Made by a program: the position numbers and the translations under genes
The notes under the pieces: generated by a model
The model's database searches: none
What the model saw: the letters and a program-made list of their open reading frames with translations, nothing else
Told to the model about the DNA's origin: nothing
Origin: Prevotella sp. E9-3
GTDB lineage: Bacteria > Bacteroidota > Bacteroidia > Bacteroidales > Bacteroidaceae
Assembly: GCF_022024015.1 (NCBI RefSeq)
Contig: NZ_CP091786.1
Coordinates: forward strand, 434,001 to 498,000
Length of the DNA: 64,000 bases
Reading direction: 5' to 3'
In this document: positions 1-64,000 of the stretch, in pieces
How positions within the stretch are numbered: the stretch's first letter is position 1
Layout of the letters: each line of letters opens with the position of its first letter

Positions 1-980
1 ACGAGCAGCGTTATGACGAGCTGAAAGCGTTGATGCAGGACATGCCTGAGGTGAAAGTATATGCCGGCGCACGTGCTCTCGACGAGATAGTAGAGGCTGG
101 TCCTATCGATATGGTGCTCACGGCAATGGTGGGCTTTGCCGGACTGAATCCCACTATCCATGCCATCAAGGCCCACAAGACCATCTGTCTGGCCAATAAG
201 GAAACACTGGTTGTTGCAGGCGAACTGATTTGTAAGCTGGCCATTGAGAACAAGGCGGCTATCCTGCCTGTTGACAGTGAACATTCGGCAATCTTCCAGA
301 GTCTGGTGGGGGAAGACCAGAATCCAATCGACAAGATTCTGCTCACGGCTTCAGGTGGTCCTTTCCGTACGAAGTCGATGGAAGAGATAGCACATGTAAC
401 CAAGGCCGATGCTCTTCGTCATCCCACATGGGATATGGGAGCTAAGATTACCATCGATTCTGCTTCGATGATGAACAAGGGCTTTGAGGTGATTGAGGCA
501 AAATGGCTCTTTGGCGTTGAAGCCAGTCAGATTCAGGTGCTTGTTCACCCACAGAGCATTGTGCATTCGGCCGTGCAGTTCATGGATGGAAGTGTGAAGG
601 CACAGCTGGGCGTACCCGATATGCGCCTTCCAATCCAGTATGCCTTCTCGTTCCCCAACAGACTGCCACTTAGCGGTGAACGTCTTGACCTGTTCAAGGC
701 ACAGAAACTGGAGTTCTTTGAACCCGATTTGAACAAATTCCGTTGTCTGGCAATGGCTTATGAGGCTATCGCTCGTGGTGGCAATATGCCCTGTATTGTC
801 AATGCTGCCAACGAGATAGTGAATCGTGCTTTTCTGGAAGACCGCTGCGGATTCCTGCAGATGGGCGATATCATTGCCGAGACAATGGCCAAGGCTACCT
901 TCATTAAGACTCCCACGCTTGACGACTATATGCAGACCGATGCCGAGGCTCGCCGCATAGCCAGTGAGATGTTAGGTTAA
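1..980 (+). CDS. dxr: 1-deoxy-D-xylulose 5-phosphate reductoisomerase (5'-truncated by window edge)
   Basis: The product converts 1-deoxy-D-xylulose 5-phosphate to 2-C-methyl-D-erythritol 4-phosphate with NADPH, the first committed step of the cytoplasmic MEP isoprenoid pathway. The frame is already open at the left edge (first full codon at base 3), so part of the N-terminal NADPH-binding domain lies outside; about 325 residues remain of the usual ~390. Visible family signatures are LANKETLV, the metal-site segment PVDSEHSAIFQ, LTASGGPF, HPTWDMG followed by SASMMNKG, VHPQSIVHS and NAANE near the C-terminus. rseP follows after 39 bp on the same strand. Nothing looks broken. Confidence 0.96.
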   Translation, partial: EQRYDELKALMQDMPEVKVYAGARALDEIVEAGPIDMVLTAMVGFAGLNPTIHAIKAHKTICLANKETLVVAGELICKLAIENKAAILPVDSEHSAIFQSLVGEDQNPIDKILLTASGGPFRTKSMEEIAHVTKADALRHPTWDMGAKITIDSASMMNKGFEVIEAKWLFGVEASQIQVLVHPQSIVHSAVQFMDGSVKAQLGVPDMRLPIQYAFSFPNRLPLSGERLDLFKAQKLEFFEPDLNKFRCLAMAYEAIARGGNMPCIVNAANEIVNRAFLEDRCGFLQMGDIIAETMAKATFIKTPTLDDYMQTDAEARRIASEMLG

Positions 981-1019
981 ACTCACCAATAAAATAATAA
1001 TTAATAAATATATAATAAA

Positions 1020-2402
1020 ATGACTGTTTTGATTCAGATTCTTCAATTCGTGCTGGCTTTGGCCCTGCTGGTCTTGCTGCATGAATTCGGACATTTCTTC
1101 TTCTCTAAGCTCTTTGGCGTAAGAGTAGAGAAGTTCTTCCTGTTCTTTGACCTCGGTATTGGTAAGTGGACGGGCAAACTGTTCAGCCATAAGCCAAAGA
1201 ACAGTGATACGGAATACGGTATCGGATGGCTGCCATTAGGCGGTTACTGTAAGATAGCCGGTATGATTGACGAGAGTTTTGATACCGAGCAGATGAAACA
1301 ACCCGAACAGCCTTGGGAGTTCCGTTCCAAGCCTGCATGGCAGCGACTGCTCATCATGATAGGCGGCGTATTGGTGAACTTCCTGTTGGCATTGTTCATC
1401 TATTCTATGATCATGTTCACTTGGGGCGAGAAATATGTAGCACTCCAGGACATGAGCGAGGGTATGTACTTCAATGATGAGGCTATTGAACTGGGTTTCC
1501 AGAATGGTGATATCCTGTTGAGTCATGATGGCATCGACTTCAAGGAGTTTGGTGCTGATATGTATCGTGATATCTCTGAAGCCCATGAGGTGACTGTACT
1601 TCGTGACGGTAAGAAGGTGAGCATCAGTCTGCCTGGCGACTTGAACCTCCTCAACATGCTGAAGAATGAACCGCGTTTCGTTACACCCTATATCCCTGCT
1701 GTTATAGATAGTGTGCTGCCCGCAACTCCTGCCTCTTTGGCTGGTCTTCAGAAAGGCGACCGTATCGTGGCCATTAATGATCATGAGGTGACCAGTTATA
1801 ATGGATTCCTTTTTGAGATAGGCCGACTGCAGGACATGCTTTCAGCAGCCGTTACACCTGACGACAGCATGAAAGTGCGTACAACAACAATTGTATATAC
1901 ACGCGCTGAGGTTACTGACACGGCTTCCGTGGTGCTTACCGCTGATTTAAAACTGGGCTTCTCTCCCACAAATGTGCTGAGTCTTTATGAGCCCACGACT
2001 GTCAACTATAATTTCTTTGAGAGTTTCCCCGCTGGTATTAAGTACGGATGGAACGTGTTGGCAGGCTATGTGAGCGATATGAAATATGTGTTCACAAGCG
2101 ATGGTGCCAAGTCGCTCGGCGGTTTCGGTACTATTGGTAGTCTGTTCCCCCCAATGTGGGACTGGTACGTGTTCTGGAAAATGACTGCTTTCCTCAGCAT
2201 CATTCTCGCTTTCATGAACATCCTGCCTATTCCCGCTCTCGACGGCGGTCATGTCCTGTTCCTCCTTTATGAGATGATTACCCGCCGCAAGCCGTCAGAA
2301 CAGTTCATGATTCGTGCTGAATATTTCGGCTTTGGCCTGATCATTCTGCTCATGGTCGTTGCCAACCTGAACGATGTGCTCAGGTGGATAGGAGTCATGT
2401 AG
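1020..2402 (+). CDS. rseP: Site-2 (RIP) zinc metalloprotease RseP
   Basis: An inner-membrane M50 protease that cuts transmembrane segments of anti-sigma factors and related proteins. The 460-residue length is normal. The zinc-binding HEFGH motif lies in the first membrane helix (about residues 22-26). A PDZ-like region follows in the middle (LPATPASLAGLQKGDRI). The second metal-site segment, NILPIPALDGGH, is near the C-terminus, followed by a last hydrophobic helix. It sits 39 bp after dxr and is probably co-transcribed with it. Its last 8 bases overlap the end of the convergent comEC gene. Confidence 0.95.
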   Translation: MTVLIQILQFVLALALLVLLHEFGHFFFSKLFGVRVEKFFLFFDLGIGKWTGKLFSHKPKNSDTEYGIGWLPLGGYCKIAGMIDESFDTEQMKQPEQPWEFRSKPAWQRLLIMIGGVLVNFLLALFIYSMIMFTWGEKYVALQDMSEGMYFNDEAIELGFQNGDILLSHDGIDFKEFGADMYRDISEAHEVTVLRDGKKVSISLPGDLNLLNMLKNEPRFVTPYIPAVIDSVLPATPASLAGLQKGDRIVAINDHEVTSYNGFLFEIGRLQDMLSAAVTPDDSMKVRTTTIVYTRAEVTDTASVVLTADLKLGFSPTNVLSLYEPTTVNYNFFESFPAGIKYGWNVLAGYVSDMKYVFTSDGAKSLGGFGTIGSLFPPMWDWYVFWKMTAFLSIILAFMNILPIPALDGGHVLFLLYEMITRRKPSEQFMIRAEYFGFGLIILLMVVANLNDVLRWIGVM

Positions 2403-3906
2403 CAGGCAACGAGGCTGAATCATCCCAGCGTATGGCAGCATACTGGGAGCGTCTCCCTTTCCATACGTTGATGATTCCAATGATGCAGGCAATCGTGAAA
2501 TAACATGAAATAACCTGAAGAACCGATGGGTGCAGGCCTTCAATACTGGCCAGCGGCCATCGGTTCATTTTTGTCAGTATGTCGTTCAATATGCCTACAG
2601 TACCGATCACCGCACTACTTAATGGCTGCCAGGGTACTATGAGCATGAACAGACTTCCATAGAGAATGATATAGGCCACGGGGAGTACGATGAGATTGGT
2701 AAGCAGGAAATAAGTAGAGAACCGGCCGAAATAGAATGCTATCAAGGGTGCTACTCCTATTTGGGCGGCTATGGACACACGAAACAGAGCACCAATCGTT
2801 TCTTTTGACTTTCTGAAAACTCTTTCTTTGAATCCCCATTCCGTTCTTTCTACCATGATTTCTTTTTCCCCTTTTAATAGCGGTGCTATTATCAGGATGC
2901 TCAGCACTGCCATGTAGGAGAGCTGGAAACCGACGTCGTAGAGTACGTGCGGGTTTATGCCAAGGGTGATGATGGCTGAAAGACAAAGCAGATTCAAAGA
3001 TGCCTGTGTGCGGAATCCTACTGAGAATATGGCGAAGAGACTGATCATTAATGCGGCACGGACAATACTGGTGGAAAAACCAGTGAGCATGGCAAAGGAC
3101 CAGATGGCAGTAACCAACAGCGATTGTGACCAGATACAATGTCGCCTCCTTCGGCTTAGGGTAAGCATTGACAATAGCATATAGAGAATGCCAAGGTGCA
3201 TACCGCTCAATGCCAGGATGTGTGAGGCTCCCGTCACCGAGTAGGTGTTTCGGAGGTCTTTCGATAGGGAAGACTTGTCGCCAAGTGTCATCGCTGCCAG
3301 CACAGCATATTGGTCGTTGACAGCTCCTAATAAACGGTAGCGCTCTAATAGCTTGTGGCGGATGCGAAGACTCACAATGCGTGCACGGCTGAAGGCAGAC
3401 AGCCCGTCTGTAGATACATTGGCACGTTGCCAATGGTGGGCACCTACATAGAACAAACCGGAAAACTCCTCGATTTCCATTTGTATGCCATCGCCTGGTT
3501 GCAGCTTCTCGCTACGCTCGTCTTTCGCAATATAGCATTTTATTTCCTGACCGTTCTCAGTCAGGATGATGTCGAAAGCAAAAGTCTTGGGCTTCTCTGA
3601 TTTCTCGGAGGCAATGATGCCCGAACTTACCGCAGTGTTTGGAAAAAGTGCATCGGAATGGTTCTTGTGCTGATAGTAAATAGCATTGAAACATCCTGTG
3701 GTGATAGTGATGGTATAGAGTAAGGCTGATTGAGTTCTTGGGTACTTGTCGGCAACGATTGTGAAGAAGAGCAGGATAAAAAACAGAATAGGCCAGAGGA
3801 ATAGCGGAAGGTGCTGAAGGGGTAATGAAAAACCTGCCATAATGCCAAGTATCAGACAAATGGCAATAGGCAGGAGTGGAGTATTTCTGATAAGAGAGAT
3901 TCCCAT
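2395..3906 (-). CDS. comEC: ComEC/Rec2-family DNA-uptake channel protein
   Basis: A polytopic membrane protein of the ComEC/Rec2 family, which forms the inner-membrane channel for single-stranded DNA during natural transformation. The 503 residues hold N-terminal membrane helices, a soluble DUF4131/OB-like region (about 100-180) and the competence domain with GASHILALSGMHLGIL and many helices. The C-terminal metallo-beta-lactamase domain of longer homologues is absent; from general knowledge, shorter forms are common in Bacteroidota, so this need not be a truncation. It starts 2 bp after the stop of the HAD gene, forming a likely two-gene operon. Whether this organism is competent cannot be judged here. 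Confidence 0.88.
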   Translation of the reverse strand: MGISLIRNTPLLPIAICLILGIMAGFSLPLQHLPLFLWPILFFILLFFTIVADKYPRTQSALLYTITITTGCFNAIYYQHKNHSDALFPNTAVSSGIIASEKSEKPKTFAFDIILTENGQEIKCYIAKDERSEKLQPGDGIQMEIEEFSGLFYVGAHHWQRANVSTDGLSAFSRARIVSLRIRHKLLERYRLLGAVNDQYAVLAAMTLGDKSSLSKDLRNTYSVTGASHILALSGMHLGILYMLLSMLTLSRRRRHCIWSQSLLVTAIWSFAMLTGFSTSIVRAALMISLFAIFSVGFRTQASLNLLCLSAIITLGINPHVLYDVGFQLSYMAVLSILIIAPLLKGEKEIMVERTEWGFKERVFRKSKETIGALFRVSIAAQIGVAPLIAFYFGRFSTYFLLTNLIVLPVAYIILYGSLFMLIVPWQPLSSAVIGTVGILNDILTKMNRWPLASIEGLHPSVLQVISCYFTIACIIGIINVWKGRRSQYAAIRWDDSASLPAT

Positions 3907-3908
3907 TT

Positions 3909-4601
3909 CTACTCGGAGACAATCTGGAGCAGTTCGCTGAAGTGGCTGATTTCTGTTAAACCTTCGTGTTGGATTTTTTCTGCATGTTCCAGTTGCCAGG
4001 TAACATGGAAGGGGATATAAACAGCCCTACAACCGATAGCCAGTGCTGGCGCTATATCGCTCTTCATGGAATTGCCGATCATGGTTATCTGCTCAGGCTC
4101 GGTGCGCAAATGATGGCAGAGAGCAGTAAACTCACGTTCGGTCTTGTCGCTGGTTATCTCGACATGTTCAAAATACCGGCTCAGCCCAGAACGCTGCAAC
4201 TTGTGCTCTTGGTCAAGCAGTTCTCCCTTGGTGAATACTGCCATGTGCCAGCCTTGCTGATGAAGCGTCTTCAAGGTGTCTTCTACCTCAGGGAGTGGGG
4301 TAGCAGGCAGTTCTTGCAGGGTGTAGCATTCCTGTTGGAGCCATGCCAGTTTGTGACCAGACAGTTCGTGGTTTGAAACACGTAAAGCGGTCTCTATCAT
4401 GGAAAGGGTGAAAGCCTTTGTGCCGTATCCCAATAAAGGCATGTTCTTTTGCTCTGTGGCAAAGAGTTGCTTAGCAGCCGTATCACGATCTACCCAAGGC
4501 TCCAGTAGCGTGTAGAGTTCCTGCATCACTCGCTCAAAGTGACCTTGGCAGTCCCAAAGGGTGTCATCGGCATCGAAGATTAACCATTCTTTTTCTTTCA
4601 T
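3909..4601 (-). CDS. HAD-superfamily hydrolase (YjjG/PgpP-like phosphatase)
   Basis: A soluble phosphatase-type HAD protein of 230 residues. Motif I is FDADDTLWD at residues 8-16 (nucleophile Asp and the Asp two positions on). Motif II is VFTKGE, and the motif III/IV region has a Lys in SDKTEREF followed by MIGNSMKSDIAPA. The helical cap lies between motifs I and II. The substrate cannot be told from sequence; a nucleotide or phosphosugar phosphatase is likely. It lies just upstream of comEC with 2 bp between them. Confidence 0.88.
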   Translation of the reverse strand: MKEKEWLIFDADDTLWDCQGHFERVMQELYTLLEPWVDRDTAAKQLFATEQKNMPLLGYGTKAFTLSMIETALRVSNHELSGHKLAWLQQECYTLQELPATPLPEVEDTLKTLHQQGWHMAVFTKGELLDQEHKLQRSGLSRYFEHVEITSDKTEREFTALCHHLRTEPEQITMIGNSMKSDIAPALAIGCRAVYIPFHVTWQLEHAEKIQHEGLTEISHFSELLQIVSE

Positions 4602-4616
4602 TTCAGTCTTGAAGGG

Positions 4617-5621
4617 TTAATCGGTTGTCTTCTGAGTCTTTGTGGCAACTACCGAGAGAAGCATAGAGAGCACAAGGATACCGAAGATGATGAGCAGGCT
4701 GAGTGCAGTGGGTACCTCAATATGAGGAATGTTGAGATTGAGGCCAACCCATTCTCCAATGCCATTGATATATTCGTTCATGGCCAGCAGCATCTTGATA
4801 CCTACGAAGATGAGAATGATGCCTAGTCCGTATTTCAGGTATTTGAAATACTTGGCTACGGCAGCCAAGGCAAAATATAGCGCACGAAGACCAAGAATAG
4901 CAAAGATGTTGGAGGTGAGTACGATGAACGGATCGCGAGAAACAGAGAATACAGCGGGAATACTATCTACGGCAAAGGCTACGTCGGTGGTCTCGATGAC
5001 TAAAAGTGTGATGAACAGGGGGGTAGCCAACCGCTTGCCGTTCTCAGCAATAAAGAACTTGTCGCCATGCATCTTGTCGGTGACAGGAAATAGCTTTTTG
5101 AACCATCTCACGATAATGTTTTTCGATGGGTCGGCAGCCTGCTCGTCATTATGGTTGAACATCTTTCCGCCTGTGTAGAGCAGGAACAGACCGAAAAGCC
5201 CCAATACCCATTCAAAACGTTCTACCATTGCGGCACCGGCAAAGATGAATATACTACGAAGAACCAAAGCGCCGAAAATGCCCCAGAACAACACTTCGTG
5301 CTGATATTTGCGTTCAACGCCAAAGAAGGAGAATAGCATTAGGAAAACAAAGAGGTTGTCCATAGATAAGGATTTCTCTATCAGATAGCCTGCTAAAAAC
5401 TCCATTGCCTTTTCGTGAGCATCACCAGGATAGAAAAGGTATATGCCAGCACAAAAGACCATTGACACACCTATCCATACGGCGGTCATCTTCAATGCTT
5501 CTTTCACGCTCACCTCATGTTCGCCTTTCTTGCCGAACATCTTCAGGTCGGCAATGAGCATGATGAATACTAAAACATAAAATACAATCCATGCCCAAAG
5601 GGGCAGTCCCATTAAATCCAT
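4617..5621 (-). CDS. TerC/Alx-family integral membrane protein
   Basis: A 334-residue polytopic membrane protein of the TerC/Alx family, associated with tellurite resistance, manganese export or alkaline response in other bacteria; its role here is not proven. Signatures are ADLKMFG near the N-terminus, FVFLMLFSFFGV, and DVAFAVDSIPAVFSVSRDPF, whose acidic residues inside membrane segments are typical of the family. Its own promoter-like element lies at 5647-5654 (minus strand). The HAD and comEC genes follow downstream with short gaps and could be co-transcribed. Confidence 0.9.
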   Translation of the reverse strand: MDLMGLPLWAWIVFYVLVFIMLIADLKMFGKKGEHEVSVKEALKMTAVWIGVSMVFCAGIYLFYPGDAHEKAMEFLAGYLIEKSLSMDNLFVFLMLFSFFGVERKYQHEVLFWGIFGALVLRSIFIFAGAAMVERFEWVLGLFGLFLLYTGGKMFNHNDEQAADPSKNIIVRWFKKLFPVTDKMHGDKFFIAENGKRLATPLFITLLVIETTDVAFAVDSIPAVFSVSRDPFIVLTSNIFAILGLRALYFALAAVAKYFKYLKYGLGIILIFVGIKMLLAMNEYINGIGEWVGLNLNIPHIEVPTALSLLIIFGILVLSMLLSVVATKTQKTTD

Positions 5622-5646
5622 AATAGTTTTTTCTTTTTTACCGTTG

Positions 5647-5654
5647 CAAAGGTA
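5647..5654 (-). promoter_or_regulatory. Bacteroidota -7 promoter element for the TerC-like gene
   Basis: On the minus strand the sequence reads TACCTTTG, matching the TAnnTTTG consensus, 25 bp before the start codon at 5621. No clear -33 TTTG lies about 20 bp upstream, so the call rests on the -7 match and its position. Confidence 0.5.
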
Positions 5655-5717
5655 AGGAATTTATGTGTAACATGGATGAATTTGAACATAAATTACTCCC
5701 ATTTGCGCATAAAATTG

Positions 5718-5725
5718 TATATTTG
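5718..5725 (+). promoter_or_regulatory. Bacteroidota -7 promoter element for the RNA methyltransferase gene
   Basis: TATATTTG matches TAnnTTTG and lies 26 bp before the start codon at 5752. With the minus-strand element at 5647-5654 it makes the 130-bp gap 5622-5751 a divergent promoter region. A TTTG at 5702 is too close to be a canonical -33 box. Confidence 0.5.
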
Positions 5726-5751
5726 CAAACTAAAAGCGTTTACTGAATAAA

Positions 5752-6567
5752 ATGAACGATTTGATCATAACAAGTGCAAAGAATCCAAAGATAAAATATT
5801 TGCTGGAATTACAGCAGAAATCTTCAGAACGCCGCAAATCAGGCTTGTTTGTTGTGGAAGGCCGGCGCGAACTGGAACATTGCGTTTCAGCTGGATATAT
5901 GGTGGAAAGCCTCTTTGTCAGTGAAGAGTTGAAAGCTGACGGTAGTGATATTCTTGCCATACAGGCATCCAATGGCGGGGCGTTAAACCGTACTTCGGTC
6001 TATACGCTTAGTGCTTCGGTTTATGAAAAGGTGGCCTATCGTGGTTCCACTGAAGGCGTTATTGCTATTGTAAAGGCAAAGAGTCACCGGCTGGAAGACC
6101 TACACTTAAAGGAAAATCCATTGATAGTAGTACTGGAAAGTGTTGAAAAACCAGGTAATTTAGGAGCTGTGTTGCGGTCGGCCGATGCTGCACAGGCCGA
6201 TGCCGTTATTGTGTGCGATCCCCTTACCGATTTGTATAATCCCAATCTGATACGTTCGTCGATAGGCGCTATCTTTACAGTACCTACAGTTGCTTGTACA
6301 TCGGAGGACTGTATTGCTTTCTTTAAGAAACATGATGTCCAAATTCTTACAGCACAGTTGCAGGATTCCTGCTTGTATTACGATACCCCTATGACGCAGG
6401 GAACGGCTATTGTAATGGGTACTGAATCAACAGGACTTACCGACCAGTGGAGAAAGGCCGCTACCGCCCATATCCGCATACCAATGCTCGGCAGGCTCGA
6501 CTCACTGAATGTGTCGGTATCTGCTGCAATTCTACTTTTTGAGGCCGTGCGTCAGCGGCAATCGTAA
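5752..6567 (+). CDS. TrmH/SpoU-family RNA 2'-O-methyltransferase
   Basis: A SPOUT-class enzyme that methylates ribose 2'-OH groups in rRNA or tRNA using S-adenosylmethionine. The 271 residues hold an N-terminal substrate-binding region (about 1-95, with SGLFVVEGRRELEH) and a C-terminal knotted catalytic domain. Motif 1 is KPGNLGAVLRSADAA, motif 2 is VMGTESTGL, and motif 3 is IPMLGRLDSLNVSVSAAILL. Length and motifs are normal. The exact target base cannot be assigned. It lies between a divergent promoter region and gyrB and appears to be monocistronic. Confidence 0.92.
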   Translation: MNDLIITSAKNPKIKYLLELQQKSSERRKSGLFVVEGRRELEHCVSAGYMVESLFVSEELKADGSDILAIQASNGGALNRTSVYTLSASVYEKVAYRGSTEGVIAIVKAKSHRLEDLHLKENPLIVVLESVEKPGNLGAVLRSADAAQADAVIVCDPLTDLYNPNLIRSSIGAIFTVPTVACTSEDCIAFFKKHDVQILTAQLQDSCLYYDTPMTQGTAIVMGTESTGLTDQWRKAATAHIRIPMLGRLDSLNVSVSAAILLFEAVRQRQS

Positions 6568-6639
6568 TTTATTCTAAAAAAATGCTTATCTGATATCATT
6601 TTATATTATAAATAAGGTGTAAAAGTCGCTTTTTTTTTG

Positions 6640-6647
6640 TAACTTTG
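6640..6647 (+). promoter_or_regulatory. -7 promoter element for gyrB
   Basis: TAACTTTG matches TAnnTTTG, 62 bp before the gyrB start, and follows an oligo-T tract. No TTTG sits at the expected -33 position. The 142-bp gap 6568-6709 otherwise shows only AT-rich sequence. Confidence 0.5.
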
Positions 6648-6709
6648 CACCTTGAAACATAGTCTTGCTTGCAGTTGCAAGAACGATAATTGTACTATTT
6701 TAAAGAAAA

Positions 6710-8677
6710 ATGGCAGAAGAACTGAACCAAACAGAAAACTATTCCGCGAGTAATATTCAAGTACTCGAGGGTTTGGAGGCCGTGCGCAAGCGCCCAGCTA
6801 TGTACATCGGCGATATTAGTGAAAAAGGACTACATCACTTGGTGAATGAAACAGTCGATAACTCTATCGACGAAGCAATGGCGGGCTACTGTACTCACAT
6901 TGAAGTAACAATCAATGAAGATAATTCTATCACCGTGCAGGATAACGGTCGTGGTATTCCTGTTGACGAGCACGAGAAGATGCATAAGTCGGCCCTTGAG
7001 GTGGTAATGACTGTGCTGCATGCCGGTGGTAAGTTCGATAAAGGCTCCTATAAAGTGTCTGGCGGTCTGCACGGTGTGGGTGTGAGCTGTGTGAATGCTC
7101 TTTCTACTCACATGATGTCGCAGGTGTTCCGTAACGGCCATATCTATCAGCAGGAATATGAAAAGGGAAAGCCCCTTTACGATGTGAAAATTGTTGGTGA
7201 TACCGACAAGACCGGTACCCGGCAGCAGTTCTGGCCTGATGGTAGTATCTTTACAACGACTGAGTATAAGTATGATATTATTGCCAAGCGTATGCGCGAA
7301 CTGGCATATCTGAATGCTGGTATCACCATTACACTGACCGACCTTCGTCCTGATGAGGAAGGAAATTTGCGTCAGCCTGAGGTGTTCCACGCTAAAGAAG
7401 GCCTGAAAGAGTTCGTGCGCTACGTGGACCGTCACCGTACTTCAATCATTGGCGATCCTATCTGTCTGAAAACAGAAAAGGATGGTGTGCCCATTGAAGT
7501 GGCTCTGCTCTATAATAGCGACTATTCTGAAAATATTCACTCTTACGTCAATAATATCAATACTATTGAGGGTGGTACTCACTTGACGGGTTTCCGCATT
7601 GCCTTGGCTCGTGCTTTGAAAAAGTATGCCGATGAAGACGATCAGTTGCGCAAGCAGATTGATAAGGCTAAGATTGAGGTGGCACAGGACGACTTCCGTG
7701 AAGGTCTGACTGCTATTATCTCAGTGAAAGTGGCTGAGCCTCAGTTTGAAGGACAGACCAAGACAAAGCTGGGTAATAGTGAGGTGAACGGTGCTGTTCA
7801 GAAAGCTGTGGGTGAGGCAATGACCAACTTCCTTGAGGAACACCCGAAAGAAGCACGCACTATCTGTGAGAAGGTGATTCTGGCCGCTACTGCACGTATT
7901 GCAGCCCGAAAGGCTCGTGAGAGTGTGCAGCGTAAGAATCCCATGACGGGTGGCGGACTACCCGGTAAACTGGCTGACTGTTCAAACCGCGATCCAAAGA
8001 GTTGTGAGATTTTCCTCGTCGAGGGTGACTCGGCAGGTGGTTCAGCCAAGCAGGGCCGTGACCGTCATTTCCAGGCAATTCTTCCTTTGCGCGGTAAGAT
8101 TCTGAATGTTGAGAAAGTTCAGTGGCATCGTGTGTTTGAGGCCGAGTCTGTGATGAATATCATCCAGTCTATCGGTGTGCGTTTCGGTGTTGATGGTGAG
8201 GATTCTAAGGATGCAAATATTGATAAGCTTCGCTACGATAAGATTATCATCATGACCGATGCCGACGTCGATGGTTCTCACATCGACACACTGATTATGA
8301 CGCTCTTCTATCGCTTTATGCCTCAGGTTATTCAGGGTGGTCACCTCTATATTGCTACTCCTCCTCTTTATAAGTGTACTTACAAGAAAAATTCAGAGTA
8401 CTGCTATACCGATCAGCAGCGTCAGGCATTTATTGATAATTATGCTGCTGGCGATGAGCGTAATGTACATACACAGCGATACAAAGGTCTGGGTGAGATG
8501 AACCCCGAGCAGTTGTGGGAAACAACCATGAATCCCGAGAACCGCTTGCTGAAGCAGGTAACTATCGAGAATGCTGCTGAGGCCGATGAAATCTTCTCTA
8601 TGCTGATGGGCGATGATGTGGAACCGCGTCGTGAGTTCATTGAGAAGAACGCTACCTACGCTAATATTGACGCGTAA
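6710..8677 (+). CDS. gyrB: DNA gyrase subunit B
   Basis: The ATPase subunit of DNA gyrase (A2B2), which introduces negative supercoils. The 655-residue length is normal. The GHKL ATPase part shows VDNSIDEA, VQDNGRGIPV and GGLHGVGVSCVNALS. The TOPRIM part shows VEGDSAGGSAKQGRDR and MTDADVDGSHI. The C-terminal signature is RYKGLGEMNPEQLWETTM. TopoIV ParE is the main alternative, but the QGRDR sequence, the overall length and the C-terminal end favour GyrB. tcdA follows after 33 bp without a visible promoter and may be co-transcribed. Confidence 0.95.
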   Translation: MAEELNQTENYSASNIQVLEGLEAVRKRPAMYIGDISEKGLHHLVNETVDNSIDEAMAGYCTHIEVTINEDNSITVQDNGRGIPVDEHEKMHKSALEVVMTVLHAGGKFDKGSYKVSGGLHGVGVSCVNALSTHMMSQVFRNGHIYQQEYEKGKPLYDVKIVGDTDKTGTRQQFWPDGSIFTTTEYKYDIIAKRMRELAYLNAGITITLTDLRPDEEGNLRQPEVFHAKEGLKEFVRYVDRHRTSIIGDPICLKTEKDGVPIEVALLYNSDYSENIHSYVNNINTIEGGTHLTGFRIALARALKKYADEDDQLRKQIDKAKIEVAQDDFREGLTAIISVKVAEPQFEGQTKTKLGNSEVNGAVQKAVGEAMTNFLEEHPKEARTICEKVILAATARIAARKARESVQRKNPMTGGGLPGKLADCSNRDPKSCEIFLVEGDSAGGSAKQGRDRHFQAILPLRGKILNVEKVQWHRVFEAESVMNIIQSIGVRFGVDGEDSKDANIDKLRYDKIIIMTDADVDGSHIDTLIMTLFYRFMPQVIQGGHLYIATPPLYKCTYKKNSEYCYTDQQRQAFIDNYAAGDERNVHTQRYKGLGEMNPEQLWETTMNPENRLLKQVTIENAAEADEIFSMLMGDDVEPRREFIEKNATYANIDA

Positions 8678-8710
8678 AGAAGTATTTTATTGCGTTCGTA
8701 AAAGCATGTT

Positions 8711-9523
8711 ATGGCTTCAATAGAACAAGCTATCTTCAGACGGTCGGAATTGTTGTTGGGAGGCGATGCCATGAGTCAGATGGCCGCCAAGCGGGTGATA
8801 ATCTTTGGCGTGGGGGGCGTAGGCTCCTGGTGCGCTGAAAGTCTGATTCGTTCAGGTATTCGCCAGCTAACCATCGTCGATTCCGACCGTGTTTGTATCA
8901 CAAATATCAACCGACAGCTGATGGCCACTACGAAAACGGTGGGCAAGGTGAAGGTTGAAGTACTTCGTGAGCGATTGCTCACGATCAATCCCCAAGCAGA
9001 AATTACAGCACTTCAGAAAATTTTCAATGAGGAAACGGCTGAGAGTTTTGATATAGGCAGTTACGACTATATCATTGATGCTATCGATTCGTTGAAAGAC
9101 AAAGCGTTGCTCATTCTGATGGCTACTCAGACGAATGCTTGTTTCATTTCGTCAATGGGTGCTGCTTTGAAATTGGATCCCACTCGTATTAAGGTGGCAG
9201 AGTTCTGGAAAGTGAAGGGTGATCCTCTGGCGCGTGCACTTCGTAAGCGTTTCAAGCGTGACGGACAATATCCGAAACGTAAGTTTCAGTGTGTTTATTC
9301 TGATGAATTGTTGCAGAATAAAGGCGTGAATGCTACTTGCGGTACTGAACAGTGTATGTGTCCGAAGGCTCAGAACGGACCTGGCGACCCTTCACTGCTG
9401 AACCATGAGTGGTGCTCGTCGAAAGCACAGATAAACGGTACGTTGGCCCATATTACCGCCATCTTCGGTTTTATGCTAGCCGGTATTGTGGTACAGCATG
9501 CCATTGCCAATCCTGACGCTTAG
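8711..9523 (+). CDS. tcdA: tRNA threonylcarbamoyladenosine dehydratase (ThiF/E1-like)
   Basis: An ATP-dependent E1-like enzyme that cyclises t6A37 in tRNA to the hydantoin form ct6A. The 270 residues have the Rossmann ATP-binding segment VIIFGVGGVGSWCAESLIRSG (residues about 30-50), the D-x-N-x-N-R-Q element in CITNINRQLMATT, and the family's IDAIDSLKDKALL and SMGAALKLDPTRIKV. A late Cys cluster (CGTEQCMCPKAQ) is notable; ThiF relatives bind zinc through such cysteines, though TcdA usually does not. It starts 33 bp after gyrB. Confidence 0.92.
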   Translation: MASIEQAIFRRSELLLGGDAMSQMAAKRVIIFGVGGVGSWCAESLIRSGIRQLTIVDSDRVCITNINRQLMATTKTVGKVKVEVLRERLLTINPQAEITALQKIFNEETAESFDIGSYDYIIDAIDSLKDKALLILMATQTNACFISSMGAALKLDPTRIKVAEFWKVKGDPLARALRKRFKRDGQYPKRKFQCVYSDELLQNKGVNATCGTEQCMCPKAQNGPGDPSLLNHEWCSSKAQINGTLAHITAIFGFMLAGIVVQHAIANPDA

Positions 9524-9547
9524 TTTTTCATATAGTTTTTTCTGGTT

Positions 9548-10420
9548 ATGAACGAGACGAAGAAAGGCTTTATTCAGCTTCATCTGAGTGTGATACTGGC
9601 AGGCTTTACCGGTTTGTTCGGAAAACTGATTACGCTCAACGAAGTCGATATCGTATGGTATCGTATGCTTTTCACCAGTCTTATTCTTTTCGTATTCACG
9701 GGACTGCCAAAGGTTAGTGGAAGAAAATTTCTTGAGTTAAGTGGCTGCGGCGCTTTGTTAGGACTTCACTGGATGCTTTTCTATGGTTCTATCAAGGCAT
9801 CGAATGTGTCAATAGGTGTAGTATGTTTCTCCTTGATAGGCTTTTTTACCGCCATTTTCGAACCACTCATCTTGAAAAAGAGATTCTCTTGGCTTGAGAT
9901 GTTGTTTTCTTTGATAACAGTAGTAGGTGTGCTATGCATTTTCTCGTTCGATGCCCGTTATCGCTATGGTATCATGATAGGCGTGGTCTCGTCGGCTGTA
10001 TGTGCACTCTATGTGATTTACAATAAACGTGCATCGGTGGGCGTAAGGAGCCGCGACGTGCTTATGTCGCAGATGTCGGGTGGACTGATAGCTGTTTCTG
10101 CAATAATTCCTTTGTATTTGTCTTTCTTCCCCAGCAGTCAGCCCGTTGTCGTTATTCCAGAGGGGAGTAATATATGGTATATGCTTTGTCACGCCTTGTT
10201 CTGTACCGTGGGCATGTATCTTCTGCAGATTCAGGCATTGAAACGCCTTTCTGCCTTTACAGTGAATCTGACCTATAATCTGGAACCTTGCTATACCATT
10301 GTGCTCGCTTTCTTGATTTTTGGCGAAGGACGTGAACTGAATTTCTCATTCTATCTGGGCATTTCACTCATCATCCTCAGCGTGATGTTGCAAACCCTTC
10401 GTGTGGGAAAGCAGAAGTAA
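9548..10420 (+). CDS. EamA/DMT-family drug-metabolite transporter
   Basis: A 290-residue inner-membrane protein with ten predicted hydrophobic helices arranged as two EamA repeats (about residues 8-135 and 145-285). It belongs to the drug/metabolite transporter superfamily (RhaT/YdcZ-like). Substrate is unknown; amino-acid or metabolite export is common. It starts 24 bp after tcdA. A strong hairpin at 10460-10486 probably ends the transcript. Confidence 0.88.
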   Translation: MNETKKGFIQLHLSVILAGFTGLFGKLITLNEVDIVWYRMLFTSLILFVFTGLPKVSGRKFLELSGCGALLGLHWMLFYGSIKASNVSIGVVCFSLIGFFTAIFEPLILKKRFSWLEMLFSLITVVGVLCIFSFDARYRYGIMIGVVSSAVCALYVIYNKRASVGVRSRDVLMSQMSGGLIAVSAIIPLYLSFFPSSQPVVVIPEGSNIWYMLCHALFCTVGMYLLQIQALKRLSAFTVNLTYNLEPCYTIVLAFLIFGEGRELNFSFYLGISLIILSVMLQTLRVGKQK

Positions 10421-10459
10421 TACGCCTTTTGTAGATAGATAATTATTCTTTATGGGGAT

Positions 10460-10486
10460 GCATTTTCTATGCAGAATAGAAAATGT
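10460..10486 (+). terminator. Hairpin downstream of the EamA gene
   Basis: CATTTTCTAT and ATAGAAAATG form a perfect 10-bp stem around the loop GCAGA, extended by one G-T pair. No solid T-run follows, so termination efficiency is uncertain. It separates the gyrB-tcdA-EamA group from the promoter at 10537-10568. Confidence 0.55.
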
Positions 10487-10515
10487 ATATAGTATTCTTT
10501 TAGTTAGTAGTGGAT

Positions 10516-10568
10516 TTTTCTGAATAATACCAATTGTTTGGTAGAAAATCCCAAAAGCAGTACCTTTG
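10516..10568 (+). promoter_or_regulatory. Promoter and putative operator of the sulfur PLP-enzyme operon
   Basis: The -33 TTTG (10537-10540) and -7 TACCTTTG (10561-10568) are separated by 20 bp, the canonical spacing. Upstream lies TTTTCTGAATA (10516-10526), then 10 bp, then TTTGGTAGAAAAT. The same layout with the same spacing occurs before metY at 47599-47651. A 6-4-6 inverted repeat, TACCAA-TTGT-TTGGTA, spans 10528-10543 and overlaps the -33 box. This suggests a shared regulator of sulfur genes. Confidence 0.75.
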
Positions 10569-10602
10569 CAGTGGTATTAGTATTTAAATAACAGGATTAA
10601 AA

Positions 10603-11778
10603 ATGAAGAAACAATCAACCGCTATCCATACCCCTTATGTTCGTCCGGATGCTTATGGCTCACTGGCTGTTCCTATTTATAATAATGTGGCATTTGAATT
10701 TCAGGATGCCGCCGAAATGGCCGATGCATTTTGCAATCGAATCAAGGCTCCCGACTATGCTCGTGTTGAGAATCCCACTGTGACAAATTTAGAGCAACGT
10801 GTGAAAGCACTCACTGGCGCTGAGCATGTGACGGCTTTCAATTCTGGTATGGCCGCAATCAGTAATACGCTGTTGGCTGTGGCAGAACAAGGAAAAAATA
10901 TCGTGTCGTCCCATCATCTTTTTGGAAACACCCTTTCCCTGCTCACCACCACATTAAAAAGGTATGGTGTTGAGGCACGACTGCGTGATTTGATCAATCT
11001 TGATGCAGTCAGTGAGGCAATAGATGAAAACACCTGTGCTGTATTCCTTGAGGTGATAACCAATCCCCAAATGGAAGTGGCCGACCTCAAAGCGATTGCC
11101 GACATAGCGCATGAAAAGAGAGTACCCGTGATAGCCGACTCTACTGTGATTCCCTTTACAGAGACTAACTTGAAATCTTTGGGAGTAGATATTGAGGTGG
11201 TGTCAAGCACTAAATACCTTTCTGGTGGCGGCACCTCGTTGGGGGGACTTGTAATCGATTATGGCACCTTCCCTGACATCAACAATCGAGTGAAATATGA
11301 ATTGCTTTTCAATTTAGGCGCTTATATGACTCCACAGGCAGCCTATATGCAGACACTCGGTCTTGAGACGCTCGATGTGCGATATCAGCGTCAGGCTGCA
11401 AATGCACTATGGGTGGCTCAGAAACTTGATAGGGTTGTGAAAGTCAACTATGTTGGTCTTCCTGACAATCCCTATTATGCCCTTGCCCAAAAGCAGTTTG
11501 GAACTACAGCGGGAGCTATGCTCACCATTGATCTTGAGTCTAAGGAGGCTTGCTATCGTTTTCTTAACCGTCTGCAGATGGTGCATCGCGCCACCAACCT
11601 TTTTGATAGTCGCACACTGGCCATTCATCCTGCTTCTACTATCTTTGGCAATTTTTCGGAAGAGCAGTTGAACAATATGGATGTACGCCAAACTACCATC
11701 CGCCTTTCCATTGGCTTAGAGGCTAAAGAAGATATCCTCGCTGATATTCTGCAAGCGCTGGGGAGAATTGACAATTAA
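10603..11778 (+). CDS. Cys/Met-metabolism PLP-dependent enzyme (sulfhydrylase/gamma-lyase type)
   Basis: A cytoplasmic type-I-fold PLP enzyme of the Cys/Met metabolism family (391 residues; cystathionine gamma-synthase, gamma-lyase and O-acetylhomoserine sulfhydrylase belong here). The PLP lysine is in SSTKYLSGGGTSLGG. Other family features are AFNSGMAAISNTLL, VIADSTVIPF and the C-terminal RLSIGLE. It is shorter than the second homologue in this window (metY, 47798-49087) and diverged from it, so it is a paralogue and not a copy. It forms a two-gene operon with a MalY/PatB-like enzyme whose start overlaps a repeat array at its 3' end. The precise reaction is not assigned. Confidence 0.88.
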   Translation: MKKQSTAIHTPYVRPDAYGSLAVPIYNNVAFEFQDAAEMADAFCNRIKAPDYARVENPTVTNLEQRVKALTGAEHVTAFNSGMAAISNTLLAVAEQGKNIVSSHHLFGNTLSLLTTTLKRYGVEARLRDLINLDAVSEAIDENTCAVFLEVITNPQMEVADLKAIADIAHEKRVPVIADSTVIPFTETNLKSLGVDIEVVSSTKYLSGGGTSLGGLVIDYGTFPDINNRVKYELLFNLGAYMTPQAAYMQTLGLETLDVRYQRQAANALWVAQKLDRVVKVNYVGLPDNPYYALAQKQFGTTAGAMLTIDLESKEACYRFLNRLQMVHRATNLFDSRTLAIHPASTIFGNFSEEQLNNMDVRQTTIRLSIGLEAKEDILADILQALGRIDN

Positions 11779-11793
11779 TAATTGATAATTGAG
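11766..11793 (+). repeat. Heptanucleotide array (4 units) at a gene junction
   Basis: Four consecutive 7-bp units (AATTGAC, AATTAAT, AATTGAT, AATTGAG) run from the last codons of the upstream gene, across its TAA stop, and end directly before the ATG at 11794. The same design occurs at 52211-52301 and 56340-56379. Confidence 0.75.
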
Positions 11794-12972
11794 ATGAGTG
11801 AACAATATAATTTTGACCGTATTATTGACCGTAGTGGTAGTGGCGACCTAAAGCATGAGGTGTTGCAGGAACGCTATGGTCGTGCCGACCTTTTGCCACT
11901 TTGGGTGGCCGATATGGATTTTGAAACTCCGCAATTCATTACCGATGCACTGCGCCGCCGGCTGGACCACTCCCTCTTTGGATATACGGTGGTACCAGAA
12001 GAACTGTGGACAACTGTCATCCAGTGGATTCAGGACCATCATCAGTGGCATGTAGAACGCCTTTGGCTTACCTATATTCCAGGCATCGTGAAAGGCATAG
12101 GCATGGCAGTCAATGTTTTTGTCAAGGAAGATGAGAAAGTGATAATTCAACCACCTGTCTATCACCCTTTCCGCCTTACTCCTCAAGGAAATGGTCGCAA
12201 GGTGGTGTATAATCCGCTGAAGGAAGTCAACGGCACCTACGAGATGGACTTCGAACAATTAGCCGAGATCGTTGATGATAAATGCAGGCTACTCATTCTT
12301 AGCAATCCCCACAATCCGGCAGGTATATGTTGGTCGAGGGAAACGCTTCAACGGTTGGCTCATTTCTGCTATGAGCACCATATCATCGTGATTAGTGACG
12401 AGATACACAGTGATATGGCTATCTTTGGTCACCACCATGTACCTTTTGCCTCTGTGAGCGATGAGGCCGCCCAAATCAGCATCACTTTTGGAGCCCCCTC
12501 CAAGACATTCAATATTGCAGGAATCGTGAGCAGTTATGCCATTGTGCCCAACAGCACTCTGCGACGCCGCTTCTATACATGGCTCGAAGCCAATGAGTTG
12601 AACGATCCGCCTCTCTTTGCCCCCATTGCCACTATTGCAGCCTTTCAGCAGGGCGAGGAGTGGCGCAGTCAGATGCTCCGTTATTTAGAAGAGAACATCC
12701 GTTTTGTGGAGAACTACTGTCATGAGTATTTGCCGCAGATTCATCCCTGGCGTCCTCAGGCCTCGTTTTTAGTGTGGTTGGATTGCCGGGCATTAGAATT
12801 AAATCATGACCAACTGATTGACCTCTTTGTGAATCGTGCCCGATTGGCTTTGAACGATGGAGCGATGTTCGGTACTGGTGGTGAAGGGTTTATGCGCCTC
12901 AACGTGGGTACTCCACGTGCAGTACTGGAAAAAGCCCTTTGTCAATTAAAAAACAGCCGATTGAATAAATAA
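11794..12972 (+). CDS. MalY/PatB-family PLP lyase (cystathionine beta-lyase-like aminotransferase)
   Basis: A fold-type-I PLP enzyme of the MalY/PatB family, which cleaves C-S bonds in cystathionine or cysteine-type substrates and sometimes acts as an aminotransferase. The N-terminal PLWVADMDFETP and the central LILSNPHNPAG are family hallmarks. ISDEIHSDMA precedes the PLP lysine segment APSKTFNIAG, and the C-terminal RLNVGTPR binds the substrate carboxylate. I chose ATG 11794 (392 residues) because the four upstream codons lie inside the repeat array and start with TTG. The neighbour is another sulfur PLP enzyme, so the pair probably interconverts cystathionine, homocysteine and cysteine. 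Confidence 0.88.
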   Translation: MSEQYNFDRIIDRSGSGDLKHEVLQERYGRADLLPLWVADMDFETPQFITDALRRRLDHSLFGYTVVPEELWTTVIQWIQDHHQWHVERLWLTYIPGIVKGIGMAVNVFVKEDEKVIIQPPVYHPFRLTPQGNGRKVVYNPLKEVNGTYEMDFEQLAEIVDDKCRLLILSNPHNPAGICWSRETLQRLAHFCYEHHIIVISDEIHSDMAIFGHHHVPFASVSDEAAQISITFGAPSKTFNIAGIVSSYAIVPNSTLRRRFYTWLEANELNDPPLFAPIATIAAFQQGEEWRSQMLRYLEENIRFVENYCHEYLPQIHPWRPQASFLVWLDCRALELNHDQLIDLFVNRARLALNDGAMFGTGGEGFMRLNVGTPRAVLEKALCQLKNSRLNK

Positions 12973-13007
12973 CACTTGCATTGTGAGAATATTTCCGAAA
13001 AAGTGAC

Positions 13008-13015
13008 TATCTTTG
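13008..13015 (+). promoter_or_regulatory. -7 promoter element for the LuxR-type regulator
   Basis: TATCTTTG matches TAnnTTTG, 21 bp before the start at 13037. TTG at 12981-12983 is 24 bp away, longer than usual. The gap 12973-13036 contains nothing else recognisable. Confidence 0.5.
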
Positions 13016-13036
13016 CATAACCAATACAAAAGGAAT

Positions 13037-13678
13037 ATGAGTACATTTATTCTTGCCGACAATCAGGAACTCACGCGTTTTGCTTTAGAACGTCTGCTGG
13101 TTCGTGAGGAAGATAGCGATATTCGCCGTGTCAGCGATCGTGCCGGTTTGCTTCAGACATTAAAGGAAACCGATGGCGATTGCATCGTGATTTTAGACTA
13201 CACCCTTTTCGATTTTGCTGATGAAGAGCAATTGCTGATTGTCAGCGACCGCTATAGTGACAGCCAATGGGTGCTCATTAGTGAAGACCTTACTGTCAAC
13301 CTTCTGCGAAAGGTGATATATAGTTCCCATCAGTTCAGTATTGTTTTCAAAGATGCAACACTCGATGAAGTTCGTCAGGCTATTCATTCTGCTGTGCAAC
13401 ACCGGCGCTATCTCTGTCAGCGTGCCACCGAAATGGTACTCGCTCAACAGGAAACATCCCTTTCAGATCCGCTTACGGCAAGCGAGATAGAGATACTTCG
13501 CTGCATCGCACAGGGGAAAACGAGCAAGGTGATAGCTCAGGAACGTTTCTCGAGTATTCATACTATAAATACCCACAAGAAGAACATTTTCCGAAAACTG
13601 AGCGTGAATACAGCCCATGAGGCTATCAAGTATGCCCTTCGTGCAGGTATTGTCGATCCCTCCGAATTCTATATATAA
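13037..13678 (+). CDS. Orphan NarL/LuxR-family response regulator
   Basis: A 213-residue transcription factor with an N-terminal receiver-like domain (acidic Asp8, probable phosphoacceptor Asp54 in VILDYTLFDF) and a C-terminal LuxR-type helix-turn-helix (about 145-205; LTASEIEILRCIAQGKTSK, then HTINTHKKNIFRKL). The ATG at 13037, preceded by AGGAAT, is preferred over the in-frame TTG at 13013. No histidine kinase lies beside it. It immediately precedes the Met/His-lipoprotein/OprC-like locus and is the obvious candidate regulator, though this is inferred from position only. Confidence 0.87.
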   Translation: MSTFILADNQELTRFALERLLVREEDSDIRRVSDRAGLLQTLKETDGDCIVILDYTLFDFADEEQLLIVSDRYSDSQWVLISEDLTVNLLRKVIYSSHQFSIVFKDATLDEVRQAIHSAVQHRRYLCQRATEMVLAQQETSLSDPLTASEIEILRCIAQGKTSKVIAQERFSSIHTINTHKKNIFRKLSVNTAHEAIKYALRAGIVDPSEFYI

Positions 13679-13679
13679 T

Positions 13680-13701
13680 AGAGGTGAAAAATGCCTCTTT
13701 T
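13680..13701 (+). terminator. Rho-independent-like terminator after the LuxR-type gene
   Basis: AGAGGT and GCCTCT form a 6-bp stem (one T-G pair) around a 7-base loop, followed by TTTT. It lies 2 bp after the stop codon and separates this gene from the operon promoter at 13749-13779. Confidence 0.55.
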
Positions 13702-13748
13702 GGCCATTCTACCCATCATTAGGTATATGAAATGGCTCAAAAATGGGA

Positions 13749-13779
13749 TTGTAGCAATCTGTTCTTCGCCGTACCTTTG
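13749..13779 (+). promoter_or_regulatory. Promoter of the PBP-SusCD-OprC-like operon
   Basis: TTG (13749-13751) and TACCTTTG (13772-13779) are 20 bp apart, matching the Bacteroidota -33/-7 layout, 32 bp before the ATG at 13812. No other canonical promoter was seen before the following genes on this strand up to 23716, so they may form one transcription unit. Confidence 0.65.
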
Positions 13780-13811
13780 CATCCGGTAATAAATTAAAAA
13801 CGGATAATAGA

Positions 13812-14690
13812 ATGGAAACGATGAACAGAAACCAAAAACAGATTGTATTTACAGTAGTCCTGCTCGTAGGTCTGCTGTTTGGACAGACAATCAATGCACA
13901 GCAGACAAATACAGTTACTCTACGCGTGCCAAATTTTGCACGTCCGTTAGTTGAAAAATGGGTAACTGAATATCAGAAGACTAATAACGAAGTTGATTTT
14001 CAATTTGTTTCAGGAAAAGCTCAGGACAACGATAACAGTATTACATTGACAACAGATGCAGAGGCTGTTCATGTAGCTCGCTTTGCCGTTTTGCCCGTAA
14101 CGGCAAAAGGCTCCAAAGCGGAAGAGTTGACGGCTTCGCGCCGGCTGAATGCCACTAAACTGAAGAACCTATTCTTTCTTGACGACGAGGAAGAGGACGA
14201 ACAGCCTAAGTCGGTCAAGCAATTACATATCCTCACAGGTAATAGTCAGCAATCTGCCTCACGCCTTTATGCCGCCCATTTCAATGAGGAGACGGTTAAT
14301 TATAAAGGCAAGAAGATTTCTGGTGATGATTCTTTCCTGAACGTAGCCGTTAGTCGCGACCCTTTTGGCGTGACCATCAATTCACTTTCAAACATTTTTG
14401 ATCTTCAGACGCGTCATGTGCGCCAGTCGTTGGCTGTTCTTCCACTTGATATAGACAAGGAAGGCCGTCAGGTTTTTGCCAATGGTAGCTTAGACGATTT
14501 GATTCGCCTGTTGGAACAGAATCGTTATGAAGAGATTCCTGTAGGCTATGTCAGTCTGAGTTATGATCAGACCAATGCGGTGTTGAGTGATTTTGTGCAT
14601 TGGGTACTGACCGAAGGTACGCAATATGTTCACCATTACGGTCTTCTTGGCTTGCCTGAGAAAGATATGGCCATGAAAAGCAGGGACTAA
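13812..14690 (+). CDS. Secreted periplasmic-binding-protein-like (PstS-like) protein
   Basis: A 292-residue exported protein. After a short N-terminus a hydrophobic signal (VFTVVLLVGLLFGQTINA) ends in an AxA-like site near residue 32. The rest resembles the PBP-like fold of phosphate/metal ABC substrate-binding proteins: an early strand (VTLRVPNFARPLVEKWVTEYQK), a central segment DPFGVTINSLSNIFD, and a late helix VLSDFVHWVLTEGTQYVHHYGLLGLP, typical of PstS-like ends. No ABC permease or ATPase is adjacent, so it may be a periplasmic chaperone or sensor domain and not an ABC component. An internal acidic run (DDEEEDE) is notable. It is the first gene of the operon; the ATG at 13821 is an alternative start. 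Confidence 0.65.
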   Translation: METMNRNQKQIVFTVVLLVGLLFGQTINAQQTNTVTLRVPNFARPLVEKWVTEYQKTNNEVDFQFVSGKAQDNDNSITLTTDAEAVHVARFAVLPVTAKGSKAEELTASRRLNATKLKNLFFLDDEEEDEQPKSVKQLHILTGNSQQSASRLYAAHFNEETVNYKGKKISGDDSFLNVAVSRDPFGVTINSLSNIFDLQTRHVRQSLAVLPLDIDKEGRQVFANGSLDDLIRLLEQNRYEEIPVGYVSLSYDQTNAVLSDFVHWVLTEGTQYVHHYGLLGLPEKDMAMKSRD

Positions 14691-14728
14691 TTTTAGCCAT
14701 TAGTTGATATTATTTGTTTGTTTTAGGT

Positions 14729-14761
14729 AAGGTGCGGGCAGATGAAAAAAGCCCGCTCCTT
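14729..14761 (+). terminator. Strong intercistronic hairpin before susC
   Basis: AAGG-T-GCGGGC pairs with GCCCGC-T-CCTT around an 11-base A-rich loop, giving ten pairs and one T-T mismatch, 18 bp before the susC ATG. No T-run follows. It could attenuate read-through or protect the 5' end of a processed susC mRNA, changing the ratio of the first gene to the receptor genes. It may also be a partial terminator. Confidence 0.6.
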
Positions 14762-14779
14762 TAAGAAAACTTGTGTTTT

Positions 14780-17700
14780 ATGGAAAAAAGATTGTTTTTA
14801 CTTTTCACGATATTTGCAGCAGTTCTTACATGTTTTGCGCAGACCACTATTACAGGACGCATCACCGATGCCCGTACAGGTGAAAGTCTCATTGGTGCCT
14901 CTATCGTTCCAAAGGGTAGTAAGGAACTGGGCGCTGTGACAGATATTGACGGTAATTTCAAACTTGTTACTAAAACTGAATTGCCACTTACGCTAGTGGC
15001 ACAGTTCGTGGGCTATCGTCCGTTGGAAGTCGATGTGTATGATGCTTCCGAACCAGTAGAGATTCAACTCACCGACAATAGTAATAAGCTGAACGAAGTA
15101 GTAATCCTTGGCTATGGCTCACAGAAGAGAACGCAACTCACAGGCAGCGTGACCACTGTCGGGGCGGAAATATTTTCTGTGTCGCAGGCTCCCACACTCG
15201 ACGGCGCTTTAGGCGGACAGGTGGCTGGCTTGAATGTAACCGCTTCCAGCGGACAACCAGGTGCTGACAGTCAGATTCGCATTCGTGGCGGCAATTCAGT
15301 TACCGCTTCCAATGAGCCACTTTATGTGATTGACGGTTTTATCTATTTCAAAGATGCAAGCCTCTCCTCAACGGGTATTGGCGCTATCGAAAGTTCGTTG
15401 AACCCTTTGTCAACAATCAATCCTAATGATATTGAATCGGTTGAGGTGTTGAAAGATGTCTCTGCTACTGCTATCTACGGATCACGTGGAGCCAATGGCG
15501 TGATTATTGTAACTACTAAGCAAGGAAAGTTCGGCGATACAGATACACATGTGAGTTATAATTATAATATTGGTGTCAGCCATATTGCCAAGAAGCTTGA
15601 TTTGATGAATGCCTCACAGTGGGCTCGTTATCAGAAAGACTATTGGAGCAATAAAGGGGGCTATACCGACCAACAGATCGCTCAGTTAGGCAATGGAACC
15701 GACTGGCAGGATGCTGTACTGCACGATGCCACACAGCAAAGTCATGAACTGAGTATTACAGGCGGTACAGAGAAAAGCCGTTATGCCTTTTCCGCCAATT
15801 ATACAGATCAGGATGGTATTGTATTGAATTCTGGTTTTCAGCGTTATAACTTCCATACTAATGTGGAGTGGCAGCTGCAGAAGAATCTACACTTTGGTGT
15901 TAATGTTACCTATGGTCGCTCCAAGCAGAGCGGTTTGACCACCACCGAGGAGAAACGCTTCAACTCCTCCCCATTCTCGGCAGGAATCACCAACAGTTTC
16001 GTTTATGCACTACTGATGCCCCCTGTCGTCAGTGTTTATAATGATAACGGATCATACAATTTTAACAATCCCTATGAGTATGCCTATTTCGCTATTGGCG
16101 ACCATTCTGCCAATCCTGTTTATGACTTGCGTGAGAGTGTGGCCGACAATATCAACAACTATTTGCTTTCAAGCACTTGGGCTACCTATCGCATTGGTGA
16201 TCTGTTGCTGAAGGCATCGTTAGGTTTGAATAGTGAGAGACTCACCCAGGAATATTTCTCTGGTGCATACACCTCACTGGGTCTGGCCACAGAGGGCATC
16301 GGTGGCGTTGGCAATCGTCAAACTGAGATATGGCAGCAGGAATACACAGCCACCTATAGCAAGGATTTGAACGAAAATCATTTCTTGGAGGCACTGGCCG
16401 GATTTACTCGTCAGACCACCCGTTCTACCTTTAGCTCTATCCGCACCAATCATTTCACTAATGAGGCTTTGAAGCAGTATAATCTTGGCGATGGAGCCAA
16501 TGTGTACACCCCTCAAACAGGTTTGACGGAGTCTGAACTGAACTCTATCATTGCCCGTGTGAACTATACATTGCTGAACAGATATAATGCTACCGTTACC
16601 TTCCGTGCCGACAATTCGAGCCGTTTCTCTGCAAACAACCGATGGGGGTATTTCCCCTCGGTTGGACTGTCATGGAACATTGATCGTGAAAGCTTCTTTG
16701 CTGCTTTGTCTAAGAGTGTTGACTATCTGAAACTGCGTGTCACTGGTGGCGTGGTCGGCAATCAGGAAATTCCTGATTATGCTTTCTCCACCAGCTATGC
16801 TACTGGCTCATATGCCGGCAGCAGTAGCTATGCTAAGGAGAATACAGCCAATAAGTCGTTGAAGTGGGAAACCACGGCTTCATATAATGTCGGCTTAGAC
16901 TTAGGACTGTTCAAGAATCGTCTGAATGTGGTGCTTGATGCCTACTATAAGAAAACCAGCGACCTGTTGCTGGAGGTTCCCGTAGGCTTCTCGAGTGGTG
17001 TGAACAAGCAACTGCAGAATGTGGGTAATGTGGTGAACAAAGGTGTGGAACTCAGTCTGAATGCATCCTTGATTAACCGCCGCCGCATCCAGTGGAATGT
17101 CAATGCCAATATTGCTTATAATAAGAATGAGATTACTGATATGGGAACTACCGACAATGTGATTCAAGGTTCAGACAGCCAGCAGATTCTGCGCAAGGGC
17201 GAGGCACTGGGCTCATTCTACGGATTGCAGTTCCTAGGTATCGTTCAGCAGGATGAAGATGTGACGAAACTCCCCACTGTCAACGGAAATATTCCCAAGC
17301 CCGGTGATTTGAAATTTGCCGATACAAATGGTGATGGCCGTATCAATAGCTACGACCGTACAGTTTTGGGAAGTGTTCAGCCAAAGTTTGTGTATGGTCT
17401 CTCAACACAGTTCACCTATCGTGGTTTTGATTTGTCGGCATCTTTTGCCGGAAGCTATGGCAACAAACTCTATAATGCTTTAGGACGCCGACTGGAAGAA
17501 ACGGGCGATTCCTATAATGTACTCACTACCGTTGCCGGGTCCTGGACACCTGAAAATGGCAGTCAGACATTGCCTCTGGCCTCTAAGACCCGTCCTTTCT
17601 CTTATATCGACAGCCGTTATGTGCAGGATGCTTCCTACCTGAAGTTGAAGAACCTTACCATTGGCTATCGCTTACAGTTGCCCAAAACATTCCCGGTAGG

Positions 17701-17842
17701 AGTACGCCTTTATGCATCTGCCACCAACCTGTTCACCATTACGCCTTACAAAGGCTATGATCCAGAAGTGAGCAGTGGAACAGACAGTGGCGCTTATCCC
17801 TCGGCACGCACATTCGCTTTTGGCGTGAACCTAACGTTGTAA
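14780..17842 (+). CDS. SusC/RagA-family TonB-dependent outer-membrane receptor
   Basis: A TonB-linked outer-membrane transporter of about 1020 residues. Signal peptide residues 1-20 (LFLLFTIFAAVLTCFAQ), then the carboxypeptidase-regulatory-like domain (TITGRITDARTGESLIGAS), a plug domain (VVILGYGSQKR, then DVSATAIYGSRGANGVI, the SusC signature), and the 22-strand barrel ending in a terminal aromatic-type strand (FAFGVNLTL). I chose ATG 14780 over the TTG nine bases upstream. Paired with a SusD after 62 bp. No glycan-degrading enzyme is in this operon; the companions suggest a metal- or chelate-related ligand. A fragment of a close paralogue lies at 23853-24032. Confidence 0.93.
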   Translation: MEKRLFLLFTIFAAVLTCFAQTTITGRITDARTGESLIGASIVPKGSKELGAVTDIDGNFKLVTKTELPLTLVAQFVGYRPLEVDVYDASEPVEIQLTDNSNKLNEVVILGYGSQKRTQLTGSVTTVGAEIFSVSQAPTLDGALGGQVAGLNVTASSGQPGADSQIRIRGGNSVTASNEPLYVIDGFIYFKDASLSSTGIGAIESSLNPLSTINPNDIESVEVLKDVSATAIYGSRGANGVIIVTTKQGKFGDTDTHVSYNYNIGVSHIAKKLDLMNASQWARYQKDYWSNKGGYTDQQIAQLGNGTDWQDAVLHDATQQSHELSITGGTEKSRYAFSANYTDQDGIVLNSGFQRYNFHTNVEWQLQKNLHFGVNVTYGRSKQSGLTTTEEKRFNSSPFSAGITNSFVYALLMPPVVSVYNDNGSYNFNNPYEYAYFAIGDHSANPVYDLRESVADNINNYLLSSTWATYRIGDLLLKASLGLNSERLTQEYFSGAYTSLGLATEGIGGVGNRQTEIWQQEYTATYSKDLNENHFLEALAGFTRQTTRSTFSSIRTNHFTNEALKQYNLGDGANVYTPQTGLTESELNSIIARVNYTLLNRYNATVTFRADNSSRFSANNRWGYFPSVGLSWNIDRESFFAALSKSVDYLKLRVTGGVVGNQEIPDYAFSTSYATGSYAGSSSYAKENTANKSLKWETTASYNVGLDLGLFKNRLNVVLDAYYKKTSDLLLEVPVGFSSGVNKQLQNVGNVVNKGVELSLNASLINRRRIQWNVNANIAYNKNEITDMGTTDNVIQGSDSQQILRKGEALGSFYGLQFLGIVQQDEDVTKLPTVNGNIPKPGDLKFADTNGDGRINSYDRTVLGSVQPKFVYGLSTQFTYRGFDLSASFAGSYGNKLYNALGRRLEETGDSYNVLTTVAGSWTPENGSQTLPLASKTRPFSYIDSRYVQDASYLKLKNLTIGYRLQLPKTFPVGVRLYASATNLFTITPYKGYDPEVSSGTDSGAYPSARTFAFGVNLTL

Positions 17843-17904
17843 TTATTAACCAACACATATAACCCAATTATTAACAATTTAAAGGTAAAAAGGAGATTTG
17901 AAGT

Positions 17905-19557
17905 ATGAGAAAAAATCAATTCTTCATTGCAGCCTTCGCTGCTGCAACATTGTTGACAGGATTTACTTCCTGTGGTGATGACAGTGCCGATGATGGCCAG
18001 AACGGCAATCAGATAGGCAATGGAAATGTGGCCACCGACGATGCAGGTGCTCTGTCATTGGTTAATGGCGTTTATAGTCATTGGCAGCCGCTGAGCTCGT
18101 CGTTCTCGTTCATCATCGAGCTGAATTCTAACAAACTCATTTCTTTTGAAGGTGAGGAAGGTGAGGCCGGTCCTGTGAACAGTCGTTTTGAACAAGTTCC
18201 CGATACCTGGTATCAGGTAAAGATTTTCAATCACCTGCTTTTAGGTATTGTTCAGGATAATGAGGCCATCGCTACAGTGACAAAATCGCTGGCTGAAGGA
18301 AAGGTTACCCAGGCTGGATATAATGCTGCCGTTGGTAAGGCAAAGTTCCTGCGTGCGCTGGCTTATCTGAAGTTGGTACAGTTATGGGGTGAGGTACCCC
18401 TGCTTACTGAGAATGGCGGCAGCAGCACCGAGCGTAAGGATATTGATACCGTCCTTGGTCAGGTGGTGAAGGACCTGACAGATGCTGAAAAACTCTTGCT
18501 CGACTATAATGGCGATCCCCGTGTTCCTTCTAAACAGGCAGCGCAGGCCTTGTTAGCACGTACCTATCTTGTATGGGGTGACAATCCTCTGTCGGCTGCT
18601 GAAGTAGAGCGCATTGCCAATTCACAGACTGATCCTGAGTTTACGAAGACCGACAGCCGTCTGGAAAAAGCTGTAGCATACGCCGACAAGGTGATTAAGA
18701 GTGGAAAACTGAAGCTGGCTTCTGACTACTCTAAACTTTTCGGACGCGACTATGAGAGCAATAAACTGGGCGACAATGAACACCTCTTCACCATTGCTCA
18801 CGATGGCGATAAGGTCGATGCTCAGGGTAATCACCAGACTCACTGTTCATGGACATTCCCCTTCAAGAACGGTCAGTTCAATGCTGGCTTTGAGGACAAT
18901 CACACTGAGGTGGCTGATGATGATCTGTATGACGATTGGAAAACTGAGCAGCCCAACGACAAGCGTCTGTTGAAGACTTATTTCGTTGAGGTGAAGAATC
19001 CTGCCGATGGCAATGTCTATACCTATCGTTCTCCTTTCTATACTCCTATCAATGGAAAAGGTGTAGATCAGAGCTATGAGAATGCAGAAAATCTTGAGAT
19101 TACTCAGAACTCTATCGACCGTATCGAAATCCGCTATGCCGAAGTACTCCTCATCAAGGCTGAGGCTTTGGTACAGTTGGGCCGTAATGCAGAAGCTGCC
19201 GAACCTTTCAATCAGTTGCGCACCCGTGCAGGTATTGCAACCGTTGAGGCTCCTACCTTTGACCAAATCAAGCGTGAGTGGGACTACGAGTTCACTTACG
19301 AGCAGTTCTCGTTGCTGAACAGTCTGCGCTGGAAAGACCTGATTGCCTCTATCAATAAGGTAAAGAATTATACACACTATCAGGACGACTGGGCCAGCAA
19401 AAAGAACTATAACGACCGCCAGAAGGCTTTCTTTGAGAAAGTTCATAAACATCTGCGTGCCAAGGTCGAGAATGTTCGTGGCAAGCATTATCGTCAGCCC
19501 ATTCCCACAGGCTTGTCTGGTGAGGATCTTGGAATTGCTCAGAACCCAGGCTATTAA
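17905..19557 (+). CDS. SusD/RagB-family surface lipoprotein
   Basis: The cell-surface lid lipoprotein that closes over the SusC barrel. 550 residues; lipoprotein signal ending LLTGFTSCGDD with the lipobox Cys at about residue 23. The body has the TPR-rich SusD features: KAKFLRALAYLKLVQLWGEVPLL, QAAQALLARTYLVWGD, RYAEVLLIKAEALVQLG and the C-terminal FEKVHKHLRAKVENVRGKHY. It has a comparatively good ribosome-binding site (AAGGAGA). Ligand specificity cannot be read from the sequence. Confidence 0.92.
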   Translation: MRKNQFFIAAFAAATLLTGFTSCGDDSADDGQNGNQIGNGNVATDDAGALSLVNGVYSHWQPLSSSFSFIIELNSNKLISFEGEEGEAGPVNSRFEQVPDTWYQVKIFNHLLLGIVQDNEAIATVTKSLAEGKVTQAGYNAAVGKAKFLRALAYLKLVQLWGEVPLLTENGGSSTERKDIDTVLGQVVKDLTDAEKLLLDYNGDPRVPSKQAAQALLARTYLVWGDNPLSAAEVERIANSQTDPEFTKTDSRLEKAVAYADKVIKSGKLKLASDYSKLFGRDYESNKLGDNEHLFTIAHDGDKVDAQGNHQTHCSWTFPFKNGQFNAGFEDNHTEVADDDLYDDWKTEQPNDKRLLKTYFVEVKNPADGNVYTYRSPFYTPINGKGVDQSYENAENLEITQNSIDRIEIRYAEVLLIKAEALVQLGRNAEAAEPFNQLRTRAGIATVEAPTFDQIKREWDYEFTYEQFSLLNSLRWKDLIASINKVKNYTHYQDDWASKKNYNDRQKAFFEKVHKHLRAKVENVRGKHYRQPIPTGLSGEDLGIAQNPGY

Positions 19558-19578
19558 AAAACAAACTAATAGTTGCTT

Positions 19579-20535
19579 ATGAATAAGAAGCATTTTTCCA
19601 TTTACGTGATGGCAGCACTCTTTGGTGCTGCTGTCACTTCCTGCAACTCCAATGATGATGCAGGCGTTGCAGAGATTGAAATTCCTGGCATAACCTTTGA
19701 TGGCGATAAGGATTGCTGCTCTGCCGAAGAGGCACTGCAAGTGTTTAAGTTTGTGCAGACTGTGAAGATACTTCCTGAACTCTCAACCGTTGTTGACGAT
19801 CAGTATAATGTCTTTGCGTATGCCAAAGGTGAGTTTCATACTGGCTATAACGAGCTCTTTTTCGTAGCGACAAAGAAGAAAAACGGCAACTACGTTAAGG
19901 ATTTTACTGTTGAGAATCTGAACCCGCTGATGCTGATGACCAAGATGAATATGCAGCACAGTACTCCCGTTTTGGGTTCGGTGAATAGTTTCAACAATGA
20001 CTACGAAGCCGTGAAGCGCACTTGGGTGTCGTTCTTGATGCCTTCCAGCGATGCCGGTTCCTGGACACTGTCCTACCGCGTGAAGATACTGGGAGCTGAA
20101 GGGACTGTTGCTGAAAAGGATATCAACGTTAGCGAACTGCCCGGCGGACAATCATGGTTGAAATCATTCAAAGTGGATAGCGATACTTACTATCTGACGT
20201 TGGTTTCACCCACCGATTGGAAAACGGGGTCTAATACGCTGAAGGCCTATGTGTCGAAAAAAGGCAGCGATGCTAAGAAAGCCTATCCTTTGGCAAACGA
20301 GTTGTTTACTATTGATATTGATCCCCGTATGCCTGATATGGGCAATCATACCTCGCCCAACAACACACCTTTGACTCGTCAGGGCGATGGAAGCTATCAG
20401 GGTACTATCAATCTCACCATGTCGGGTCTATGGCGCATACACCTCACTGTGAAGAATGCGCAAGGTCAAGTAGTGGCTGGTGGCGATAATCTCAGCAATG
20501 GCTTTAGTTCACTCTACTGGGATGTTACGTTTTAA
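19579..20535 (+). CDS. Lipoprotein with YtkA-like domain and Met/His metal-binding motifs
   Basis: A 318-residue lipoprotein (lipobox Cys22 in AAVTSCNSND). It appears to contain two beta-rich halves, the second resembling YtkA/FixH-like domains (about 245-315; GDGSYQGTINLTMSGLWRIHLTVKN). Two Met/His clusters occur at equivalent positions: M123-N-M125-Q-H127, and M251, M254, H257 followed by TSPNN. A Cys-Cys pair lies at residues 46-47. Such M-x-x-M/H patterns bind Cu(I) in YtkA-like and related proteins; that is family knowledge, while copper binding here is inferred. It sits between SusD and an OprC/NosA-like receptor. ATG 19579 is preferred over TTG 19573. Confidence 0.75.
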   Translation: MNKKHFSIYVMAALFGAAVTSCNSNDDAGVAEIEIPGITFDGDKDCCSAEEALQVFKFVQTVKILPELSTVVDDQYNVFAYAKGEFHTGYNELFFVATKKKNGNYVKDFTVENLNPLMLMTKMNMQHSTPVLGSVNSFNNDYEAVKRTWVSFLMPSSDAGSWTLSYRVKILGAEGTVAEKDINVSELPGGQSWLKSFKVDSDTYYLTLVSPTDWKTGSNTLKAYVSKKGSDAKKAYPLANELFTIDIDPRMPDMGNHTSPNNTPLTRQGDGSYQGTINLTMSGLWRIHLTVKNAQGQVVAGGDNLSNGFSSLYWDVTF

Positions 20536-20569
20536 AGAATAGAAACAGAATTAGCTTTGCACAGATAGT

Positions 20570-22519
20570 ATGCTGCTATTGTTGTTGATGATAATGGGTT
20601 TTCAGGGTGACACAATTAGTACCTCGATGCAGAATTTGGACGAGGTGGTGGTGTCGGCCCGTGGTCAAGGAGGTCACCGTTCTGAAAAAGGACAGGTAGC
20701 CAGCATTGACGAGCACTTGAGCCAGTTGCGCAACGTGAGTTTAGTGCGTCGTGGCTCCTATGCCTGGGAGCCTGTAGTCAACAATATGCAGATGGAACGC
20801 CTCTCCACCACTATCGATGGCATGAAGATATTCTATGCCTGCACCGATAAGATGGACCCCGTCACATCTTATGTAGAGAGCGGCAATCTGCAGAGTATCA
20901 GTATGAACAGTGGGCTGGATGGCAATCCCCAGGCCACTGGTAATATAGGCGGAAGCCTTGACTTGCGATTAAAGAAGGTGGGGTTCGACAATGTCCCCTT
21001 CCAGATAGATGCTTCAGCAGGCCACGAGTTGAACGGACATCTGGCGGTATATGGTGCCGATGCTGCTGTATCCCGTAGTCGTTACTATGCAAATGTTGGC
21101 GCTTTCTATCGTCATGCCGACAACTATAAGGCTGGTGGGGGTGAGGAAATCTCATTCTCACAATTCCGTAAGGTGAACGCCTTTGCCAATATGGGCTGGC
21201 GTCTGGCTGCCCGCAGTGTGGTGGAAGGAACCTTTATTTTCGACCGGGCCACCGATGTAGGCTATCCCGCCCTTAATATGGACGTAGCCCTGGCTCAGGC
21301 TTTTATCAGTTCTCTGTCATACAAACATCTTTTCCAACAGGCTAGTTGGGAAACTAAGTTCTACTATAATCGTATCATACATGAGATGGACGATACCCAC
21401 CGTCCTGATGTGGAGATACATATGGATATGCCAGGGCGTAGTTGGACCTCGGGGTGTTATAGTCTTTTTACTGTCACTTGCCTTCAGCATTCCCTACAGT
21501 TCAACTACGACCTCTTTTACAATCGTCGCTTTGCCGATATGACGATGTATCCAGGTGGAGCGGCTCCTATGTACATGGTTACATGGCCCGATGTGGGCAC
21601 CTTCAACACAGGATTGGCCTTCAGCGATAATGTTCAGCTCGGTGAGCATCATTCGCTTCGCCTCTCTGCCAAGATGGCCTGGCAGCAACAGCATCTGAAC
21701 AATGAGGAAGGCTATCATGCACTCCGTGTGTTCTTCCCTGCAATGAAAGATCGCTATCATCAGACAACAGGTCGGGTAGCTGCAAGCTATCAATATTCAA
21801 CTCCCCATTCTCAATTCACCATTGGAGCAGGGTGGGGGTCTCGTGCTCCAACCATTACCGAGGCTTACGGCTATTATCTGAACAACACCTACGACCAGTA
21901 CGACTATATGGGAAATCCAACGTTGAAAAACGAGTCGGCCATCGAACTTAACAGCACTGTCCGACTCTCAACTCCCGATTCTCGATTCTCCATTGCTCTT
22001 GAGTCCAATGCCTTCTTCTTCTCTAACTATATTATTGGACAATTCGAGCAGCGCCTTTCCCCTATGACAGTAGGTGCTGAAGGCGTGAAGGTGTATGCCA
22101 ATTTGAGTCATGCCACAATAGCCAATGTTTCCTTGTCTGCACGTTGGATGCTTACCCGTCATCTGCGTTTGCACAACAAGGTGGGCTATGGCTTGGGTTA
22201 TGATGCCGAAGGCGGCTCTTTACCCATGATTGCCCCTCTCACCTGGCAAAGCAGTGCTCAGTATGCCTGGCAGAATATTCTGTTTCATGCCAGTGTAAAA
22301 GGACATGCCCGTCAGAGTCGTTATGGTGATAAATATGGTGAGCTTCCTTCTGATTCCTGGGCTATTCTCAACTTGTCGGCCCAATACGCTATTTCCCACT
22401 ATACATTCCGTTTAGGTGTCGAGAATTTGTTCGATAAGTATTATACAACTTATTCGGATTGGAAAAAGCTTCCACAGAAGGGACGCAATATCTATGCAAA
22501 TATTACGTTTGATTTTTAA
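20570..22519 (+). CDS. TonB-dependent receptor of the OprC/NosA copper-receptor type
   Basis: A 649-residue outer-membrane receptor: short signal peptide, TonB box-like LDEVVVSARG, plug domain, then a 22-strand barrel ending in a C-terminal Phe (ANITFDF). The plug holds C91-TDK-M95 followed by DPVTSYVE, matching the CxxxM-DPPTAY element of OprC/NosA. H271-E-M273-DD in the barrel matches their HxMDN element. From memory the OprC copper ligands are C143, M147, H323 and M325; the Cys-to-His spacing of 180 is the same here. This makes copper uptake the best call. Starts 35 bp after the lipoprotein; the symporter follows after 3 bp. Confidence 0.85.
   Translation: MLLLLLMIMGFQGDTISTSMQNLDEVVVSARGQGGHRSEKGQVASIDEHLSQLRNVSLVRRGSYAWEPVVNNMQMERLSTTIDGMKIFYACTDKMDPVTSYVESGNLQSISMNSGLDGNPQATGNIGGSLDLRLKKVGFDNVPFQIDASAGHELNGHLAVYGADAAVSRSRYYANVGAFYRHADNYKAGGGEEISFSQFRKVNAFANMGWRLAARSVVEGTFIFDRATDVGYPALNMDVALAQAFISSLSYKHLFQQASWETKFYYNRIIHEMDDTHRPDVEIHMDMPGRSWTSGCYSLFTVTCLQHSLQFNYDLFYNRRFADMTMYPGGAAPMYMVTWPDVGTFNTGLAFSDNVQLGEHHSLRLSAKMAWQQQHLNNEEGYHALRVFFPAMKDRYHQTTGRVAASYQYSTPHSQFTIGAGWGSRAPTITEAYGYYLNNTYDQYDYMGNPTLKNESAIELNSTVRLSTPDSRFSIALESNAFFFSNYIIGQFEQRLSPMTVGAEGVKVYANLSHATIANVSLSARWMLTRHLRLHNKVGYGLGYDAEGGSLPMIAPLTWQSSAQYAWQNILFHASVKGHARQSRYGDKYGELPSDSWAILNLSAQYAISHYTFRLGVENLFDKYYTTYSDWKKLPQKGRNIYANITFDF
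21797..21824 (+). repeat. Heptad array inside the OprC-like receptor gene (copy 1)
   Basis: Four 7-bp units (TCAACTC, CCCATTC, TCAATTC, ACCATTG) are in frame and encode STPHSQFTI. Read on the other strand they resemble the GAGAATT/GAGAGTT units of the gene-junction arrays. The second copy lies 171 bp further on. Confidence 0.55.
21968..21995 (+). repeat. Heptad array inside the OprC-like receptor gene (copy 2)
   Basis: Four units (TCAACTC, CCGATTC, TCGATTC, TCCATTG) encode STPDSRFSI. Unit order and register match copy 1 exactly. Both fall in beta-strand-like barrel segments. Confidence 0.55.
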
Positions 22520-22522
22520 CTT

Positions 22523-23716
22523 ATGAAACAGATATATTTGTGGACTGGTGCCCTCTTGACAGGCGCTATTCTTGGATGGTTTCAGATTGAAAGTATTAAT
22601 GCAGTGGCCAATGTGGTGGCTACTATCTACACTCGTTTGTTCCAACTGTTGGCTGTGCCCACTATCGTATTGGCCATTATCACTACCATGGCAACGTTTG
22701 GCACGAAATCATCAGGAAAACTGTTTGGACGCACGCTTGTCTATACACTGCTCACCACCTTTGCTGCTGCCGTTGTAGGCGCTTTCCTTTATGTGGTAAT
22801 AGCCCCTGAGAATCTGCCGGTAGAAGCATTCGTAACCGATAATAGCTTTGAGGAGCCCACACACCAGTCCTATGTTGATCACTTGCTCAGCGTTGTTCCA
22901 AACAATATTGTCAAGCCTTTCCTGGAAGGCAATGTCCTTTCCCTGCTGCTGTTGGCTTTTGCCGTGGGCATAGGTCTCTCGAAACTTTCTGAGTCTGAGA
23001 ACAAAGCGGTGGTGGTCAAAGGATTCCTGGGGTTGCAGGAACTCCTCTTCCTCCTCATCCGCGGACTTATCTGGACCCTTCCACTCGGTATCGTAGCTTT
23101 TGCTGCCCAGTTGTCGGCTCAGCTCACAGCCGGTGTGGCAGCTCAGTCCATAGGCAAGTATGTGCTGGTAGTGTTAGGAGGCAATGTCATACAGTTCTTT
23201 GTAGTACTCCCTCTGTTCCTGTTGGCTCGTGGCTTGAATCCCATCCGGGTGATGGGCAGTATGATGCCTGCCGTGCTGATGGCCCTGTTTACCAAGAGTA
23301 GTGCCGCCACCCTTCCTGTTACTATGGAGAGTGCCGAAAAACGATTGGGAGTCCGTGGTGAAGTTGCCCGTTTTGTGCTTCCTATCTGTACTACTATCAA
23401 CATGAACGGTTGTGCAGCCTTTATCCTTGTCACTTCCCTTTTCGTGATGCAGCATTCGCCTACTTTGGCCATCACCGGCAATAGCCTTGTTTTTCCTTCC
23501 ATTCTGTTATGGCTGCTCATCTCTGTATTCTCAGCCGTAGGCAATGCAGGTGTACCGATGGGATGCTTCTTCCTCACTCTTTCACTCATGTCGGGCATTG
23601 GTGCTCCCATTGCAGTGTTGGGTATCATTCTTCCCATCTACACTATTATAGACATGATTGAAACGGCCGAGAACGTATGGAGCGACTCCTGCGTCTGTGC
23701 TATGGTGAATAAATAG
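22523..23716 (+). CDS. DAACS-family (glutamate/dicarboxylate:cation) symporter with altered substrate site
   Basis: A 397-residue inner-membrane secondary transporter of the dicarboxylate/amino acid:cation symporter family. HP1 has TKSSAATLP, TM7 has TINMNGCA (usually NMDGTA), HP2 has AVGNAGVPMG, and TM8 is the C-terminal segment D377-MI-E380-TAE-N384-VWS-D388. Aligned with GltPh TM8 (D394, R397, T398, N401, D405), the Arg that binds the acidic side chain is Glu here. A non-acidic, perhaps cationic substrate is therefore more likely. It starts 3 bp after the receptor stop, so it belongs to the same operon. Confidence 0.87.
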   Translation: MKQIYLWTGALLTGAILGWFQIESINAVANVVATIYTRLFQLLAVPTIVLAIITTMATFGTKSSGKLFGRTLVYTLLTTFAAAVVGAFLYVVIAPENLPVEAFVTDNSFEEPTHQSYVDHLLSVVPNNIVKPFLEGNVLSLLLLAFAVGIGLSKLSESENKAVVVKGFLGLQELLFLLIRGLIWTLPLGIVAFAAQLSAQLTAGVAAQSIGKYVLVVLGGNVIQFFVVLPLFLLARGLNPIRVMGSMMPAVLMALFTKSSAATLPVTMESAEKRLGVRGEVARFVLPICTTINMNGCAAFILVTSLFVMQHSPTLAITGNSLVFPSILLWLLISVFSAVGNAGVPMGCFFLTLSLMSGIGAPIAVLGIILPIYTIIDMIETAENVWSDSCVCAMVNK

Positions 23717-23720
23717 CCTC

Positions 23721-23852
23721 CCCCCCAACCCCTCTCCTACCTATATGTTTATGCCGTAGTCTGTTTCACTTCGCTCATCACGAAGGTGCTTTCAATGGAA
23801 CTAAGGTCTTCTATCTCGCCCAGTTTGTTGAGCACAAACTCCTGGTAATGTT
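23721..23852 (-). pseudogene. Palindromic-element half plus 3'-end fragment of an lrp-like gene
   Basis: From 23738 to 23852 the sequence is nearly identical (three differences in about 115 bases, one a deletion) to 47048-47163, which is the 3' end of the intact Lrp/AsnC gene, in the same orientation. Just before it, CCCCAACCCCTCTCC matches the left arm of the palindromic element at 46986-47022. The left copy lacks the 45 bp between them. The fragment has no start and is disrupted by the deletion. It forms the left half of a direct repeat bracketing the PUL. Confidence 0.85.
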
Positions 23853-24032
23853 ACTGATATTGACGGCAACTTCAAACTGGTTACCAAAACCGAATTGCCG
23901 CTCACGCTTGTGGCACAGTTTGTGGGCTATCGCTCATTAGAGGTTGATGTGTATGATGCTTCCGAACCGGTAGATATCCAGCTTGTAAATAGGCAAGACT
24001 TACCGCAGCATTTGAAAAAAAACAACTACTAA
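23853..24032 (+). pseudogene. SusC N-terminal-domain fragment
   Basis: The frame from ACT at 23853 translates to a segment homologous to residues around 55-100 of the SusC at 14780 (shared FVGYR, VDVYDASEPV and IQL). Many base differences are third-position, so it derives from a diverged functional paralogue. Homology stops near 23985; the frame runs on to TAA at 24030-24032. It joins the lrp fragment directly at about 23852. The 34 bases to the next gene show no features. Confidence 0.8.
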
Positions 24033-24066
24033 CTAAACTAAATAACTTTTAAACTTTGCTCATTCA

Positions 24067-24240
24067 TCAAACTTCGTCATCGTCCCAGACGTTGTAGGTG
24101 CGCGCGGCGGCATTGCTGGCATCGCCGTTGGTTTCGGGCGTGTCGAAGGTGACGGTGCGTCCCCTTGACGAGAGGTCCATCAAGGGTTCTGACTCTTCTA
24201 GAGCCATCTCTGTCTGCGGTTTCTGATATTGTTTTTTCAT
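24067..24240 (-). CDS. 57-residue peptide at the end of the PUL enzyme operon
   Basis: A small gene: ATG at 24240, TGA at 24067-24069. The product starts MKKQYQKPQTEMALEES, is acidic and ends WDDDEV. It has no signal peptide or Cys. It is preceded by AAGGAGGATATT, an unusually complete Shine-Dalgarno for this phylum, which supports translation. It follows the stop of the 616-residue gene by 18 bp. Short MKKxYxKP-type peptides accompany secreted proteins in Prevotella-like genomes, in my recollection; function is unknown. Confidence 0.72.
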   Translation of the reverse strand: MKKQYQKPQTEMALEESEPLMDLSSRGRTVTFDTPETNGDASNAAARTYNVWDDDEV

Positions 24241-24258
24241 AATATCCTCCTTCCATGA

Positions 24259-26109
24259 TTACTTTCTGATATACTTCTTGCCCTTGCTGACGACGATGCC
24301 CTTGCTGTCGCCGACTTTCCGTCCGTCGAGGGTGTAGATGCTTTCCGCAGACCGATGAGCGGGAGCAGTGAGGTCGATGCCCGTTGTCGTACCGTCGTAG
24401 AAGACGATGCGGGCATCAGCACTGGCAGGCACCTCGAAGTAGGCGCGCATGCCCTTCATGGTCTTGGTGGCATCGGCAGGAACGGCCAGGTTGCCATTGG
24501 TCTGCAGGAAGAGGTTGGTGCCGTCGGTCTTCAGCTCAACGGGGCTGTAGGTACCCGTGAACTTGTAGTCGCCGTTGCCCATGCTCTGCGCCTCGGTGTC
24601 GGTCATGGTGATGCCGCTGAGGGTGATGTAAGGACCGGTGGTCGTGGCAGGCTTGATGAGACAGGGCATGCCAGCCTCGATGGTGGTTGCCTCCTCGAAA
24701 TACATCACGTTGCCCTCAACACTCTTCATCTTTGTGATCTTGGTATCGCTGCCGAAGGCTTCGGTCACCTGTGTGGCCGTCATCGAGAAGGGCACGCAGA
24801 ACGTGTTCCAGTAGTCGGCCGACAGTGTGCGGTTCAGTTTCACGGTGATATCGCTGGCAGGTGCCACGCTGCAGGTTGTGTTCTCGTCGATGGTCTGGTC
24901 GGTGCCCAGATAGGTGAGGTGGAAGTTGTCGACCACTGTCCATTCGTTTGCCACGGCATCGCCTTCCTTGATGATGCCGAGCTTCAGAGTGCCGTCGGTC
25001 ACCACGACCTCGATTTCCTCGTTCACATAGCCACAGTAGCGGTTGACTACCACCGATGCCAGCACAGCATCGTTATGAGGGGGGAAGGTGTATTCTCCTA
25101 TATCGTAGGTCTTCTGGACGGTCAGGGGGTAGGTGCCGTCTTTAGGATTAGCAGTATGTCCCTGGCACATGGGCTCGTCGAAGGGCGACATGAGGGCTTT
25201 CTTCTCGTTGTTGGCAAAATAGAACACCCGCTGCTCATTTGAACCATTGTTTATTAAATCAGCCACAGCATCGTAGAATCCACCGAGGTAGAAGCCCTGG
25301 AGGTTGAAGTGGTAGATGCCGTTGGGCAGACCGGTGAGTTGGATGGAGAGTTCTTTCCCATCGGGAATGCCTTGACCTGGGTTTGGGTTCTGCATGATGC
25401 TGTTGCCCATACGCCAGGATTGACCATTCTCACCTTCACCTTTGAGCGTGAATTCGTCATTGATCCACTGAGCTGCGCGCTCGTTGTTTTTGGCAAAATC
25501 GGCATTAGGCACCAGCCAGGAGGCATCCTGTGGTGTGGTTCTTGAAGCATCGGCCACCATCTTTGCCAGTCGTTCCTCCTTGCTGACTATCTGCCATGTG
25601 TTCAGCGGCGTCGGTGTGCTGATGTTTGAGTTAGCGGGAAGTTCCAGATAGAAGCGCTGCCCGTTGTCTAAAGGTTGTGTAAAAAGATTGTTGGCTGAAA
25701 AGCTATGCGCATATTTCACGGCCCTCAGATAAGTGTTGCCACAGTGGATGGTGTAGCCATTGGAAACGGAGGCATCGCCAGCTTCGAATATCCATACCCT
25801 GTTAGCTGCCTTTTCACTGTCGAAATAGGTTTGGGGCTCGGAGTTCAGGGAGTTCTTGCCGAAGCTGCCGCCCAGGAAGTAACCTTCGCCGCTGGCCACC
25901 ATATTAATATCAAGGCCACGTGTGCCCAGGTTGCCTAAGGGCTGGAAGAAGTTGCACTTGCTGTCGTTGTTCTGCAGCCATAGTCCGCTCTGCACATTGT
26001 AGAGATAGAAGACACCTTCCTGTGGTGTCGTACCGGTGTATGGCGATGTCTGAGCCGTCATACCCAGGGAGACCATCATCACTCCCGCTAATAAAATCAT
26101 TTTCTTCAT
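24259..26109 (-). CDS. Secreted lectin-like multidomain protein with short C-terminal sorting-like tail
   Basis: A 616-residue exported protein (signal peptide 1-19, ending GMTAQ). Residues about 25-165 (GVFYLYNVQSGLWLQNN) resemble ricin-type beta-trefoil or similar lectin segments of Prevotella secreted proteins. Residues about 185-400 look like a beta-sandwich carbohydrate-binding module (ADFAKNNERAAQW and later LTGLPNGIYHFNLQGF). Residues about 410-590 are beta-rich and unassigned. The tail, IYTLDGRKVGDSKGIVVSKGKKYIRK in pattern, is the short T9SS-type A-like end common in these bacteria. No catalytic motif was recognised. It may bind the PUL substrate at the surface. It has its own -7 element and also follows the operon genes. 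Confidence 0.65.
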   Translation of the reverse strand: MKKMILLAGVMMVSLGMTAQTSPYTGTTPQEGVFYLYNVQSGLWLQNNDSKCNFFQPLGNLGTRGLDINMVASGEGYFLGGSFGKNSLNSEPQTYFDSEKAANRVWIFEAGDASVSNGYTIHCGNTYLRAVKYAHSFSANNLFTQPLDNGQRFYLELPANSNISTPTPLNTWQIVSKEERLAKMVADASRTTPQDASWLVPNADFAKNNERAAQWINDEFTLKGEGENGQSWRMGNSIMQNPNPGQGIPDGKELSIQLTGLPNGIYHFNLQGFYLGGFYDAVADLINNGSNEQRVFYFANNEKKALMSPFDEPMCQGHTANPKDGTYPLTVQKTYDIGEYTFPPHNDAVLASVVVNRYCGYVNEEIEVVVTDGTLKLGIIKEGDAVANEWTVVDNFHLTYLGTDQTIDENTTCSVAPASDITVKLNRTLSADYWNTFCVPFSMTATQVTEAFGSDTKITKMKSVEGNVMYFEEATTIEAGMPCLIKPATTTGPYITLSGITMTDTEAQSMGNGDYKFTGTYSPVELKTDGTNLFLQTNGNLAVPADATKTMKGMRAYFEVPASADARIVFYDGTTTGIDLTAPAHRSAESIYTLDGRKVGDSKGIVVSKGKKYIRK

Positions 26110-26148
26110 AAGCTTTTTTGTTTGTTAGTATAGTAATAATTCCTGCTG

Positions 26149-26156
26149 CAAATTTA
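26149..26156 (-). promoter_or_regulatory. -7 promoter element for the 616-residue gene
   Basis: The minus strand reads TAAATTTG, matching TAnnTTTG, 39 bp before the ATG at 26109. It lies downstream of the broken sulfatase, so the last two genes may have separate expression. No good -33 box was found. Confidence 0.5.
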
Positions 26157-26243
26157 GGTGATTTCACAGGGCTGTCATGGTAAATTTGTTTTTATTTTCA
26201 AGAAAATTGTTTCATTCTTCAGACCGTATGGGCAAAAGTCATT

Positions 26244-26805
26244 TTATGCCCACTTTTTTCCCTCCTGTGATATACAGGCTCCTGACTCCTTGAGGGCATT
26301 CATCGCCATGCCCACCTCATTGTCGAAGAGACGTATCTCGGCCAGATAGTCGCAGTAGTCGTGGCGCGTCTTGGCATTGTCCACACAGTTGGGCGGCAAC
26401 ACCAGTTTCGAGGGGTCGAACTCTGAGGCATCGCCGGCATCCCAGGGCATGTGGCTGTTGATACTACAGACGAAGAGGCAGAAGGGCTGGCTGCTGTCGC
26501 GCTTCATGAACTCCAGGATGCCCTCGGGCGTGGATTTCGCAGGATGCGAGGCTATGCAGCTGACGACAAAGCCAGGAATTTTCTCGAAGGCATAGACCCT
26601 CGGCTGCTTCACCAGATGGTCCTTGCCTGCCCTGCCGGTCTATATTGGTGGTATTGACATAGTCGCCCCCAAAGCAGGAGGGGTCAGAGTAGCCCATGTC
26701 GTCGATATTCATGATGATGATGTTGGGCCTCTGTGTCTGTGCCGCTCCCATCATAGGCATGAGAGTGCCGCCCCCGAGGAGTGAGAAGAGAGTCCTGTTT
26801 GTCAT
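26244..26805 (-). pseudogene. Remnant of a second S1-family sulfatase
   Basis: The 5' end encodes a signal-like N-terminus and RPNIIIMNIDDMGYSDPSCF with NTTNIDR, the metal-binding start of S1 sulfatases. After about residue 55 the homologous frame changes and jumps to KDHLVKQPRVYAFEKIPGF, NSHMPWD and NEVGMAMNALKESGA. The segment that should carry the formylglycine motif C/S-x-P-S-R is gone, and so is everything after NALKE, including the DNG metal site. So it has an internal deletion, a frameshift and a 3' truncation. Its ATG overlaps the stop of the intact sulfatase (TAATG), showing it was once translationally coupled. Confidence 0.87.
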
Positions 26806-28337
26806 TACTTTAGCGTTTCTTGTTCGCGGTCGGGGTTGTAGTAGCCACTGACCTGCTGGAGGAACTGGCGCTTGAGCCGTCTGAGCAGGGCAGGCTTCTG
26901 GCGGGCGAGATCGGTATGCTGCGTGGGGTCGGCCAGCAGGTCGTAGAGGGCCCAGTCGCTGACCACACCCAGCTCGTTGCCCGTCTCGTTGGTCTCAGGG
27001 CCACGATAGGGCGGCACCAGTGCATACTGACGCCAGCGGTAGGCCAGTCGTCCGCTGGCTTCCACCACGAGGTCGTCGCGGTGCTTCATGCGCTGTCCGA
27101 GGAAGGTGTCGAGCATGTCCTTCGAGTCGAGCGAGTCGGGGACGGGCTGGTTGATAAGCTGTCCGAACGATGCCAGCAGGTCCTGCTGTGAGACGAGCAC
27201 CGGACTGTTGACATGACGTGTGTGCCCTTTCCAATAGACGAAGAAAGGAACGCGTGTGCCGGCATCGAAGAGGCTGTACTTGCCCCCTCGCAGCGAGCCG
27301 TTGGGGTCGTGCATGAAACGGGTATCGCGCGAACCGTCCTCATAGCCGTCGTCGAGCACTGGTCCGTTGTCGGAGGTGAAGACGATGAGCGTATTATCCA
27401 GCAAATGGCTCTCTTCCAGCTTCTTGATAATCTGTCCCACGCACCAGTCGGCCTCGACCACCACGTCGCCTCGGGGACCGAGTTGCGTGGAGCCTGCAAA
27501 GCGTGGATCAGCCGTGCGGGGCACATGAGGCTGGTGCAGGCCGTAGTAGAGGAAGAAGGGCTCGTTCAGCCTGCTTACTGAGTCGATGAACCAGCAGGAA
27601 CGGTCAAGGAAATACTGGGCCATCTCATCGTCCTTCCACCGTGCCCGCTCGCCCCCTTTCATATAGCCGATACGGGGAATGCCGTTGACGACGGTGTTCT
27701 GGTGACCGTGGCTCCACTGCATCTTCACCAGCTCGGGGTTGGTCAGCGCTGTGGGTTCGCCAGGGAAGGGCGTGTCGTAGTTCACGTAGATAGGGTCGTT
27801 GGCATCGCGTCCCACCACGTCGCCGTTCTCCACATAGACCGTCGGCACACGATCGACGGTGGCAGCGATGATGCACGAGTAGTCAAAACCTATCTCGCGT
27901 GCCCCCGGGGCTATGTGGCTGTTCCAGTCAATCTTGCCGATGCCCATGCCGAGGTGCCATTTGCCCACGGCAGCCGTGGCATAGCCTGCCTGTTGGAACA
28001 TGCGGGGCATGGTGAACTGCTGGGGCGAGATGAGCAGCGGCGCATCGCCAGGCAGAATCTTCGCCTGTTCGTTCTTCCACGGATACATGCCCGTAAACAG
28101 GGCGTAGCGCGATGGTGTGGAGGTGGCCGAGGCGGCATGGCCGTCACTCAGACAGACACCCTCAGTGGCCAGGCGGTCGATGTTGGGTGTGTGGATGGTA
28201 GTGTTGCCATAGGCACTCACGTCGCCCCATCCCAGGTCGTCGGCCACGATGACGATGACGTTAGGTTTCTCCTGCTGTGCCAGTGCGGGCACTGCTGCCG
28301 CGAGTGTCGCCAGCACCGTTGTGGTGTTCTTTCTCAT
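26805..28337 (-). CDS. S1-family sulfatase, serine type
   Basis: An exported sulfatase (510 residues; signal peptide 1-20 ending ALAQ) that removes sulfate esters from glycans. VADDLGWGD (31-39) gives metal-binding Asp residues. The formylglycine site is S73-T-P-S-R77, so the nucleophile precursor is Ser, which in anaerobes is matured by the radical-SAM enzyme anSME; no anSME gene is in the window. GKWHLGMG and SDNGP are the further active-site elements. Its ATG overlaps the GH51 stop (ATGA). Its presence in an arabinosidase operon suggests a sulfated or sulfate-decorated substrate; which position is cleaved is unknown. Confidence 0.9.
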   Translation of the reverse strand: MRKNTTTVLATLAAAVPALAQQEKPNVIVIVADDLGWGDVSAYGNTTIHTPNIDRLATEGVCLSDGHAASATSTPSRYALFTGMYPWKNEQAKILPGDAPLLISPQQFTMPRMFQQAGYATAAVGKWHLGMGIGKIDWNSHIAPGAREIGFDYSCIIAATVDRVPTVYVENGDVVGRDANDPIYVNYDTPFPGEPTALTNPELVKMQWSHGHQNTVVNGIPRIGYMKGGERARWKDDEMAQYFLDRSCWFIDSVSRLNEPFFLYYGLHQPHVPRTADPRFAGSTQLGPRGDVVVEADWCVGQIIKKLEESHLLDNTLIVFTSDNGPVLDDGYEDGSRDTRFMHDPNGSLRGGKYSLFDAGTRVPFFVYWKGHTRHVNSPVLVSQQDLLASFGQLINQPVPDSLDSKDMLDTFLGQRMKHRDDLVVEASGRLAYRWRQYALVPPYRGPETNETGNELGVVSDWALYDLLADPTQHTDLARQKPALLRRLKRQFLQQVSGYYNPDREQETLK

Positions 28338-30367
28338 AGGCTTATTCTGTAGATGACGAATGCGTTGCCGGGCAGGGTAATCTTATCACCCTTGCTGACA
28401 GTAGTTGTCGTAGTGACTGTGCTGACAGCATCGGGAGTCAGCGGCGTCACCCGCTGGTCGGGTGTGGCAGTGAGGGTCAGAACTTCCGTCTGGCGATTCT
28501 TGAAGTTCTTGTCGGTTTTCAGTTCAAACGCCTGAGGCTGTTCGCTCAGATTGATGATCTTCACCACCATCTGCTTGCGCTGCAGGTCGCGACCTGCGGT
28601 GACGAAGAGCGTCTGCTCGCCCTCACTGTTGGCCACGTCGAATACCTGGTCCACGGGGTTGTCACGCAGCATCTTGCACAGATAGTAATTGAACGTGCGG
28701 GCGCTCACCGTGCTGCTGTTGAGTATTAGCGGCTGCATGTCGTTGTGGTCTATGGATTCCCAGTTGCGCATCAGTGGGCGGTCGGCCATGATGGGGTTCA
28801 TGTTGCCGTTGCGCTCCAGTCCCATCTTGAAAATGCCCTCGGCCAGGATGCTGCCCGGGTAGCGGCCCGACGGTCCGCCCACGCCATTGCTCTGTATGCC
28901 CAGCTCACCGACGAAGATGTCAATGCCGCGCCGCTTGTATACATCGTACTTATGGAAATTTTTTACGGCCCATGGAATGTCCTTGTAGTAGTGCTCGTCA
29001 TAGATTTCCACCTCGCTCCTGTCTATGAACTCATCCATGAAGCGCTCTTTCTCGCCATCGGTGCCCAGCGGGCTGTTGGCGATGAAGCGCAGCTGTGGAT
29101 AGCGCTGCTTCACTGCCGAGTAGATCTGGTGGTACTTCTCGTAATAGACAGGACCGAAGTCCTCGTTGCCTATCTCGACATACTTCAGCGGGAAGGGTTC
29201 GGGATGTCCGTTCTTGGCGCGCTCGGCTCCCCATCGGCTGTCGACAGGCCCTATGGCATATTCGATGGCGTCGAGCAGGTCGTTGATATAATAGTTCACG
29301 TCGGTCTCCTTGTGGAAGAAATGATGCTGGTCGTCGCGGTGCACCCATTCCGTGCAGGCCATGCCCGTCGGGGTAACATACATGGCATCGCAGCCCATGT
29401 ATTCGCACAGCTCGTAGAACTCATGGTAGCCCAGTCCGTCGGTACGGTAGTGAGGCTCCCACTTGCACCACTGTCCAGGCCTCTGGGTTATGTCGCCGAT
29501 GGTCTTCTTCCAGTGGTACATCGTCTCCTCGTTAACGCCATGGACGATGCAGCCGCCAGGGAAGCGCAGGAAGTGGGGACGGTAGTCGATGAGGTTCTGC
29601 AGCACGTCGGCACGGAACACTGAGCGTCCGCCGTCGTAGGTGTCCGACGGGAACATCGACACCATGTCTAACTGGAAGCGTCCGCGCTGCGAGGGAACGA
29701 TGGTGAGCATGCCGGCAGCAATGTTCTTTGTCGGCACGAGTTCACACTCGTATTTCGTCCATTGGCCCTTCCCGATGGTGAACGACTTAGCTTCCGACAC
29801 GGCCCGTCCCTCCTCGTCGGAGAGTCGGAAGGCGACGGTACCCTCGTAGCTCTCGGTACGGGCATAGAACGACAGGCGGCAGGCCACGCCCTGCTTGAAA
29901 GCCATGCCGTTGTAGCCCCGGTTGTGGATGGCGGCACGCCCCAGGTCGTTACTGATGACGTTGACAGCCATCGAGTGCGGGTTCTGGTCGTTCAGCGGGT
30001 GTCGGTCGGTGCAGGTGATGCGTATGGGACTGTTGGACAGCGGTGTGGTAACCCATCCCACCAGCGGGTCTATCTGATAGACGCGCTTGTTGGGGTGCCC
30101 AGGATTGGGCACGTCCTTATACTGTCCGTTCTCGATGACAAGTCCTCCGGGGAGGTTGGCTTCCTCGAAACCACGGTTGCGTACCATCTCGGCATAGAGT
30201 CCGCCCTCGCCGATATTTCCTATCTCTTCGTAGTGCCAGCCATAGATCATGCGCGACACCTTCTTTGCCTTTGCCGTGGTGATGGTCACACTATGGTTCT
30301 GGGCCTGGATGCTAGTGGCCATCAGTGCTGTCAGCACTACGGCGGTAAAACATTTGTTTGTCTTCAT
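28334..30367 (-). CDS. GH51-type alpha-L-arabinofuranosidase
   Basis: An exported glycoside hydrolase (677 residues; signal peptide 1-22 ending SIQAQ) that releases L-arabinofuranose. The N-terminal region starts IYGWHYEEIGNIGEGGLYAE, then a carbohydrate-binding-like insert (about 95-245). The TIM barrel carries LRFPGGCIVHG, the acid/base Glu402 in VEIGNEDFG and the probable nucleophile Glu488 in FVGELG. The C-terminal beta-domain (about 560-677) is typical of GH51. It overlaps the sulfatase start by 4 bp (ATGA) and begins 1 bp after the upstream GH43 stop, so the enzymes are tightly co-translated. Confidence 0.88.
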   Translation of the reverse strand: MKTNKCFTAVVLTALMATSIQAQNHSVTITTAKAKKVSRMIYGWHYEEIGNIGEGGLYAEMVRNRGFEEANLPGGLVIENGQYKDVPNPGHPNKRVYQIDPLVGWVTTPLSNSPIRITCTDRHPLNDQNPHSMAVNVISNDLGRAAIHNRGYNGMAFKQGVACRLSFYARTESYEGTVAFRLSDEEGRAVSEAKSFTIGKGQWTKYECELVPTKNIAAGMLTIVPSQRGRFQLDMVSMFPSDTYDGGRSVFRADVLQNLIDYRPHFLRFPGGCIVHGVNEETMYHWKKTIGDITQRPGQWCKWEPHYRTDGLGYHEFYELCEYMGCDAMYVTPTGMACTEWVHRDDQHHFFHKETDVNYYINDLLDAIEYAIGPVDSRWGAERAKNGHPEPFPLKYVEIGNEDFGPVYYEKYHQIYSAVKQRYPQLRFIANSPLGTDGEKERFMDEFIDRSEVEIYDEHYYKDIPWAVKNFHKYDVYKRRGIDIFVGELGIQSNGVGGPSGRYPGSILAEGIFKMGLERNGNMNPIMADRPLMRNWESIDHNDMQPLILNSSTVSARTFNYYLCKMLRDNPVDQVFDVANSEGEQTLFVTAGRDLQRKQMVVKIINLSEQPQAFELKTDKNFKNRQTEVLTLTATPDQRVTPLTPDAVSTVTTTTTVSKGDKITLPGNAFVIYRISL

Positions 30368-30368
30368 A

Positions 30369-31532
30369 TCATTTTTTTTTCGTTACTCTCTTATAGTCGA
30401 TGGCGAAGCGTCCCTTCCTGAACTTCATAGGCACCACGCCCGGTCGGCATGTCTGTTTGTACTCCTTGGCCTGAGCGCCCCGTGGATTGAAGAAGATGGT
30501 GGCCCACCACTGCCCCTGCTTGTCGCGGAACAGGTTGTTGTGCCCGCCGCCGGTGATGGCGTTATAGCGGGGCCCGTATGGACCATAGATATTGTCGGCC
30601 GATGCGATGATGCAGTCGTAGCTGTAGCGGGTGCGGTTGTCATCTACTGCGGGGCAGTAGGTGGCCGTCCCGTCGTCGAGACGGTGCGACCATATAGCCT
30701 GCACCAGGTGATAGCGTCCCCCTTCCTTGCAGATGAAGGCCCCTTCGATGTATGGTTCAGGATGATAGGCTATCTCCTGCATCCTGCGCAGCGGTTCGTC
30801 CAGCCCCGACATGTCGGCTTTCATCCTGGCTATATAGTGGTTGTGGCCTATGAAATAGACCGTTCCGTCTTCATCTTCAAACAGCGAGCCGTCGATATTG
30901 TCGAACAGCGGTTCCTCCTCGTTGGCCTCGATGTTCACGTAGGGACCCTCGGGGCCGCCCGTCGTGCTCCTGAGCACAAACGAGCCCTTGCCGCCCGTCT
31001 TCGAATTGTTCATGCAGGCCACGATGAACCAGCACTTCTGACTTTTCAGGTAGTGCAGCTCGGGTGCCCACACAGCTCGGAAGCGGTTGTCCATCACGTC
31101 GCCGTTGAGCGAGCGCTTAGGGTAGCGTTCGTCCTCCCCAAACACCTTGGCTTCACGCTGCCAGGTGCCGTCGTCGTCGAGCGACCACACGCGGCCCAAC
31201 GGTGTCCACTCCTTCATGTCCTTAGAGCGGAACACGTAGATGCCGTCGTTCCAGTCCCAGCAGTGCGTCTGACCGGGAAATACCCTTGTGGGGTCGGCAG
31301 TCGTGCCCGTCATGTAGTAGTAGCCGTCGGGGCCCAGCGTCATCCATGTGTCGCGCATCCAGTAGTCCATCACGGGCTCCGTGGCTAGTGGCAGGCGCGT
31401 ATGGCGGTCGGCGGTGCGTGCCTGTCCGTAGGGGGCGTCGCCGATGGTCGGTGCCGAGGCCGCAGGCCATGCCATGAGCATGGCGGCCAGCATGCCAGTC
31501 TTGAAGAATAGCGTTGTCTTTTTGCTTGTCAT
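30369..31532 (-). CDS. GH43-family glycoside hydrolase
   Basis: A secreted 387-residue five-bladed propeller enzyme of GH43 (arabinofuranosidases, arabinanases, xylosidases, galactosidases). A signal peptide covers about residues 1-26. The base Asp is in MRDTWM, followed by GYYYMTGT. WAPELHYL is the family's conserved early blade. The pKa-setting Asp is in NIDGSLFEDEDG, and the acid Glu is in YIEGAFICKEGG. It is a single-domain enzyme with no extra binding module. It overlaps the 1088-residue gene before it by 4 bp. Arabinose-directed activity is inferred from the GH51 neighbour. Confidence 0.88.
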   Translation of the reverse strand: MTSKKTTLFFKTGMLAAMLMAWPAASAPTIGDAPYGQARTADRHTRLPLATEPVMDYWMRDTWMTLGPDGYYYMTGTTADPTRVFPGQTHCWDWNDGIYVFRSKDMKEWTPLGRVWSLDDDGTWQREAKVFGEDERYPKRSLNGDVMDNRFRAVWAPELHYLKSQKCWFIVACMNNSKTGGKGSFVLRSTTGGPEGPYVNIEANEEEPLFDNIDGSLFEDEDGTVYFIGHNHYIARMKADMSGLDEPLRRMQEIAYHPEPYIEGAFICKEGGRYHLVQAIWSHRLDDGTATYCPAVDDNRTRYSYDCIIASADNIYGPYGPRYNAITGGGHNNLFRDKQGQWWATIFFNPRGAQAKEYKQTCRPGVVPMKFRKGRFAIDYKRVTKKK

Positions 31533-34500
31533 TTTGTAATGTTTTTTTTCCCGTCAACGATGAATACCCCTTTTCTTTTCGCCGTACGCTGCCCTGCCAG
31601 ATTGTAGGTCAGTGCCCTCTTGTGCCAGGTGGGGACAGTCATCACGCTCTCCACCTTCGTGGCATCGCCGACGACCACGCTGCCCTTGGCCGAACCACCG
31701 TCGGCAGCATAGGCAGTGATGGTAACTGCCCCTTCGGCATGGCGGGTGATGATGCCGTTGTCATCGACTGACAGCACGTCGGGGTTGCTGCTCACCCAGC
31801 TTAGCATCGTATTAGTGGCATCGGCAGGCAGGATGGTGGCCTTCAGCTGCTGGCTTTTGCCTACAGTGCACCCCGTCTCGGCTATGCTGATGCTTTCCAC
31901 CCTGATACCCCCTGTCTGGTAGCAGAGTATGTTGTTGAAGTGAGCGGCCAGGCCCTTCGTTGCCAGTGCGGGCACCGACGGCTGCCAGTTGCCCTGTACC
32001 GTGGCCATGAGCTGGCCGTCAACCATGATCCTCACGCCGTCGCGCTCACGCCGTGCCCTCAGGTGATAGCCCGCCGCCATGTCTTCATGAACATAGATGC
32101 AGAACGGACGTGCATGCGTTCCCGACTTGGGCGTCAGGTAAAGTCTTACTGCCGAGGTCTTCACCGGTGCAAACGTGTAGGTGTTCATCACGCCCAGCTT
32201 CGGCTCGCCCTGCAGCGTTGCCTCCACTTGCTTCCACGAACTGCCTTCCCTTGCCATCACAAGCACTTTCGTGGGCAAGTCGAATGTCTGGTTCAGATAG
32301 GGATAGGGTCCTTCCAGCCACAGCACGTCGATGCCCGACACCTCCGTCTCGTTGCGCAGCTCGTAGATGTACGAGTTGGTGGGATAAGTCGATGATGGCG
32401 TGAACGAATACTGCCGCATGGTCTTATGGTTCAATGGAACCGTCTGCTGGCTGGTCACGATGCCCTGTTCGCACGATGTGATGTCCAGTGCCTTCTTGCC
32501 GTAATTGATGGTGGCACGCACATAGTTCTGTCCATCGGCATAGACAGGATAGAAACCTGCCTCGCCTGCCGTAGCCAGGCCGTCGGTAGTCATATAGGCA
32601 GAGAACTCATAGTTCCATGCTGGGTCGCCCTTCAGTGCGAGGGCCTCGACAGCTTCCGTCGACTGCTGCGACAGTCCGCCATCATCCACTGTCCACGTGC
32701 CACCCTGGGGCGTCCACCCCAGCACATGACTGTTCCATTCGTCCCAGCCCACGGTATATTGTATGGCATCAAAACTCACCGTCGGCGACGAAGCCACCAG
32801 TCCCACTGTTCCTGCGCCGCTGTGTCCTATCACGGCATCGCCGCCAATGGTCAGGTTGAACTCGTCGAGCATCACGTGAAGCCGGTCCACGTTCTTATAT
32901 ATGGTCAGTGTGTGCCATGGCTCGGCATAGCCGGCCACCAACGGGTGGTCTTCCAGGAAGCGGAACTTGGCGGGCAGGGGCTTCTCAGCCGTGGTGACTG
33001 TTCCATCTATGCTGTTGGTCAGTCGCCACTTGCCTTCACGTCCTATCTCCACGCGCACCCAGTTCTGTTCATCCTTATAGTAGGCATAGGCACCGCCCCA
33101 GTCGTTGCTGCCCTGCAGTCGCAGAGGCACTTCGAAGCGGTAGTTGGCCTCGGCGGGTTTTCGCAGCAGCAGCTCGCCGCCCGTGGCAGCCGTTGGTGCC
33201 ATCACCTTCTCGGCAACTTTCCATTCCGATCCGCCCAGGAAACGGAACGGATAGTACAGCGCATAGTCGAGATAGTTGATAATGGTGGGCTGTGCCGGTG
33301 CAGGATGGTAGCCTGCCGACCCTTTCACTGTTGCCTCCACCACGGGTTCCTGGCCGTAGAAGTGTATGCGGTCGATACTCTGTTTCTGCTGCCCTTCGAT
33401 ATAAGACTTGTAAACCATCCACCGCTCAAAGCCGTTGGGGCCGGCAGTGAAGTTGGGCTGTGCCGGACCGATCATCACGGGATACATATCCTCGTCGCCC
33501 GTGTCGTAGAAGCCGAAGTCGATGAGCTGCTGGCTGGTATTCGATGTGTTGGAGCTCACTCCTGCCACTGCCACGATATTCTCTCCTGGCTTCAGCCACG
33601 ACGGGTCTATCATACGTACGGAATAGGTATTGTTGGATGATGTCACCTTGAAGTCGTGACCGTTGATATAGAAGGTCGCCGTACCGTTCACCCAAAGTTT
33701 CATGCCCATGTGCGAGGGCACCTCATCGAGTGTGAACGTGCGCCGTATGTAGATATTGGTGGTCTTCCAGAAAGTCTTGCGGGCACGCACCCTGGCATTG
33801 GTCATCGTCGTTCCGGAAAACAAATCAAACTCCTGATAGCCGAAACCGCCCTGACCTTGCTTCCATGACGAGTCGTCATAGTCGGCGGATGTCCAGCTGC
33901 CCGAAGGCTGGCTCATGGTGTACCGTGCATCCCAACCGCCATGCTCGGCCGTAGGGGCGATGGGCTTATAGTCAATGAGCTGCTGTTCGGTGTTGCGGGT
34001 GATCACCGGATGTGGCAGCTTCTTCGAGTTGTTGAAGTTCATGGGCTGGTCGCTGATGGCGCACCCCACCTGGTACATGCCCGAGCGTGGTCCCATGCGG
34101 TTCACAGCATAGAATATATAGTATTTGTCATGGTAGCGCGCTAACTCCGGACCCTCGAAGTTGATATGATTCAGGCTGGTGGGGTGTCCGCGCTGGTGAG
34201 TCATCTGCACTCTGCCCTCGGTGATGTCCCAGCGCGAGAAAGGCGAGTTCATGCGGAAAGCCCACACCTCAGGCCCGTCAATATTGCTGGCAGCACGTGT
34301 CATGGGATGCGGGTCGGTAGGGTTGCGCTTCTTCACCCAGTATATCTCACCGTCTTCGTCCTGGAATACCTGCACATCAATGCCGTAGTCGTCGAAGGGC
34401 TCCGTCAGCGTCTGCTCTTTATAGTTGCCCTGCGGTTCGTCGCAGTAGCAATGGCCAATGCCGTTGAAGTAGCTGTGCCATACACCATTACGGTAGATCA

Positions 34501-34795
34501 GGTCGCCCGCCTGCACCTGTTTATAAGTATTTGCCTGCGTCCACTGCGGGTCGTTCAGCCATGTGGCACCGTCGGTGGTTACCGCTTTCACAGGATTGGA
34601 CCACGACACCATGTCCTTTGATCTGGAGATGGTGCCCTTCGTCTCTTCACCCATGATATAGAAATAGCCACGATGACGTTCTACGCAGCCGTCACGCATG
34701 TTATGCACGGGATTGACAAAGCCCTGCTGGGCCGTCGCGGTCAGTATTGTCATGCCAGCCGCGACCACTGGCCAGATAATTGTTCGCAAGTTCAT
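31529..34795 (-). CDS. Large secreted GH43-like enzyme with binding modules and Big_2 domain
   Basis: A 1088-residue exported protein, first gene of the enzyme operon. I chose the ATG at 34795 because a normal signal peptide follows (ends TATAQQ); an upstream in-frame start at 34831 overlaps the promoter. Residues about 20-295 form a GH43-like propeller with MRDGC (base), GIDVQVFQDEDG and EGPELARY (acid). A beta-sandwich (about 300-450, SWTSADYDDSSWKQG) and two LamG/CBM-like regions follow. Near 985-1060 is a bacterial Ig-like Big_2 domain (VSSNPDVLSVDDNG). The end, NLAGQRTAKRKGVFIVDGKK, is the short sorting-like tail. Probably a surface-exposed depolymerase or arabinosidase; specificity unknown. 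Confidence 0.8.
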   Translation of the reverse strand: MNLRTIIWPVVAAGMTILTATAQQGFVNPVHNMRDGCVERHRGYFYIMGEETKGTISRSKDMVSWSNPVKAVTTDGATWLNDPQWTQANTYKQVQAGDLIYRNGVWHSYFNGIGHCYCDEPQGNYKEQTLTEPFDDYGIDVQVFQDEDGEIYWVKKRNPTDPHPMTRAASNIDGPEVWAFRMNSPFSRWDITEGRVQMTHQRGHPTSLNHINFEGPELARYHDKYYIFYAVNRMGPRSGMYQVGCAISDQPMNFNNSKKLPHPVITRNTEQQLIDYKPIAPTAEHGGWDARYTMSQPSGSWTSADYDDSSWKQGQGGFGYQEFDLFSGTTMTNARVRARKTFWKTTNIYIRRTFTLDEVPSHMGMKLWVNGTATFYINGHDFKVTSSNNTYSVRMIDPSWLKPGENIVAVAGVSSNTSNTSQQLIDFGFYDTGDEDMYPVMIGPAQPNFTAGPNGFERWMVYKSYIEGQQKQSIDRIHFYGQEPVVEATVKGSAGYHPAPAQPTIINYLDYALYYPFRFLGGSEWKVAEKVMAPTAATGGELLLRKPAEANYRFEVPLRLQGSNDWGGAYAYYKDEQNWVRVEIGREGKWRLTNSIDGTVTTAEKPLPAKFRFLEDHPLVAGYAEPWHTLTIYKNVDRLHVMLDEFNLTIGGDAVIGHSGAGTVGLVASSPTVSFDAIQYTVGWDEWNSHVLGWTPQGGTWTVDDGGLSQQSTEAVEALALKGDPAWNYEFSAYMTTDGLATAGEAGFYPVYADGQNYVRATINYGKKALDITSCEQGIVTSQQTVPLNHKTMRQYSFTPSSTYPTNSYIYELRNETEVSGIDVLWLEGPYPYLNQTFDLPTKVLVMAREGSSWKQVEATLQGEPKLGVMNTYTFAPVKTSAVRLYLTPKSGTHARPFCIYVHEDMAAGYHLRARRERDGVRIMVDGQLMATVQGNWQPSVPALATKGLAAHFNNILCYQTGGIRVESISIAETGCTVGKSQQLKATILPADATNTMLSWVSSNPDVLSVDDNGIITRHAEGAVTITAYAADGGSAKGSVVVGDATKVESVMTVPTWHKRALTYNLAGQRTAKRKGVFIVDGKKNITK

Positions 34796-34828
34796 GGTGC
34801 TGATCCTTTTTAAAATACATTTCGCTTG

Positions 34829-34883
34829 CAAAGTTAGGATAATGATACCCTATACACAGGGTAAAAATGTTCTTAATACAGGG
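34829..34883 (-). promoter_or_regulatory. Promoter and candidate operator of the PUL enzyme operon
   Basis: The minus strand reads TAACTTTG (34836-34829), a -7 match 33 bp before the start at 34795. Just upstream, TACCCT-N6-AGGGTA (34846-34863) is a perfect inverted repeat covering the -33 region. ACAGGG occurs at 34856 and again at 34878, 22 bp apart, which would suit a dimeric AraC-type regulator such as the hybrid sensor encoded next door. Binding is inferred. Confidence 0.55.
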
Positions 34884-34910
34884 AATAATGTTAGGGAGTG
34901 GACAGAAACG

Positions 34911-37900
34911 CTACTTTTCGCCTATATCTTCATTTTTTTTCGCCTGTTGCTGGGCCACGAACTCGCGTGGAAGCTGTCCCGTCGACTTCTTGAAACACTT
35001 GGCAAAGTAGTTGGGGTCTGAGAATCCCGTGGCATAGGCAGTGTCGGTGGGCGTATGTCCTGCAAGGAGCATTTCCTTCGCCTTCCTGACACGCGTCTCA
35101 CGGATATATTCGCCAATAGACATATTGATCAGACTCTTCAGCTTCACATGCAGCTTCGTACGGCTCACGCCCACCCCCATGCACACATCGTTCACACAGA
35201 AGTCGCTGTTACCGATATTCTCCTCAACGATACTGCGTATATCGCGCAGCAGCTTCTCGTCATAGCGGTTGTTGGCCATCACGCTGATGTCGAGTGTCGA
35301 CGACTCGTTGAACAGTCGGCGGTTGTTGTCGCGCGTCTTCAGGGTGTTCTTCACCTGCAGCAGTAGGACGGCGGGGTCGAAAGGCTTCTCTATGTAGGCA
35401 TCGGCCCCCAGCTCATAGCCTTCGCGTGTGGCCAGGGTGCCGCCCTTGGCCGTCAGCAGTATGACGGGGATGTGGGCCGTCAGTATATCGCTTTTTACGG
35501 CACGGCACAACTCTGTACCGCTGAGACGAGGCATCATCACATCACTGACGATGATATCCGGCAGATGAGCGGCCCTGATCTGGTCGAGAGCCTGCTGCCC
35601 GTCGTTGGCTGTGAACAACTGAAATTCCCCTTCAAAGATGCTGGTCAGGAACCGCAGCATGTCAGCGTTGTCCTCGACCAGGAGCACTGTGCTGAGTCCC
35701 TCATCAGTGTGCTGAGGCTCTACCTCGTCACCAGCCGTCGCTACCACAGTTTTCTCGTCATCAGCATTCTTCAGGGCTGAGGCAGCAGGTTGCATCTGTA
35801 ACGTAGCGGTGAATACGGACCCTCGTCCAGGTTTCGATTCCACGTTTATCATACCTCCATGGGCTTCAACCAGACCTTTGGTTACGGCCAGGCCGACGCC
35901 CCATCCCTGTGACTTGTTGCCGTCGGCATTGGCCTGGTAGAATTTCTCGAAAATATGTGTCACGGTTTCCTCGTCCATACCTATGCCAGTATCGCTGACA
36001 GTGATACATAATTCGCCATGAGGACTCAGTGTGGCAGACAGCTCTACAGTACCGCCCTGTGGTGTGAACTTGAAGGCATTGGACAGCAGGTTGGCTACGA
36101 TTTTCTCTACTGCCTCTGGCGAATAGGAACCTTCTGCCTCCCAATCCTCTATCTCAATGTTGTAAACCATATTTTTTTCGTCGGCCAGGGGTTGGAAACG
36201 GCCCGACACATCGTTGACAAGGGCAAGAGGATTGCCATACACCATCTTCAGCTGCTGATGGATGTCGCGCATGCCTCCTGCCTCAACCAGCTCGTCGAGC
36301 AGCGACTGCATGGTGCCGGCGCCTTTCAGAATGGTTTCAATGTTTTCCTTTGACTTGCCGCTTTTCACTTCATGGAGCAGTTTGCGTGCAGGGGCAATAA
36401 TGAGCGAGAGGGGCGTCTTGAATTCGTGCGAGATATCAGTGAAGAAAGCCTGCTTCATCTGATCCAGCTTTTCCAGTTTTTCCTTTTCGATACGCATCTC
36501 ATAGGCCATGCGCTTTTCATGCTGTCGGCGGCGATAGTGTCGGAAGAGCCACCAGAGAAAGGCACCGAGGAGGAGGGCGTATGCCGTGTAAGCCCACCAT
36601 GTGGCATAGAACGGCGGACGAATGATGATGGTAATAGAGCGTATGTTACTATCAGAGAAGACGCCGCGTGTAGAAGAGGCGCGAACAGAAAAGACATAAC
36701 GCCCCGAGGAGAGGTGCGAATAGTATAGCTTACGTTGTGTGCCTACATATTGCCATCCGCTGCCCAGACCTTCCATTTTCACTTCATAGACAATCCCTTG
36801 TGTATGAGCAGGCTGTATGGCAGCGAAGGCAATGCCGATGGTGGCGGCCTCGTCGTGACTGAGCGTGATGCCATCGAGTGCATCTATGTCGCATTCCTTG
36901 TCTGCGGACAGTGTCAGTGGCAGCAACTGTACTGGTGGAAAGGTAGGCTCTGATATCACCTGCTCTGGCCGGAAGGACACAAGTCCGTCGACCGTTCCGA
37001 ACCAGAGTGTGCCCTGCGAGTCACATCGTGCGGAAGTGTAGTTGAAATGGCCTGTAGGCAAATCGACGCCTCCACTGAGCATGGTTGCCGTCATACTTTC
37101 AGGGTCGAGCCGATAGATGCTTTTCCCAGCCGTTATCCACAGGCTCCCGTCAGCCGACTCGGCCAGGCCGTAGATGCAAAGCTCGGTCAGCACGCCGCTG
37201 CGTATCATGGACTCAAAGTCAGCGTTCTCCTTTTTGAGAAAGAGTCCGCCGTTGTTGGTACCTACCCAGAGCTGTCCGCTACGTGTGACGAGAAGTGTGG
37301 TGATGTAGTCGTCGGTGATCTGTCCTGGGGCAGATCCTGCCTTGTAGTGGTGGGTTGTGCCTGTCGCCTTGTCGTAGCTGATAAGTCCGTTGTATCGGGT
37401 ACCAACCCATACGATGCCGTCCTTGTCGCTTTCAAGGTGGAAGACAAAGGCATGGTCAAGGGGCTGTTTGTGTATAGGTTCTATTTGTTGCGATGCGTTA
37501 TCGTAATGATAGAGTCCGTTGGTGGTCCCTATCCACAGGTCGCTGTCGCAATCGGTGCAGAGGGCAAAGATGTTGTTATCTGCCAGTGGTGAGTTGTGCC
37601 TGTCGTAGGTATAGGCATCATGGGTGTCAAGATTGTAGCGTGTCAGTCCGCCCATGAACGTTCCTATCCATAGGTTGCGGTGGTTGTCGATAATCAGCGA
37701 GTGGATGTTGTCCGACGACATGCCACTGATGTTGACGCGGCTGATTTTGTCGCTGGTGCGGTCCAGCAGGTTGAGTCCGCCATCCTCGGTGGCTATCCAC
37801 AGCCGTTGGGGTGGTTCTTCGGCCATTTGTCTGACGGCTTTTCCTCCCAGCTGTCCAGGTTGGTTACCCGGAGCATAGTACTTGATGCGTGCCGATGCAC

Positions 37901-38900
37901 TGCTATAAAGGTTTACGCCTCCGAAGTAGGTGCCTATCCACACGTTGTCATCGTTGTCGCACAGAATGGAGTAGACGGCGTTGTCGCTCAGCGAGAAGGG
38001 GTTGGCATAGTCTTGTCTGAGGGCCTCGGTATGTCCGTCGGGACTGATGATGACAAGGCCGCGCTCGGTGCCTACCCAGATGCGTCCCTGACGGTCGGCA
38101 TCTATGGCACGCACTACATTGTTGGTCATGGGCGTACCTGTCTCGTAGTGGCTGACGGCTCCAGTGGCCTGGTCGTAGCTTATCAGGTCGCGTCCGTTCT
38201 TTCCTGCCCATATATGATCGTGGTCATCGCAGTAGAGTGCGGTGATGAAGTCCTTTTCCAGTCGTTCCTCGGCATTCCTGAGCGACACCTCGGTCAGCCG
38301 GCTCTTGCCTTGCGGCCTGTAGGCATGCAGTCCCTGGCGCCCCCCTACCCATAACAGTGCGTTGCGGTCGGCAGCCAGCACATTAGTTCCTTTGATGACT
38401 GTCTGCCCGTCGGGCATGGTGACTGCTACGAGCTGCTGTCGGCTGGTGTCGATGACGTAGAGTATTCCCGACGAGCAGTAGATATTGCCGTCGGCATGCT
38501 GAACGATGGAATGTACCTGTCCTGTCATGCCGCCATAGCGCAGGAAGTCGTTGCTTTCGGTACGGTAGCGGCACACGCCCTTGTCGGTGCCTATCCAGAT
38601 GCGGCCCTGACGGTCCTGACAGAGTGAGCGGATGAAGTTGTCGGGCAGCGACGTGCTATCGTTGATGCTGCGCAGGAAAGGCTGAAAGTCGTAGCCGTTA
38701 TACCGGTATAGTCCGTTGCGTGTACCAAGCCAGATGAGTCCGCGGTGGTCTTGCAGGATGCAGGTGATATGGCTTTGCAGCAGTCCGTTGCCCGTGGTGA
38801 GGCGGGTAAACTGTATGGGCGGGTTGTAGGTGTGCTGCACTGTGGGCTGTGCACCTATGTTCAGTGTGACAAAGGTGAGTAGCAATAGGATTATTCGCAT
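34911..38900 (-). CDS. Hybrid two-component system sensor-regulator (HTCS)
   Basis: A 1329-residue one-protein signalling system that senses glycan fragments in the periplasm and activates PUL genes. Signal peptide 1-17; two seven-bladed propellers of Reg_prop repeats (about 30-690; many IWIGT/LWVGT motifs); a Y_Y_Y domain (about 695-775); a membrane helix (about 785-805); HisKA with the phospho-His in ISHEFKTPL (about 845); HATPase with NLLSNAFKFTP and DTGIGMDEE; a receiver domain with IVSDVMMPRLSG (about 1085-1195); and an AraC helix-turn-helix to the end (SIGEYIRETRVRKAKEML, DPNYFAKCFKKSTG). It lies between the SusCD and enzyme operons, as usual for PULs. Confidence 0.95.
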   Translation of the reverse strand: MRIILLLLTFVTLNIGAQPTVQHTYNPPIQFTRLTTGNGLLQSHITCILQDHRGLIWLGTRNGLYRYNGYDFQPFLRSINDSTSLPDNFIRSLCQDRQGRIWIGTDKGVCRYRTESNDFLRYGGMTGQVHSIVQHADGNIYCSSGILYVIDTSRQQLVAVTMPDGQTVIKGTNVLAADRNALLWVGGRQGLHAYRPQGKSRLTEVSLRNAEERLEKDFITALYCDDHDHIWAGKNGRDLISYDQATGAVSHYETGTPMTNNVVRAIDADRQGRIWVGTERGLVIISPDGHTEALRQDYANPFSLSDNAVYSILCDNDDNVWIGTYFGGVNLYSSASARIKYYAPGNQPGQLGGKAVRQMAEEPPQRLWIATEDGGLNLLDRTSDKISRVNISGMSSDNIHSLIIDNHRNLWIGTFMGGLTRYNLDTHDAYTYDRHNSPLADNNIFALCTDCDSDLWIGTTNGLYHYDNASQQIEPIHKQPLDHAFVFHLESDKDGIVWVGTRYNGLISYDKATGTTHHYKAGSAPGQITDDYITTLLVTRSGQLWVGTNNGGLFLKKENADFESMIRSGVLTELCIYGLAESADGSLWITAGKSIYRLDPESMTATMLSGGVDLPTGHFNYTSARCDSQGTLWFGTVDGLVSFRPEQVISEPTFPPVQLLPLTLSADKECDIDALDGITLSHDEAATIGIAFAAIQPAHTQGIVYEVKMEGLGSGWQYVGTQRKLYYSHLSSGRYVFSVRASSTRGVFSDSNIRSITIIIRPPFYATWWAYTAYALLLGAFLWWLFRHYRRRQHEKRMAYEMRIEKEKLEKLDQMKQAFFTDISHEFKTPLSLIIAPARKLLHEVKSGKSKENIETILKGAGTMQSLLDELVEAGGMRDIHQQLKMVYGNPLALVNDVSGRFQPLADEKNMVYNIEIEDWEAEGSYSPEAVEKIVANLLSNAFKFTPQGGTVELSATLSPHGELCITVSDTGIGMDEETVTHIFEKFYQANADGNKSQGWGVGLAVTKGLVEAHGGMINVESKPGRGSVFTATLQMQPAASALKNADDEKTVVATAGDEVEPQHTDEGLSTVLLVEDNADMLRFLTSIFEGEFQLFTANDGQQALDQIRAAHLPDIIVSDVMMPRLSGTELCRAVKSDILTAHIPVILLTAKGGTLATREGYELGADAYIEKPFDPAVLLLQVKNTLKTRDNNRRLFNESSTLDISVMANNRYDEKLLRDIRSIVEENIGNSDFCVNDVCMGVGVSRTKLHVKLKSLINMSIGEYIRETRVRKAKEMLLAGHTPTDTAYATGFSDPNYFAKCFKKSTGQLPREFVAQQQAKKNEDIGEK

Positions 38901-38922
38901 AGAGCAATCGGTTTAGGAAGGG

Positions 38923-38973
38923 TTATGTCATTTAGTTCTTGGACTACAAAAATAGTCATGCCGAGTGACATAA
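38923..38973 (-). promoter_or_regulatory. Nested inverted repeats and -7 element upstream of the HTCS gene
   Basis: TTATGTCA (38923-38930) and TGACATAA (38966-38973) are perfect reverse complements. Between them GACTA-CAAAAA-TAGTC (38942-38957) forms a smaller hairpin. The minus strand reads TATTTTTG over 38954-38947, a -7 match lying inside the structure, 47 bp before the HTCS start. It could be a promoter with an operator, or a terminator of the SusCD operon overlapping the next promoter. Confidence 0.5.
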
Positions 38974-38999
38974 TACTGCAGCATGACCATTTTTTGTTG

Positions 39000-39983
39000 T
39001 TATTTAACAGATACCTCCACCACTACGTGACTCTCGCATCGACACTTTGGATGATCGGCCAACTGGTTGGTAAGGGTATAGACAACAGGCTGCGAGAAGT
39101 CTACCTCCGTGACGCCCGACTGCTGGATGACGCCCCCGATGCTGATGCTCTGTGCATCCGTCGAGCTGAAGACAGGCTTCAGGCGCGTTAGGTCTGTACC
39201 CGCAGGCATCACGATGCTGACGACGGTCTTGTCATAGTTGTATGCGCTGTAGGTCGTCGACCCCTCGACACCATCAATGCTGAACGTGGAGAACACGGGG
39301 TAGGCAATGGTGTAGACGGGATAGCTTCTGAGGGTGCCCGAAGCCGACGTGACGTCGATGGTGAGCTGGGACGTGAGGTCGTACTTTGTCTTGTCGGAAT
39401 ACGGTTCGCCACCAATGCTGACGGTGGCATTGGGCGACATGGTCTCGATGGCCAGCCGTTGTGCATTGGCTTTGACAGCGATGTCGCGGTTGTTGACCCT
39501 TACTTTCGTTGGCATGGCCACGAGCACATAGTCATCAGTGATGTCAGCGGCCATCTCCTTGTTGTACAGGTCTTTCTGCAGTATGACCGACCTGAGTTTG
39601 TTGTTGTCGTCGGTGACGGTGATGGTGACCTGTGCCACAGCCTTCTTGCCGTCACTGCCTTCCTTGTTGTAGTTGGAGGCTACGACGGTGGCAGTGTAGA
39701 CACCAGGTTTCGTATAGGCATAGGTGGCTACGCCCTTGCTCATGACGAGTCCTGTGCTGCCTTGGTTGACCATGTTCCAGTCGTGGCCTTCATCACCGGG
39801 GAATACCACGGCCTGGCGTGCGTCGGTGCCGGTGAAGGTGAAGGTGACGGTCTCGTTGATGCCTGTGGCCGTGGTCGACACCTTGAAGTCGGCAGTGGGC
39901 ATGGCTACCTGTTCGTCGGAGCTACAGGCTGCGCAGAGGAGTGTAGCGAGCGCCAAATATATGATAATAGAATATTTATTCAT
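39000..39983 (-). CDS. PKD-like surface lipoprotein downstream of SusD
   Basis: A 327-residue lipoprotein (lipobox Cys at about residue 17 in LLCAACSSDE). The ATG at 39983 gives this signal; the longer open frame upstream overlaps susD. Residues about 25-115 form a PKD-like Ig fold (VSTTATGINETVTFTFTGTD, then GVYTATVVASN). The remainder consists of short beta-domains like those of SusE-like or DUF5018 proteins. It is the last gene of the SusCD operon and probably binds glycan at the cell surface. It contains no enzyme motif. Confidence 0.78.
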   Translation of the reverse strand: MNKYSIIIYLALATLLCAACSSDEQVAMPTADFKVSTTATGINETVTFTFTGTDARQAVVFPGDEGHDWNMVNQGSTGLVMSKGVATYAYTKPGVYTATVVASNYNKEGSDGKKAVAQVTITVTDDNNKLRSVILQKDLYNKEMAADITDDYVLVAMPTKVRVNNRDIAVKANAQRLAIETMSPNATVSIGGEPYSDKTKYDLTSQLTIDVTSASGTLRSYPVYTIAYPVFSTFSIDGVEGSTTYSAYNYDKTVVSIVMPAGTDLTRLKPVFSSTDAQSISIGGVIQQSGVTEVDFSQPVVYTLTNQLADHPKCRCESHVVVEVSVK

Positions 39984-40005
39984 AGGAAACGATGATGTGT
40001 TAGAG

Positions 40006-41691
40006 TTAGTAACCAGGATTCTGACTGACGATGCCGTTGGTGACGTCGACCTCGTTCTGGGGGATGGGAAACAGTTCGTGTACGCCCTCGATATAGTTCT
40101 TGCCGCGTCCCCATACCTGCTCAGAGGCCAGGTTGTGTAGGATGGTGGCGGCACGTCCCTGGCGGACGATGTCGAAGTAGCGGTCCCACAGGTGGCAGAG
40201 CTCAATGCGCCGCTCGGTCCATATCTGTGAGCGCATCTCGAGATAGGTGCCGGCAGTGTAGAGTGTGGAGACGTTGGTAATCTCGTTGGCCACAGCCTTC
40301 ACACGGTTGAGCTGGGTGAGCGACTCCTCGCGTCGTCCCACCTCGTTGAGTGCCTCGGCATACATCAGCACCACGTCGCTGTAGATGATGACGCGGCGGT
40401 TCTTGGCATTGTCGTTGCTGTCCAGCGGCCGTTCGTTCTTGGGGGTGTACCACTTCATGCAGCCATAGCGGGTGGCGGGCACCTCCAGACGCTCGTTGTC
40501 GAAGGTGGCACTGGCATGGAGCAGGATGATGACATCGCGGCGCGGATCGTTGGCCACGGCATTGCGAAAGGAGGTGGAGGCCCACAGACGGTTCCAGAAC
40601 AGGTCGTTCATGATGCCCATGCCCTCGTTGTCGTCGTCGCTCTTGCCCGTGGCACTCTCCTTGAACACGATCTCGAAGACGGAGCGCGAGCAGAACTCGC
40701 CCATCTGGTAGTAGAGGTCGCGGTAGTGGAGCGTGGAGCCGTCGTAGCTGGACTTCGACACCAGCGAATAGATGTTGGCCAGGGCAGGCAGGGCGGTGTC
40801 CTCGGTGGTATAGACCTCTCCTGAGAGCAGTTTCTCGCGTGGCTTGAACCACAGTCGGCGCATCAGCTGGTCCCACGTCTCGTCGTACTGGTCGAGGTGC
40901 AGGATGTCACGGTAGGTGAGCGTCTGTCCGGTGATGAAGTAGTCGCCGAGCAGGGCTATCTCTTTCCACTTGTCGGAAAGCTTGCCTGGCGTAGCCTCGT
41001 ACATGAGCACCTTCATGAGCAGGGCCACACAGGCTCCGCAGCCCACCTTGCCGCTGGAGGCATCGGTATATTTGGCGTCGAGCATGCAGGCAGCCTCGCG
41101 CAGATCGCGCTCTATGTAGGCATAGACCTCTTCCTTGCTGGAGCGGGGGATGGTCAGGCGGTTGATGTCCTCAGTCTCAGGACGGATGGGCACACCGCCG
41201 AAAGTGCGGACGAGCTCGAAATAGAAGTAGGCACGCAGGAACTTTGCCTGACCGAGGATGGCCCGCACCGTGGTGTAGTTGCTGGCATCGTCGCTGGAGA
41301 ACTTCACACTGTTGATATGTGAGATGAGCTGGTTGGCACGGTTGATGCCACGATACATGATCTGATAGCGACGCAACAGCCAATCGTTGGAGGTGTCGAA
41401 GCGGAAGTTCACCAGTTCGGCTATCTGCGACGTGCCGTTCTCGTCGGTACCTACGACGTCGTCGCCGCAGGCCTCGCCGAAGATCCATGCGCAGTTGGTA
41501 AACTGGTTGCTCTGCAGCACGTCATAGACGGCATTGAGGCCCTCCTGCAACTCGTACTTCGTCTTGTAGAAGCTGTCGGGGGTAGAGGCTCCCTGCACCT
41601 CCTTCTCGAGGAAGTCGCTACAGGCGGTGAACAGCAGTGCAGCCACTACAATGTAAAAATTACAAAATATAAATGGTTTTATCCTTTTCAT
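40006..41691 (-). CDS. SusD/RagB-family glycan-binding lipoprotein (PUL)
   Basis: A 561-residue surface lipoprotein that pairs with the SusC upstream. The lipobox Cys is in ALLFTACSDFLEKEV. SusD features are FYKTKYELQEGLNAVYDVL, AKFLRAYFYFELVRTFGGVPI, YADVVLMYAEALNEVG in pattern, and the C-terminal LFPIPQNEVDVTNG. It is one of two SusDs in the window and clearly different from that at 17905-19557. It starts 47 bp after susC and is followed after 22 bp by the PKD-like lipoprotein. Confidence 0.93.
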   Translation of the reverse strand: MKRIKPFIFCNFYIVVAALLFTACSDFLEKEVQGASTPDSFYKTKYELQEGLNAVYDVLQSNQFTNCAWIFGEACGDDVVGTDENGTSQIAELVNFRFDTSNDWLLRRYQIMYRGINRANQLISHINSVKFSSDDASNYTTVRAILGQAKFLRAYFYFELVRTFGGVPIRPETEDINRLTIPRSSKEEVYAYIERDLREAACMLDAKYTDASSGKVGCGACVALLMKVLMYEATPGKLSDKWKEIALLGDYFITGQTLTYRDILHLDQYDETWDQLMRRLWFKPREKLLSGEVYTTEDTALPALANIYSLVSKSSYDGSTLHYRDLYYQMGEFCSRSVFEIVFKESATGKSDDDNEGMGIMNDLFWNRLWASTSFRNAVANDPRRDVIILLHASATFDNERLEVPATRYGCMKWYTPKNERPLDSNDNAKNRRVIIYSDVVLMYAEALNEVGRREESLTQLNRVKAVANEITNVSTLYTAGTYLEMRSQIWTERRIELCHLWDRYFDIVRQGRAATILHNLASEQVWGRGKNYIEGVHELFPIPQNEVDVTNGIVSQNPGY

Positions 41692-41738
41692 AATTGTCGA
41701 GTCATTTACATTATTGATTTTTAAAATTTTTACATTTC

Positions 41739-44700
41739 TCAGAACGTCAGGTTCAGACCGAAGGTGAAGTTGCGTGCCTGAGGATAGTTACCGTGATCGA
41801 CTCCCATGTAGAGGTTGTTGGACTCCGAACCGCTGTTGCGGCCTACCTCGGGATCCAGTCCGTTGTACTTGGTGAAGGTCAGCAGGTTGTAGGCCGATAT
41901 GTAGGCCTGCAGCCCCTGCAGATGGAGTTTGCTGACCAGATGCTGTGGTACGTTGTAGCTGAGTCGCACATCCTTCAGACGCATGTAGGAGCCGTTCTTG
42001 ACATAGAAGTCGCTGGCACGGTAGTTCTTGGAGTTGTCGGCCTGGCGCAGGTCGGGCACGGAGGCCGTGGGGTTGGCGGGCCAGAAGGAGCGGTTGGCCT
42101 CGTAGTCGCCAGCCCAGTGGTTCTGTCGCAACTCGGTATAGACGTTGCCTGTGCCGTGATTGGAGTTGAGGTAGTACTCCATGACATTGAAGATGTCGTT
42201 GCCTACCTGTCCCTGTAGGAACACGGTGAGTTCCAAGTTCTTGTAGCCGAAGGTCATGGGCACGCCGAAGGTGAAGTCGGGATGGGGCGACCCCAGATAG
42301 GTACGGTCTTCGGAGTCAATCTTTCCGTCGTTGTTCAGGTCCTTGAAACGGAAGTCGCCGGGCTTGGTGACACCGTCGTTCTGGGCAGAATTCTGTATCT
42401 CGTCCATGGTCTGGAAGATGCCGTCGGTGACATAGCCGAAGAAGCAGGCGATAGGCCGGCCCACCTCGGTCTTGGTGACATAGTTCAGGATGCTGTTTTC
42501 ATTGAGGTAGGCACCATAGACGGGCTCGTTGCCAGTGCCCAGGGAGACCACTTCGTTCTTATTGAACGAGATGTTGAAGCCTACCTCGTAACGGAAGTCC
42601 TTGCCCACCCGGTCTTTCCAGGCCATCTGAATCTCGAGTCCCTTGTTGTCCACTGAACCGGCATTGACCATAGGTGCCGTCACCAGGCCTGCGGCATTGG
42701 TGACAGGAACATTGAGCAGCATGTCGTCGGTGCGCTTGGTATAGAGCTCGAAGCTGGCTGTCAACCGGTTGTCGAGGAAGCCGAGGTCGAGACCGATGTT
42801 GTACGACTTGGTCTTCTCCCACTTGATATGGTCGTTGCCCATCGAGGTGGCAGCGACACCCGACTGGGTGACGTGGGCACCGGTGCCGTAGGAATAGTTC
42901 AGGTCGTTGTTCAGTATGGTGTAGCGGGCATAGTCGCCAATGCGGTTGTTACCCAGAATACCCCATCCGAGGCGCAGCTTACCGTTGCTGAGCCACTTGA
43001 GCGACTCCATGAAGGGCTCGTTGAAGAAGCGCCATCCTATGGATGCCGAGGGGAAATAGCCCCAGCGCTCGTTCTTGTGGAACTTCGACGAGGCGTCGGC
43101 ACGGAAGTTGACCTGTAGCAGATAGGTGTCATTGAAGCTGTAGTTCACACGTCCCAGGAATCCCAGTGCCGACCACTCGGTGAGTCCTCCCGACGTGCGG
43201 TCGCCGAAGAATGCTGCCGAGAGGTAGCGCAGGTTCTCCTCGTTCGACGAGGTGCCCTGTTTCGAGGCCGAGATATTCTCAATGCTCTGCTGTTCGGCTG
43301 TCTGACCGGCAGTGATGCCGATATTGTGTGCTCCTGTCTTCATCTGGAATGTCAGCAGGTTGTTGACTTCCCACTTGTTGGTCTTCTTCGACACGCGATT
43401 CACCGATGTCATATCGTCGGGAATGACAAATTCCTCCTCCAGCTTGCCCACCTCGCCAAAGGCATAGGTGTTGTAGAAGTCGGCATAGTCGGAGAACTTG
43501 AACTGGTAGGTGAGGTACTTGTTGATGTTGGCCGTCAGGTCGATGTTGGCATCGATGCGGTTGGACTTGGCCTGGTTGTGGTTCCTGGCCAACTGTGCCA
43601 GCGGATGGTCCTCAGTCCAGTAGCCCTTGGTATTGTACGTGCAGACGAGGGGACTCTGGTTGAGGGCCCGCTTCAGCACCGAGTTCTGACCTTCGCTGAT
43701 GAGCGAGCGGTCGTCGGAGGTGTAGAGCAGCGAAGTGCGCAGTGACAGCCAGCGCGTCAGCTTGTTGGTGAGGTTCAGACGGAGCGAGACACGCTCGTAG
43801 TCGGAGGTACGCACCACACCGTTCTCGCCGTAGTAGTTGCCGCTGACCATGAACTTGGTCTTGTCGGTACCACCGCTCACCGAGAGGTTGTACTGGTGTT
43901 TGAAGCCAGTGCGGGTGACGGCCTTCCACCAGCTGTCGGGGCTGTTGGCCGAGATGGAGTCGAGACGGTGCTTCTTGCCTTCGTCAAAATAATAGTTGCC
44001 CTCGGCGTCCTTGCTGTAGTAGAGCTGGCCGTCGGAGGAGTAGTTGCTGAGTCCGGTGTTGTAGTCGCGCATTAGTGCGAAGTCTTCCACACCCATCACC
44101 TTGATTTCTTTCCAAGGGTTAGATATGCCCCAGTAGGTGTCGAGGGTGATCTTCATCTTGCCCGACTGACCGCCCTTGGTGGTGATGAGCACCACACCGT
44201 TGGCACTTCGTGCACCATAGATGGAGCTGGAGGCAGCATCCTTCAATACCTCTACGTTCTGGATGTCGTAGGGGTTCAGGTGGTCGATGTTGTTCACGAT
44301 GAATCCGTCGACGACGTACAGCGGGTCAGAGTCGTTGACAGTGCCTGTACCACGGATCTTGATGGTGGTACTGCCGCCAGGGGCACCGGTGTTGGTCATT
44401 ACCTGCACGCCGGCAGCACGTCCTGCCAGGGCCTGCACGGTATTGGCAACGGGGGCTGCGGTGAGGTCCTTGGCACTGACCGAGGAGATGGCACCGGTGA
44501 TGTCGCTCTTGCGCTGCACACCATAGCCGATGACCACCACGTCGGACAGCTCCCGCGATGTTTCCTTGAGGACAATACGCATGTTGGCCGAGGCCTTCAC
44601 GCTCTGCGTGGCATAGCCCATATAGCTCACCTTCAGGGGTGTGCCAACACTGACGGCGATGGTGAACTCACCGTCAATGTTGGTAATGGCGCCAGTGTGA

Positions 44701-44834
44701 CCTTTCTCGGTCATCACGGTGACACCCATTAGTGGCTCCTGTGTCGCCTCGTCGACGACGACACCTTTCAGGCCCTGTCCCATTGCTATTATGGCAATGC
44801 ATAGCAATGAGCATAAGCTGAGAAGTCTTTTCAT
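41739..44834 (-). CDS. SusC/RagA-family TonB-dependent receptor (PUL)
   Basis: A 1031-residue outer-membrane transporter. Signal peptide 1-19; carboxypeptidase-regulatory-like domain (GVVVDEATQEPLMGVTV); plug with VVVIGYGVQRKSDITGAI and the SusC signature DAASSSIYGARSANGV; then the barrel, ending FTFGLNLTF. Its start overlaps the stop of the upstream propeller gene (ATGA), and susD follows. It imports oligosaccharides generated by the surface enzymes of this locus; the sugar is inferred from the GH43/GH51 genes. Confidence 0.94.
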   Translation of the reverse strand: MKRLLSLCSLLCIAIIAMGQGLKGVVVDEATQEPLMGVTVMTEKGHTGAITNIDGEFTIAVSVGTPLKVSYMGYATQSVKASANMRIVLKETSRELSDVVVIGYGVQRKSDITGAISSVSAKDLTAAPVANTVQALAGRAAGVQVMTNTGAPGGSTTIKIRGTGTVNDSDPLYVVDGFIVNNIDHLNPYDIQNVEVLKDAASSSIYGARSANGVVLITTKGGQSGKMKITLDTYWGISNPWKEIKVMGVEDFALMRDYNTGLSNYSSDGQLYYSKDAEGNYYFDEGKKHRLDSISANSPDSWWKAVTRTGFKHQYNLSVSGGTDKTKFMVSGNYYGENGVVRTSDYERVSLRLNLTNKLTRWLSLRTSLLYTSDDRSLISEGQNSVLKRALNQSPLVCTYNTKGYWTEDHPLAQLARNHNQAKSNRIDANIDLTANINKYLTYQFKFSDYADFYNTYAFGEVGKLEEEFVIPDDMTSVNRVSKKTNKWEVNNLLTFQMKTGAHNIGITAGQTAEQQSIENISASKQGTSSNEENLRYLSAAFFGDRTSGGLTEWSALGFLGRVNYSFNDTYLLQVNFRADASSKFHKNERWGYFPSASIGWRFFNEPFMESLKWLSNGKLRLGWGILGNNRIGDYARYTILNNDLNYSYGTGAHVTQSGVAATSMGNDHIKWEKTKSYNIGLDLGFLDNRLTASFELYTKRTDDMLLNVPVTNAAGLVTAPMVNAGSVDNKGLEIQMAWKDRVGKDFRYEVGFNISFNKNEVVSLGTGNEPVYGAYLNENSILNYVTKTEVGRPIACFFGYVTDGIFQTMDEIQNSAQNDGVTKPGDFRFKDLNNDGKIDSEDRTYLGSPHPDFTFGVPMTFGYKNLELTVFLQGQVGNDIFNVMEYYLNSNHGTGNVYTELRQNHWAGDYEANRSFWPANPTASVPDLRQADNSKNYRASDFYVKNGSYMRLKDVRLSYNVPQHLVSKLHLQGLQAYISAYNLLTFTKYNGLDPEVGRNSGSESNNLYMGVDHGNYPQARNFTFGLNLTF

Positions 44835-46702
44835 AACGTTATCTTAACGGTGATTTCACGTCTTGTCTGTGTAGCAACCTTGACGACATAGACACCATGA
44901 GTCATGCCGATGGTAGGAACGACGACCTCTGTGCCTACGTGCTTTACACGGGCAAGGGTACGGCCGGAGACATCACACAACTGATAGCCGTTGACACCCT
45001 CGGTGGTCTGAAGTGTCAGCGCACCGCTGCCACGCTTGACGGTGACGAGGGCCTTGCCGTTGTCCTTGACGGCCTGGATAGCCGTGGCATGACCATTATA
45101 GACGTTCGACATACCGTCGAAGTCGAGCTCCATGGAGGGCATATCCTTATCGGCATTGAAGCCAGGCTTGCGATAGTGGTACTTAAACAGGCGCGGATAG
45201 GCCACGGAGGTGAACACGAGGTCGTTGTTGAAGTTGCGCAACGTGTGCACGTAGTCGATGCCCTCGGCCAGATCCATCACCAGCACAGGCATCTCATCGG
45301 CTTTGTTGTCCAGACGGAACAGCTCCCAGGTCTGTGTACCGGCAGGTACTTGGTTCTGTCCGCGGAAATACATCGAACCGCCGCATACGGTGCCCTCCCA
45401 CTGGGCGCCGGCACCCGTTCCGGGGTTCAGGTCGCTGTGCATGGCCGAGCCTTCGGGAGTACCGTCGGTATAGAAAATCTCCAGGCCACGGCAGAAGTCA
45501 TAGGAGGTGTTTACTCCCCACTGGCCCTTACCCCATACATAGCCGTCGAAGACGCAGTAGGGGAACACGTCGGGCACACCACTATTGGTGCCGGTTTCGT
45601 TGGGCACCTTGTTGATGTCGAGCACCAGCGAGGTGCCTTCCTTGGTGCCGTCGGTACGAATCAGCTCTATACCATACGAGTTGTCGGGCGACATACCGCG
45701 GTAATAGACATAGTCGCCCATCACACAGGTGGTAAACGCACCGTCACCGTTCTTGATGCCATTGGCATTCTCGCCCTCGGTGAAGTCGCCTATCATGCGG
45801 GTGCCCTCGGGCGTGCCGTCAGAGTACCAGGGCTCCGAACCGTATTCTTCCGACACGGCCTTGAAGAAGAGCCACTTGTTGTTCACGTTCGTCATCCAGT
45901 CGAGCTGGGCACTGTTGGTCTTGCCCGTGTTCTCATCGACGACGGTCGTATTGATATCGCCCAGCATGATGGTGCCTGCCTCGGTGCCGTCGGTCACCCA
46001 CAGCGTCTCGGTGAACTCACCGTCCTTCGTGTCGCCCTTGAAGAACACCTTGCGGCCTACGCGGCAGAAGTGGTACTGGTCGTTAGCCGTGTGCGTGCCA
46101 GGATATTTCACCCAGCAGTCCTTCAGCAGCTTAGTGCCCTCGGCGGTACCGTCACTTACCCACAGCCAGCGCTGTTCCTCGTCACCGTAGGTCATACTCT
46201 CGAAGTCGATGGCACCGAAGATGAACTGTGTCTCGTTCACCTGCGTGAAACCGGCAGGGTTGGAGTCGCCTATCTCGTTGATGTCCATCAGCATATAGGT
46301 GCCGGCCTCTGTGCCGTCCGATATCCACAGCTCACAACCGTCCTCGTCGTTGCCCGTGGCCTGGAACACCACTTTGTCGTTGAAACGGGTGATGTACTGC
46401 ACGTTCGAGCTGACGGCGCCAGGGTAGATGTCTTTCACCATCTTCGTGCCGGCAGGCGTTCCGTCCGACACCCATAGTTCTTCGCCGTGAGTATCTTCCT
46501 TGGCAGTGAAGAATACCTTCCATCCAGCTTGTGCACTGCCGGAAATGACAATATTCTTCGACTTGTCAAAGGAACGGTCGGTCATTGTGGTTACTGTCAC
46601 ACCCTCAGGTGTAAGCATCTCCATGCCTTCAGGAAGTGTCTGGGCTTTCATGCCGGTACTGGCGGCAAGACCCATTGCTAAAAGTAGAAATGTCTTTCTC
46701 AT
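44831..46702 (-). CDS. Secreted putative beta-propeller with ELWxSDGT repeats
   Basis: A 623-residue exported protein (signal peptide 1-20 ending GMKAQ), first gene of the SusCD operon. It contains seven repeats of the pattern ELWxSDGTxxGT at about residues 75, 124, 179, 233, 290, 346 and 408, spaced 49-62 residues, plus a weaker eighth near 469 (WELFRLD). This spacing fits one beta-propeller blade per repeat. The last 80 residues end in a T9SS-like domain (GYQLCDVSGRTLARV, then GVYVVKVATQ). No catalytic residues were recognised. Its position before susC, coupled by ATGA, suggests a surface-bound binding protein for the PUL substrate. Confidence 0.72.
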   Translation of the reverse strand: MRKTFLLLAMGLAASTGMKAQTLPEGMEMLTPEGVTVTTMTDRSFDKSKNIVISGSAQAGWKVFFTAKEDTHGEELWVSDGTPAGTKMVKDIYPGAVSSNVQYITRFNDKVVFQATGNDEDGCELWISDGTEAGTYMLMDINEIGDSNPAGFTQVNETQFIFGAIDFESMTYGDEEQRWLWVSDGTAEGTKLLKDCWVKYPGTHTANDQYHFCRVGRKVFFKGDTKDGEFTETLWVTDGTEAGTIMLGDINTTVVDENTGKTNSAQLDWMTNVNNKWLFFKAVSEEYGSEPWYSDGTPEGTRMIGDFTEGENANGIKNGDGAFTTCVMGDYVYYRGMSPDNSYGIELIRTDGTKEGTSLVLDINKVPNETGTNSGVPDVFPYCVFDGYVWGKGQWGVNTSYDFCRGLEIFYTDGTPEGSAMHSDLNPGTGAGAQWEGTVCGGSMYFRGQNQVPAGTQTWELFRLDNKADEMPVLVMDLAEGIDYVHTLRNFNNDLVFTSVAYPRLFKYHYRKPGFNADKDMPSMELDFDGMSNVYNGHATAIQAVKDNGKALVTVKRGSGALTLQTTEGVNGYQLCDVSGRTLARVKHVGTEVVVPTIGMTHGVYVVKVATQTRREITVKITL

Positions 46703-46793
46703 AATAAAAATGTTTTTAGTTAATACTATACAGTTAGTCTGGTAATATTTCCTTCGCAGCCCCTTAGCCTAGGGGTCATTGGCTTTTCCGGTT

Positions 46794-46801
46794 CAAAGAT
46801 A
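46794..46801 (-). promoter_or_regulatory. -7 promoter element of the propeller-SusCD operon
   Basis: The minus strand reads TATCTTTG, matching TAnnTTTG, about 92 bp before the ATG at 46702. The leader contains CCCCT-N6-AGGGG (about 46760-46775), a small hairpin. No clear -33 box was found, as expected if an activator is required. Confidence 0.5.
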
Positions 46802-46896
46802 GGCATATTCTCTAGATGTCCTCAGCAATATTGTTCTGAAAAAAAGGAAAAACAGACCGAACTGAAAAACATTACTAATCCTTATAGTTAACGGGC

Positions 46897-46924
46897 AAAA
46901 AAAGTTCCCCTTTCCAGAGGAACT
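46897..46924 (-). terminator. Rho-independent terminator downstream of lrp
   Basis: On the minus strand AGTTCC, a 10-base loop region and GGAACT are followed by seven T. This is the most canonical terminator in the window. It lies 127 bp after the lrp stop and before the PUL promoter. The rest of the 348-bp gap 46703-47050 holds the PUL promoter and the palindromic element. Confidence 0.75.
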
Positions 46925-46985
46925 AACTTATTTTACAATGCAACCCTACGCCCCAACAGGTCATAAGTCCACCCATGCCAGCCTC

Positions 46986-47022
46986 ACCCCCAACCCCTCT
47001 CCGATTGGAGAGGGGAGTGGGT
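46986..47022. repeat. GC-rich palindromic dispersed element
   Basis: CCCCTCTCC-gatt-GGAGAGGGG is a perfect 9-bp stem preceded by CACCCCCAA. Related copies occur at 23721-23737 (half), 52423-52459 (inside pdxT), 54184-54213 and 54278-54306. No transposase is linked. It resembles REP-like elements moved in trans. Confidence 0.7.
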
Positions 47023-47050
47023 ACCTATATATACTTTCTATATATACTAC

Positions 47051-47515
47051 CTATATGTTTATGCCGTAGTTCTGCTTCACTTCGCTCATCACGAAGGTGC
47101 TTTCAATGGAACTAAGGTCTTCTATCTCGCCCAGTTTGTTGAGCACAAATTCCTGGTAATGTTTCATGTCGCGTGCCCTTACCTTTAATAGGTAGTCGTA
47201 GGCACCGGAGGTGTTGTAACACTCAGTTACCTCGGGAATGCGCATGATGCGGTGAACAAACGAGTCGGCAATCTTGTGGTTGATCTGCTTCAGTTTCACT
47301 TTGCAGAACACCTGTAGGCCAAGGTTCAGCTTTTCGGCATCCAGAACGGCTACATACTTCTTGATATAGCCTTTCTTTTCGAGTCGTTTCTGACGTTCAA
47401 ATACAGGAGTTGGGGTCAGATGAACGGCATCTGCCAACTCTTTTGTGGTCAATTTAGCGTTTTTTTGCAGTGTTCTGAGAATCTGCAGGTCTGTTTCGTC
47501 GAGTGTTTCAGCCAT
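47051..47515 (-). CDS. Lrp/AsnC-family transcriptional regulator
   Basis: A 154-residue regulator with an N-terminal helix-turn-helix (LDETDLQILRTLQKNAKLTTKELADAVHLTP) and a C-terminal RAM/AsnC ligand domain (VTECYNTSGAYDYLLKVRARD). Family members sense amino acids. I chose ATG 47515 because the protein then starts MAETLDETD at the usual place; the longer frame runs through the promoter. It is divergent from metY with overlapping promoters, so it probably controls metY and itself. A 3'-end copy of this gene lies at 23738-23852. Confidence 0.92.
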   Translation of the reverse strand: MAETLDETDLQILRTLQKNAKLTTKELADAVHLTPTPVFERQKRLEKKGYIKKYVAVLDAEKLNLGLQVFCKVKLKQINHKIADSFVHRIMRIPEVTECYNTSGAYDYLLKVRARDMKHYQEFVLNKLGEIEDLSSIESTFVMSEVKQNYGINI

Positions 47516-47584
47516 TTTGAAGAATGATTTTCTGTTAGAGGGTATAAAAAATGCTCTGAAAAGAGAATTGTTCTTTGATGAGTG

Positions 47585-47651
47585 CAAAGTTAGTGATATT
47601 TTCTGAATACAACAAGAAATTTGGTAGATAATTCTAAAGTCCTTAACTTTG
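47585..47651. promoter_or_regulatory. Overlapping divergent promoters of lrp and metY with a shared operator candidate
   Basis: For metY: TTTG (47620-47623), 20 bp, TAACTTTG (47644-47651). For lrp on the minus strand: TTG (47615-47613), 20 bp, TAACTTTG (47592-47585). TTTTCTGAATA (47599-47609) lies within the lrp spacer and, 10 bp on, TTTGGTAGATAAT overlaps the metY -33 box. The same two blocks with the same spacing precede the PLP-enzyme operon at 10516-10549. A protein bound here would affect both directions. Confidence 0.75.
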
Positions 47652-47656
47652 CACCG

Positions 47657-47797
47657 TCAAAAGTTCCTTAAGCATAGGAACGACAGAGGTCTGAACAGGC
47701 GCAGGCCTTTAGAAATTGAGTAATAATTGTCTGGTACGCTTGTTCAGACCCCCATCCCTCTAACGTAGGGAGCAAAAATAAAGAAAGGAATACAATT
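47657..47797 (+). ncRNA. Structured 5' leader of metY, possible riboswitch
   Basis: Between the predicted transcription start and the ATG are three hairpins. GTTCCT-N7-AGGAAC lies at 47664-47682. GGTCTGAACAGGCG pairs with CGCTTGTTCAGACC (about 47689-47750), a 14-bp stem with one G-U pair and a 34-base loop. TCCCT-N7-AGGGA (47755-47771) lies close to the ribosome-binding region. I see no SAM-I core. It may be an amino-acid or SAM-related riboswitch of another class, or an attenuator. Confidence 0.5.
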
Positions 47798-49087
47798 ATG
47801 GCACAGAAAAATTATCGTTTTGAGACTCTTCAACTTCATGTAGGTCAGGAACAGGCCGACCCCGCAACCGACGCACGTGCAGTGCCCATTTATCAAACTA
47901 CTTCCTACGTGTTCCGTAATTCTCAGCATGCTGCCGACCGTTTTGGTCTGCGCGATGCAGGTAATATCTACGGTCGTCTGACCAACTCTACCCAGGGCGT
48001 GTTCGAGGATCGTGTGGCTGCTCTCGAAGGTGGCGTAGCCGGTCTGGCAGTGGCCAGCGGTGCGGCTGCTATCACCTATGCATTGCAGAATATTGCCCAG
48101 AATGGCGACCATATCGTGGCAGCCGACAATCTCTACGGTGGCAGCTACAACCTGATAACACACACACTGGCTACCCAGGGCATCACCAACACCATTATTA
48201 ATATTAACGACCTAGATGCTCTGGAAGCAGCGATCCAACCCAACACAAAAGTTATATATGCCGAGACTTTCGGCAATCCCAACAGTGATGTATTGAACAT
48301 CGAAGGCGTAGCCGAGGTGGCCCATCGTCACAACATCCCCTTCATTGTTGACAACACCTTCGGCACTCCCTACCTGATTCGTCCGTTGGAGCACGGAGCC
48401 GACATCGTGGTTCACTCGGCTACGAAATTCCTTGGCGGTCACGGAACCTCTCTGGGCGGTGTGATCGTTGATGGCGGTAAGTTTGACTGGAAGGCCAATG
48501 CCGACAAGTTCCCCACACTGGGCAAGCCCGATCCCTCTTATCATGGTATTGTCTTTGCCGATGCTGTGGGCGCAGCTGCCTACGTGACTCGTATCCGTGC
48601 CGTGATTCTGCGTGACACCGGTGCTGCCATCTCACCCTTCAACGCCTTCATCCTGCTGCAGGGTGTCGAGACCTTGAGTCTGCGTGTGGAGCGTCATGTG
48701 GAGAATGCGCTGAAGGTGGTTGACTTCCTGGCTAAACATCCGAAGGTGGCTGCCGTTCATCATCCTTCACTGGAGAGTCATCCTGACCATGCTCTCTACA
48801 AGAAGTACTATCCCAATGGTGGCGGTTCAATCTTCACCTTCGAAGTGAAGGGCGGACAGGAAGAGGCCTGGAAGTTCATCGATGCACTTCAGATCTTCTC
48901 GCTGTTGGCCAACGTGGCCGATGTGAAGAGTCTGGTGATCCATCCCTATACCACCACTCACTCACAGCTCTCGCCCGAAGAACTGGCAGAACAGCACATC
49001 ACTCCTGCAACTATTCGTCTGAGCATCGGTACCGAGCATATCGACGACATCATCGAAGACTTGCAGCAGGCACTCAACCAAATCTGA
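47798..49087 (+). CDS. metY: O-acetylhomoserine sulfhydrylase
   Basis: A PLP enzyme of 429 residues that joins sulfide to O-acetylhomoserine to make homocysteine. The length and the N-terminus (YRFETLQLHVGQEQADPATDARAVPIYQTTSY in pattern) are typical of MetY. The PLP lysine is in VHSATKFLGGHGTSLGG. FIVDNTFGTPYL and the C-terminal TIRLSIGTEHIDDII are family signatures. It is longer than the paralogue at 10603-11778. Transcribed from a promoter overlapping that of the divergent lrp and carrying a structured leader. Confidence 0.93.
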   Translation: MAQKNYRFETLQLHVGQEQADPATDARAVPIYQTTSYVFRNSQHAADRFGLRDAGNIYGRLTNSTQGVFEDRVAALEGGVAGLAVASGAAAITYALQNIAQNGDHIVAADNLYGGSYNLITHTLATQGITNTIININDLDALEAAIQPNTKVIYAETFGNPNSDVLNIEGVAEVAHRHNIPFIVDNTFGTPYLIRPLEHGADIVVHSATKFLGGHGTSLGGVIVDGGKFDWKANADKFPTLGKPDPSYHGIVFADAVGAAAYVTRIRAVILRDTGAAISPFNAFILLQGVETLSLRVERHVENALKVVDFLAKHPKVAAVHHPSLESHPDHALYKKYYPNGGGSIFTFEVKGGQEEAWKFIDALQIFSLLANVADVKSLVIHPYTTTHSQLSPEELAEQHITPATIRLSIGTEHIDDIIEDLQQALNQI

Positions 49088-49140
49088 CCCTTAATCTCTT
49101 TTGACCGTAGTAAATAACAGATTTGTGCGATTGTAGTATC

Positions 49141-49182
49141 ACAGGAATATGGTATTTTTCTCAGAAAAAGCCTGTTCCTGTG
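49141..49182 (+). terminator. Long inverted repeat after metY
   Basis: ACAGGAA (49141-49147) pairs with TTCCTGT (49175-49181), and inside it TTTTTC-TCA-GAAAAA forms a second stem. It lies 53 bp after metY and just upstream of the cysK promoter. It could end the metY transcript or be a regulatory site of cysK; there is no T-run after the outer stem. Confidence 0.4.
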
Positions 49183-49203
49183 TTTGCTTTCGAAAAATAT
49201 ATG

Positions 49204-49211
49204 TAATTTTG
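49204..49211 (+). promoter_or_regulatory. -7 promoter element of cysK
   Basis: TAATTTTG matches TAnnTTTG, 35 bp before the cysK start. TTTG at 49183-49186 is 17 bp upstream, slightly close for a -33 box. Confidence 0.55.
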
Positions 49212-49246
49212 CTTCCAGAATAAAACAGTAAAAAACTTTATAGACT

Positions 49247-50194
49247 ATGGCAAAAATTGCAAAACAGCTGACCGAGCTCGTCGGCAACACTCCACTCTTA
49301 GAGCTCAACAAGTATTCAAAGGCAAAGGGACTGAACACCCCCGTTATTGCTAAGGTAGAATTCTTCAATCCTGGTGGCAGCGTAAAGGATCGTATAGCAC
49401 TTGCTATGATTGAGGATGCAGAGAAGAAAGGTATTCTAAAGCCCGGTGCTACCATCATCGAGCCCACCAGCGGAAACACAGGCGTAGGACTGGCATTGGT
49501 ATCGGCCGTGAAGGGTTATCACCTGATTCTCACCATGCCCGAGACCATGAGTGTTGAGCGTCGCAACTTGGTGAAAGCCTATGGCGCTGAGGTTCGCCTC
49601 ACTCCTGGAAAAGACGGAATGCCCGGTGCTATCCGTGCTGCAGAGGAATTGCGCGACAGTATCCCCGGTTCTGTAATCCTGCAGCAGTTTGAGAATGGTG
49701 CCAACCCCGCCAAGCATTATGCCACAACAGGCCCAGAGATTTGGCGCGACACCGATGGTCAGGTAGATATCTTCATTGGTGGTGTGGGTACTGGCGGAAC
49801 CATCTCAGGCACAGGTAAGTATTTGAAGGAACAGAATCCTAATGTGAAGATTATCGCTGTAGAGCCGAAGTCAAGCCCCGTGCTGAATGGTGGTCAGAGC
49901 GGTCCTCACAAGATTCAGGGTATCGGTGCCGGTTTTGTGCCCAAGACCTACGATGCCAACGTTATCGACGAGGTGTTCGATGTAGAGAACGACGATGCCA
50001 TCCGTACCGGTCGCGAACTGGCTCAGCAGGAAGGTCTGCTCGTTGGTATCTCAGCAGGTGCTGCCGCTTTTGCTGCTGCCGAGGTGGCCAAGCGTCCGGA
50101 GAACAAGGGCAAGAAGATTGTAGTGTTACTGCCCGATACCGGCGAACGCTATCTTTCTACCGTGCTGTATGCATTTGAAGAGTATCCTCTTTAA
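49247..50194 (+). CDS. cysK: Cysteine synthase A (O-acetylserine sulfhydrylase)
   Basis: Makes L-cysteine from O-acetylserine and sulfide. 315 residues, PLP lysine K47 in [11 protein letters not shown]; the acetylserine-binding loop is [14 protein letters not shown]; the phosphate-binding loop is [16 protein letters not shown]; and the C-terminal domain has [15 protein letters not shown]. Full length and all key residues present. It lies between metY and the pdx operon; CysK and MetY both need PLP, a sensible grouping. Confidence 0.96.
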
Positions 50195-50230
50195 TCCATT
50201 TTAGTTTATCATCCATTATAACCGTTTTCA

Positions 50231-50288
50231 AATTTTGGCCAGAATTCTCGTAATTTTGGCCATTATTTTTTGAATTTTGGCCAAAATT
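50231..50288 (+). repeat. Three phased 21-bp repeats upstream of the pdx operon
   Basis: AATTTTGGCCA occurs at 50231, 50252 and 50273, exactly 21 bp apart, which puts all three on one face of the helix. The last extends to the perfect palindrome AATTTTGGCCAAAATT. They lie about 90-145 bp upstream of the probable start of transcription of the ThiD-like/AraC gene and are candidate operators for its product. The rest of the gap 50195-50416 shows a TTG-N20-TTCCTTTG promoter-like pair (50377-50407). Confidence 0.7.
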
Positions 50289-50416
50289 TATTTTAGTATG
50301 ATGATGATGAGGCCGCAATAGTTGAAAGACGGGTTTGCATAAACTGCACTTTTCTTTATCAATAGAAGAACAAAACTTGGCATTTTGCTCGTTTTTTCTT
50401 TCCTTTGCAAAAAATT

Positions 50417-51310
50417 ATGGACATCACAAATACTATACTGACAATTACCGGCTCGGATGGAACGGGTGGATCGGGCATTCAGGCCGATATCCGTTTCATT
50501 GTGGAATTAGGTGGAGTGGCGGCTTCAGTCGTCACTTCTATCACGGTTCAGAATACGCTGGGTATTCAGGAGTTCTACGATCTGCCTGCCAGTGTGGTGC
50601 GCCAGCAGATAGAGGCCATCGTCAACGACCTGCAGCCAAAAGTGGTGAAGATAGGACTGGTGAGAAGAATCGATGTGGCCCAGGCCATCGTAGATGTGCT
50701 GCGCCAGTATCATCCTGAACAGGTGGTCTATGCGCCTGTGCTGCATTCCAGCAAGGGTGACCTGCTGGTGTCGGCAGAGACCTACGAAGCCATTCGCAAC
50801 CTGTTGATGCCCCTCTGTACCATCGTTCTTGATCCTACCGACCATCAGTGGCACGGTTATGCCAATCAGCTGTCGTCGGCCGTTGCTGTTTTCCTGAGCA
50901 GGGGCGACTCCGTCGATGATGCCTTGTTGCATGCCCGGGCCCGTTTGAAGCAGTTGCCCGTTGGCTATGCCGATATGACAGGTCGCAGCAGTGAGCTGTA
51001 CAATCAGTTTCTTGATGCCGTGGGGCGTTTCTTCCATCGGTATAGTGATGTGGCTTTCTATGCCGAACAGCTCAATGTGAGTCCCCGTTATCTGGGACAG
51101 GTAACGCGCAGCATTGGTGGCCGTTCGCCAAAGGCTATTATAGACGAGCGAATCACCACGGAGATAGTGACGCTGCTCACCACCACCGACAAACCGCTGA
51201 AGGAAATTGCCCGTTTGTTAGGCTTCTCCTCACAGGCCCATCTGTCCCGTTATTTCAAGAATCAAAAAGGCTTTTCGCCTTCCAACTATAAACTAAAGCA
51301 TATAGGATGA
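50417..51310 (+). CDS. ThiD-like kinase domain fused to AraC-type DNA-binding domain
   Basis: A 297-residue protein (ATG 50417; the in-frame TTG at 50405 is less likely). Residues 5-180 match the ThiD/PdxK ribokinase-like fold: [28 protein letters not shown] and VVKIGL. The middle of the kinase, about 70 residues, is missing. The catalytic GTGC segment is replaced around 142-155 ([14 protein letters not shown]) and the DPVM Asp is Ala106, so kinase activity is doubtful. Residues about 205-297 are an AraC helix-turn-helix ([16 protein letters not shown], then [20 protein letters not shown]). Its stop overlaps the pdxS start (ATGA). I infer a transcription factor sensing a pyrimidine or B6 vitamer and controlling pdxST. 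Confidence 0.88.
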
Positions 51311-52212
51311 CTAATGTAAAAGAAACTGTTGTCGCTTCTCATGAGAACAGACAACAACTGAATCGCCAGTTGGCTCAGATGCTGAAAGGTGGCGTAATCA
51401 TGGATGTGACAACTCCCGAACAGGCCCGTATAGCCGAAGAGGCTGGTGCCTGTGCTGTGATGGCATTGGAACGTATTCCTGCTGATATTCGTGCAGCAGG
51501 TGGTGTAAGTCGTATGAGCGATCCGAAGATGATTCGCGGTATTCAGGAGGCTGTGACTATTCCCGTGATGGCGAAATGCCGTATCGGTCACATTGCTGAG
51601 GCTCAGATTCTGCAGGCTATCGAAATAGACTATATTGACGAGAGTGAGGTACTTTCACCAGCCGACAATATCTATCATATCGACAAAACCAAGTTTGACG
51701 TGCCTTTCGTGTGCGGTGCCAAGAACTTGGGTGAGGCTCTGCGCCGTATTGCCGAGGGTGCCACAATGATTCGTACCAAGGGTGAGCCAGGTACTGGCGA
51801 CGTGGTACAGGCTGTGAGTCACATGCGCATGATGCAGAGCGAGATTCGCCGACTGGTTAGTATGAGCGAGGACGAGCTCTTTGAGGCTGCCAAGCAGTTG
51901 CAGGCCCCTTACGAACTGGTGAAATTCGTTCATGAAAACGGTAAACTTCCTGTGGTGAACTTTGCTGCCGGTGGTGTGGCTACGCCTGCCGATGCTGCCC
52001 TGATGATGCAACTGGGTGCAGAAGGGGTGTTTGTGGGTAGTGGTATCTTCAAGAGTGGCAATCCCGCCAAGCGTGCCGCTGCTATTGTTCAGGCTGTGAC
52101 TAACTATAAGGATGCCAAACTCCTGGCTGAACTGTCAGAAGACTTAGGCGAGGCGATGGTAGGAATCAACGAGCATGAGATAGAACTCCTGATGGCCGAA
52201 CGAGGAAAGTGA
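51307..52212 (+). CDS. pdxS: Pyridoxal 5'-phosphate synthase, PdxS subunit
   Basis: The synthase subunit of the DXP-independent B6 pathway; with PdxT it makes PLP from ribose 5-phosphate, glyceraldehyde 3-phosphate and ammonia. 301 residues, (beta/alpha)8 barrel. [11 protein letters not shown] contains the metal/substrate Asp, [10 protein letters not shown] holds the first imine lysine, and [14 protein letters not shown] the second. [14 protein letters not shown] and VGSGIF bind phosphate. Full length. Overlaps the upstream regulator gene by 4 bp; separated from pdxT by a heptad array. Confidence 0.96.
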
Positions 52213-52301
52213 GAGGTGAGAACTGAGAGTTGAGAACTGAGAGTTGAGAACTGAGAGTTGAGAGGTGAGAGGTGAGAATTGAGAGGTGAGAATTGAGAGG
52301 T
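52211..52301 (+). repeat. Heptanucleotide array (13 units) between pdxS and pdxT
   Basis: Thirteen perfect 7-bp registers of GAGANNT (GAGAGGT, GAGAACT, GAGAGTT, GAGAATT) start within the pdxS TGA stop and end 5 bp before the pdxT ATG. Five units are GAGAGGT, and followed by GA they give GAGGTGA, a match to the ribosome anti-Shine-Dalgarno. Copy-number change would alter ribosome loading on pdxT without changing coding sequence. Confidence 0.85.
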
Positions 52302-52306
52302 GTAAA

Positions 52307-52903
52307 ATGAAAGTTGCTGTATTGGCCCTACAAGGGGCATTTATTGAGCATGAGCAGGCATTGCAGAAACTCGGAGTAGAGACAGTCGAAATCCGTCAGC
52401 TAAGTGATTGGCTGTCATACTACTCCCTCCCCTCACAGGGGAGGGCTGGGGAAGGGTCCGTTTCTTTGATTCTCCCTGGCGGTGAGAGTACGGTGCAGAT
52501 GCGCTTGCTCCGTCAGTTGGGACTTTTGGAACCCATCCGGCAAGCAATTATCGACGGACTGCCTGTCTTCGGTACCTGTGCCGGCATGATTCTGCTGTCA
52601 GAGAGTCATCTGGCCACAATGGACATCCGGGTGCGCCGCAATGCCTACGGCCGTCAGTTGGGCAGTTTCCATACAGTAGATAGGGTAGAGGGATTGGGCG
52701 ATGATATTCCAATGACGTTTATCCGTGCACCCTATATAGAAGAGGTGCTCTCTGCCGATTGTCAGCCTATCGCCACTGTTGATGGACATATCGTAGCCGC
52801 CCTACAAGGTAATCAGTTGGCTACGGCTTTCCATCCGGAACTTGATGATGATTTAAGGTTCCATCAAATGTTCTTGGAGAGGGTACTTAAAAAAGGAGTT
52901 TAA
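52307..52903 (+). CDS. pdxT: Pyridoxal 5'-phosphate synthase, PdxT glutaminase subunit
   Basis: The glutaminase that feeds ammonia to PdxS. 198 residues from ATG 52307 (a longer frame would begin in the repeat array). VLALQGAFIEHEQAL starts the domain; SLILPGGEST, the nucleophile Cys in FGTCAGMILL, and the His/Glu pair in TAFHPELDDD complete the catalytic set. Residues 40-51 (SLPSQGRAGEGS) are an insertion relative to usual PdxT between the second helix and LILPGGEST, and are encoded by a palindromic repeat element (52423-52459). The frame stays open, so the protein is probably functional. Confidence 0.93.
   Translation: MKVAVLALQGAFIEHEQALQKLGVETVEIRQLSDWLSYYSLPSQGRAGEGSVSLILPGGESTVQMRLLRQLGLLEPIRQAIIDGLPVFGTCAGMILLSESHLATMDIRVRRNAYGRQLGSFHTVDRVEGLGDDIPMTFIRAPYIEEVLSADCQPIATVDGHIVAALQGNQLATAFHPELDDDLRFHQMFLERVLKKGV
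52423..52459 (-). repeat. Palindromic dispersed element inside pdxT
   Basis: The 37 bases match the element at 54278-54306 in order: a C-rich arm, a CACA-containing centre, GGGGAGGG, then GGGGAAGGGTCC. It is translated in frame as SLPSQGRAGEGS. The 37-bp core is not a multiple of three, so flanking bases must have made up the frame. Confidence 0.7.
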
Positions 52904-52984
52904 GAGTCTAGATTACTAGTTTCACTAGTCTTACTAGTTTTCCTAGTTTTCACTAGTTCTTCTAAACTCCTAAACTCCTAAATA
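52904..52984. repeat. Short tandem repeats between convergent pdxT and ackA
   Basis: This 81-bp gap consists of imperfect 9-10-bp units built on ACTAGTTTTC (five times) followed by CTAAACTC twice. No hairpin-plus-T-run terminator is seen. It lies between the stops of two convergent genes. Confidence 0.6.
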
Positions 52985-54175
52985 TTACAGGAGGTTCATT
53001 GTATCGGTGGCAATCATCAGCTCTTCGTCGGTGGGTATAACAACAACCTTCACCTTAGAGTCGTCAGCAGAGATGATGGCCTCTTCGCCACGAACATTGT
53101 TCTTTGCATCGTCGAACTTCACACCGAGGAACTCCAGACCCTTGCATACCTCTGAGCGCATGCCAATCTGGTTCTCGCCTACACCGGCAGTGAACACAAT
53201 CACATCGACACCACCCATAGCGGCTGCATAGGCACCGATGTATTTCTTAATGCGATAGAAATACATCTCCTGAGCCAGTACGGCACGAGGCTCGCCGGCC
53301 TTGGCTGCATTCTCAACATCGCGCATATCGCTCGAACCGCCAGTGATACCAGCCACACCGCTCTTCTTGTTCAACAGGTTGCTCATACCATCGGCATCCA
53401 GACCCAGCTTCTTCTCCAGGAAAGTAACGGCACCACCGTCGATATCGCCAGAGCGAGTACCCATCACAAGGCCCTCCAGTGGAGTAAGACCCATAGAGGT
53501 GTCGATGCACTTACCGTCCAGTACAGCAGCTACAGAACCGCCGTTACCAATGTGACAGGTAATCATCTTGGTACCCTCAGCCTTAATGCCGAGGAATTCG
53601 CAGGCACGTGCTGAAACATAACGATGACTGGTTCCGTGGAAACCGTAGCGACGAACACCGTACTTCTCGTACAGCTCGTAGGGAATGGCATACATATAAG
53701 CCTTGGCAGGCATGGTCTGATGGAAAGCAGTATCGAACACACCTACCTGGGGCAGACCGGGCATCAGTTCCTTCACAGCGTTCACACCCTTCAGGTTAGC
53801 GGGGTTGTGCAGTGGAGCCAGGTCAGAGCACTCTTCGAATGCCTTCAGTACCTCGTCGGTCAGCACCACGCTCTTGTTGAACTTCTCGCCGCCATGCACC
53901 ATGCGGTGACCTACAGCATCAATCTCCTTCAAGTCTTTGATAACGCCAATCTCGGGATCGGTGAGCAGTGAGAAAATGAACTTCACACCCTCGGTATGCT
54001 CAGGAATGTCGTGCATAATCTGTTTTTTCTCGCCGTTAGCCAGTTTCACCTTAACGAAAGCATTGTCAAGGCCTACACGTTCAGCACCACCACTGGTCAT
54101 CACACTCTTGTCGTCCATGTTGTACAGTGCGTACTTGATAGACGAAGAACCGCAATTTAATACTAATATCTTCAT
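52985..54175 (-). CDS. ackA: Acetate kinase
   Basis: Makes ATP and acetate from acetyl phosphate in fermentative energy metabolism. 396 residues; ASKHA fold. VLNCGSSSIKYALYNM is the N-terminal phosphate-binding signature, VGHRMVHGGEKF the substrate region, FHGTSHRYVSARA the second signature, and CHIGNGGSVAAV the adenosine region. Complete. It follows pta on the same strand; 134 bp with two inverted palindromic elements separate the genes. Confidence 0.96.
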   Translation of the reverse strand: MKILVLNCGSSSIKYALYNMDDKSVMTSGGAERVGLDNAFVKVKLANGEKKQIMHDIPEHTEGVKFIFSLLTDPEIGVIKDLKEIDAVGHRMVHGGEKFNKSVVLTDEVLKAFEECSDLAPLHNPANLKGVNAVKELMPGLPQVGVFDTAFHQTMPAKAYMYAIPYELYEKYGVRRYGFHGTSHRYVSARACEFLGIKAEGTKMITCHIGNGGSVAAVLDGKCIDTSMGLTPLEGLVMGTRSGDIDGGAVTFLEKKLGLDADGMSNLLNKKSGVAGITGGSSDMRDVENAAKAGEPRAVLAQEMYFYRIKKYIGAYAAAMGGVDVIVFTAGVGENQIGMRSEVCKGLEFLGVKFDDAKNNVRGEEAIISADDSKVKVVVIPTDEELMIATDTMNLL

Positions 54176-54183
54176 AATTATCG

Positions 54184-54306
54184 ACCCCCTCCCAACCTCC
54201 CCCTGTATGGGGAGAAGTATTTATCAATAGGAGTTATAGGGGCATTCTTTAAATGATTATTCTAATTGTATCCACTCCCCTCCATACAGGGAGGGGTTGG
54301 GGGTGG
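54184..54306. repeat. Inverted pair of GC-rich palindromic elements between pta and ackA
   Basis: Copy A (54184-54213) and copy B (54278-54306) are reverse complements of each other in order: ACCC, CCAACC, CTCCC, TGTATGG, GGAG. They flank 65 bp of AT-rich DNA. In the transcript they could pair into a long stem between pta and ackA, influencing the expression ratio. They belong to the family at 46986 and 52423. Confidence 0.75.
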
Positions 54307-54309
54307 GTC

Positions 54310-55320
54310 CTACTTCTTAGCGTCCATTGCCTGACAGGCGGTGATGGCTACGAGGTAGTAGATGTCCTCTACCGAGCAACCGCGGCTCAGGTCGTTTACA
54401 GGACGGGCGATACCCTGAAGGATGGGGCCGATAGCAGTAGCACCAGCCAGACGCTGCACCAGCTTATAGGCGATGTTGCCCACTTCCAGACAAGGGAATA
54501 CCAATACGTTGGCCTTACCGGCGATGTCGCTGCCAGGAGCCTTCTTTGAACCAACAGCAGGAACAAGGGCTGCGTCAGCCTGCAGTTCACCGTCAATCTT
54601 CAAGCTGGGATCGAGTTCCTTAGCCAGTTTGGTTGCTTCTACCACCTTGTCAACAACCTCATGAGAAGCAGAACCCTTTGTTGAGAAGCTCAGCATAGCC
54701 ACGCGGGGATCCTCAAAACCGGCTACGCTCTTGGCGGTCTGGGCTGTGCAAACAGCAATCTGAGACAGCTGGTTGGCATCAGGCATAGGAGTAACGGCCA
54801 CGTCGCCCACTACCAGTACACCGTTTTCGCCGTACTCGGGTTTGTCGGTAATCATCAGCATAGCACCGCTCACGCAGGTGATGCCAGGAGCACATTTGAT
54901 AATCTGAAGGGCGGGGCGCAGGGTCTCGCCAGTAGTAGAGAGAGCACCGGAAATCTGACCGTCGGCACCCTCGGTCTTGATAATCATACAACCCAGATAG
55001 AGAGGGTCTTTCACCAGTTCGCGAGCTTTCTCGATAGTCATGCCCTTTTTCTCGCGCAGTTTCTGCAACAGCTGAGCCAGTTCCTCACTCTTTTCGTAGT
55101 TCAGCGGGTCGATGAGAGTAGCCTTGTCGATGTGGGTGAGTCCCTTCTCTTTGGCAAGTGCATGTACTTTCTCAGGATTGCCGATAAGAATCAGGTCGGC
55201 AATGTCGTCGGCCAGTACACGGTCGGCGGCGCAAAGGGTGCGCTCCTCTTCTGCTTCGGGGAGCACGATGCGCTGTTTGTTGCTCTTAGCACGCGCAATA
55301 ATCTGATCAATTAATCCCAT
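54310..55320 (-). CDS. pta: Phosphate acetyltransferase
   Basis: Converts acetyl-CoA and phosphate to acetyl phosphate, the step before acetate kinase. 336 residues, the short single-domain form without DRTGG or P-loop N-terminal extension. IDQIIARAKSNKQRIVLPEAEEERT is the family start in pattern; SGALSTTGETLRPALQII and the C-terminal VFPCLEVGNIAYKLVQRL, ATAIGPILQGIARPVNDLSRG are characteristic. Own promoter element at 55376-55383. Confidence 0.95.
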   Translation of the reverse strand: MGLIDQIIARAKSNKQRIVLPEAEEERTLCAADRVLADDIADLILIGNPEKVHALAKEKGLTHIDKATLIDPLNYEKSEELAQLLQKLREKKGMTIEKARELVKDPLYLGCMIIKTEGADGQISGALSTTGETLRPALQIIKCAPGITCVSGAMLMITDKPEYGENGVLVVGDVAVTPMPDANQLSQIAVCTAQTAKSVAGFEDPRVAMLSFSTKGSASHEVVDKVVEATKLAKELDPSLKIDGELQADAALVPAVGSKKAPGSDIAGKANVLVFPCLEVGNIAYKLVQRLAGATAIGPILQGIARPVNDLSRGCSVEDIYYLVAITACQAMDAKK

Positions 55321-55375
55321 AGTTGCTTTGTGTAATTTATAATGTTAGATGTGTATATTTGCTATTTTGAGGTTG

Positions 55376-55383
55376 CAAAATTA
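55376..55383 (-). promoter_or_regulatory. -7 promoter element of pta-ackA
   Basis: The minus strand reads TAATTTTG, matching TAnnTTTG, 55 bp before the pta start. No clear -33 box. Confidence 0.5.
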
Positions 55384-55457
55384 ATAAAAAATACCCGAAT
55401 AGAATTGAAACTAATGGGAAAATAATGTTATATTGCCACTTTTTCCAGTAAGATTAA

Positions 55458-56339
55458 TCAGATTTTCTGAATGCTCAGTATGAACCCTACAGAGCAGTTT
55501 TGGCGTGGTGTTTCGGCAAGTTCGAGCATGCCTCCTTGCTGAATCATCATGCGGCGGCTGAGTGAAAGACCGATGCCGCTTCCGGTACGCTTGGTGGTGA
55601 AAAATGGTACGAAAAGGGCTTGTCGATTTTCGGCAGGGATGGGAAGACCGTCGTTGCCGATATAGAGTGAAATGAGCTTGTCGCTGGCCGAAGATTCTTT
55701 ATTGTCAATCATCTCAATCGTGATGGCTTTGGCATTCGCTTCCATGGCATTCTTTGTCAGATTGATCAGCACCTGTCGAAGCATGCCTTTGTCGGCAGAT
55801 ACGTTGGGGATGTCTGAAATATCAATACTCCAAGATAGTTCAGGATAGGTGTGGCTCACATTGTCGAGCAAATCACGAAGGTCAACGGTTGTCAGTTTGG
55901 GCTTTTCCAGTTCCGACATTTTCCGGTAGTTGGAAATGAATTCGCTTAAATGTTTTGAGGTGTCGTTGATGGCCTTGATACCCTCTTCAAGGGCAGTGCC
56001 TTTCACATCGTTGCGACCGAGCAGCGACTGACTGATACTGGTAATGGGAGCAGTAGCGTTCATGATTTCGTGGGTGAGCACACGGGTGAGCCGTTCCCAT
56101 GATTCCACCTCGTTCTGGTTCACTTGCTGACGTATGATATTGCCCAGTTGGTTCAGTGTCTGTTGCATGGCCCTTTCACCGGGAAGGAGATTGTTGGTGG
56201 GCAGTCGGAACGTAAAGTCCCGGTTGCGTATGGCTTCCTGCATCAGATGGGCGCGCAACTTGAGCTTGCGTTGATGACGCACAATGGCTCCCACCAACAC
56301 AACAATCACTACCCCAACTATAATATACAGACTAATCAT
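55458..56339 (-). CDS. Sensor histidine kinase
   Basis: A 293-residue membrane-bound kinase. One N-terminal membrane helix (residues about 2-22), no periplasmic sensor domain, a short linker, HisKA-type helix with the phospho-His in THEIMNATAP (His90), and a HATPase domain with NLTKNAMEA (N box), FTTKRTGSGIGLSLSRRMM (G2 region). The ATG 56339 abuts the last unit of a heptad array; the upstream GTG is less likely. Forms an operon with the response regulator at 56380-56904. With no sensor domain it may sense the membrane or another protein. Confidence 0.9.
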   Translation of the reverse strand: MISLYIIVGVVIVVLVGAIVRHQRKLKLRAHLMQEAIRNRDFTFRLPTNNLLPGERAMQQTLNQLGNIIRQQVNQNEVESWERLTRVLTHEIMNATAPITSISQSLLGRNDVKGTALEEGIKAINDTSKHLSEFISNYRKMSELEKPKLTTVDLRDLLDNVSHTYPELSWSIDISDIPNVSADKGMLRQVLINLTKNAMEANAKAITIEMIDNKESSASDKLISLYIGNDGLPIPAENRQALFVPFFTTKRTGSGIGLSLSRRMMIQQGGMLELAETPRQNCSVGFILSIQKI

Positions 56340-56379
56340 ACCTCTCACCTCTCAGTTCTCAGTTCTCACCTCTCAATTC
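56340..56379 (-). repeat. Heptanucleotide array (5 full units) between regulator and kinase genes
   Basis: On the minus strand a partial unit GAATT is followed by GAGAGGT, GAGAACT, GAGAACT, GAGAGGT, GAGAGGT and then directly ATG. The units are identical to those between pdxS and pdxT. The penultimate GAGAGGTGA supplies the ribosome-binding site. Confidence 0.85.
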
Positions 56380-56904
56380 CTACAGCCGCTTCATCTTGTT
56401 GTACAGCGTCTGTCGTGTGATGCCCAGTAGCTCGGCTGCTTGAGTAAGATTGCCGTGACAATGGTCGATGGTGCGACGGATATGCTCTTTCTCCACCTCG
56501 TCAAGACTCACAATGTCCTGCTGTTTGTCGAGCACATCCTTCAGTTTGCGCACCAGTTCGTCGTTGTCCCACGGTTTGGTGATGAAATCGGCAGCGCCGT
56601 TTTTCAGTCCTTTCACGGCCAATGAAACATCGGCATAGGCTGTGAGCAATACTACGGGCGTTTGCGGATGCTGTTTCTGGATGGTTCGCAGCCAGAGCAA
56701 ACCGTCCTGTCCGCTGTTCACGCCAAGGGTAAAGTTCATGTCGAGTAATACGATGTCAATCTGTTCCTGCGCCATTGTTTTCAGAATGTCGTCAGGTTTG
56801 TCGAGGGTCAGCACACGCTCGAAAGTGTCAGACAAAAGATAACGCATTGCTGTCAGAATAGAGGCGTTATCATCGACAATAAGAATGGTTCCATATCGGT
56901 TCAT
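56380..56904 (-). CDS. Response regulator with Fis-type DNA-binding domain
   Basis: A 174-residue regulator: receiver domain 1-120 (acidic D11-D12, phosphoacceptor D55 in IVLLDMNF, Lys110 in FITKPW) and a C-terminal Fis/HTH_8 helix-turn-helix (GNLTQAAELLGITRQTLYNKMKRL). The AAA+ sigma-54 domain present in NtrC-like relatives is absent, as in RegA/PrrA. TAATTTTG on the minus strand at 56916-56909 puts the probable transcript start within a few bases of the ATG, so the mRNA may be nearly leaderless. It is divergent from the adaptor gene with a palindromic operator between them. Confidence 0.9.
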   Translation of the reverse strand: MNRYGTILIVDDNASILTAMRYLLSDTFERVLTLDKPDDILKTMAQEQIDIVLLDMNFTLGVNSGQDGLLWLRTIQKQHPQTPVVLLTAYADVSLAVKGLKNGAADFITKPWDNDELVRKLKDVLDKQQDIVSLDEVEKEHIRRTIDHCHGNLTQAAELLGITRQTLYNKMKRL

Positions 56905-56947
56905 GCGGCAAAATTACAAAAAAGCGTCAAAATATCATACAACGGGG

Positions 56948-56964
56948 TGTCTAAAAATTAGACA
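56948..56964. promoter_or_regulatory. 17-bp palindromic operator candidate (copy 1)
   Basis: TGTCTAA-AAA-TTAGACA is a perfect 7-3-7 palindrome between the divergent regulator and adaptor genes. Its first base is 66 bp before the adaptor's -7 element. A near-identical site stands at the same distance from the promoter at 63398. Probable binding site of the Fis-type response regulator. Confidence 0.75.
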
Positions 56965-56990
56965 ATCTGCCTCTCATGAGTGTTGAAAGC

Positions 56991-57021
56991 TTGTGTTGAA
57001 CGAAAGAAAGCCCTACTTTTG
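56991..57021 (+). promoter_or_regulatory. Promoter of the adaptor-permease operon
   Basis: TTG (56991-56993), 20 bp, TACTTTTG (57014-57021). The -33 region reads AAAGCTTG, identical to that of the promoter at 63375. The start codon is 22 bp downstream. Confidence 0.65.
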
Positions 57022-57042
57022 CAGTACAAAACTTGAATCATT

Positions 57043-58296
57043 ATGGACAGAATCATAGAAAAGAAACATGGCTTCCAACTGAAAAAGCATGGCCCCTATG
57101 TGGGTGCCGGCTTCTTCGTATTGCTCTTGGCGTGGTGGATGCTCTTTGCCGACCATTCCTCTACCTTGAAGGTGAACCGCGATGAACTGACCGTCAGCAA
57201 AGTGAGTCATGCAGAGTTCAAGGACTATGTGCGCACCAACGGTCAGGTGATACCTATCCAGGTGGTTCAGGTGTCGCCCGAGGAAGGTGGTATTGTGGTA
57301 GAAAAAGTTGTTGAAGAGGGCGCAACGGTGAAAAAGGGCGATGTCATTATCCGTTTGAAGAATGCCAGCCTCGACCTCCAGATATTGAATGCTGAAGCCG
57401 AACTGGCCGAGAAGCAGAACCTGTTGCGCAACACTCAGGTAGCCATGCAGCAGGACCGTTTGAACAACCAGACCGAACAGGCCAATCTGGATATGGACAC
57501 GCAGCGCAAGAAGCGCCTGTTCGAGCAGGATCAGGCACTCTACAATCAGGGGCTTATCAGTCGAGAAATCTATCTGCAGTCGCAGGAGGACTATCAGCTT
57601 TCGGCCAAGAAACGCTCACTGGTGAGCAAACGCCTGCAGCAGGACTCTATCTACCGATCGGTGCAGATGGATCAGATGGAGGACAACCTTGACAATATGC
57701 GCAAGAACGTGGTACTCGTTCGCCAGCGTAAGGAGAAACTGGAGGTGCGTTCGGCCATCGACGGCGAACTGGGACTGCTCAATGTAGAGCTGGGACAGAG
57801 TATCACGCCCGGGCAGATGATAGGACAGCTGAACGACCTGTCAGACTATAAAGTAGAGGCACAGATCGACGAGCATTATATTGACCGCGTAAAACCAGGA
57901 CTGACGGCCACCTTCCAACGAGGCGACAAGAAATATCAGTTAAGAGTGAGAAAGGTTTATCCCGAAGTGCGTCAGGGACGTTTCCGTTGCGATTTCGTGT
58001 TCAAGGAAGAACGTCCTCAGCAGATACGCAGCGGCCAGACCTACTATATCGACCTTGAACTGGGCCAGTCCGAACAGGCAATACTCGTTCCTCGTGGCAC
58101 CTTCTTCCAGACCACCGGCGGACAATGGATTTTTGTGCTCGACAAGAACGGTAAGAAAGCCTATCGACGCAGTATCCGCATAGGACGCCAGAACCCACAG
58201 TACTATGAGGTGCTGGAAGGACTGGAGCCCGGTGAAAGCGTTATCACCAGCGGATATGAGGCTTTTAAAGATAATGAAGTATTATTATTAAATTAG
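57043..58296 (+). CDS. HlyD-family membrane-fusion (periplasmic adaptor) protein
   Basis: A 417-residue adaptor linking inner-membrane transporters to an outer-membrane channel. Membrane anchor near residues 20-38 (VGAGFFVLLLAWWMLF); biotinyl-lipoyl-like halves (VVVEKVVEEGATVKKGDVI and a later GELGLLNVELGQSITPG); a long alpha-hairpin coiled coil between them (about 110-245, Gln/Leu-rich); then beta-barrel and membrane-proximal domains (VRKVYPEVRQGRF, VLEGLEPGESVITSGYEAF). First gene of the operon with two FtsX-type permeases; controlled from a promoter with the palindromic operator. Confidence 0.9.
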   Translation: MDRIIEKKHGFQLKKHGPYVGAGFFVLLLAWWMLFADHSSTLKVNRDELTVSKVSHAEFKDYVRTNGQVIPIQVVQVSPEEGGIVVEKVVEEGATVKKGDVIIRLKNASLDLQILNAEAELAEKQNLLRNTQVAMQQDRLNNQTEQANLDMDTQRKKRLFEQDQALYNQGLISREIYLQSQEDYQLSAKKRSLVSKRLQQDSIYRSVQMDQMEDNLDNMRKNVVLVRQRKEKLEVRSAIDGELGLLNVELGQSITPGQMIGQLNDLSDYKVEAQIDEHYIDRVKPGLTATFQRGDKKYQLRVRKVYPEVRQGRFRCDFVFKEERPQQIRSGQTYYIDLELGQSEQAILVPRGTFFQTTGGQWIFVLDKNGKKAYRRSIRIGRQNPQYYEVLEGLEPGESVITSGYEAFKDNEVLLLN

Positions 58297-58345
58297 GGCG
58301 ATAAACAATGCAAATTAGAAGACAATAGAATAACTGCTATTTTAA

Positions 58346-58408
58346 ATTATAGCTATAATTTCCAAAATTTTAGCTATAATTCCGATAATTATAGCTATAA
58401 TTCTAATC
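58346..58408 (+). repeat. Three phased 21-bp repeats between adaptor and permease genes
   Basis: AGCTATAATT occurs at 58351, 58372 and 58393, exactly 21 bp apart; the first and third extend to the perfect palindrome AATTATAGCTATAATT or nearly so. The same spacing and core design (AATT, a TNGCNA-like centre, AATT) occurs at 50231-50288 with a different centre. It fills most of the 174-bp gap between the adaptor and the first permease, a place where an ABC ATPase gene often lies in such operons. Confidence 0.75.
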
Positions 58409-58470
58409 AGCATGAAAAGAATAAGTTTGCAATAAATAGAGTATTACGAATCAATAGAATAAGAATAAAA

Positions 58471-60861
58471 ATGGAGATGAAGACATTCTGGTACATGGCG
58501 CGACGCTTTAAGGCAGCCACAGCATTGAACATTTTCGGACTGACCATAGCCTTTACTGTGTTCTACCTGTTGATGACACAGATAGATTACAGCCGTTCCT
58601 ATAATTCTACCATTCCCGATGCCGAACGTGTGTTCCGCGTAGAAACAAAAATGGGGGTTGATTATCCTTGGGGCGATAACTGCTGCCGTCCTTTCTATAC
58701 CTCGGTGGCCAGTCTGCCGCAGGTAGAGAGTATCTCGGAACTGTTCGGTTGGGATCAGGAACTGGAGTTTATTGTAGGCGAAGATGCGGTAAAGCATTCT
58801 TGTAAACCTGTCAATCTTACGCCCTTTGGTGCTATTGGTGCCCATTGTCTGGATGGAAAACTCAGTTGGGATTCCTATGATGATCATAGCGCTATTATTC
58901 CAGCCTCGCTGGCCATGAAACTCTTCGGGCGCGTAGATGTGGCCGGTGAATCGCTGTTCATGAAAACCGACTCGACAACCATCCGTGGTGTCTATGCCGA
59001 TTTTCCCGTCAACTGCTCCATGAAGAACTTTGTGTATTTCTGCAGTTCAGAAAGTCTGGAAGAATTTAGCGAGTGGAGCTATATTGCCTTTGTAAAATTA
59101 TCCCCAGGTATAGATGCTGATACTTTTATGAAGGATTTTCCCCAACTGATAAAAGAAATGTTGTGGAAACAGCAATGGGGTGGAATTCTCGCTGCTGGTG
59201 AAGCGAGTGCCGATCAGGAAACAGAAATGCGCAAGCAGTTCGACAGTCAGTTTGAAAGATACAGCTTCCGATTGAATCCCATACGTGAAGTCTATTTCTC
59301 AGGCGTTGCGAGCGACGATAAAGGCAATCCTTCCATGCTTCTCATTTTGGAACTGAGTTGTGTGCTGGTGCTAATCATTGCCATTGTGAACTTCCTGAAC
59401 TTTACACTGGCCGAGAGTCCGATGCGCATTAAGAGCATCAATACGCGCCGTGTGCTAGGTGAGAGTATTGCTATTCTGCGTCTGAAGATTATTGCCGAGA
59501 GTGTGGTGACGTCACTCCTGGCGTGTGTATTTGCATTTATCATTTGTTGTGCCATAAAAACACAGGCGGCTGAATTGCTGTTGGGCTCGCTGGCCCTAAG
59601 CGATCATCCGTACATTATTATCTCTCTCTTGTTGTTGGCCGTACTGGTGGGTGTGGCGGCAGGAGCCTATCCGGCTTTCTTCGCCACATCCTTCCAGCCG
59701 GCATTAGCCCTCAAAGCCTCGTTCGGACTGACGCCCAAAGGAAAGAAGTTGCGTTCGGCCCTTGTAACCCTTCAGTTGGGCATTGCACTGCTGATGGTGA
59801 CCTATATCTGTATTCTGCTGATGCAAAGCCGTTATATCTACAATAGCGACTATGGATTCGATAAAGACGAGGTGCTCTATGCTGGGCTTACCCAAGAACT
59901 GTGGAACAAGAAAACATCCATCCGTTCAGAGTTGCTGCAGTTGGGCGGTGTGGTCGATGTGAGCTATTCACGTTTTGTGCTGGGTGCACAGGATAAATAT
60001 ATGGGATGGGGACGTGGTGACAACGACCATCACATCACTTTCACCTGTATGCCAGTAGATTACCACTATTTGCGCACTATGGGCATCAAAGTGGTAGAAG
60101 GCCGCGACTTCAACGAACATGACGGCGACTGCTACATCATCAACGAAGCAGCACGCCGCCAGTGGCCTTGGGTGGAAATCAACAAGAATCTGTTGGCAGA
60201 TGATTTTCCGGTAATTGGCGTGTGTGAGGATATCCGTTTCTTCTCCACGCGTAAGGATCGTGCCCAGGAACCGCTTGCCTTTATCATTTTCGGCGAACAG
60301 TTTAAAAACTGGGGCGATCAGTTGGGTATTGTCAATATTCGTGTAGCAGCAGGAGTAGATAAGGTGTCTATGCGCAAGCAAATCATTAAACTGCTGACAC
60401 AAATGGGAGATGGAAAGCAAGTCGAGGCAAAATTCCTTGACCAGCAACTCGAACAACTGTATCAGGAAGAGTTCCGTTTCATTAGTCAGGTGGAGTGGTT
60501 CGCATTTATCTGTCTTGTCATCACCCTGATAGGCGTGTTCTGTCTTACGATGTTTGAAACAGAGTATCGTCGCAAGGAAATCGGTATTCGCAAGGTGATG
60601 GGGGCATCAACACAAGAGATTATCCGGATGTTCTGCATCCATTATGCCCGACTTCTGCTCATCGGTTTTGTTGTTGCAGCCCCTCTGGCCTGGTATCTCG
60701 GAAATGAGTGGTTAAAGAATTTTGCTGAGCGTACCCCTGTCTATTGGTGGCTCTTCCCCATTGTATTGCTCATGATAGGGCTGATCATCATGACTACCGT
60801 CATCATCCAGAGCTGGCGCACAGCTTCGGAGAATCCCGTTAACAGCATTAAAACTGAATAA
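58471..60861 (+). CDS. FtsX/MacB-type ABC transporter permease (1)
   Basis: A 796-residue inner-membrane permease: N-terminal helix (ALNIFGLTIAFTVFYLL), large periplasmic MacB-type domain (about 45-280), three helices (about 285-420, with a second FtsX repeat of helices), another periplasmic domain (about 450-660), and a last three-helix FtsX block (EYRRKEIGIRKVMGAS is the coupling region to the ATPase). It ends RTASENPVNSIKTE. No ATPase is encoded in this cluster within the window. Function: export or mechanotransmission with the HlyD adaptor; substrate unknown. Confidence 0.9.
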   Translation: MEMKTFWYMARRFKAATALNIFGLTIAFTVFYLLMTQIDYSRSYNSTIPDAERVFRVETKMGVDYPWGDNCCRPFYTSVASLPQVESISELFGWDQELEFIVGEDAVKHSCKPVNLTPFGAIGAHCLDGKLSWDSYDDHSAIIPASLAMKLFGRVDVAGESLFMKTDSTTIRGVYADFPVNCSMKNFVYFCSSESLEEFSEWSYIAFVKLSPGIDADTFMKDFPQLIKEMLWKQQWGGILAAGEASADQETEMRKQFDSQFERYSFRLNPIREVYFSGVASDDKGNPSMLLILELSCVLVLIIAIVNFLNFTLAESPMRIKSINTRRVLGESIAILRLKIIAESVVTSLLACVFAFIICCAIKTQAAELLLGSLALSDHPYIIISLLLLAVLVGVAAGAYPAFFATSFQPALALKASFGLTPKGKKLRSALVTLQLGIALLMVTYICILLMQSRYIYNSDYGFDKDEVLYAGLTQELWNKKTSIRSELLQLGGVVDVSYSRFVLGAQDKYMGWGRGDNDHHITFTCMPVDYHYLRTMGIKVVEGRDFNEHDGDCYIINEAARRQWPWVEINKNLLADDFPVIGVCEDIRFFSTRKDRAQEPLAFIIFGEQFKNWGDQLGIVNIRVAAGVDKVSMRKQIIKLLTQMGDGKQVEAKFLDQQLEQLYQEEFRFISQVEWFAFICLVITLIGVFCLTMFETEYRRKEIGIRKVMGASTQEIIRMFCIHYARLLLIGFVVAAPLAWYLGNEWLKNFAERTPVYWWLFPIVLLMIGLIIMTTVIIQSWRTASENPVNSIKTE

Positions 60862-60893
60862 CCTTTTTGCAGAAAAGCTAAAGCGAATACCTT

Positions 60894-63296
60894 ATGAAAA
60901 GCTATTTCCGATTTCTGTCGCGCAACAAACTCTACACATTAATCAATGTGGTAGGGCTTGTAGTGTCGCTGATGTTTGTCATCCTGTTGGGCGATTACAC
61001 CTGGCGCCAGTATAGTATTGACTCGTGGCATGAGAATGCTGACCGTATCTACATCACGGGCAGTGAAGAAGATTTCTTTATGTGGCCGCAGGCAGCAGAG
61101 GAAATGAAGGCGATGTGTCCTGAAGTGGAACAGACGTGCTGCGTGATGAGTCAGCAGGGATGTATTAAATATGGTGAGCGCGAAACGAAAGGCAAGGAGG
61201 GTGACAACGGCATTATCATGCTGGCTGATTCGACATTCTTCCAGTTCTTCAGTTTTCCATTGGTGCAGGGCGACCCTCAGACCGTGCTCGATGCACCCGA
61301 AAAGTGTGTGATTACCGAGCGACTGGCCCGTGAGTTGTTTGGCGATAAGAACCCCATCGGTGAACAACTGCAGATTGTGGGCGAACGCCATGTACGCATG
61401 AACAACGAGGATCCTTACGACTCGACGCTGGTCTATACCGTCAGCGGTATTGCCCGCGACTTTGACCACACGGTGTTCCCCAACGAGACACAACTCATTG
61501 CCAGTATGAAGCGTTTCGGAGCGGTGATGGGTTATACGCTCACCAACGATGCCTTTGCCTATGGGCCTACTGGCGCCTGTAAGGCTTTCCTGATGCTGCA
61601 CCCCGGCACATCACTTGACAGTAAGATAGAAACGATAGAAAAATACCTGACGGACAACTATATGCTGTGGAGTCGCATGGGTGAGCATCGATTTGCAGTG
61701 ACACCCCTCACCGACATCATGTTTGCACCGCAGAACAACGGTTGGGGTATGCAAAAAGGCGACAAGACAAGGCTTCGTATTCTGCTGGCTGCCGTGCTGG
61801 CTATCCTGTTCTTTGCTATCAGCAATTATGTCAGCCTGACTGTTGCCAATACAGGCTTCCGTGCCAAGGAAATGGCTACGCGGCGACTTTTCGGTAGCAG
61901 TCAGATGGAGATTTCGCTGAAACTCGTCGTGGAGTCAACACTCATGGTGTTAGTCTGTTTCGCCATCGGATTGTGTCTGGCCATCTGCTTTCAGCCTGAT
62001 GCTGCCGAACTGTTCAGGGGAAAGATAGATATTGTGAATGATATTCGCTGGAGCACCATCTGCGTCAGTCTTGGCTTTATCCTGTTGGTGGGTATTATCT
62101 CGGGCATCATGCCTTCGTTGCAGATAGCCCGTTTCCAACCCATCGACATCGTAAAAGGTAACTTTCGCTATCATTCCAAGATGGTGTTCAGCCGACTGTT
62201 TATCATTGTGCAAAATGTGGTGACCATGTCGATGCTCACCTCGGCCCTTGTCATCTGGCTACAGTTGCACCACCTTATCAATGCGCCATTAGGGTTCAAT
62301 GCAGAGAATCTTTACTATGTCAATGCGCCAGAGGGAAAGAGCCAGACGGTGAGAAACCAGTTGGAGAAAATGCCGTTTGTTGAGGCTATTGGCGAGTATA
62401 GCGGCACTACTTTCTCCACCTACAGTAGCAGTATGCGCACCATTAATAATAGTGAAAAGATGGTTTCCCTCTATCTGACCGATATGGACTCGACGGCGCT
62501 CAAACTCTATGGTCTGGAAATACTCAAAGACAATGGTCTGACAAATGATGGCTATTATCTGAATGAAGAGGCTATGCGCTGTTTTGAATTTGATGATGAC
62601 AAGCGTGAGATGATTTGGGGCAAGGGAGAGACAAAACCCATCAACGGCATTATCAAAGACTTTCACCATATCAATGTGTTGGAACCTTATAAACCTTTTG
62701 CTATCCGAATACAGGAGCATATAGAACGGTGCAACTTCCTCGTCAAGACCCGATCGACCTCTGGTCGCTTGCAAGGCATAAATGGTGACAAGCATGCTCT
62801 GACAGCCTTCAGACAGATGCTGAAAGAAATGAATGTACCTGAGGAAGAATTGCAATGGTATGTCTCTTGTATCGAAGATAATATTGCCGAGACTTTCGAA
62901 GATCAGCAGAACACGCTGAAGATTGTCTCGCTCTTCACCGTTATAGCCATCATTATTTCTGTGTTGGGGTATATCGGCATGTCGCTCTTCTTTATCCGTC
63001 AGCGACAGAAGGAGATAGCCATCCGTAAGGTGATGGGCTCTACCTCGCGCGAGGTGCTGTTGCTGATGCTGCGCACGTTCTCAATACCTCTACTTATATC
63101 GTTTGTCATCGCTGTGCCCATCTCGTGGTACATCATGCGCGACTGGCTCTCGAACTTCAGTTATCGCATCGCGCTCAGTCCCTGGATCTTCGCTGTAGCT
63201 GGGTTTATCTGCTTCATCATTTCCATGCTCACCGTCATCATCCAGAGCTGGCGCGCTGCTTCTGAGAATCCGATAAATAGTTTAAAGACTGAATGA
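60894..63296 (+). CDS. FtsX/MacB-type ABC transporter permease (2)
   Basis: An 800-residue paralogue of the preceding permease, 32 bp downstream of it. Same layout: N-terminal helix (TLINVVGLVVSLMFVILL), periplasmic domain, FtsX blocks at about 290-430 and 680-800. The coupling segment is RQKEIAIRKVMGSTS and the end is RAASENPINSLKTE, nearly the same as its neighbour. The two probably form a heterodimer. Confidence 0.9.
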   Translation: MKSYFRFLSRNKLYTLINVVGLVVSLMFVILLGDYTWRQYSIDSWHENADRIYITGSEEDFFMWPQAAEEMKAMCPEVEQTCCVMSQQGCIKYGERETKGKEGDNGIIMLADSTFFQFFSFPLVQGDPQTVLDAPEKCVITERLARELFGDKNPIGEQLQIVGERHVRMNNEDPYDSTLVYTVSGIARDFDHTVFPNETQLIASMKRFGAVMGYTLTNDAFAYGPTGACKAFLMLHPGTSLDSKIETIEKYLTDNYMLWSRMGEHRFAVTPLTDIMFAPQNNGWGMQKGDKTRLRILLAAVLAILFFAISNYVSLTVANTGFRAKEMATRRLFGSSQMEISLKLVVESTLMVLVCFAIGLCLAICFQPDAAELFRGKIDIVNDIRWSTICVSLGFILLVGIISGIMPSLQIARFQPIDIVKGNFRYHSKMVFSRLFIIVQNVVTMSMLTSALVIWLQLHHLINAPLGFNAENLYYVNAPEGKSQTVRNQLEKMPFVEAIGEYSGTTFSTYSSSMRTINNSEKMVSLYLTDMDSTALKLYGLEILKDNGLTNDGYYLNEEAMRCFEFDDDKREMIWGKGETKPINGIIKDFHHINVLEPYKPFAIRIQEHIERCNFLVKTRSTSGRLQGINGDKHALTAFRQMLKEMNVPEEELQWYVSCIEDNIAETFEDQQNTLKIVSLFTVIAIIISVLGYIGMSLFFIRQRQKEIAIRKVMGSTSREVLLLMLRTFSIPLLISFVIAVPISWYIMRDWLSNFSYRIALSPWIFAVAGFICFIISMLTVIIQSWRAASENPINSLKTE

Positions 63297-63331
63297 CAAA
63301 TGATGAAGTGTAAATAAATCATACGCAAAAC

Positions 63332-63348
63332 TGTATAATATTTAGACA
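63332..63348. promoter_or_regulatory. 17-bp palindromic operator candidate (copy 2)
   Basis: TGTATAA-TAT-TTAGACA differs from copy 1 (56948-56964) by one base in the arms. Its first base is 66 bp before the -7 element at 63398, the same as in copy 1. It suggests that the downstream gene belongs to the same regulon. Confidence 0.7.
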
Positions 63349-63374
63349 TACCGCCTTAGGGAGGTGCAAAAAGC

Positions 63375-63405
63375 TTGGAGACACATCAGTAAAAGAGTAA
63401 ATTTG
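63375..63405 (+). promoter_or_regulatory. Promoter of the small secreted protein gene
   Basis: TTG (63375-63377), 20 bp, TAAATTTG (63398-63405), 37 bp before the start codon. The -33 context AAAGCTTG is shared with the promoter at 56991. Confidence 0.65.
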
Positions 63406-63442
63406 CATTGTCAAAACAATAATTCTTTAAAATTGTTCGATT

Positions 63443-63985
63443 ATGAAAAAGGTATTTATTTCAATTCTGATGTGTGTAGCCGCCATGAGCGTAAAGGCAC
63501 AAGTTCTCACCTCTGAAACAGTGAACAACGTTTATGAGGATGTTACTAATAAGACTGATGGCGATTTTGCCTACAATGCAGAATGGGCAGGAAAGGAAAT
63601 CACCACCATGTATATCTACAAAAAGAATAATAGAAAGGGCAATATGACACTGACACCGCATGCCAAATATGAGTATAGCTATACTGCCGACGGCATCATG
63701 AGCAGTAAGGTTATCTATCGCTGGATAGAGGGACAGAACAAATGGATCTGCACCGCTCGCTATGACTATCAGCTGGATAATGGCACTTACAGCACAGAAT
63801 ACAGTCGGTACAACCATGCCAACAATTGTTTTGACCAGCCAGTGGACAAGATGATATACACACTGATGTCAGACGATAGCGTCAACTATGTGAGTCACTA
63901 TCATCGCAACCAGCCTATGGCACGCTTCGAACTGGTCAGTGAGACAATTGTAACAGACATGCCCATGCTGTTTGTTGTGAAATAG
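63443..63985 (+). CDS. Small secreted protein, DUF3836-like
   Basis: A 180-residue exported protein (signal peptide 1-19, ending SVKAQ). It is rich in Tyr and beta-strand patterns such as YEYSYTADGIMSSKVIYRW and ARYDYQLDNG, which resemble the DUF3836 family of small Bacteroidales secreted proteins; I recognise this family from memory only. Function unknown. It has its own promoter with the same palindrome as the adaptor operon, so it is probably a periplasmic stress or envelope protein under the same two-component system. Confidence 0.72.
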   Translation: MKKVFISILMCVAAMSVKAQVLTSETVNNVYEDVTNKTDGDFAYNAEWAGKEITTMYIYKKNNRKGNMTLTPHAKYEYSYTADGIMSSKVIYRWIEGQNKWICTARYDYQLDNGTYSTEYSRYNHANNCFDQPVDKMIYTLMSDDSVNYVSHYHRNQPMARFELVSETIVTDMPMLFVVK

Positions 63986-64000
63986 ACCAAATTAATCATG

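Follow-up and report, generated by a model that had tools for sequence, protein, structure and literature searches.

The PLP synthase genes of Prevotella sp. E9-3 are preceded by a gene whose product joins a ThiD-derived kinase domain to an AraC-type DNA-binding domain. We consider it probable, on comparative grounds, that this protein is a pseudokinase that senses vitamin B6 and activates pdxST. Judged by its sequence, the product is a transcription factor rather than an enzyme, and the comparisons described below strongly support both the death of its kinase domain and its predicted control of pdxST. The window, meaning the whole 64,000-nucleotide stretch of DNA that was analyzed, contains the following features at this locus.

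49247–50194, cysteine synthase gene (named from its translation), upstream neighbor of the regulator gene
50339–50382, + strand, conserved 44-bp element and candidate operator, with the −33 box at its 3′ end (TTG, 50377–50379)
50400–50407, + strand, −7 box of the Bacteroidota type, TTCCTTTG, 9 nt before the ATG
50417–51310, + strand, pseudokinase–AraC regulator gene (ATG 50417, TGA 51310; 297 aa)
50417–50965, + strand, ThiD-derived domain, residues 1–183
50828–50866, + strand, deletion junction (about residues 138–145) and HGYAN (residues 146–150) in place of HGTGC
50984–51307, + strand, AraC-type helix-turn-helix domain, residues 190–297
51307–52212, + strand, pdxS, PLP synthase lyase subunit (PRK04180, 508.9 bits; cut-off 395)
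52307–52903, + strand, pdxT, PLP synthase glutaminase subunit (TIGR03800, 182.6 bits; cut-off 105.55)
52985–54175, acetate kinase gene (named from its translation), convergent, downstream of pdxT

The stop codon of the regulator gene shares an ATGA with the pdxS start at 51307, as the initial annotation had described, and pdxT comes after pdxS. Pfam matches confirm the proposed union of a ThiD-like domain with an AraC helix-turn-helix. Phos_pyr_kin is matched at E 1.8e-38, the best stretch covering residues 14–137 (profile positions 1–123 of 246), and HTH_18 at E 3.4e-18 over residues 215–292 (66.2 bits against a Pfam cut-off of 33.6). Both the ribokinase-type fold of ThiD with its vitamer-site motifs and the C-terminal AraC helix-turn-helix fold are present in the protein, whose AF2 model has a mean pLDDT of 91.1. 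The N-terminal kinase signature is indeed intact, with the motifs of residues 12–24, Q45, K78 and G80 all kept. The fusion is neither a one-off nor a sequencing artefact, because kinase and helix-turn-helix domains occur together in all 120 homologues among the matches listed (120 of 2969) and in 80 loci retained from genome records, and because close matches recur in many genomes of the genus (see below).

The operon also contains repeats. Tandem copies of a 14-bp unit, TGAGAGGTGAGAAC, lie between pdxS and pdxT (window 52209–52316; 6.6 copies), and further tandem repeats lie 3′ of pdxT (window 52913–52982). A GC-rich near-palindrome that reads about SLPSQGRAGEGS lies in frame within pdxT (window 52427–52451); it is present as a single copy in the window and could represent the insertion of a repeat element into a loop.

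Loss of catalysis was assessed by aligning 163 distinct fusion proteins with 29 canonical ThiD proteins from the phylum sample. The fusions represent 232 loci collapsed by identical C-terminal 150 residues, after removal of one false positive (L013) that is a canonical ThiD. The Cys of the GTGC motif is found in none of the 163 fusions and in all 29 ThiD proteins, and the Lys of KGGH in none of the fusions versus 28 of 29. The Asn of TPN is kept in two fusions and the Asp of DPVM in 49. From structural work on ThiD, the Cys, Lys and Asn belong to a group that serves ATP and phosphotransfer, while another group lines the vitamer site. Within the latter group, G12, S13, D14, G20, D24 and G80 are each present in 163/163 fusions, followed by K78 (162/163), Q22 (159/163) and Q45 (154/163, and 29/29 in canonical ThiD).

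In the window protein, GYAN (residues 147–150) stands where canonical ThiD reads GTGC, a replacement already recognized in the initial annotation, and the nucleotide-side region with KGGH and TPNxxE is deleted. The earlier estimate of about 70 missing residues was close: relative to the canonical ThiD L007, with which its N terminus shares numbering, the window protein has a net loss of 65 residues in the second half (H146–G147 equals H211–G212). The deletion thus stands as a description of this protein, but not as a feature of the family. Its size varies, other members lacking fewer residues, and the most distant fusions (356–419 aa) have no deletion, yet read HGVGG or similar. Because these proteins are full-length yet dead, catalysis was probably lost before the nucleotide-side module. 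Purifying selection on the dead kinase domain is as strong as on the helix-turn-helix.

The retained ThiD fold, and the name hydroxymethylpyrimidine/phosphomethylpyrimidine kinase given to the named homologues among the matches listed, would suit a trigger enzyme, that is, a still-active kinase that also binds DNA and whose linkage to pdxST reflects a salvage step. Such activity is scarcely credible given that no restored catalytic motif emerged from the alignment, that the window protein has lost its nucleotide-side module, and that it scores 119.9 bits on NCBIfam TIGR00097, well under the cut-off of 204.95. The kinase remnant might instead be a dimerization scaffold only, leaving the AraC part to work without a small ligand; ThiD enzymes do dimerize. 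We find this quite unlikely, since substrate-side residues are among the invariant ones (the six listed above) despite the lost catalysis. A dead kinase domain that still serves as a sensor is the reading we prefer.

A survey of this architecture and its neighbors in Bacteroidota, suggested by the initial annotation, found the fusion in the genus, family and order samples, mostly near pdxS. Relatives appear under the names Prevotella, Xylanibacter, Prevotellaceae, Bacteroidaceae or Bacteroidales, and many of their records are rumen MAGs. Among the 299 genus genomes, 102 have a match to the regulator query at E ≤ 1e-40 (the best non-fusion ThiD among the phylum-sample matches listed reached 5e-34) and 131 have pdxS. 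All but one of the 102 are pdxS-positive, the exception (G607) carrying a fragment at a contig end. The remaining 30 pdxS-positive genomes include 15 with a divergent fusion near pdxS and seven with a fusion elsewhere. In all, the fusion is present in 123 of the 130 pdxS-positive genus genomes tested (G465 lies outside the 130) and was not found in the other seven. When 80 of the 168 genus genomes without pdxS, G607 included, were searched with a profile, no fusion emerged at E ≤ 1e-72, a threshold at which the same profile recovered fusions in pdxS-positive genus genomes and in the family and order samples.

Beyond the genus, two-domain matches (E ≤ 6.4e-97) occur in at least seven genera of the family sample of 399 genomes (g1, g3, g171, g178, g181, g182 and g190); weaker matches there, among those listed, stop at the kinase part. 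The order sample of 295 genomes has the fusion in the own genome and in five others, which belong to four other families, and pdxST is adjacent in all four loci checked (G1129 left out), three of them head to head. Among the matches listed for the phylum sample (395 genomes), the only full-length one is in the own genome; this search used a single-sequence query, which would miss divergent fusions. A divergent branch of full-length fusions with HGVGG or similar lies near pdxST at L231–L265 (15 loci) and L325–L327, and is head to head with these genes in other families.

The linkage of homologues to B6 genes holds well beyond the window. The pdxS gene lies inside the fetched locus for 152 of the 163 fusions, many of which are closely related, so that these counts are not independent events. 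In 137 it follows the fusion gene immediately, within 300 bp and on the same strand; in eight it lies at 0.3–5 kb, and in seven it is nearby in another arrangement. Seven more, two of which are relocations behind tRNA-Leu, have at least 2.5 kb of downstream sequence with no pdxS in it, and in four the flank is too short to judge. Seven further genus genomes carry a fusion away from pdxS. Fusions not beside pdxS were seen at loci L297, L298, L299, L302 and L305 and in genomes G411, G454, G478, G519, G538, G557 and G665, and some unlinked fusions sit behind genes that read as glycosyl transferase and amylase types.

Upstream of the fusion genes is a 44-bp element with the core TTTRTCA-N6-GAACA, which ends in the −33 box. 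Of 93 non-redundant regions upstream of fusions, 69 carry the element at a PWM score of at least 8 bits (in-sample) and 24 fall below this. The window copy scores 39.0 bits, and the maximum over 1860 mononucleotide shuffles was 7.8 bits. Counted from motif column 36, the octamer TWNNTTTG, which is the Bacteroidota −7 box consensus, occurs at an offset of 25 in 64 of 70 cases and of 26 in the other six. AraC/XylS regulators bind direct repeats spaced by about 21 bp. Self-similarity of the PWM peaks at 21/22 (z 3.4/3.0) and also at 27 (z 3.1), and its inverted symmetry has a z of 4.9. A short, degenerate version of the pattern proved too unspecific, with 154 matches in the own genome versus 118 for a reversed control, and gave way to the 44-position model.

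We infer that the regulator protein binds this element. Its position at the −33 box suggests activation, a site upstream of and over that box being the usual place for an activator. The overlap could also be read as the mark of a repressor of pdxST, with the same ligand serving as co-repressor. This we regard as unlikely, given that the element extends across the −33 box from its upstream side in a fixed register, and that the −7 box and the start stay free.

A 36-site model was used to scan 20 genomes, scoring the best 150 of 1598 to 5251 first-look candidates in each, a procedure that may miss weak extra sites. The own genome has a single match at E ≤ 0.5, with E 4.4e-8 (best 150 of 3231 candidates scored), and the regulon therefore seems confined to the pdxST operon. 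Matches at E ≤ 1.3e-4 were found in 16 of the 20 genomes, 13 of them upstream of a fusion gene (several of these 13 genomes belonged to the training set) and three upstream of pdxS; G404, G439, G516 and G589 have no match at this threshold. The G410 element is about 0.5 kb upstream of its fusion gene. Elsewhere in the 20 genomes, no match among those listed reaches 1e-3.

Genomes G511, G671 and G455 were not in the training set. In G511 and G671 the regulator lies behind a tRNA-Leu gene, away from pdxS, and the element starts 107 bp before pdxS; the relocated regulators themselves lack it (L049 scores −22.0, and no match there is among those listed). In G455 the element is between the regulator and pdxS. 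From these placements, the element stays with pdxS where the regulator has moved. Element scores within 1.5 kb do not exceed 8.7 at 28 pdxS loci from genomes in which no regulator matches at E ≤ 1e-40; at 15 of these loci a divergent fusion lies near pdxS. Because the element is unrecognizable at divergent loci, distant fusions must use another site; no operator was found at those loci, nor any enrichment of 21-bp repeats.

Several other candidates were set aside. A G439 site just before pdxS has a PWM score of 19.2 but is unlisted by the 36-site model at E ≤ 0.5, and it was discounted together with a second G492 site (E 0.096) and a G404 site (E 0.042). Three direct AATTTTGGCCA repeats with exactly 21-bp spacing lie in the gap separating the cysteine synthase gene from the regulator (window 50225–50289) and resemble an AraC operator. 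As a family operator they were rejected, a series of AATTTTGGCCA being present in two of 151 upstream regions, both the window itself. A riboswitch was likewise rejected; the sole Rfam match, mir-186, scores 27.1 bits against a gathering score of 70 and was taken as chance.

The fusion tracks pdxS and not thiamin genes, which makes a B6 vitamer, rather than HMP, the simplest ligand. Vitamer binding is suggested by the kept substrate-side residues and by the lack of HMP synthesis in ten of the 20 fusion genomes. ThiC is absent from these ten, the own genome included, and a canonical ThiD (≥165 bits) occurs in the ten that have ThiC (split into two pieces in G526 and G662). In the ten genomes without ThiC, the kinase matches are the fusion and others of at most 71 bits, which we take, from two read in the own genome, to be PdxK/PdxY-like kinases and NAD(P)HX enzymes. 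The own genome has a separate PdxK/PdxY-like kinase (L002); lacking ThiC and a canonical ThiD, it is predicted to depend on external thiamin.

Sensing of HMP or HMP-P, which would couple B6 synthesis to thiamin status, draws on the origin of the domain in a ThiD and on Gln45, universal in the canonical proteins and mostly kept in the fusions. It is nevertheless very unlikely in view of the link to pdxST and of the ten genomes in which both ThiC and a high-scoring canonical ThiD are missing, for which HMP uptake is possible. Counting against our preferred reading, the window protein has L81 and A106 where canonical ThiD has Met and Asp, so that its ligand may differ from that of ThiD.

In the B6-sensing mechanism that we favor, a ThiD HMP/pyridoxal-kinase domain would have died while keeping its vitamer pocket and gained an AraC DNA-binding domain, the window branch also losing the greater part of its nucleotide-binding half. 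The regulator would bind the 44-bp element, which reaches from the upstream side into the −33 box of the promoter serving regulator, pdxS and pdxT together or, at loci from which the regulator has been relocated, pdxS by itself. When B6 is scarce, it would most likely activate this promoter, and occupation of the former substrate pocket by a B6 vitamer (pyridoxal or PLP) would switch activation off. That the ligand-free form activates is suggested by analogy with PdxR, whose apo form activates pdxST and for which PLP is an anti-activator (PMC5320631).

PdxR, of the MocR subfamily of GntR regulators, is a regulator dedicated to pdxST, to which it is likewise linked, and has an enzyme-derived sensor domain. 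However, it combines a GntR winged helix-turn-helix with an aminotransferase-like domain and shares no domain with the fusion. Neither GntR nor aminotransferase domains are among the four Pfam families matched by the regulator up to E 1, in agreement with the initial view that it is distinct from MocR-type PdxR. With ThiD/HMP-P kinase and the ThiD2-type pyridoxal kinases (COG0351) the fusion has its fold and N-terminal motifs in common, but it has lost the catalytic Cys, the KGGH Lys and nearly always the TPN Asn, as well as 65 residues in the window branch, and has gained a helix-turn-helix. The C-terminal DNA-binding domain is that of the AraC/XylS family, whose usual sensor partners are cupin and other domains; here the sensor is instead a dead kinase. 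An archaeal regulator of thiamin genes reportedly carries a ThiN enzyme domain as sensor on a different helix-turn-helix, and so resembles the fusion in reusing a vitamin-pathway enzyme domain on a DNA-binding domain. By analogy, the fusion would work like PdxR yet stand outside the PdxR family, as an enzyme-derived vitamin sensor on a helix-turn-helix.

A broader proposal is tentative and, taken whole, somewhat doubtful: in Prevotella-type Bacteroidota, the dead-ThiD AraC family would stand in for PdxR as the B6 switch and would read unphosphorylated vitamers (pyridoxal, possibly HMP) and not PLP in its pocket, so that salvageable vitamers set de novo synthesis, and the stepwise loss of the ATP half would trace a path from enzyme to sensor. 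A second B6 regulator, of the MocR type, may also exist in fusion genomes.

No description of a ThiD–AraC regulator was found among the papers listed in a literature search that covered a minority of subscription papers, and the word AraC is absent from the main texts of PMC9997740, PMC5320631 and PMC6593275. Databases list the fusion as an enzyme, hydroxymethylpyrimidine kinase, among the named rows listed; pathway predictions may therefore credit genomes without ThiC and ThiD with a thiamin step that is probably missing. If the proposal is correct, a dedicated B6 regulator of new make-up would serve a large group of Bacteroidota from gut and rumen. The family would also represent an enzyme turned sensor with its intermediates still living, from the full-length dead domain through partial deletions to the minimal form.
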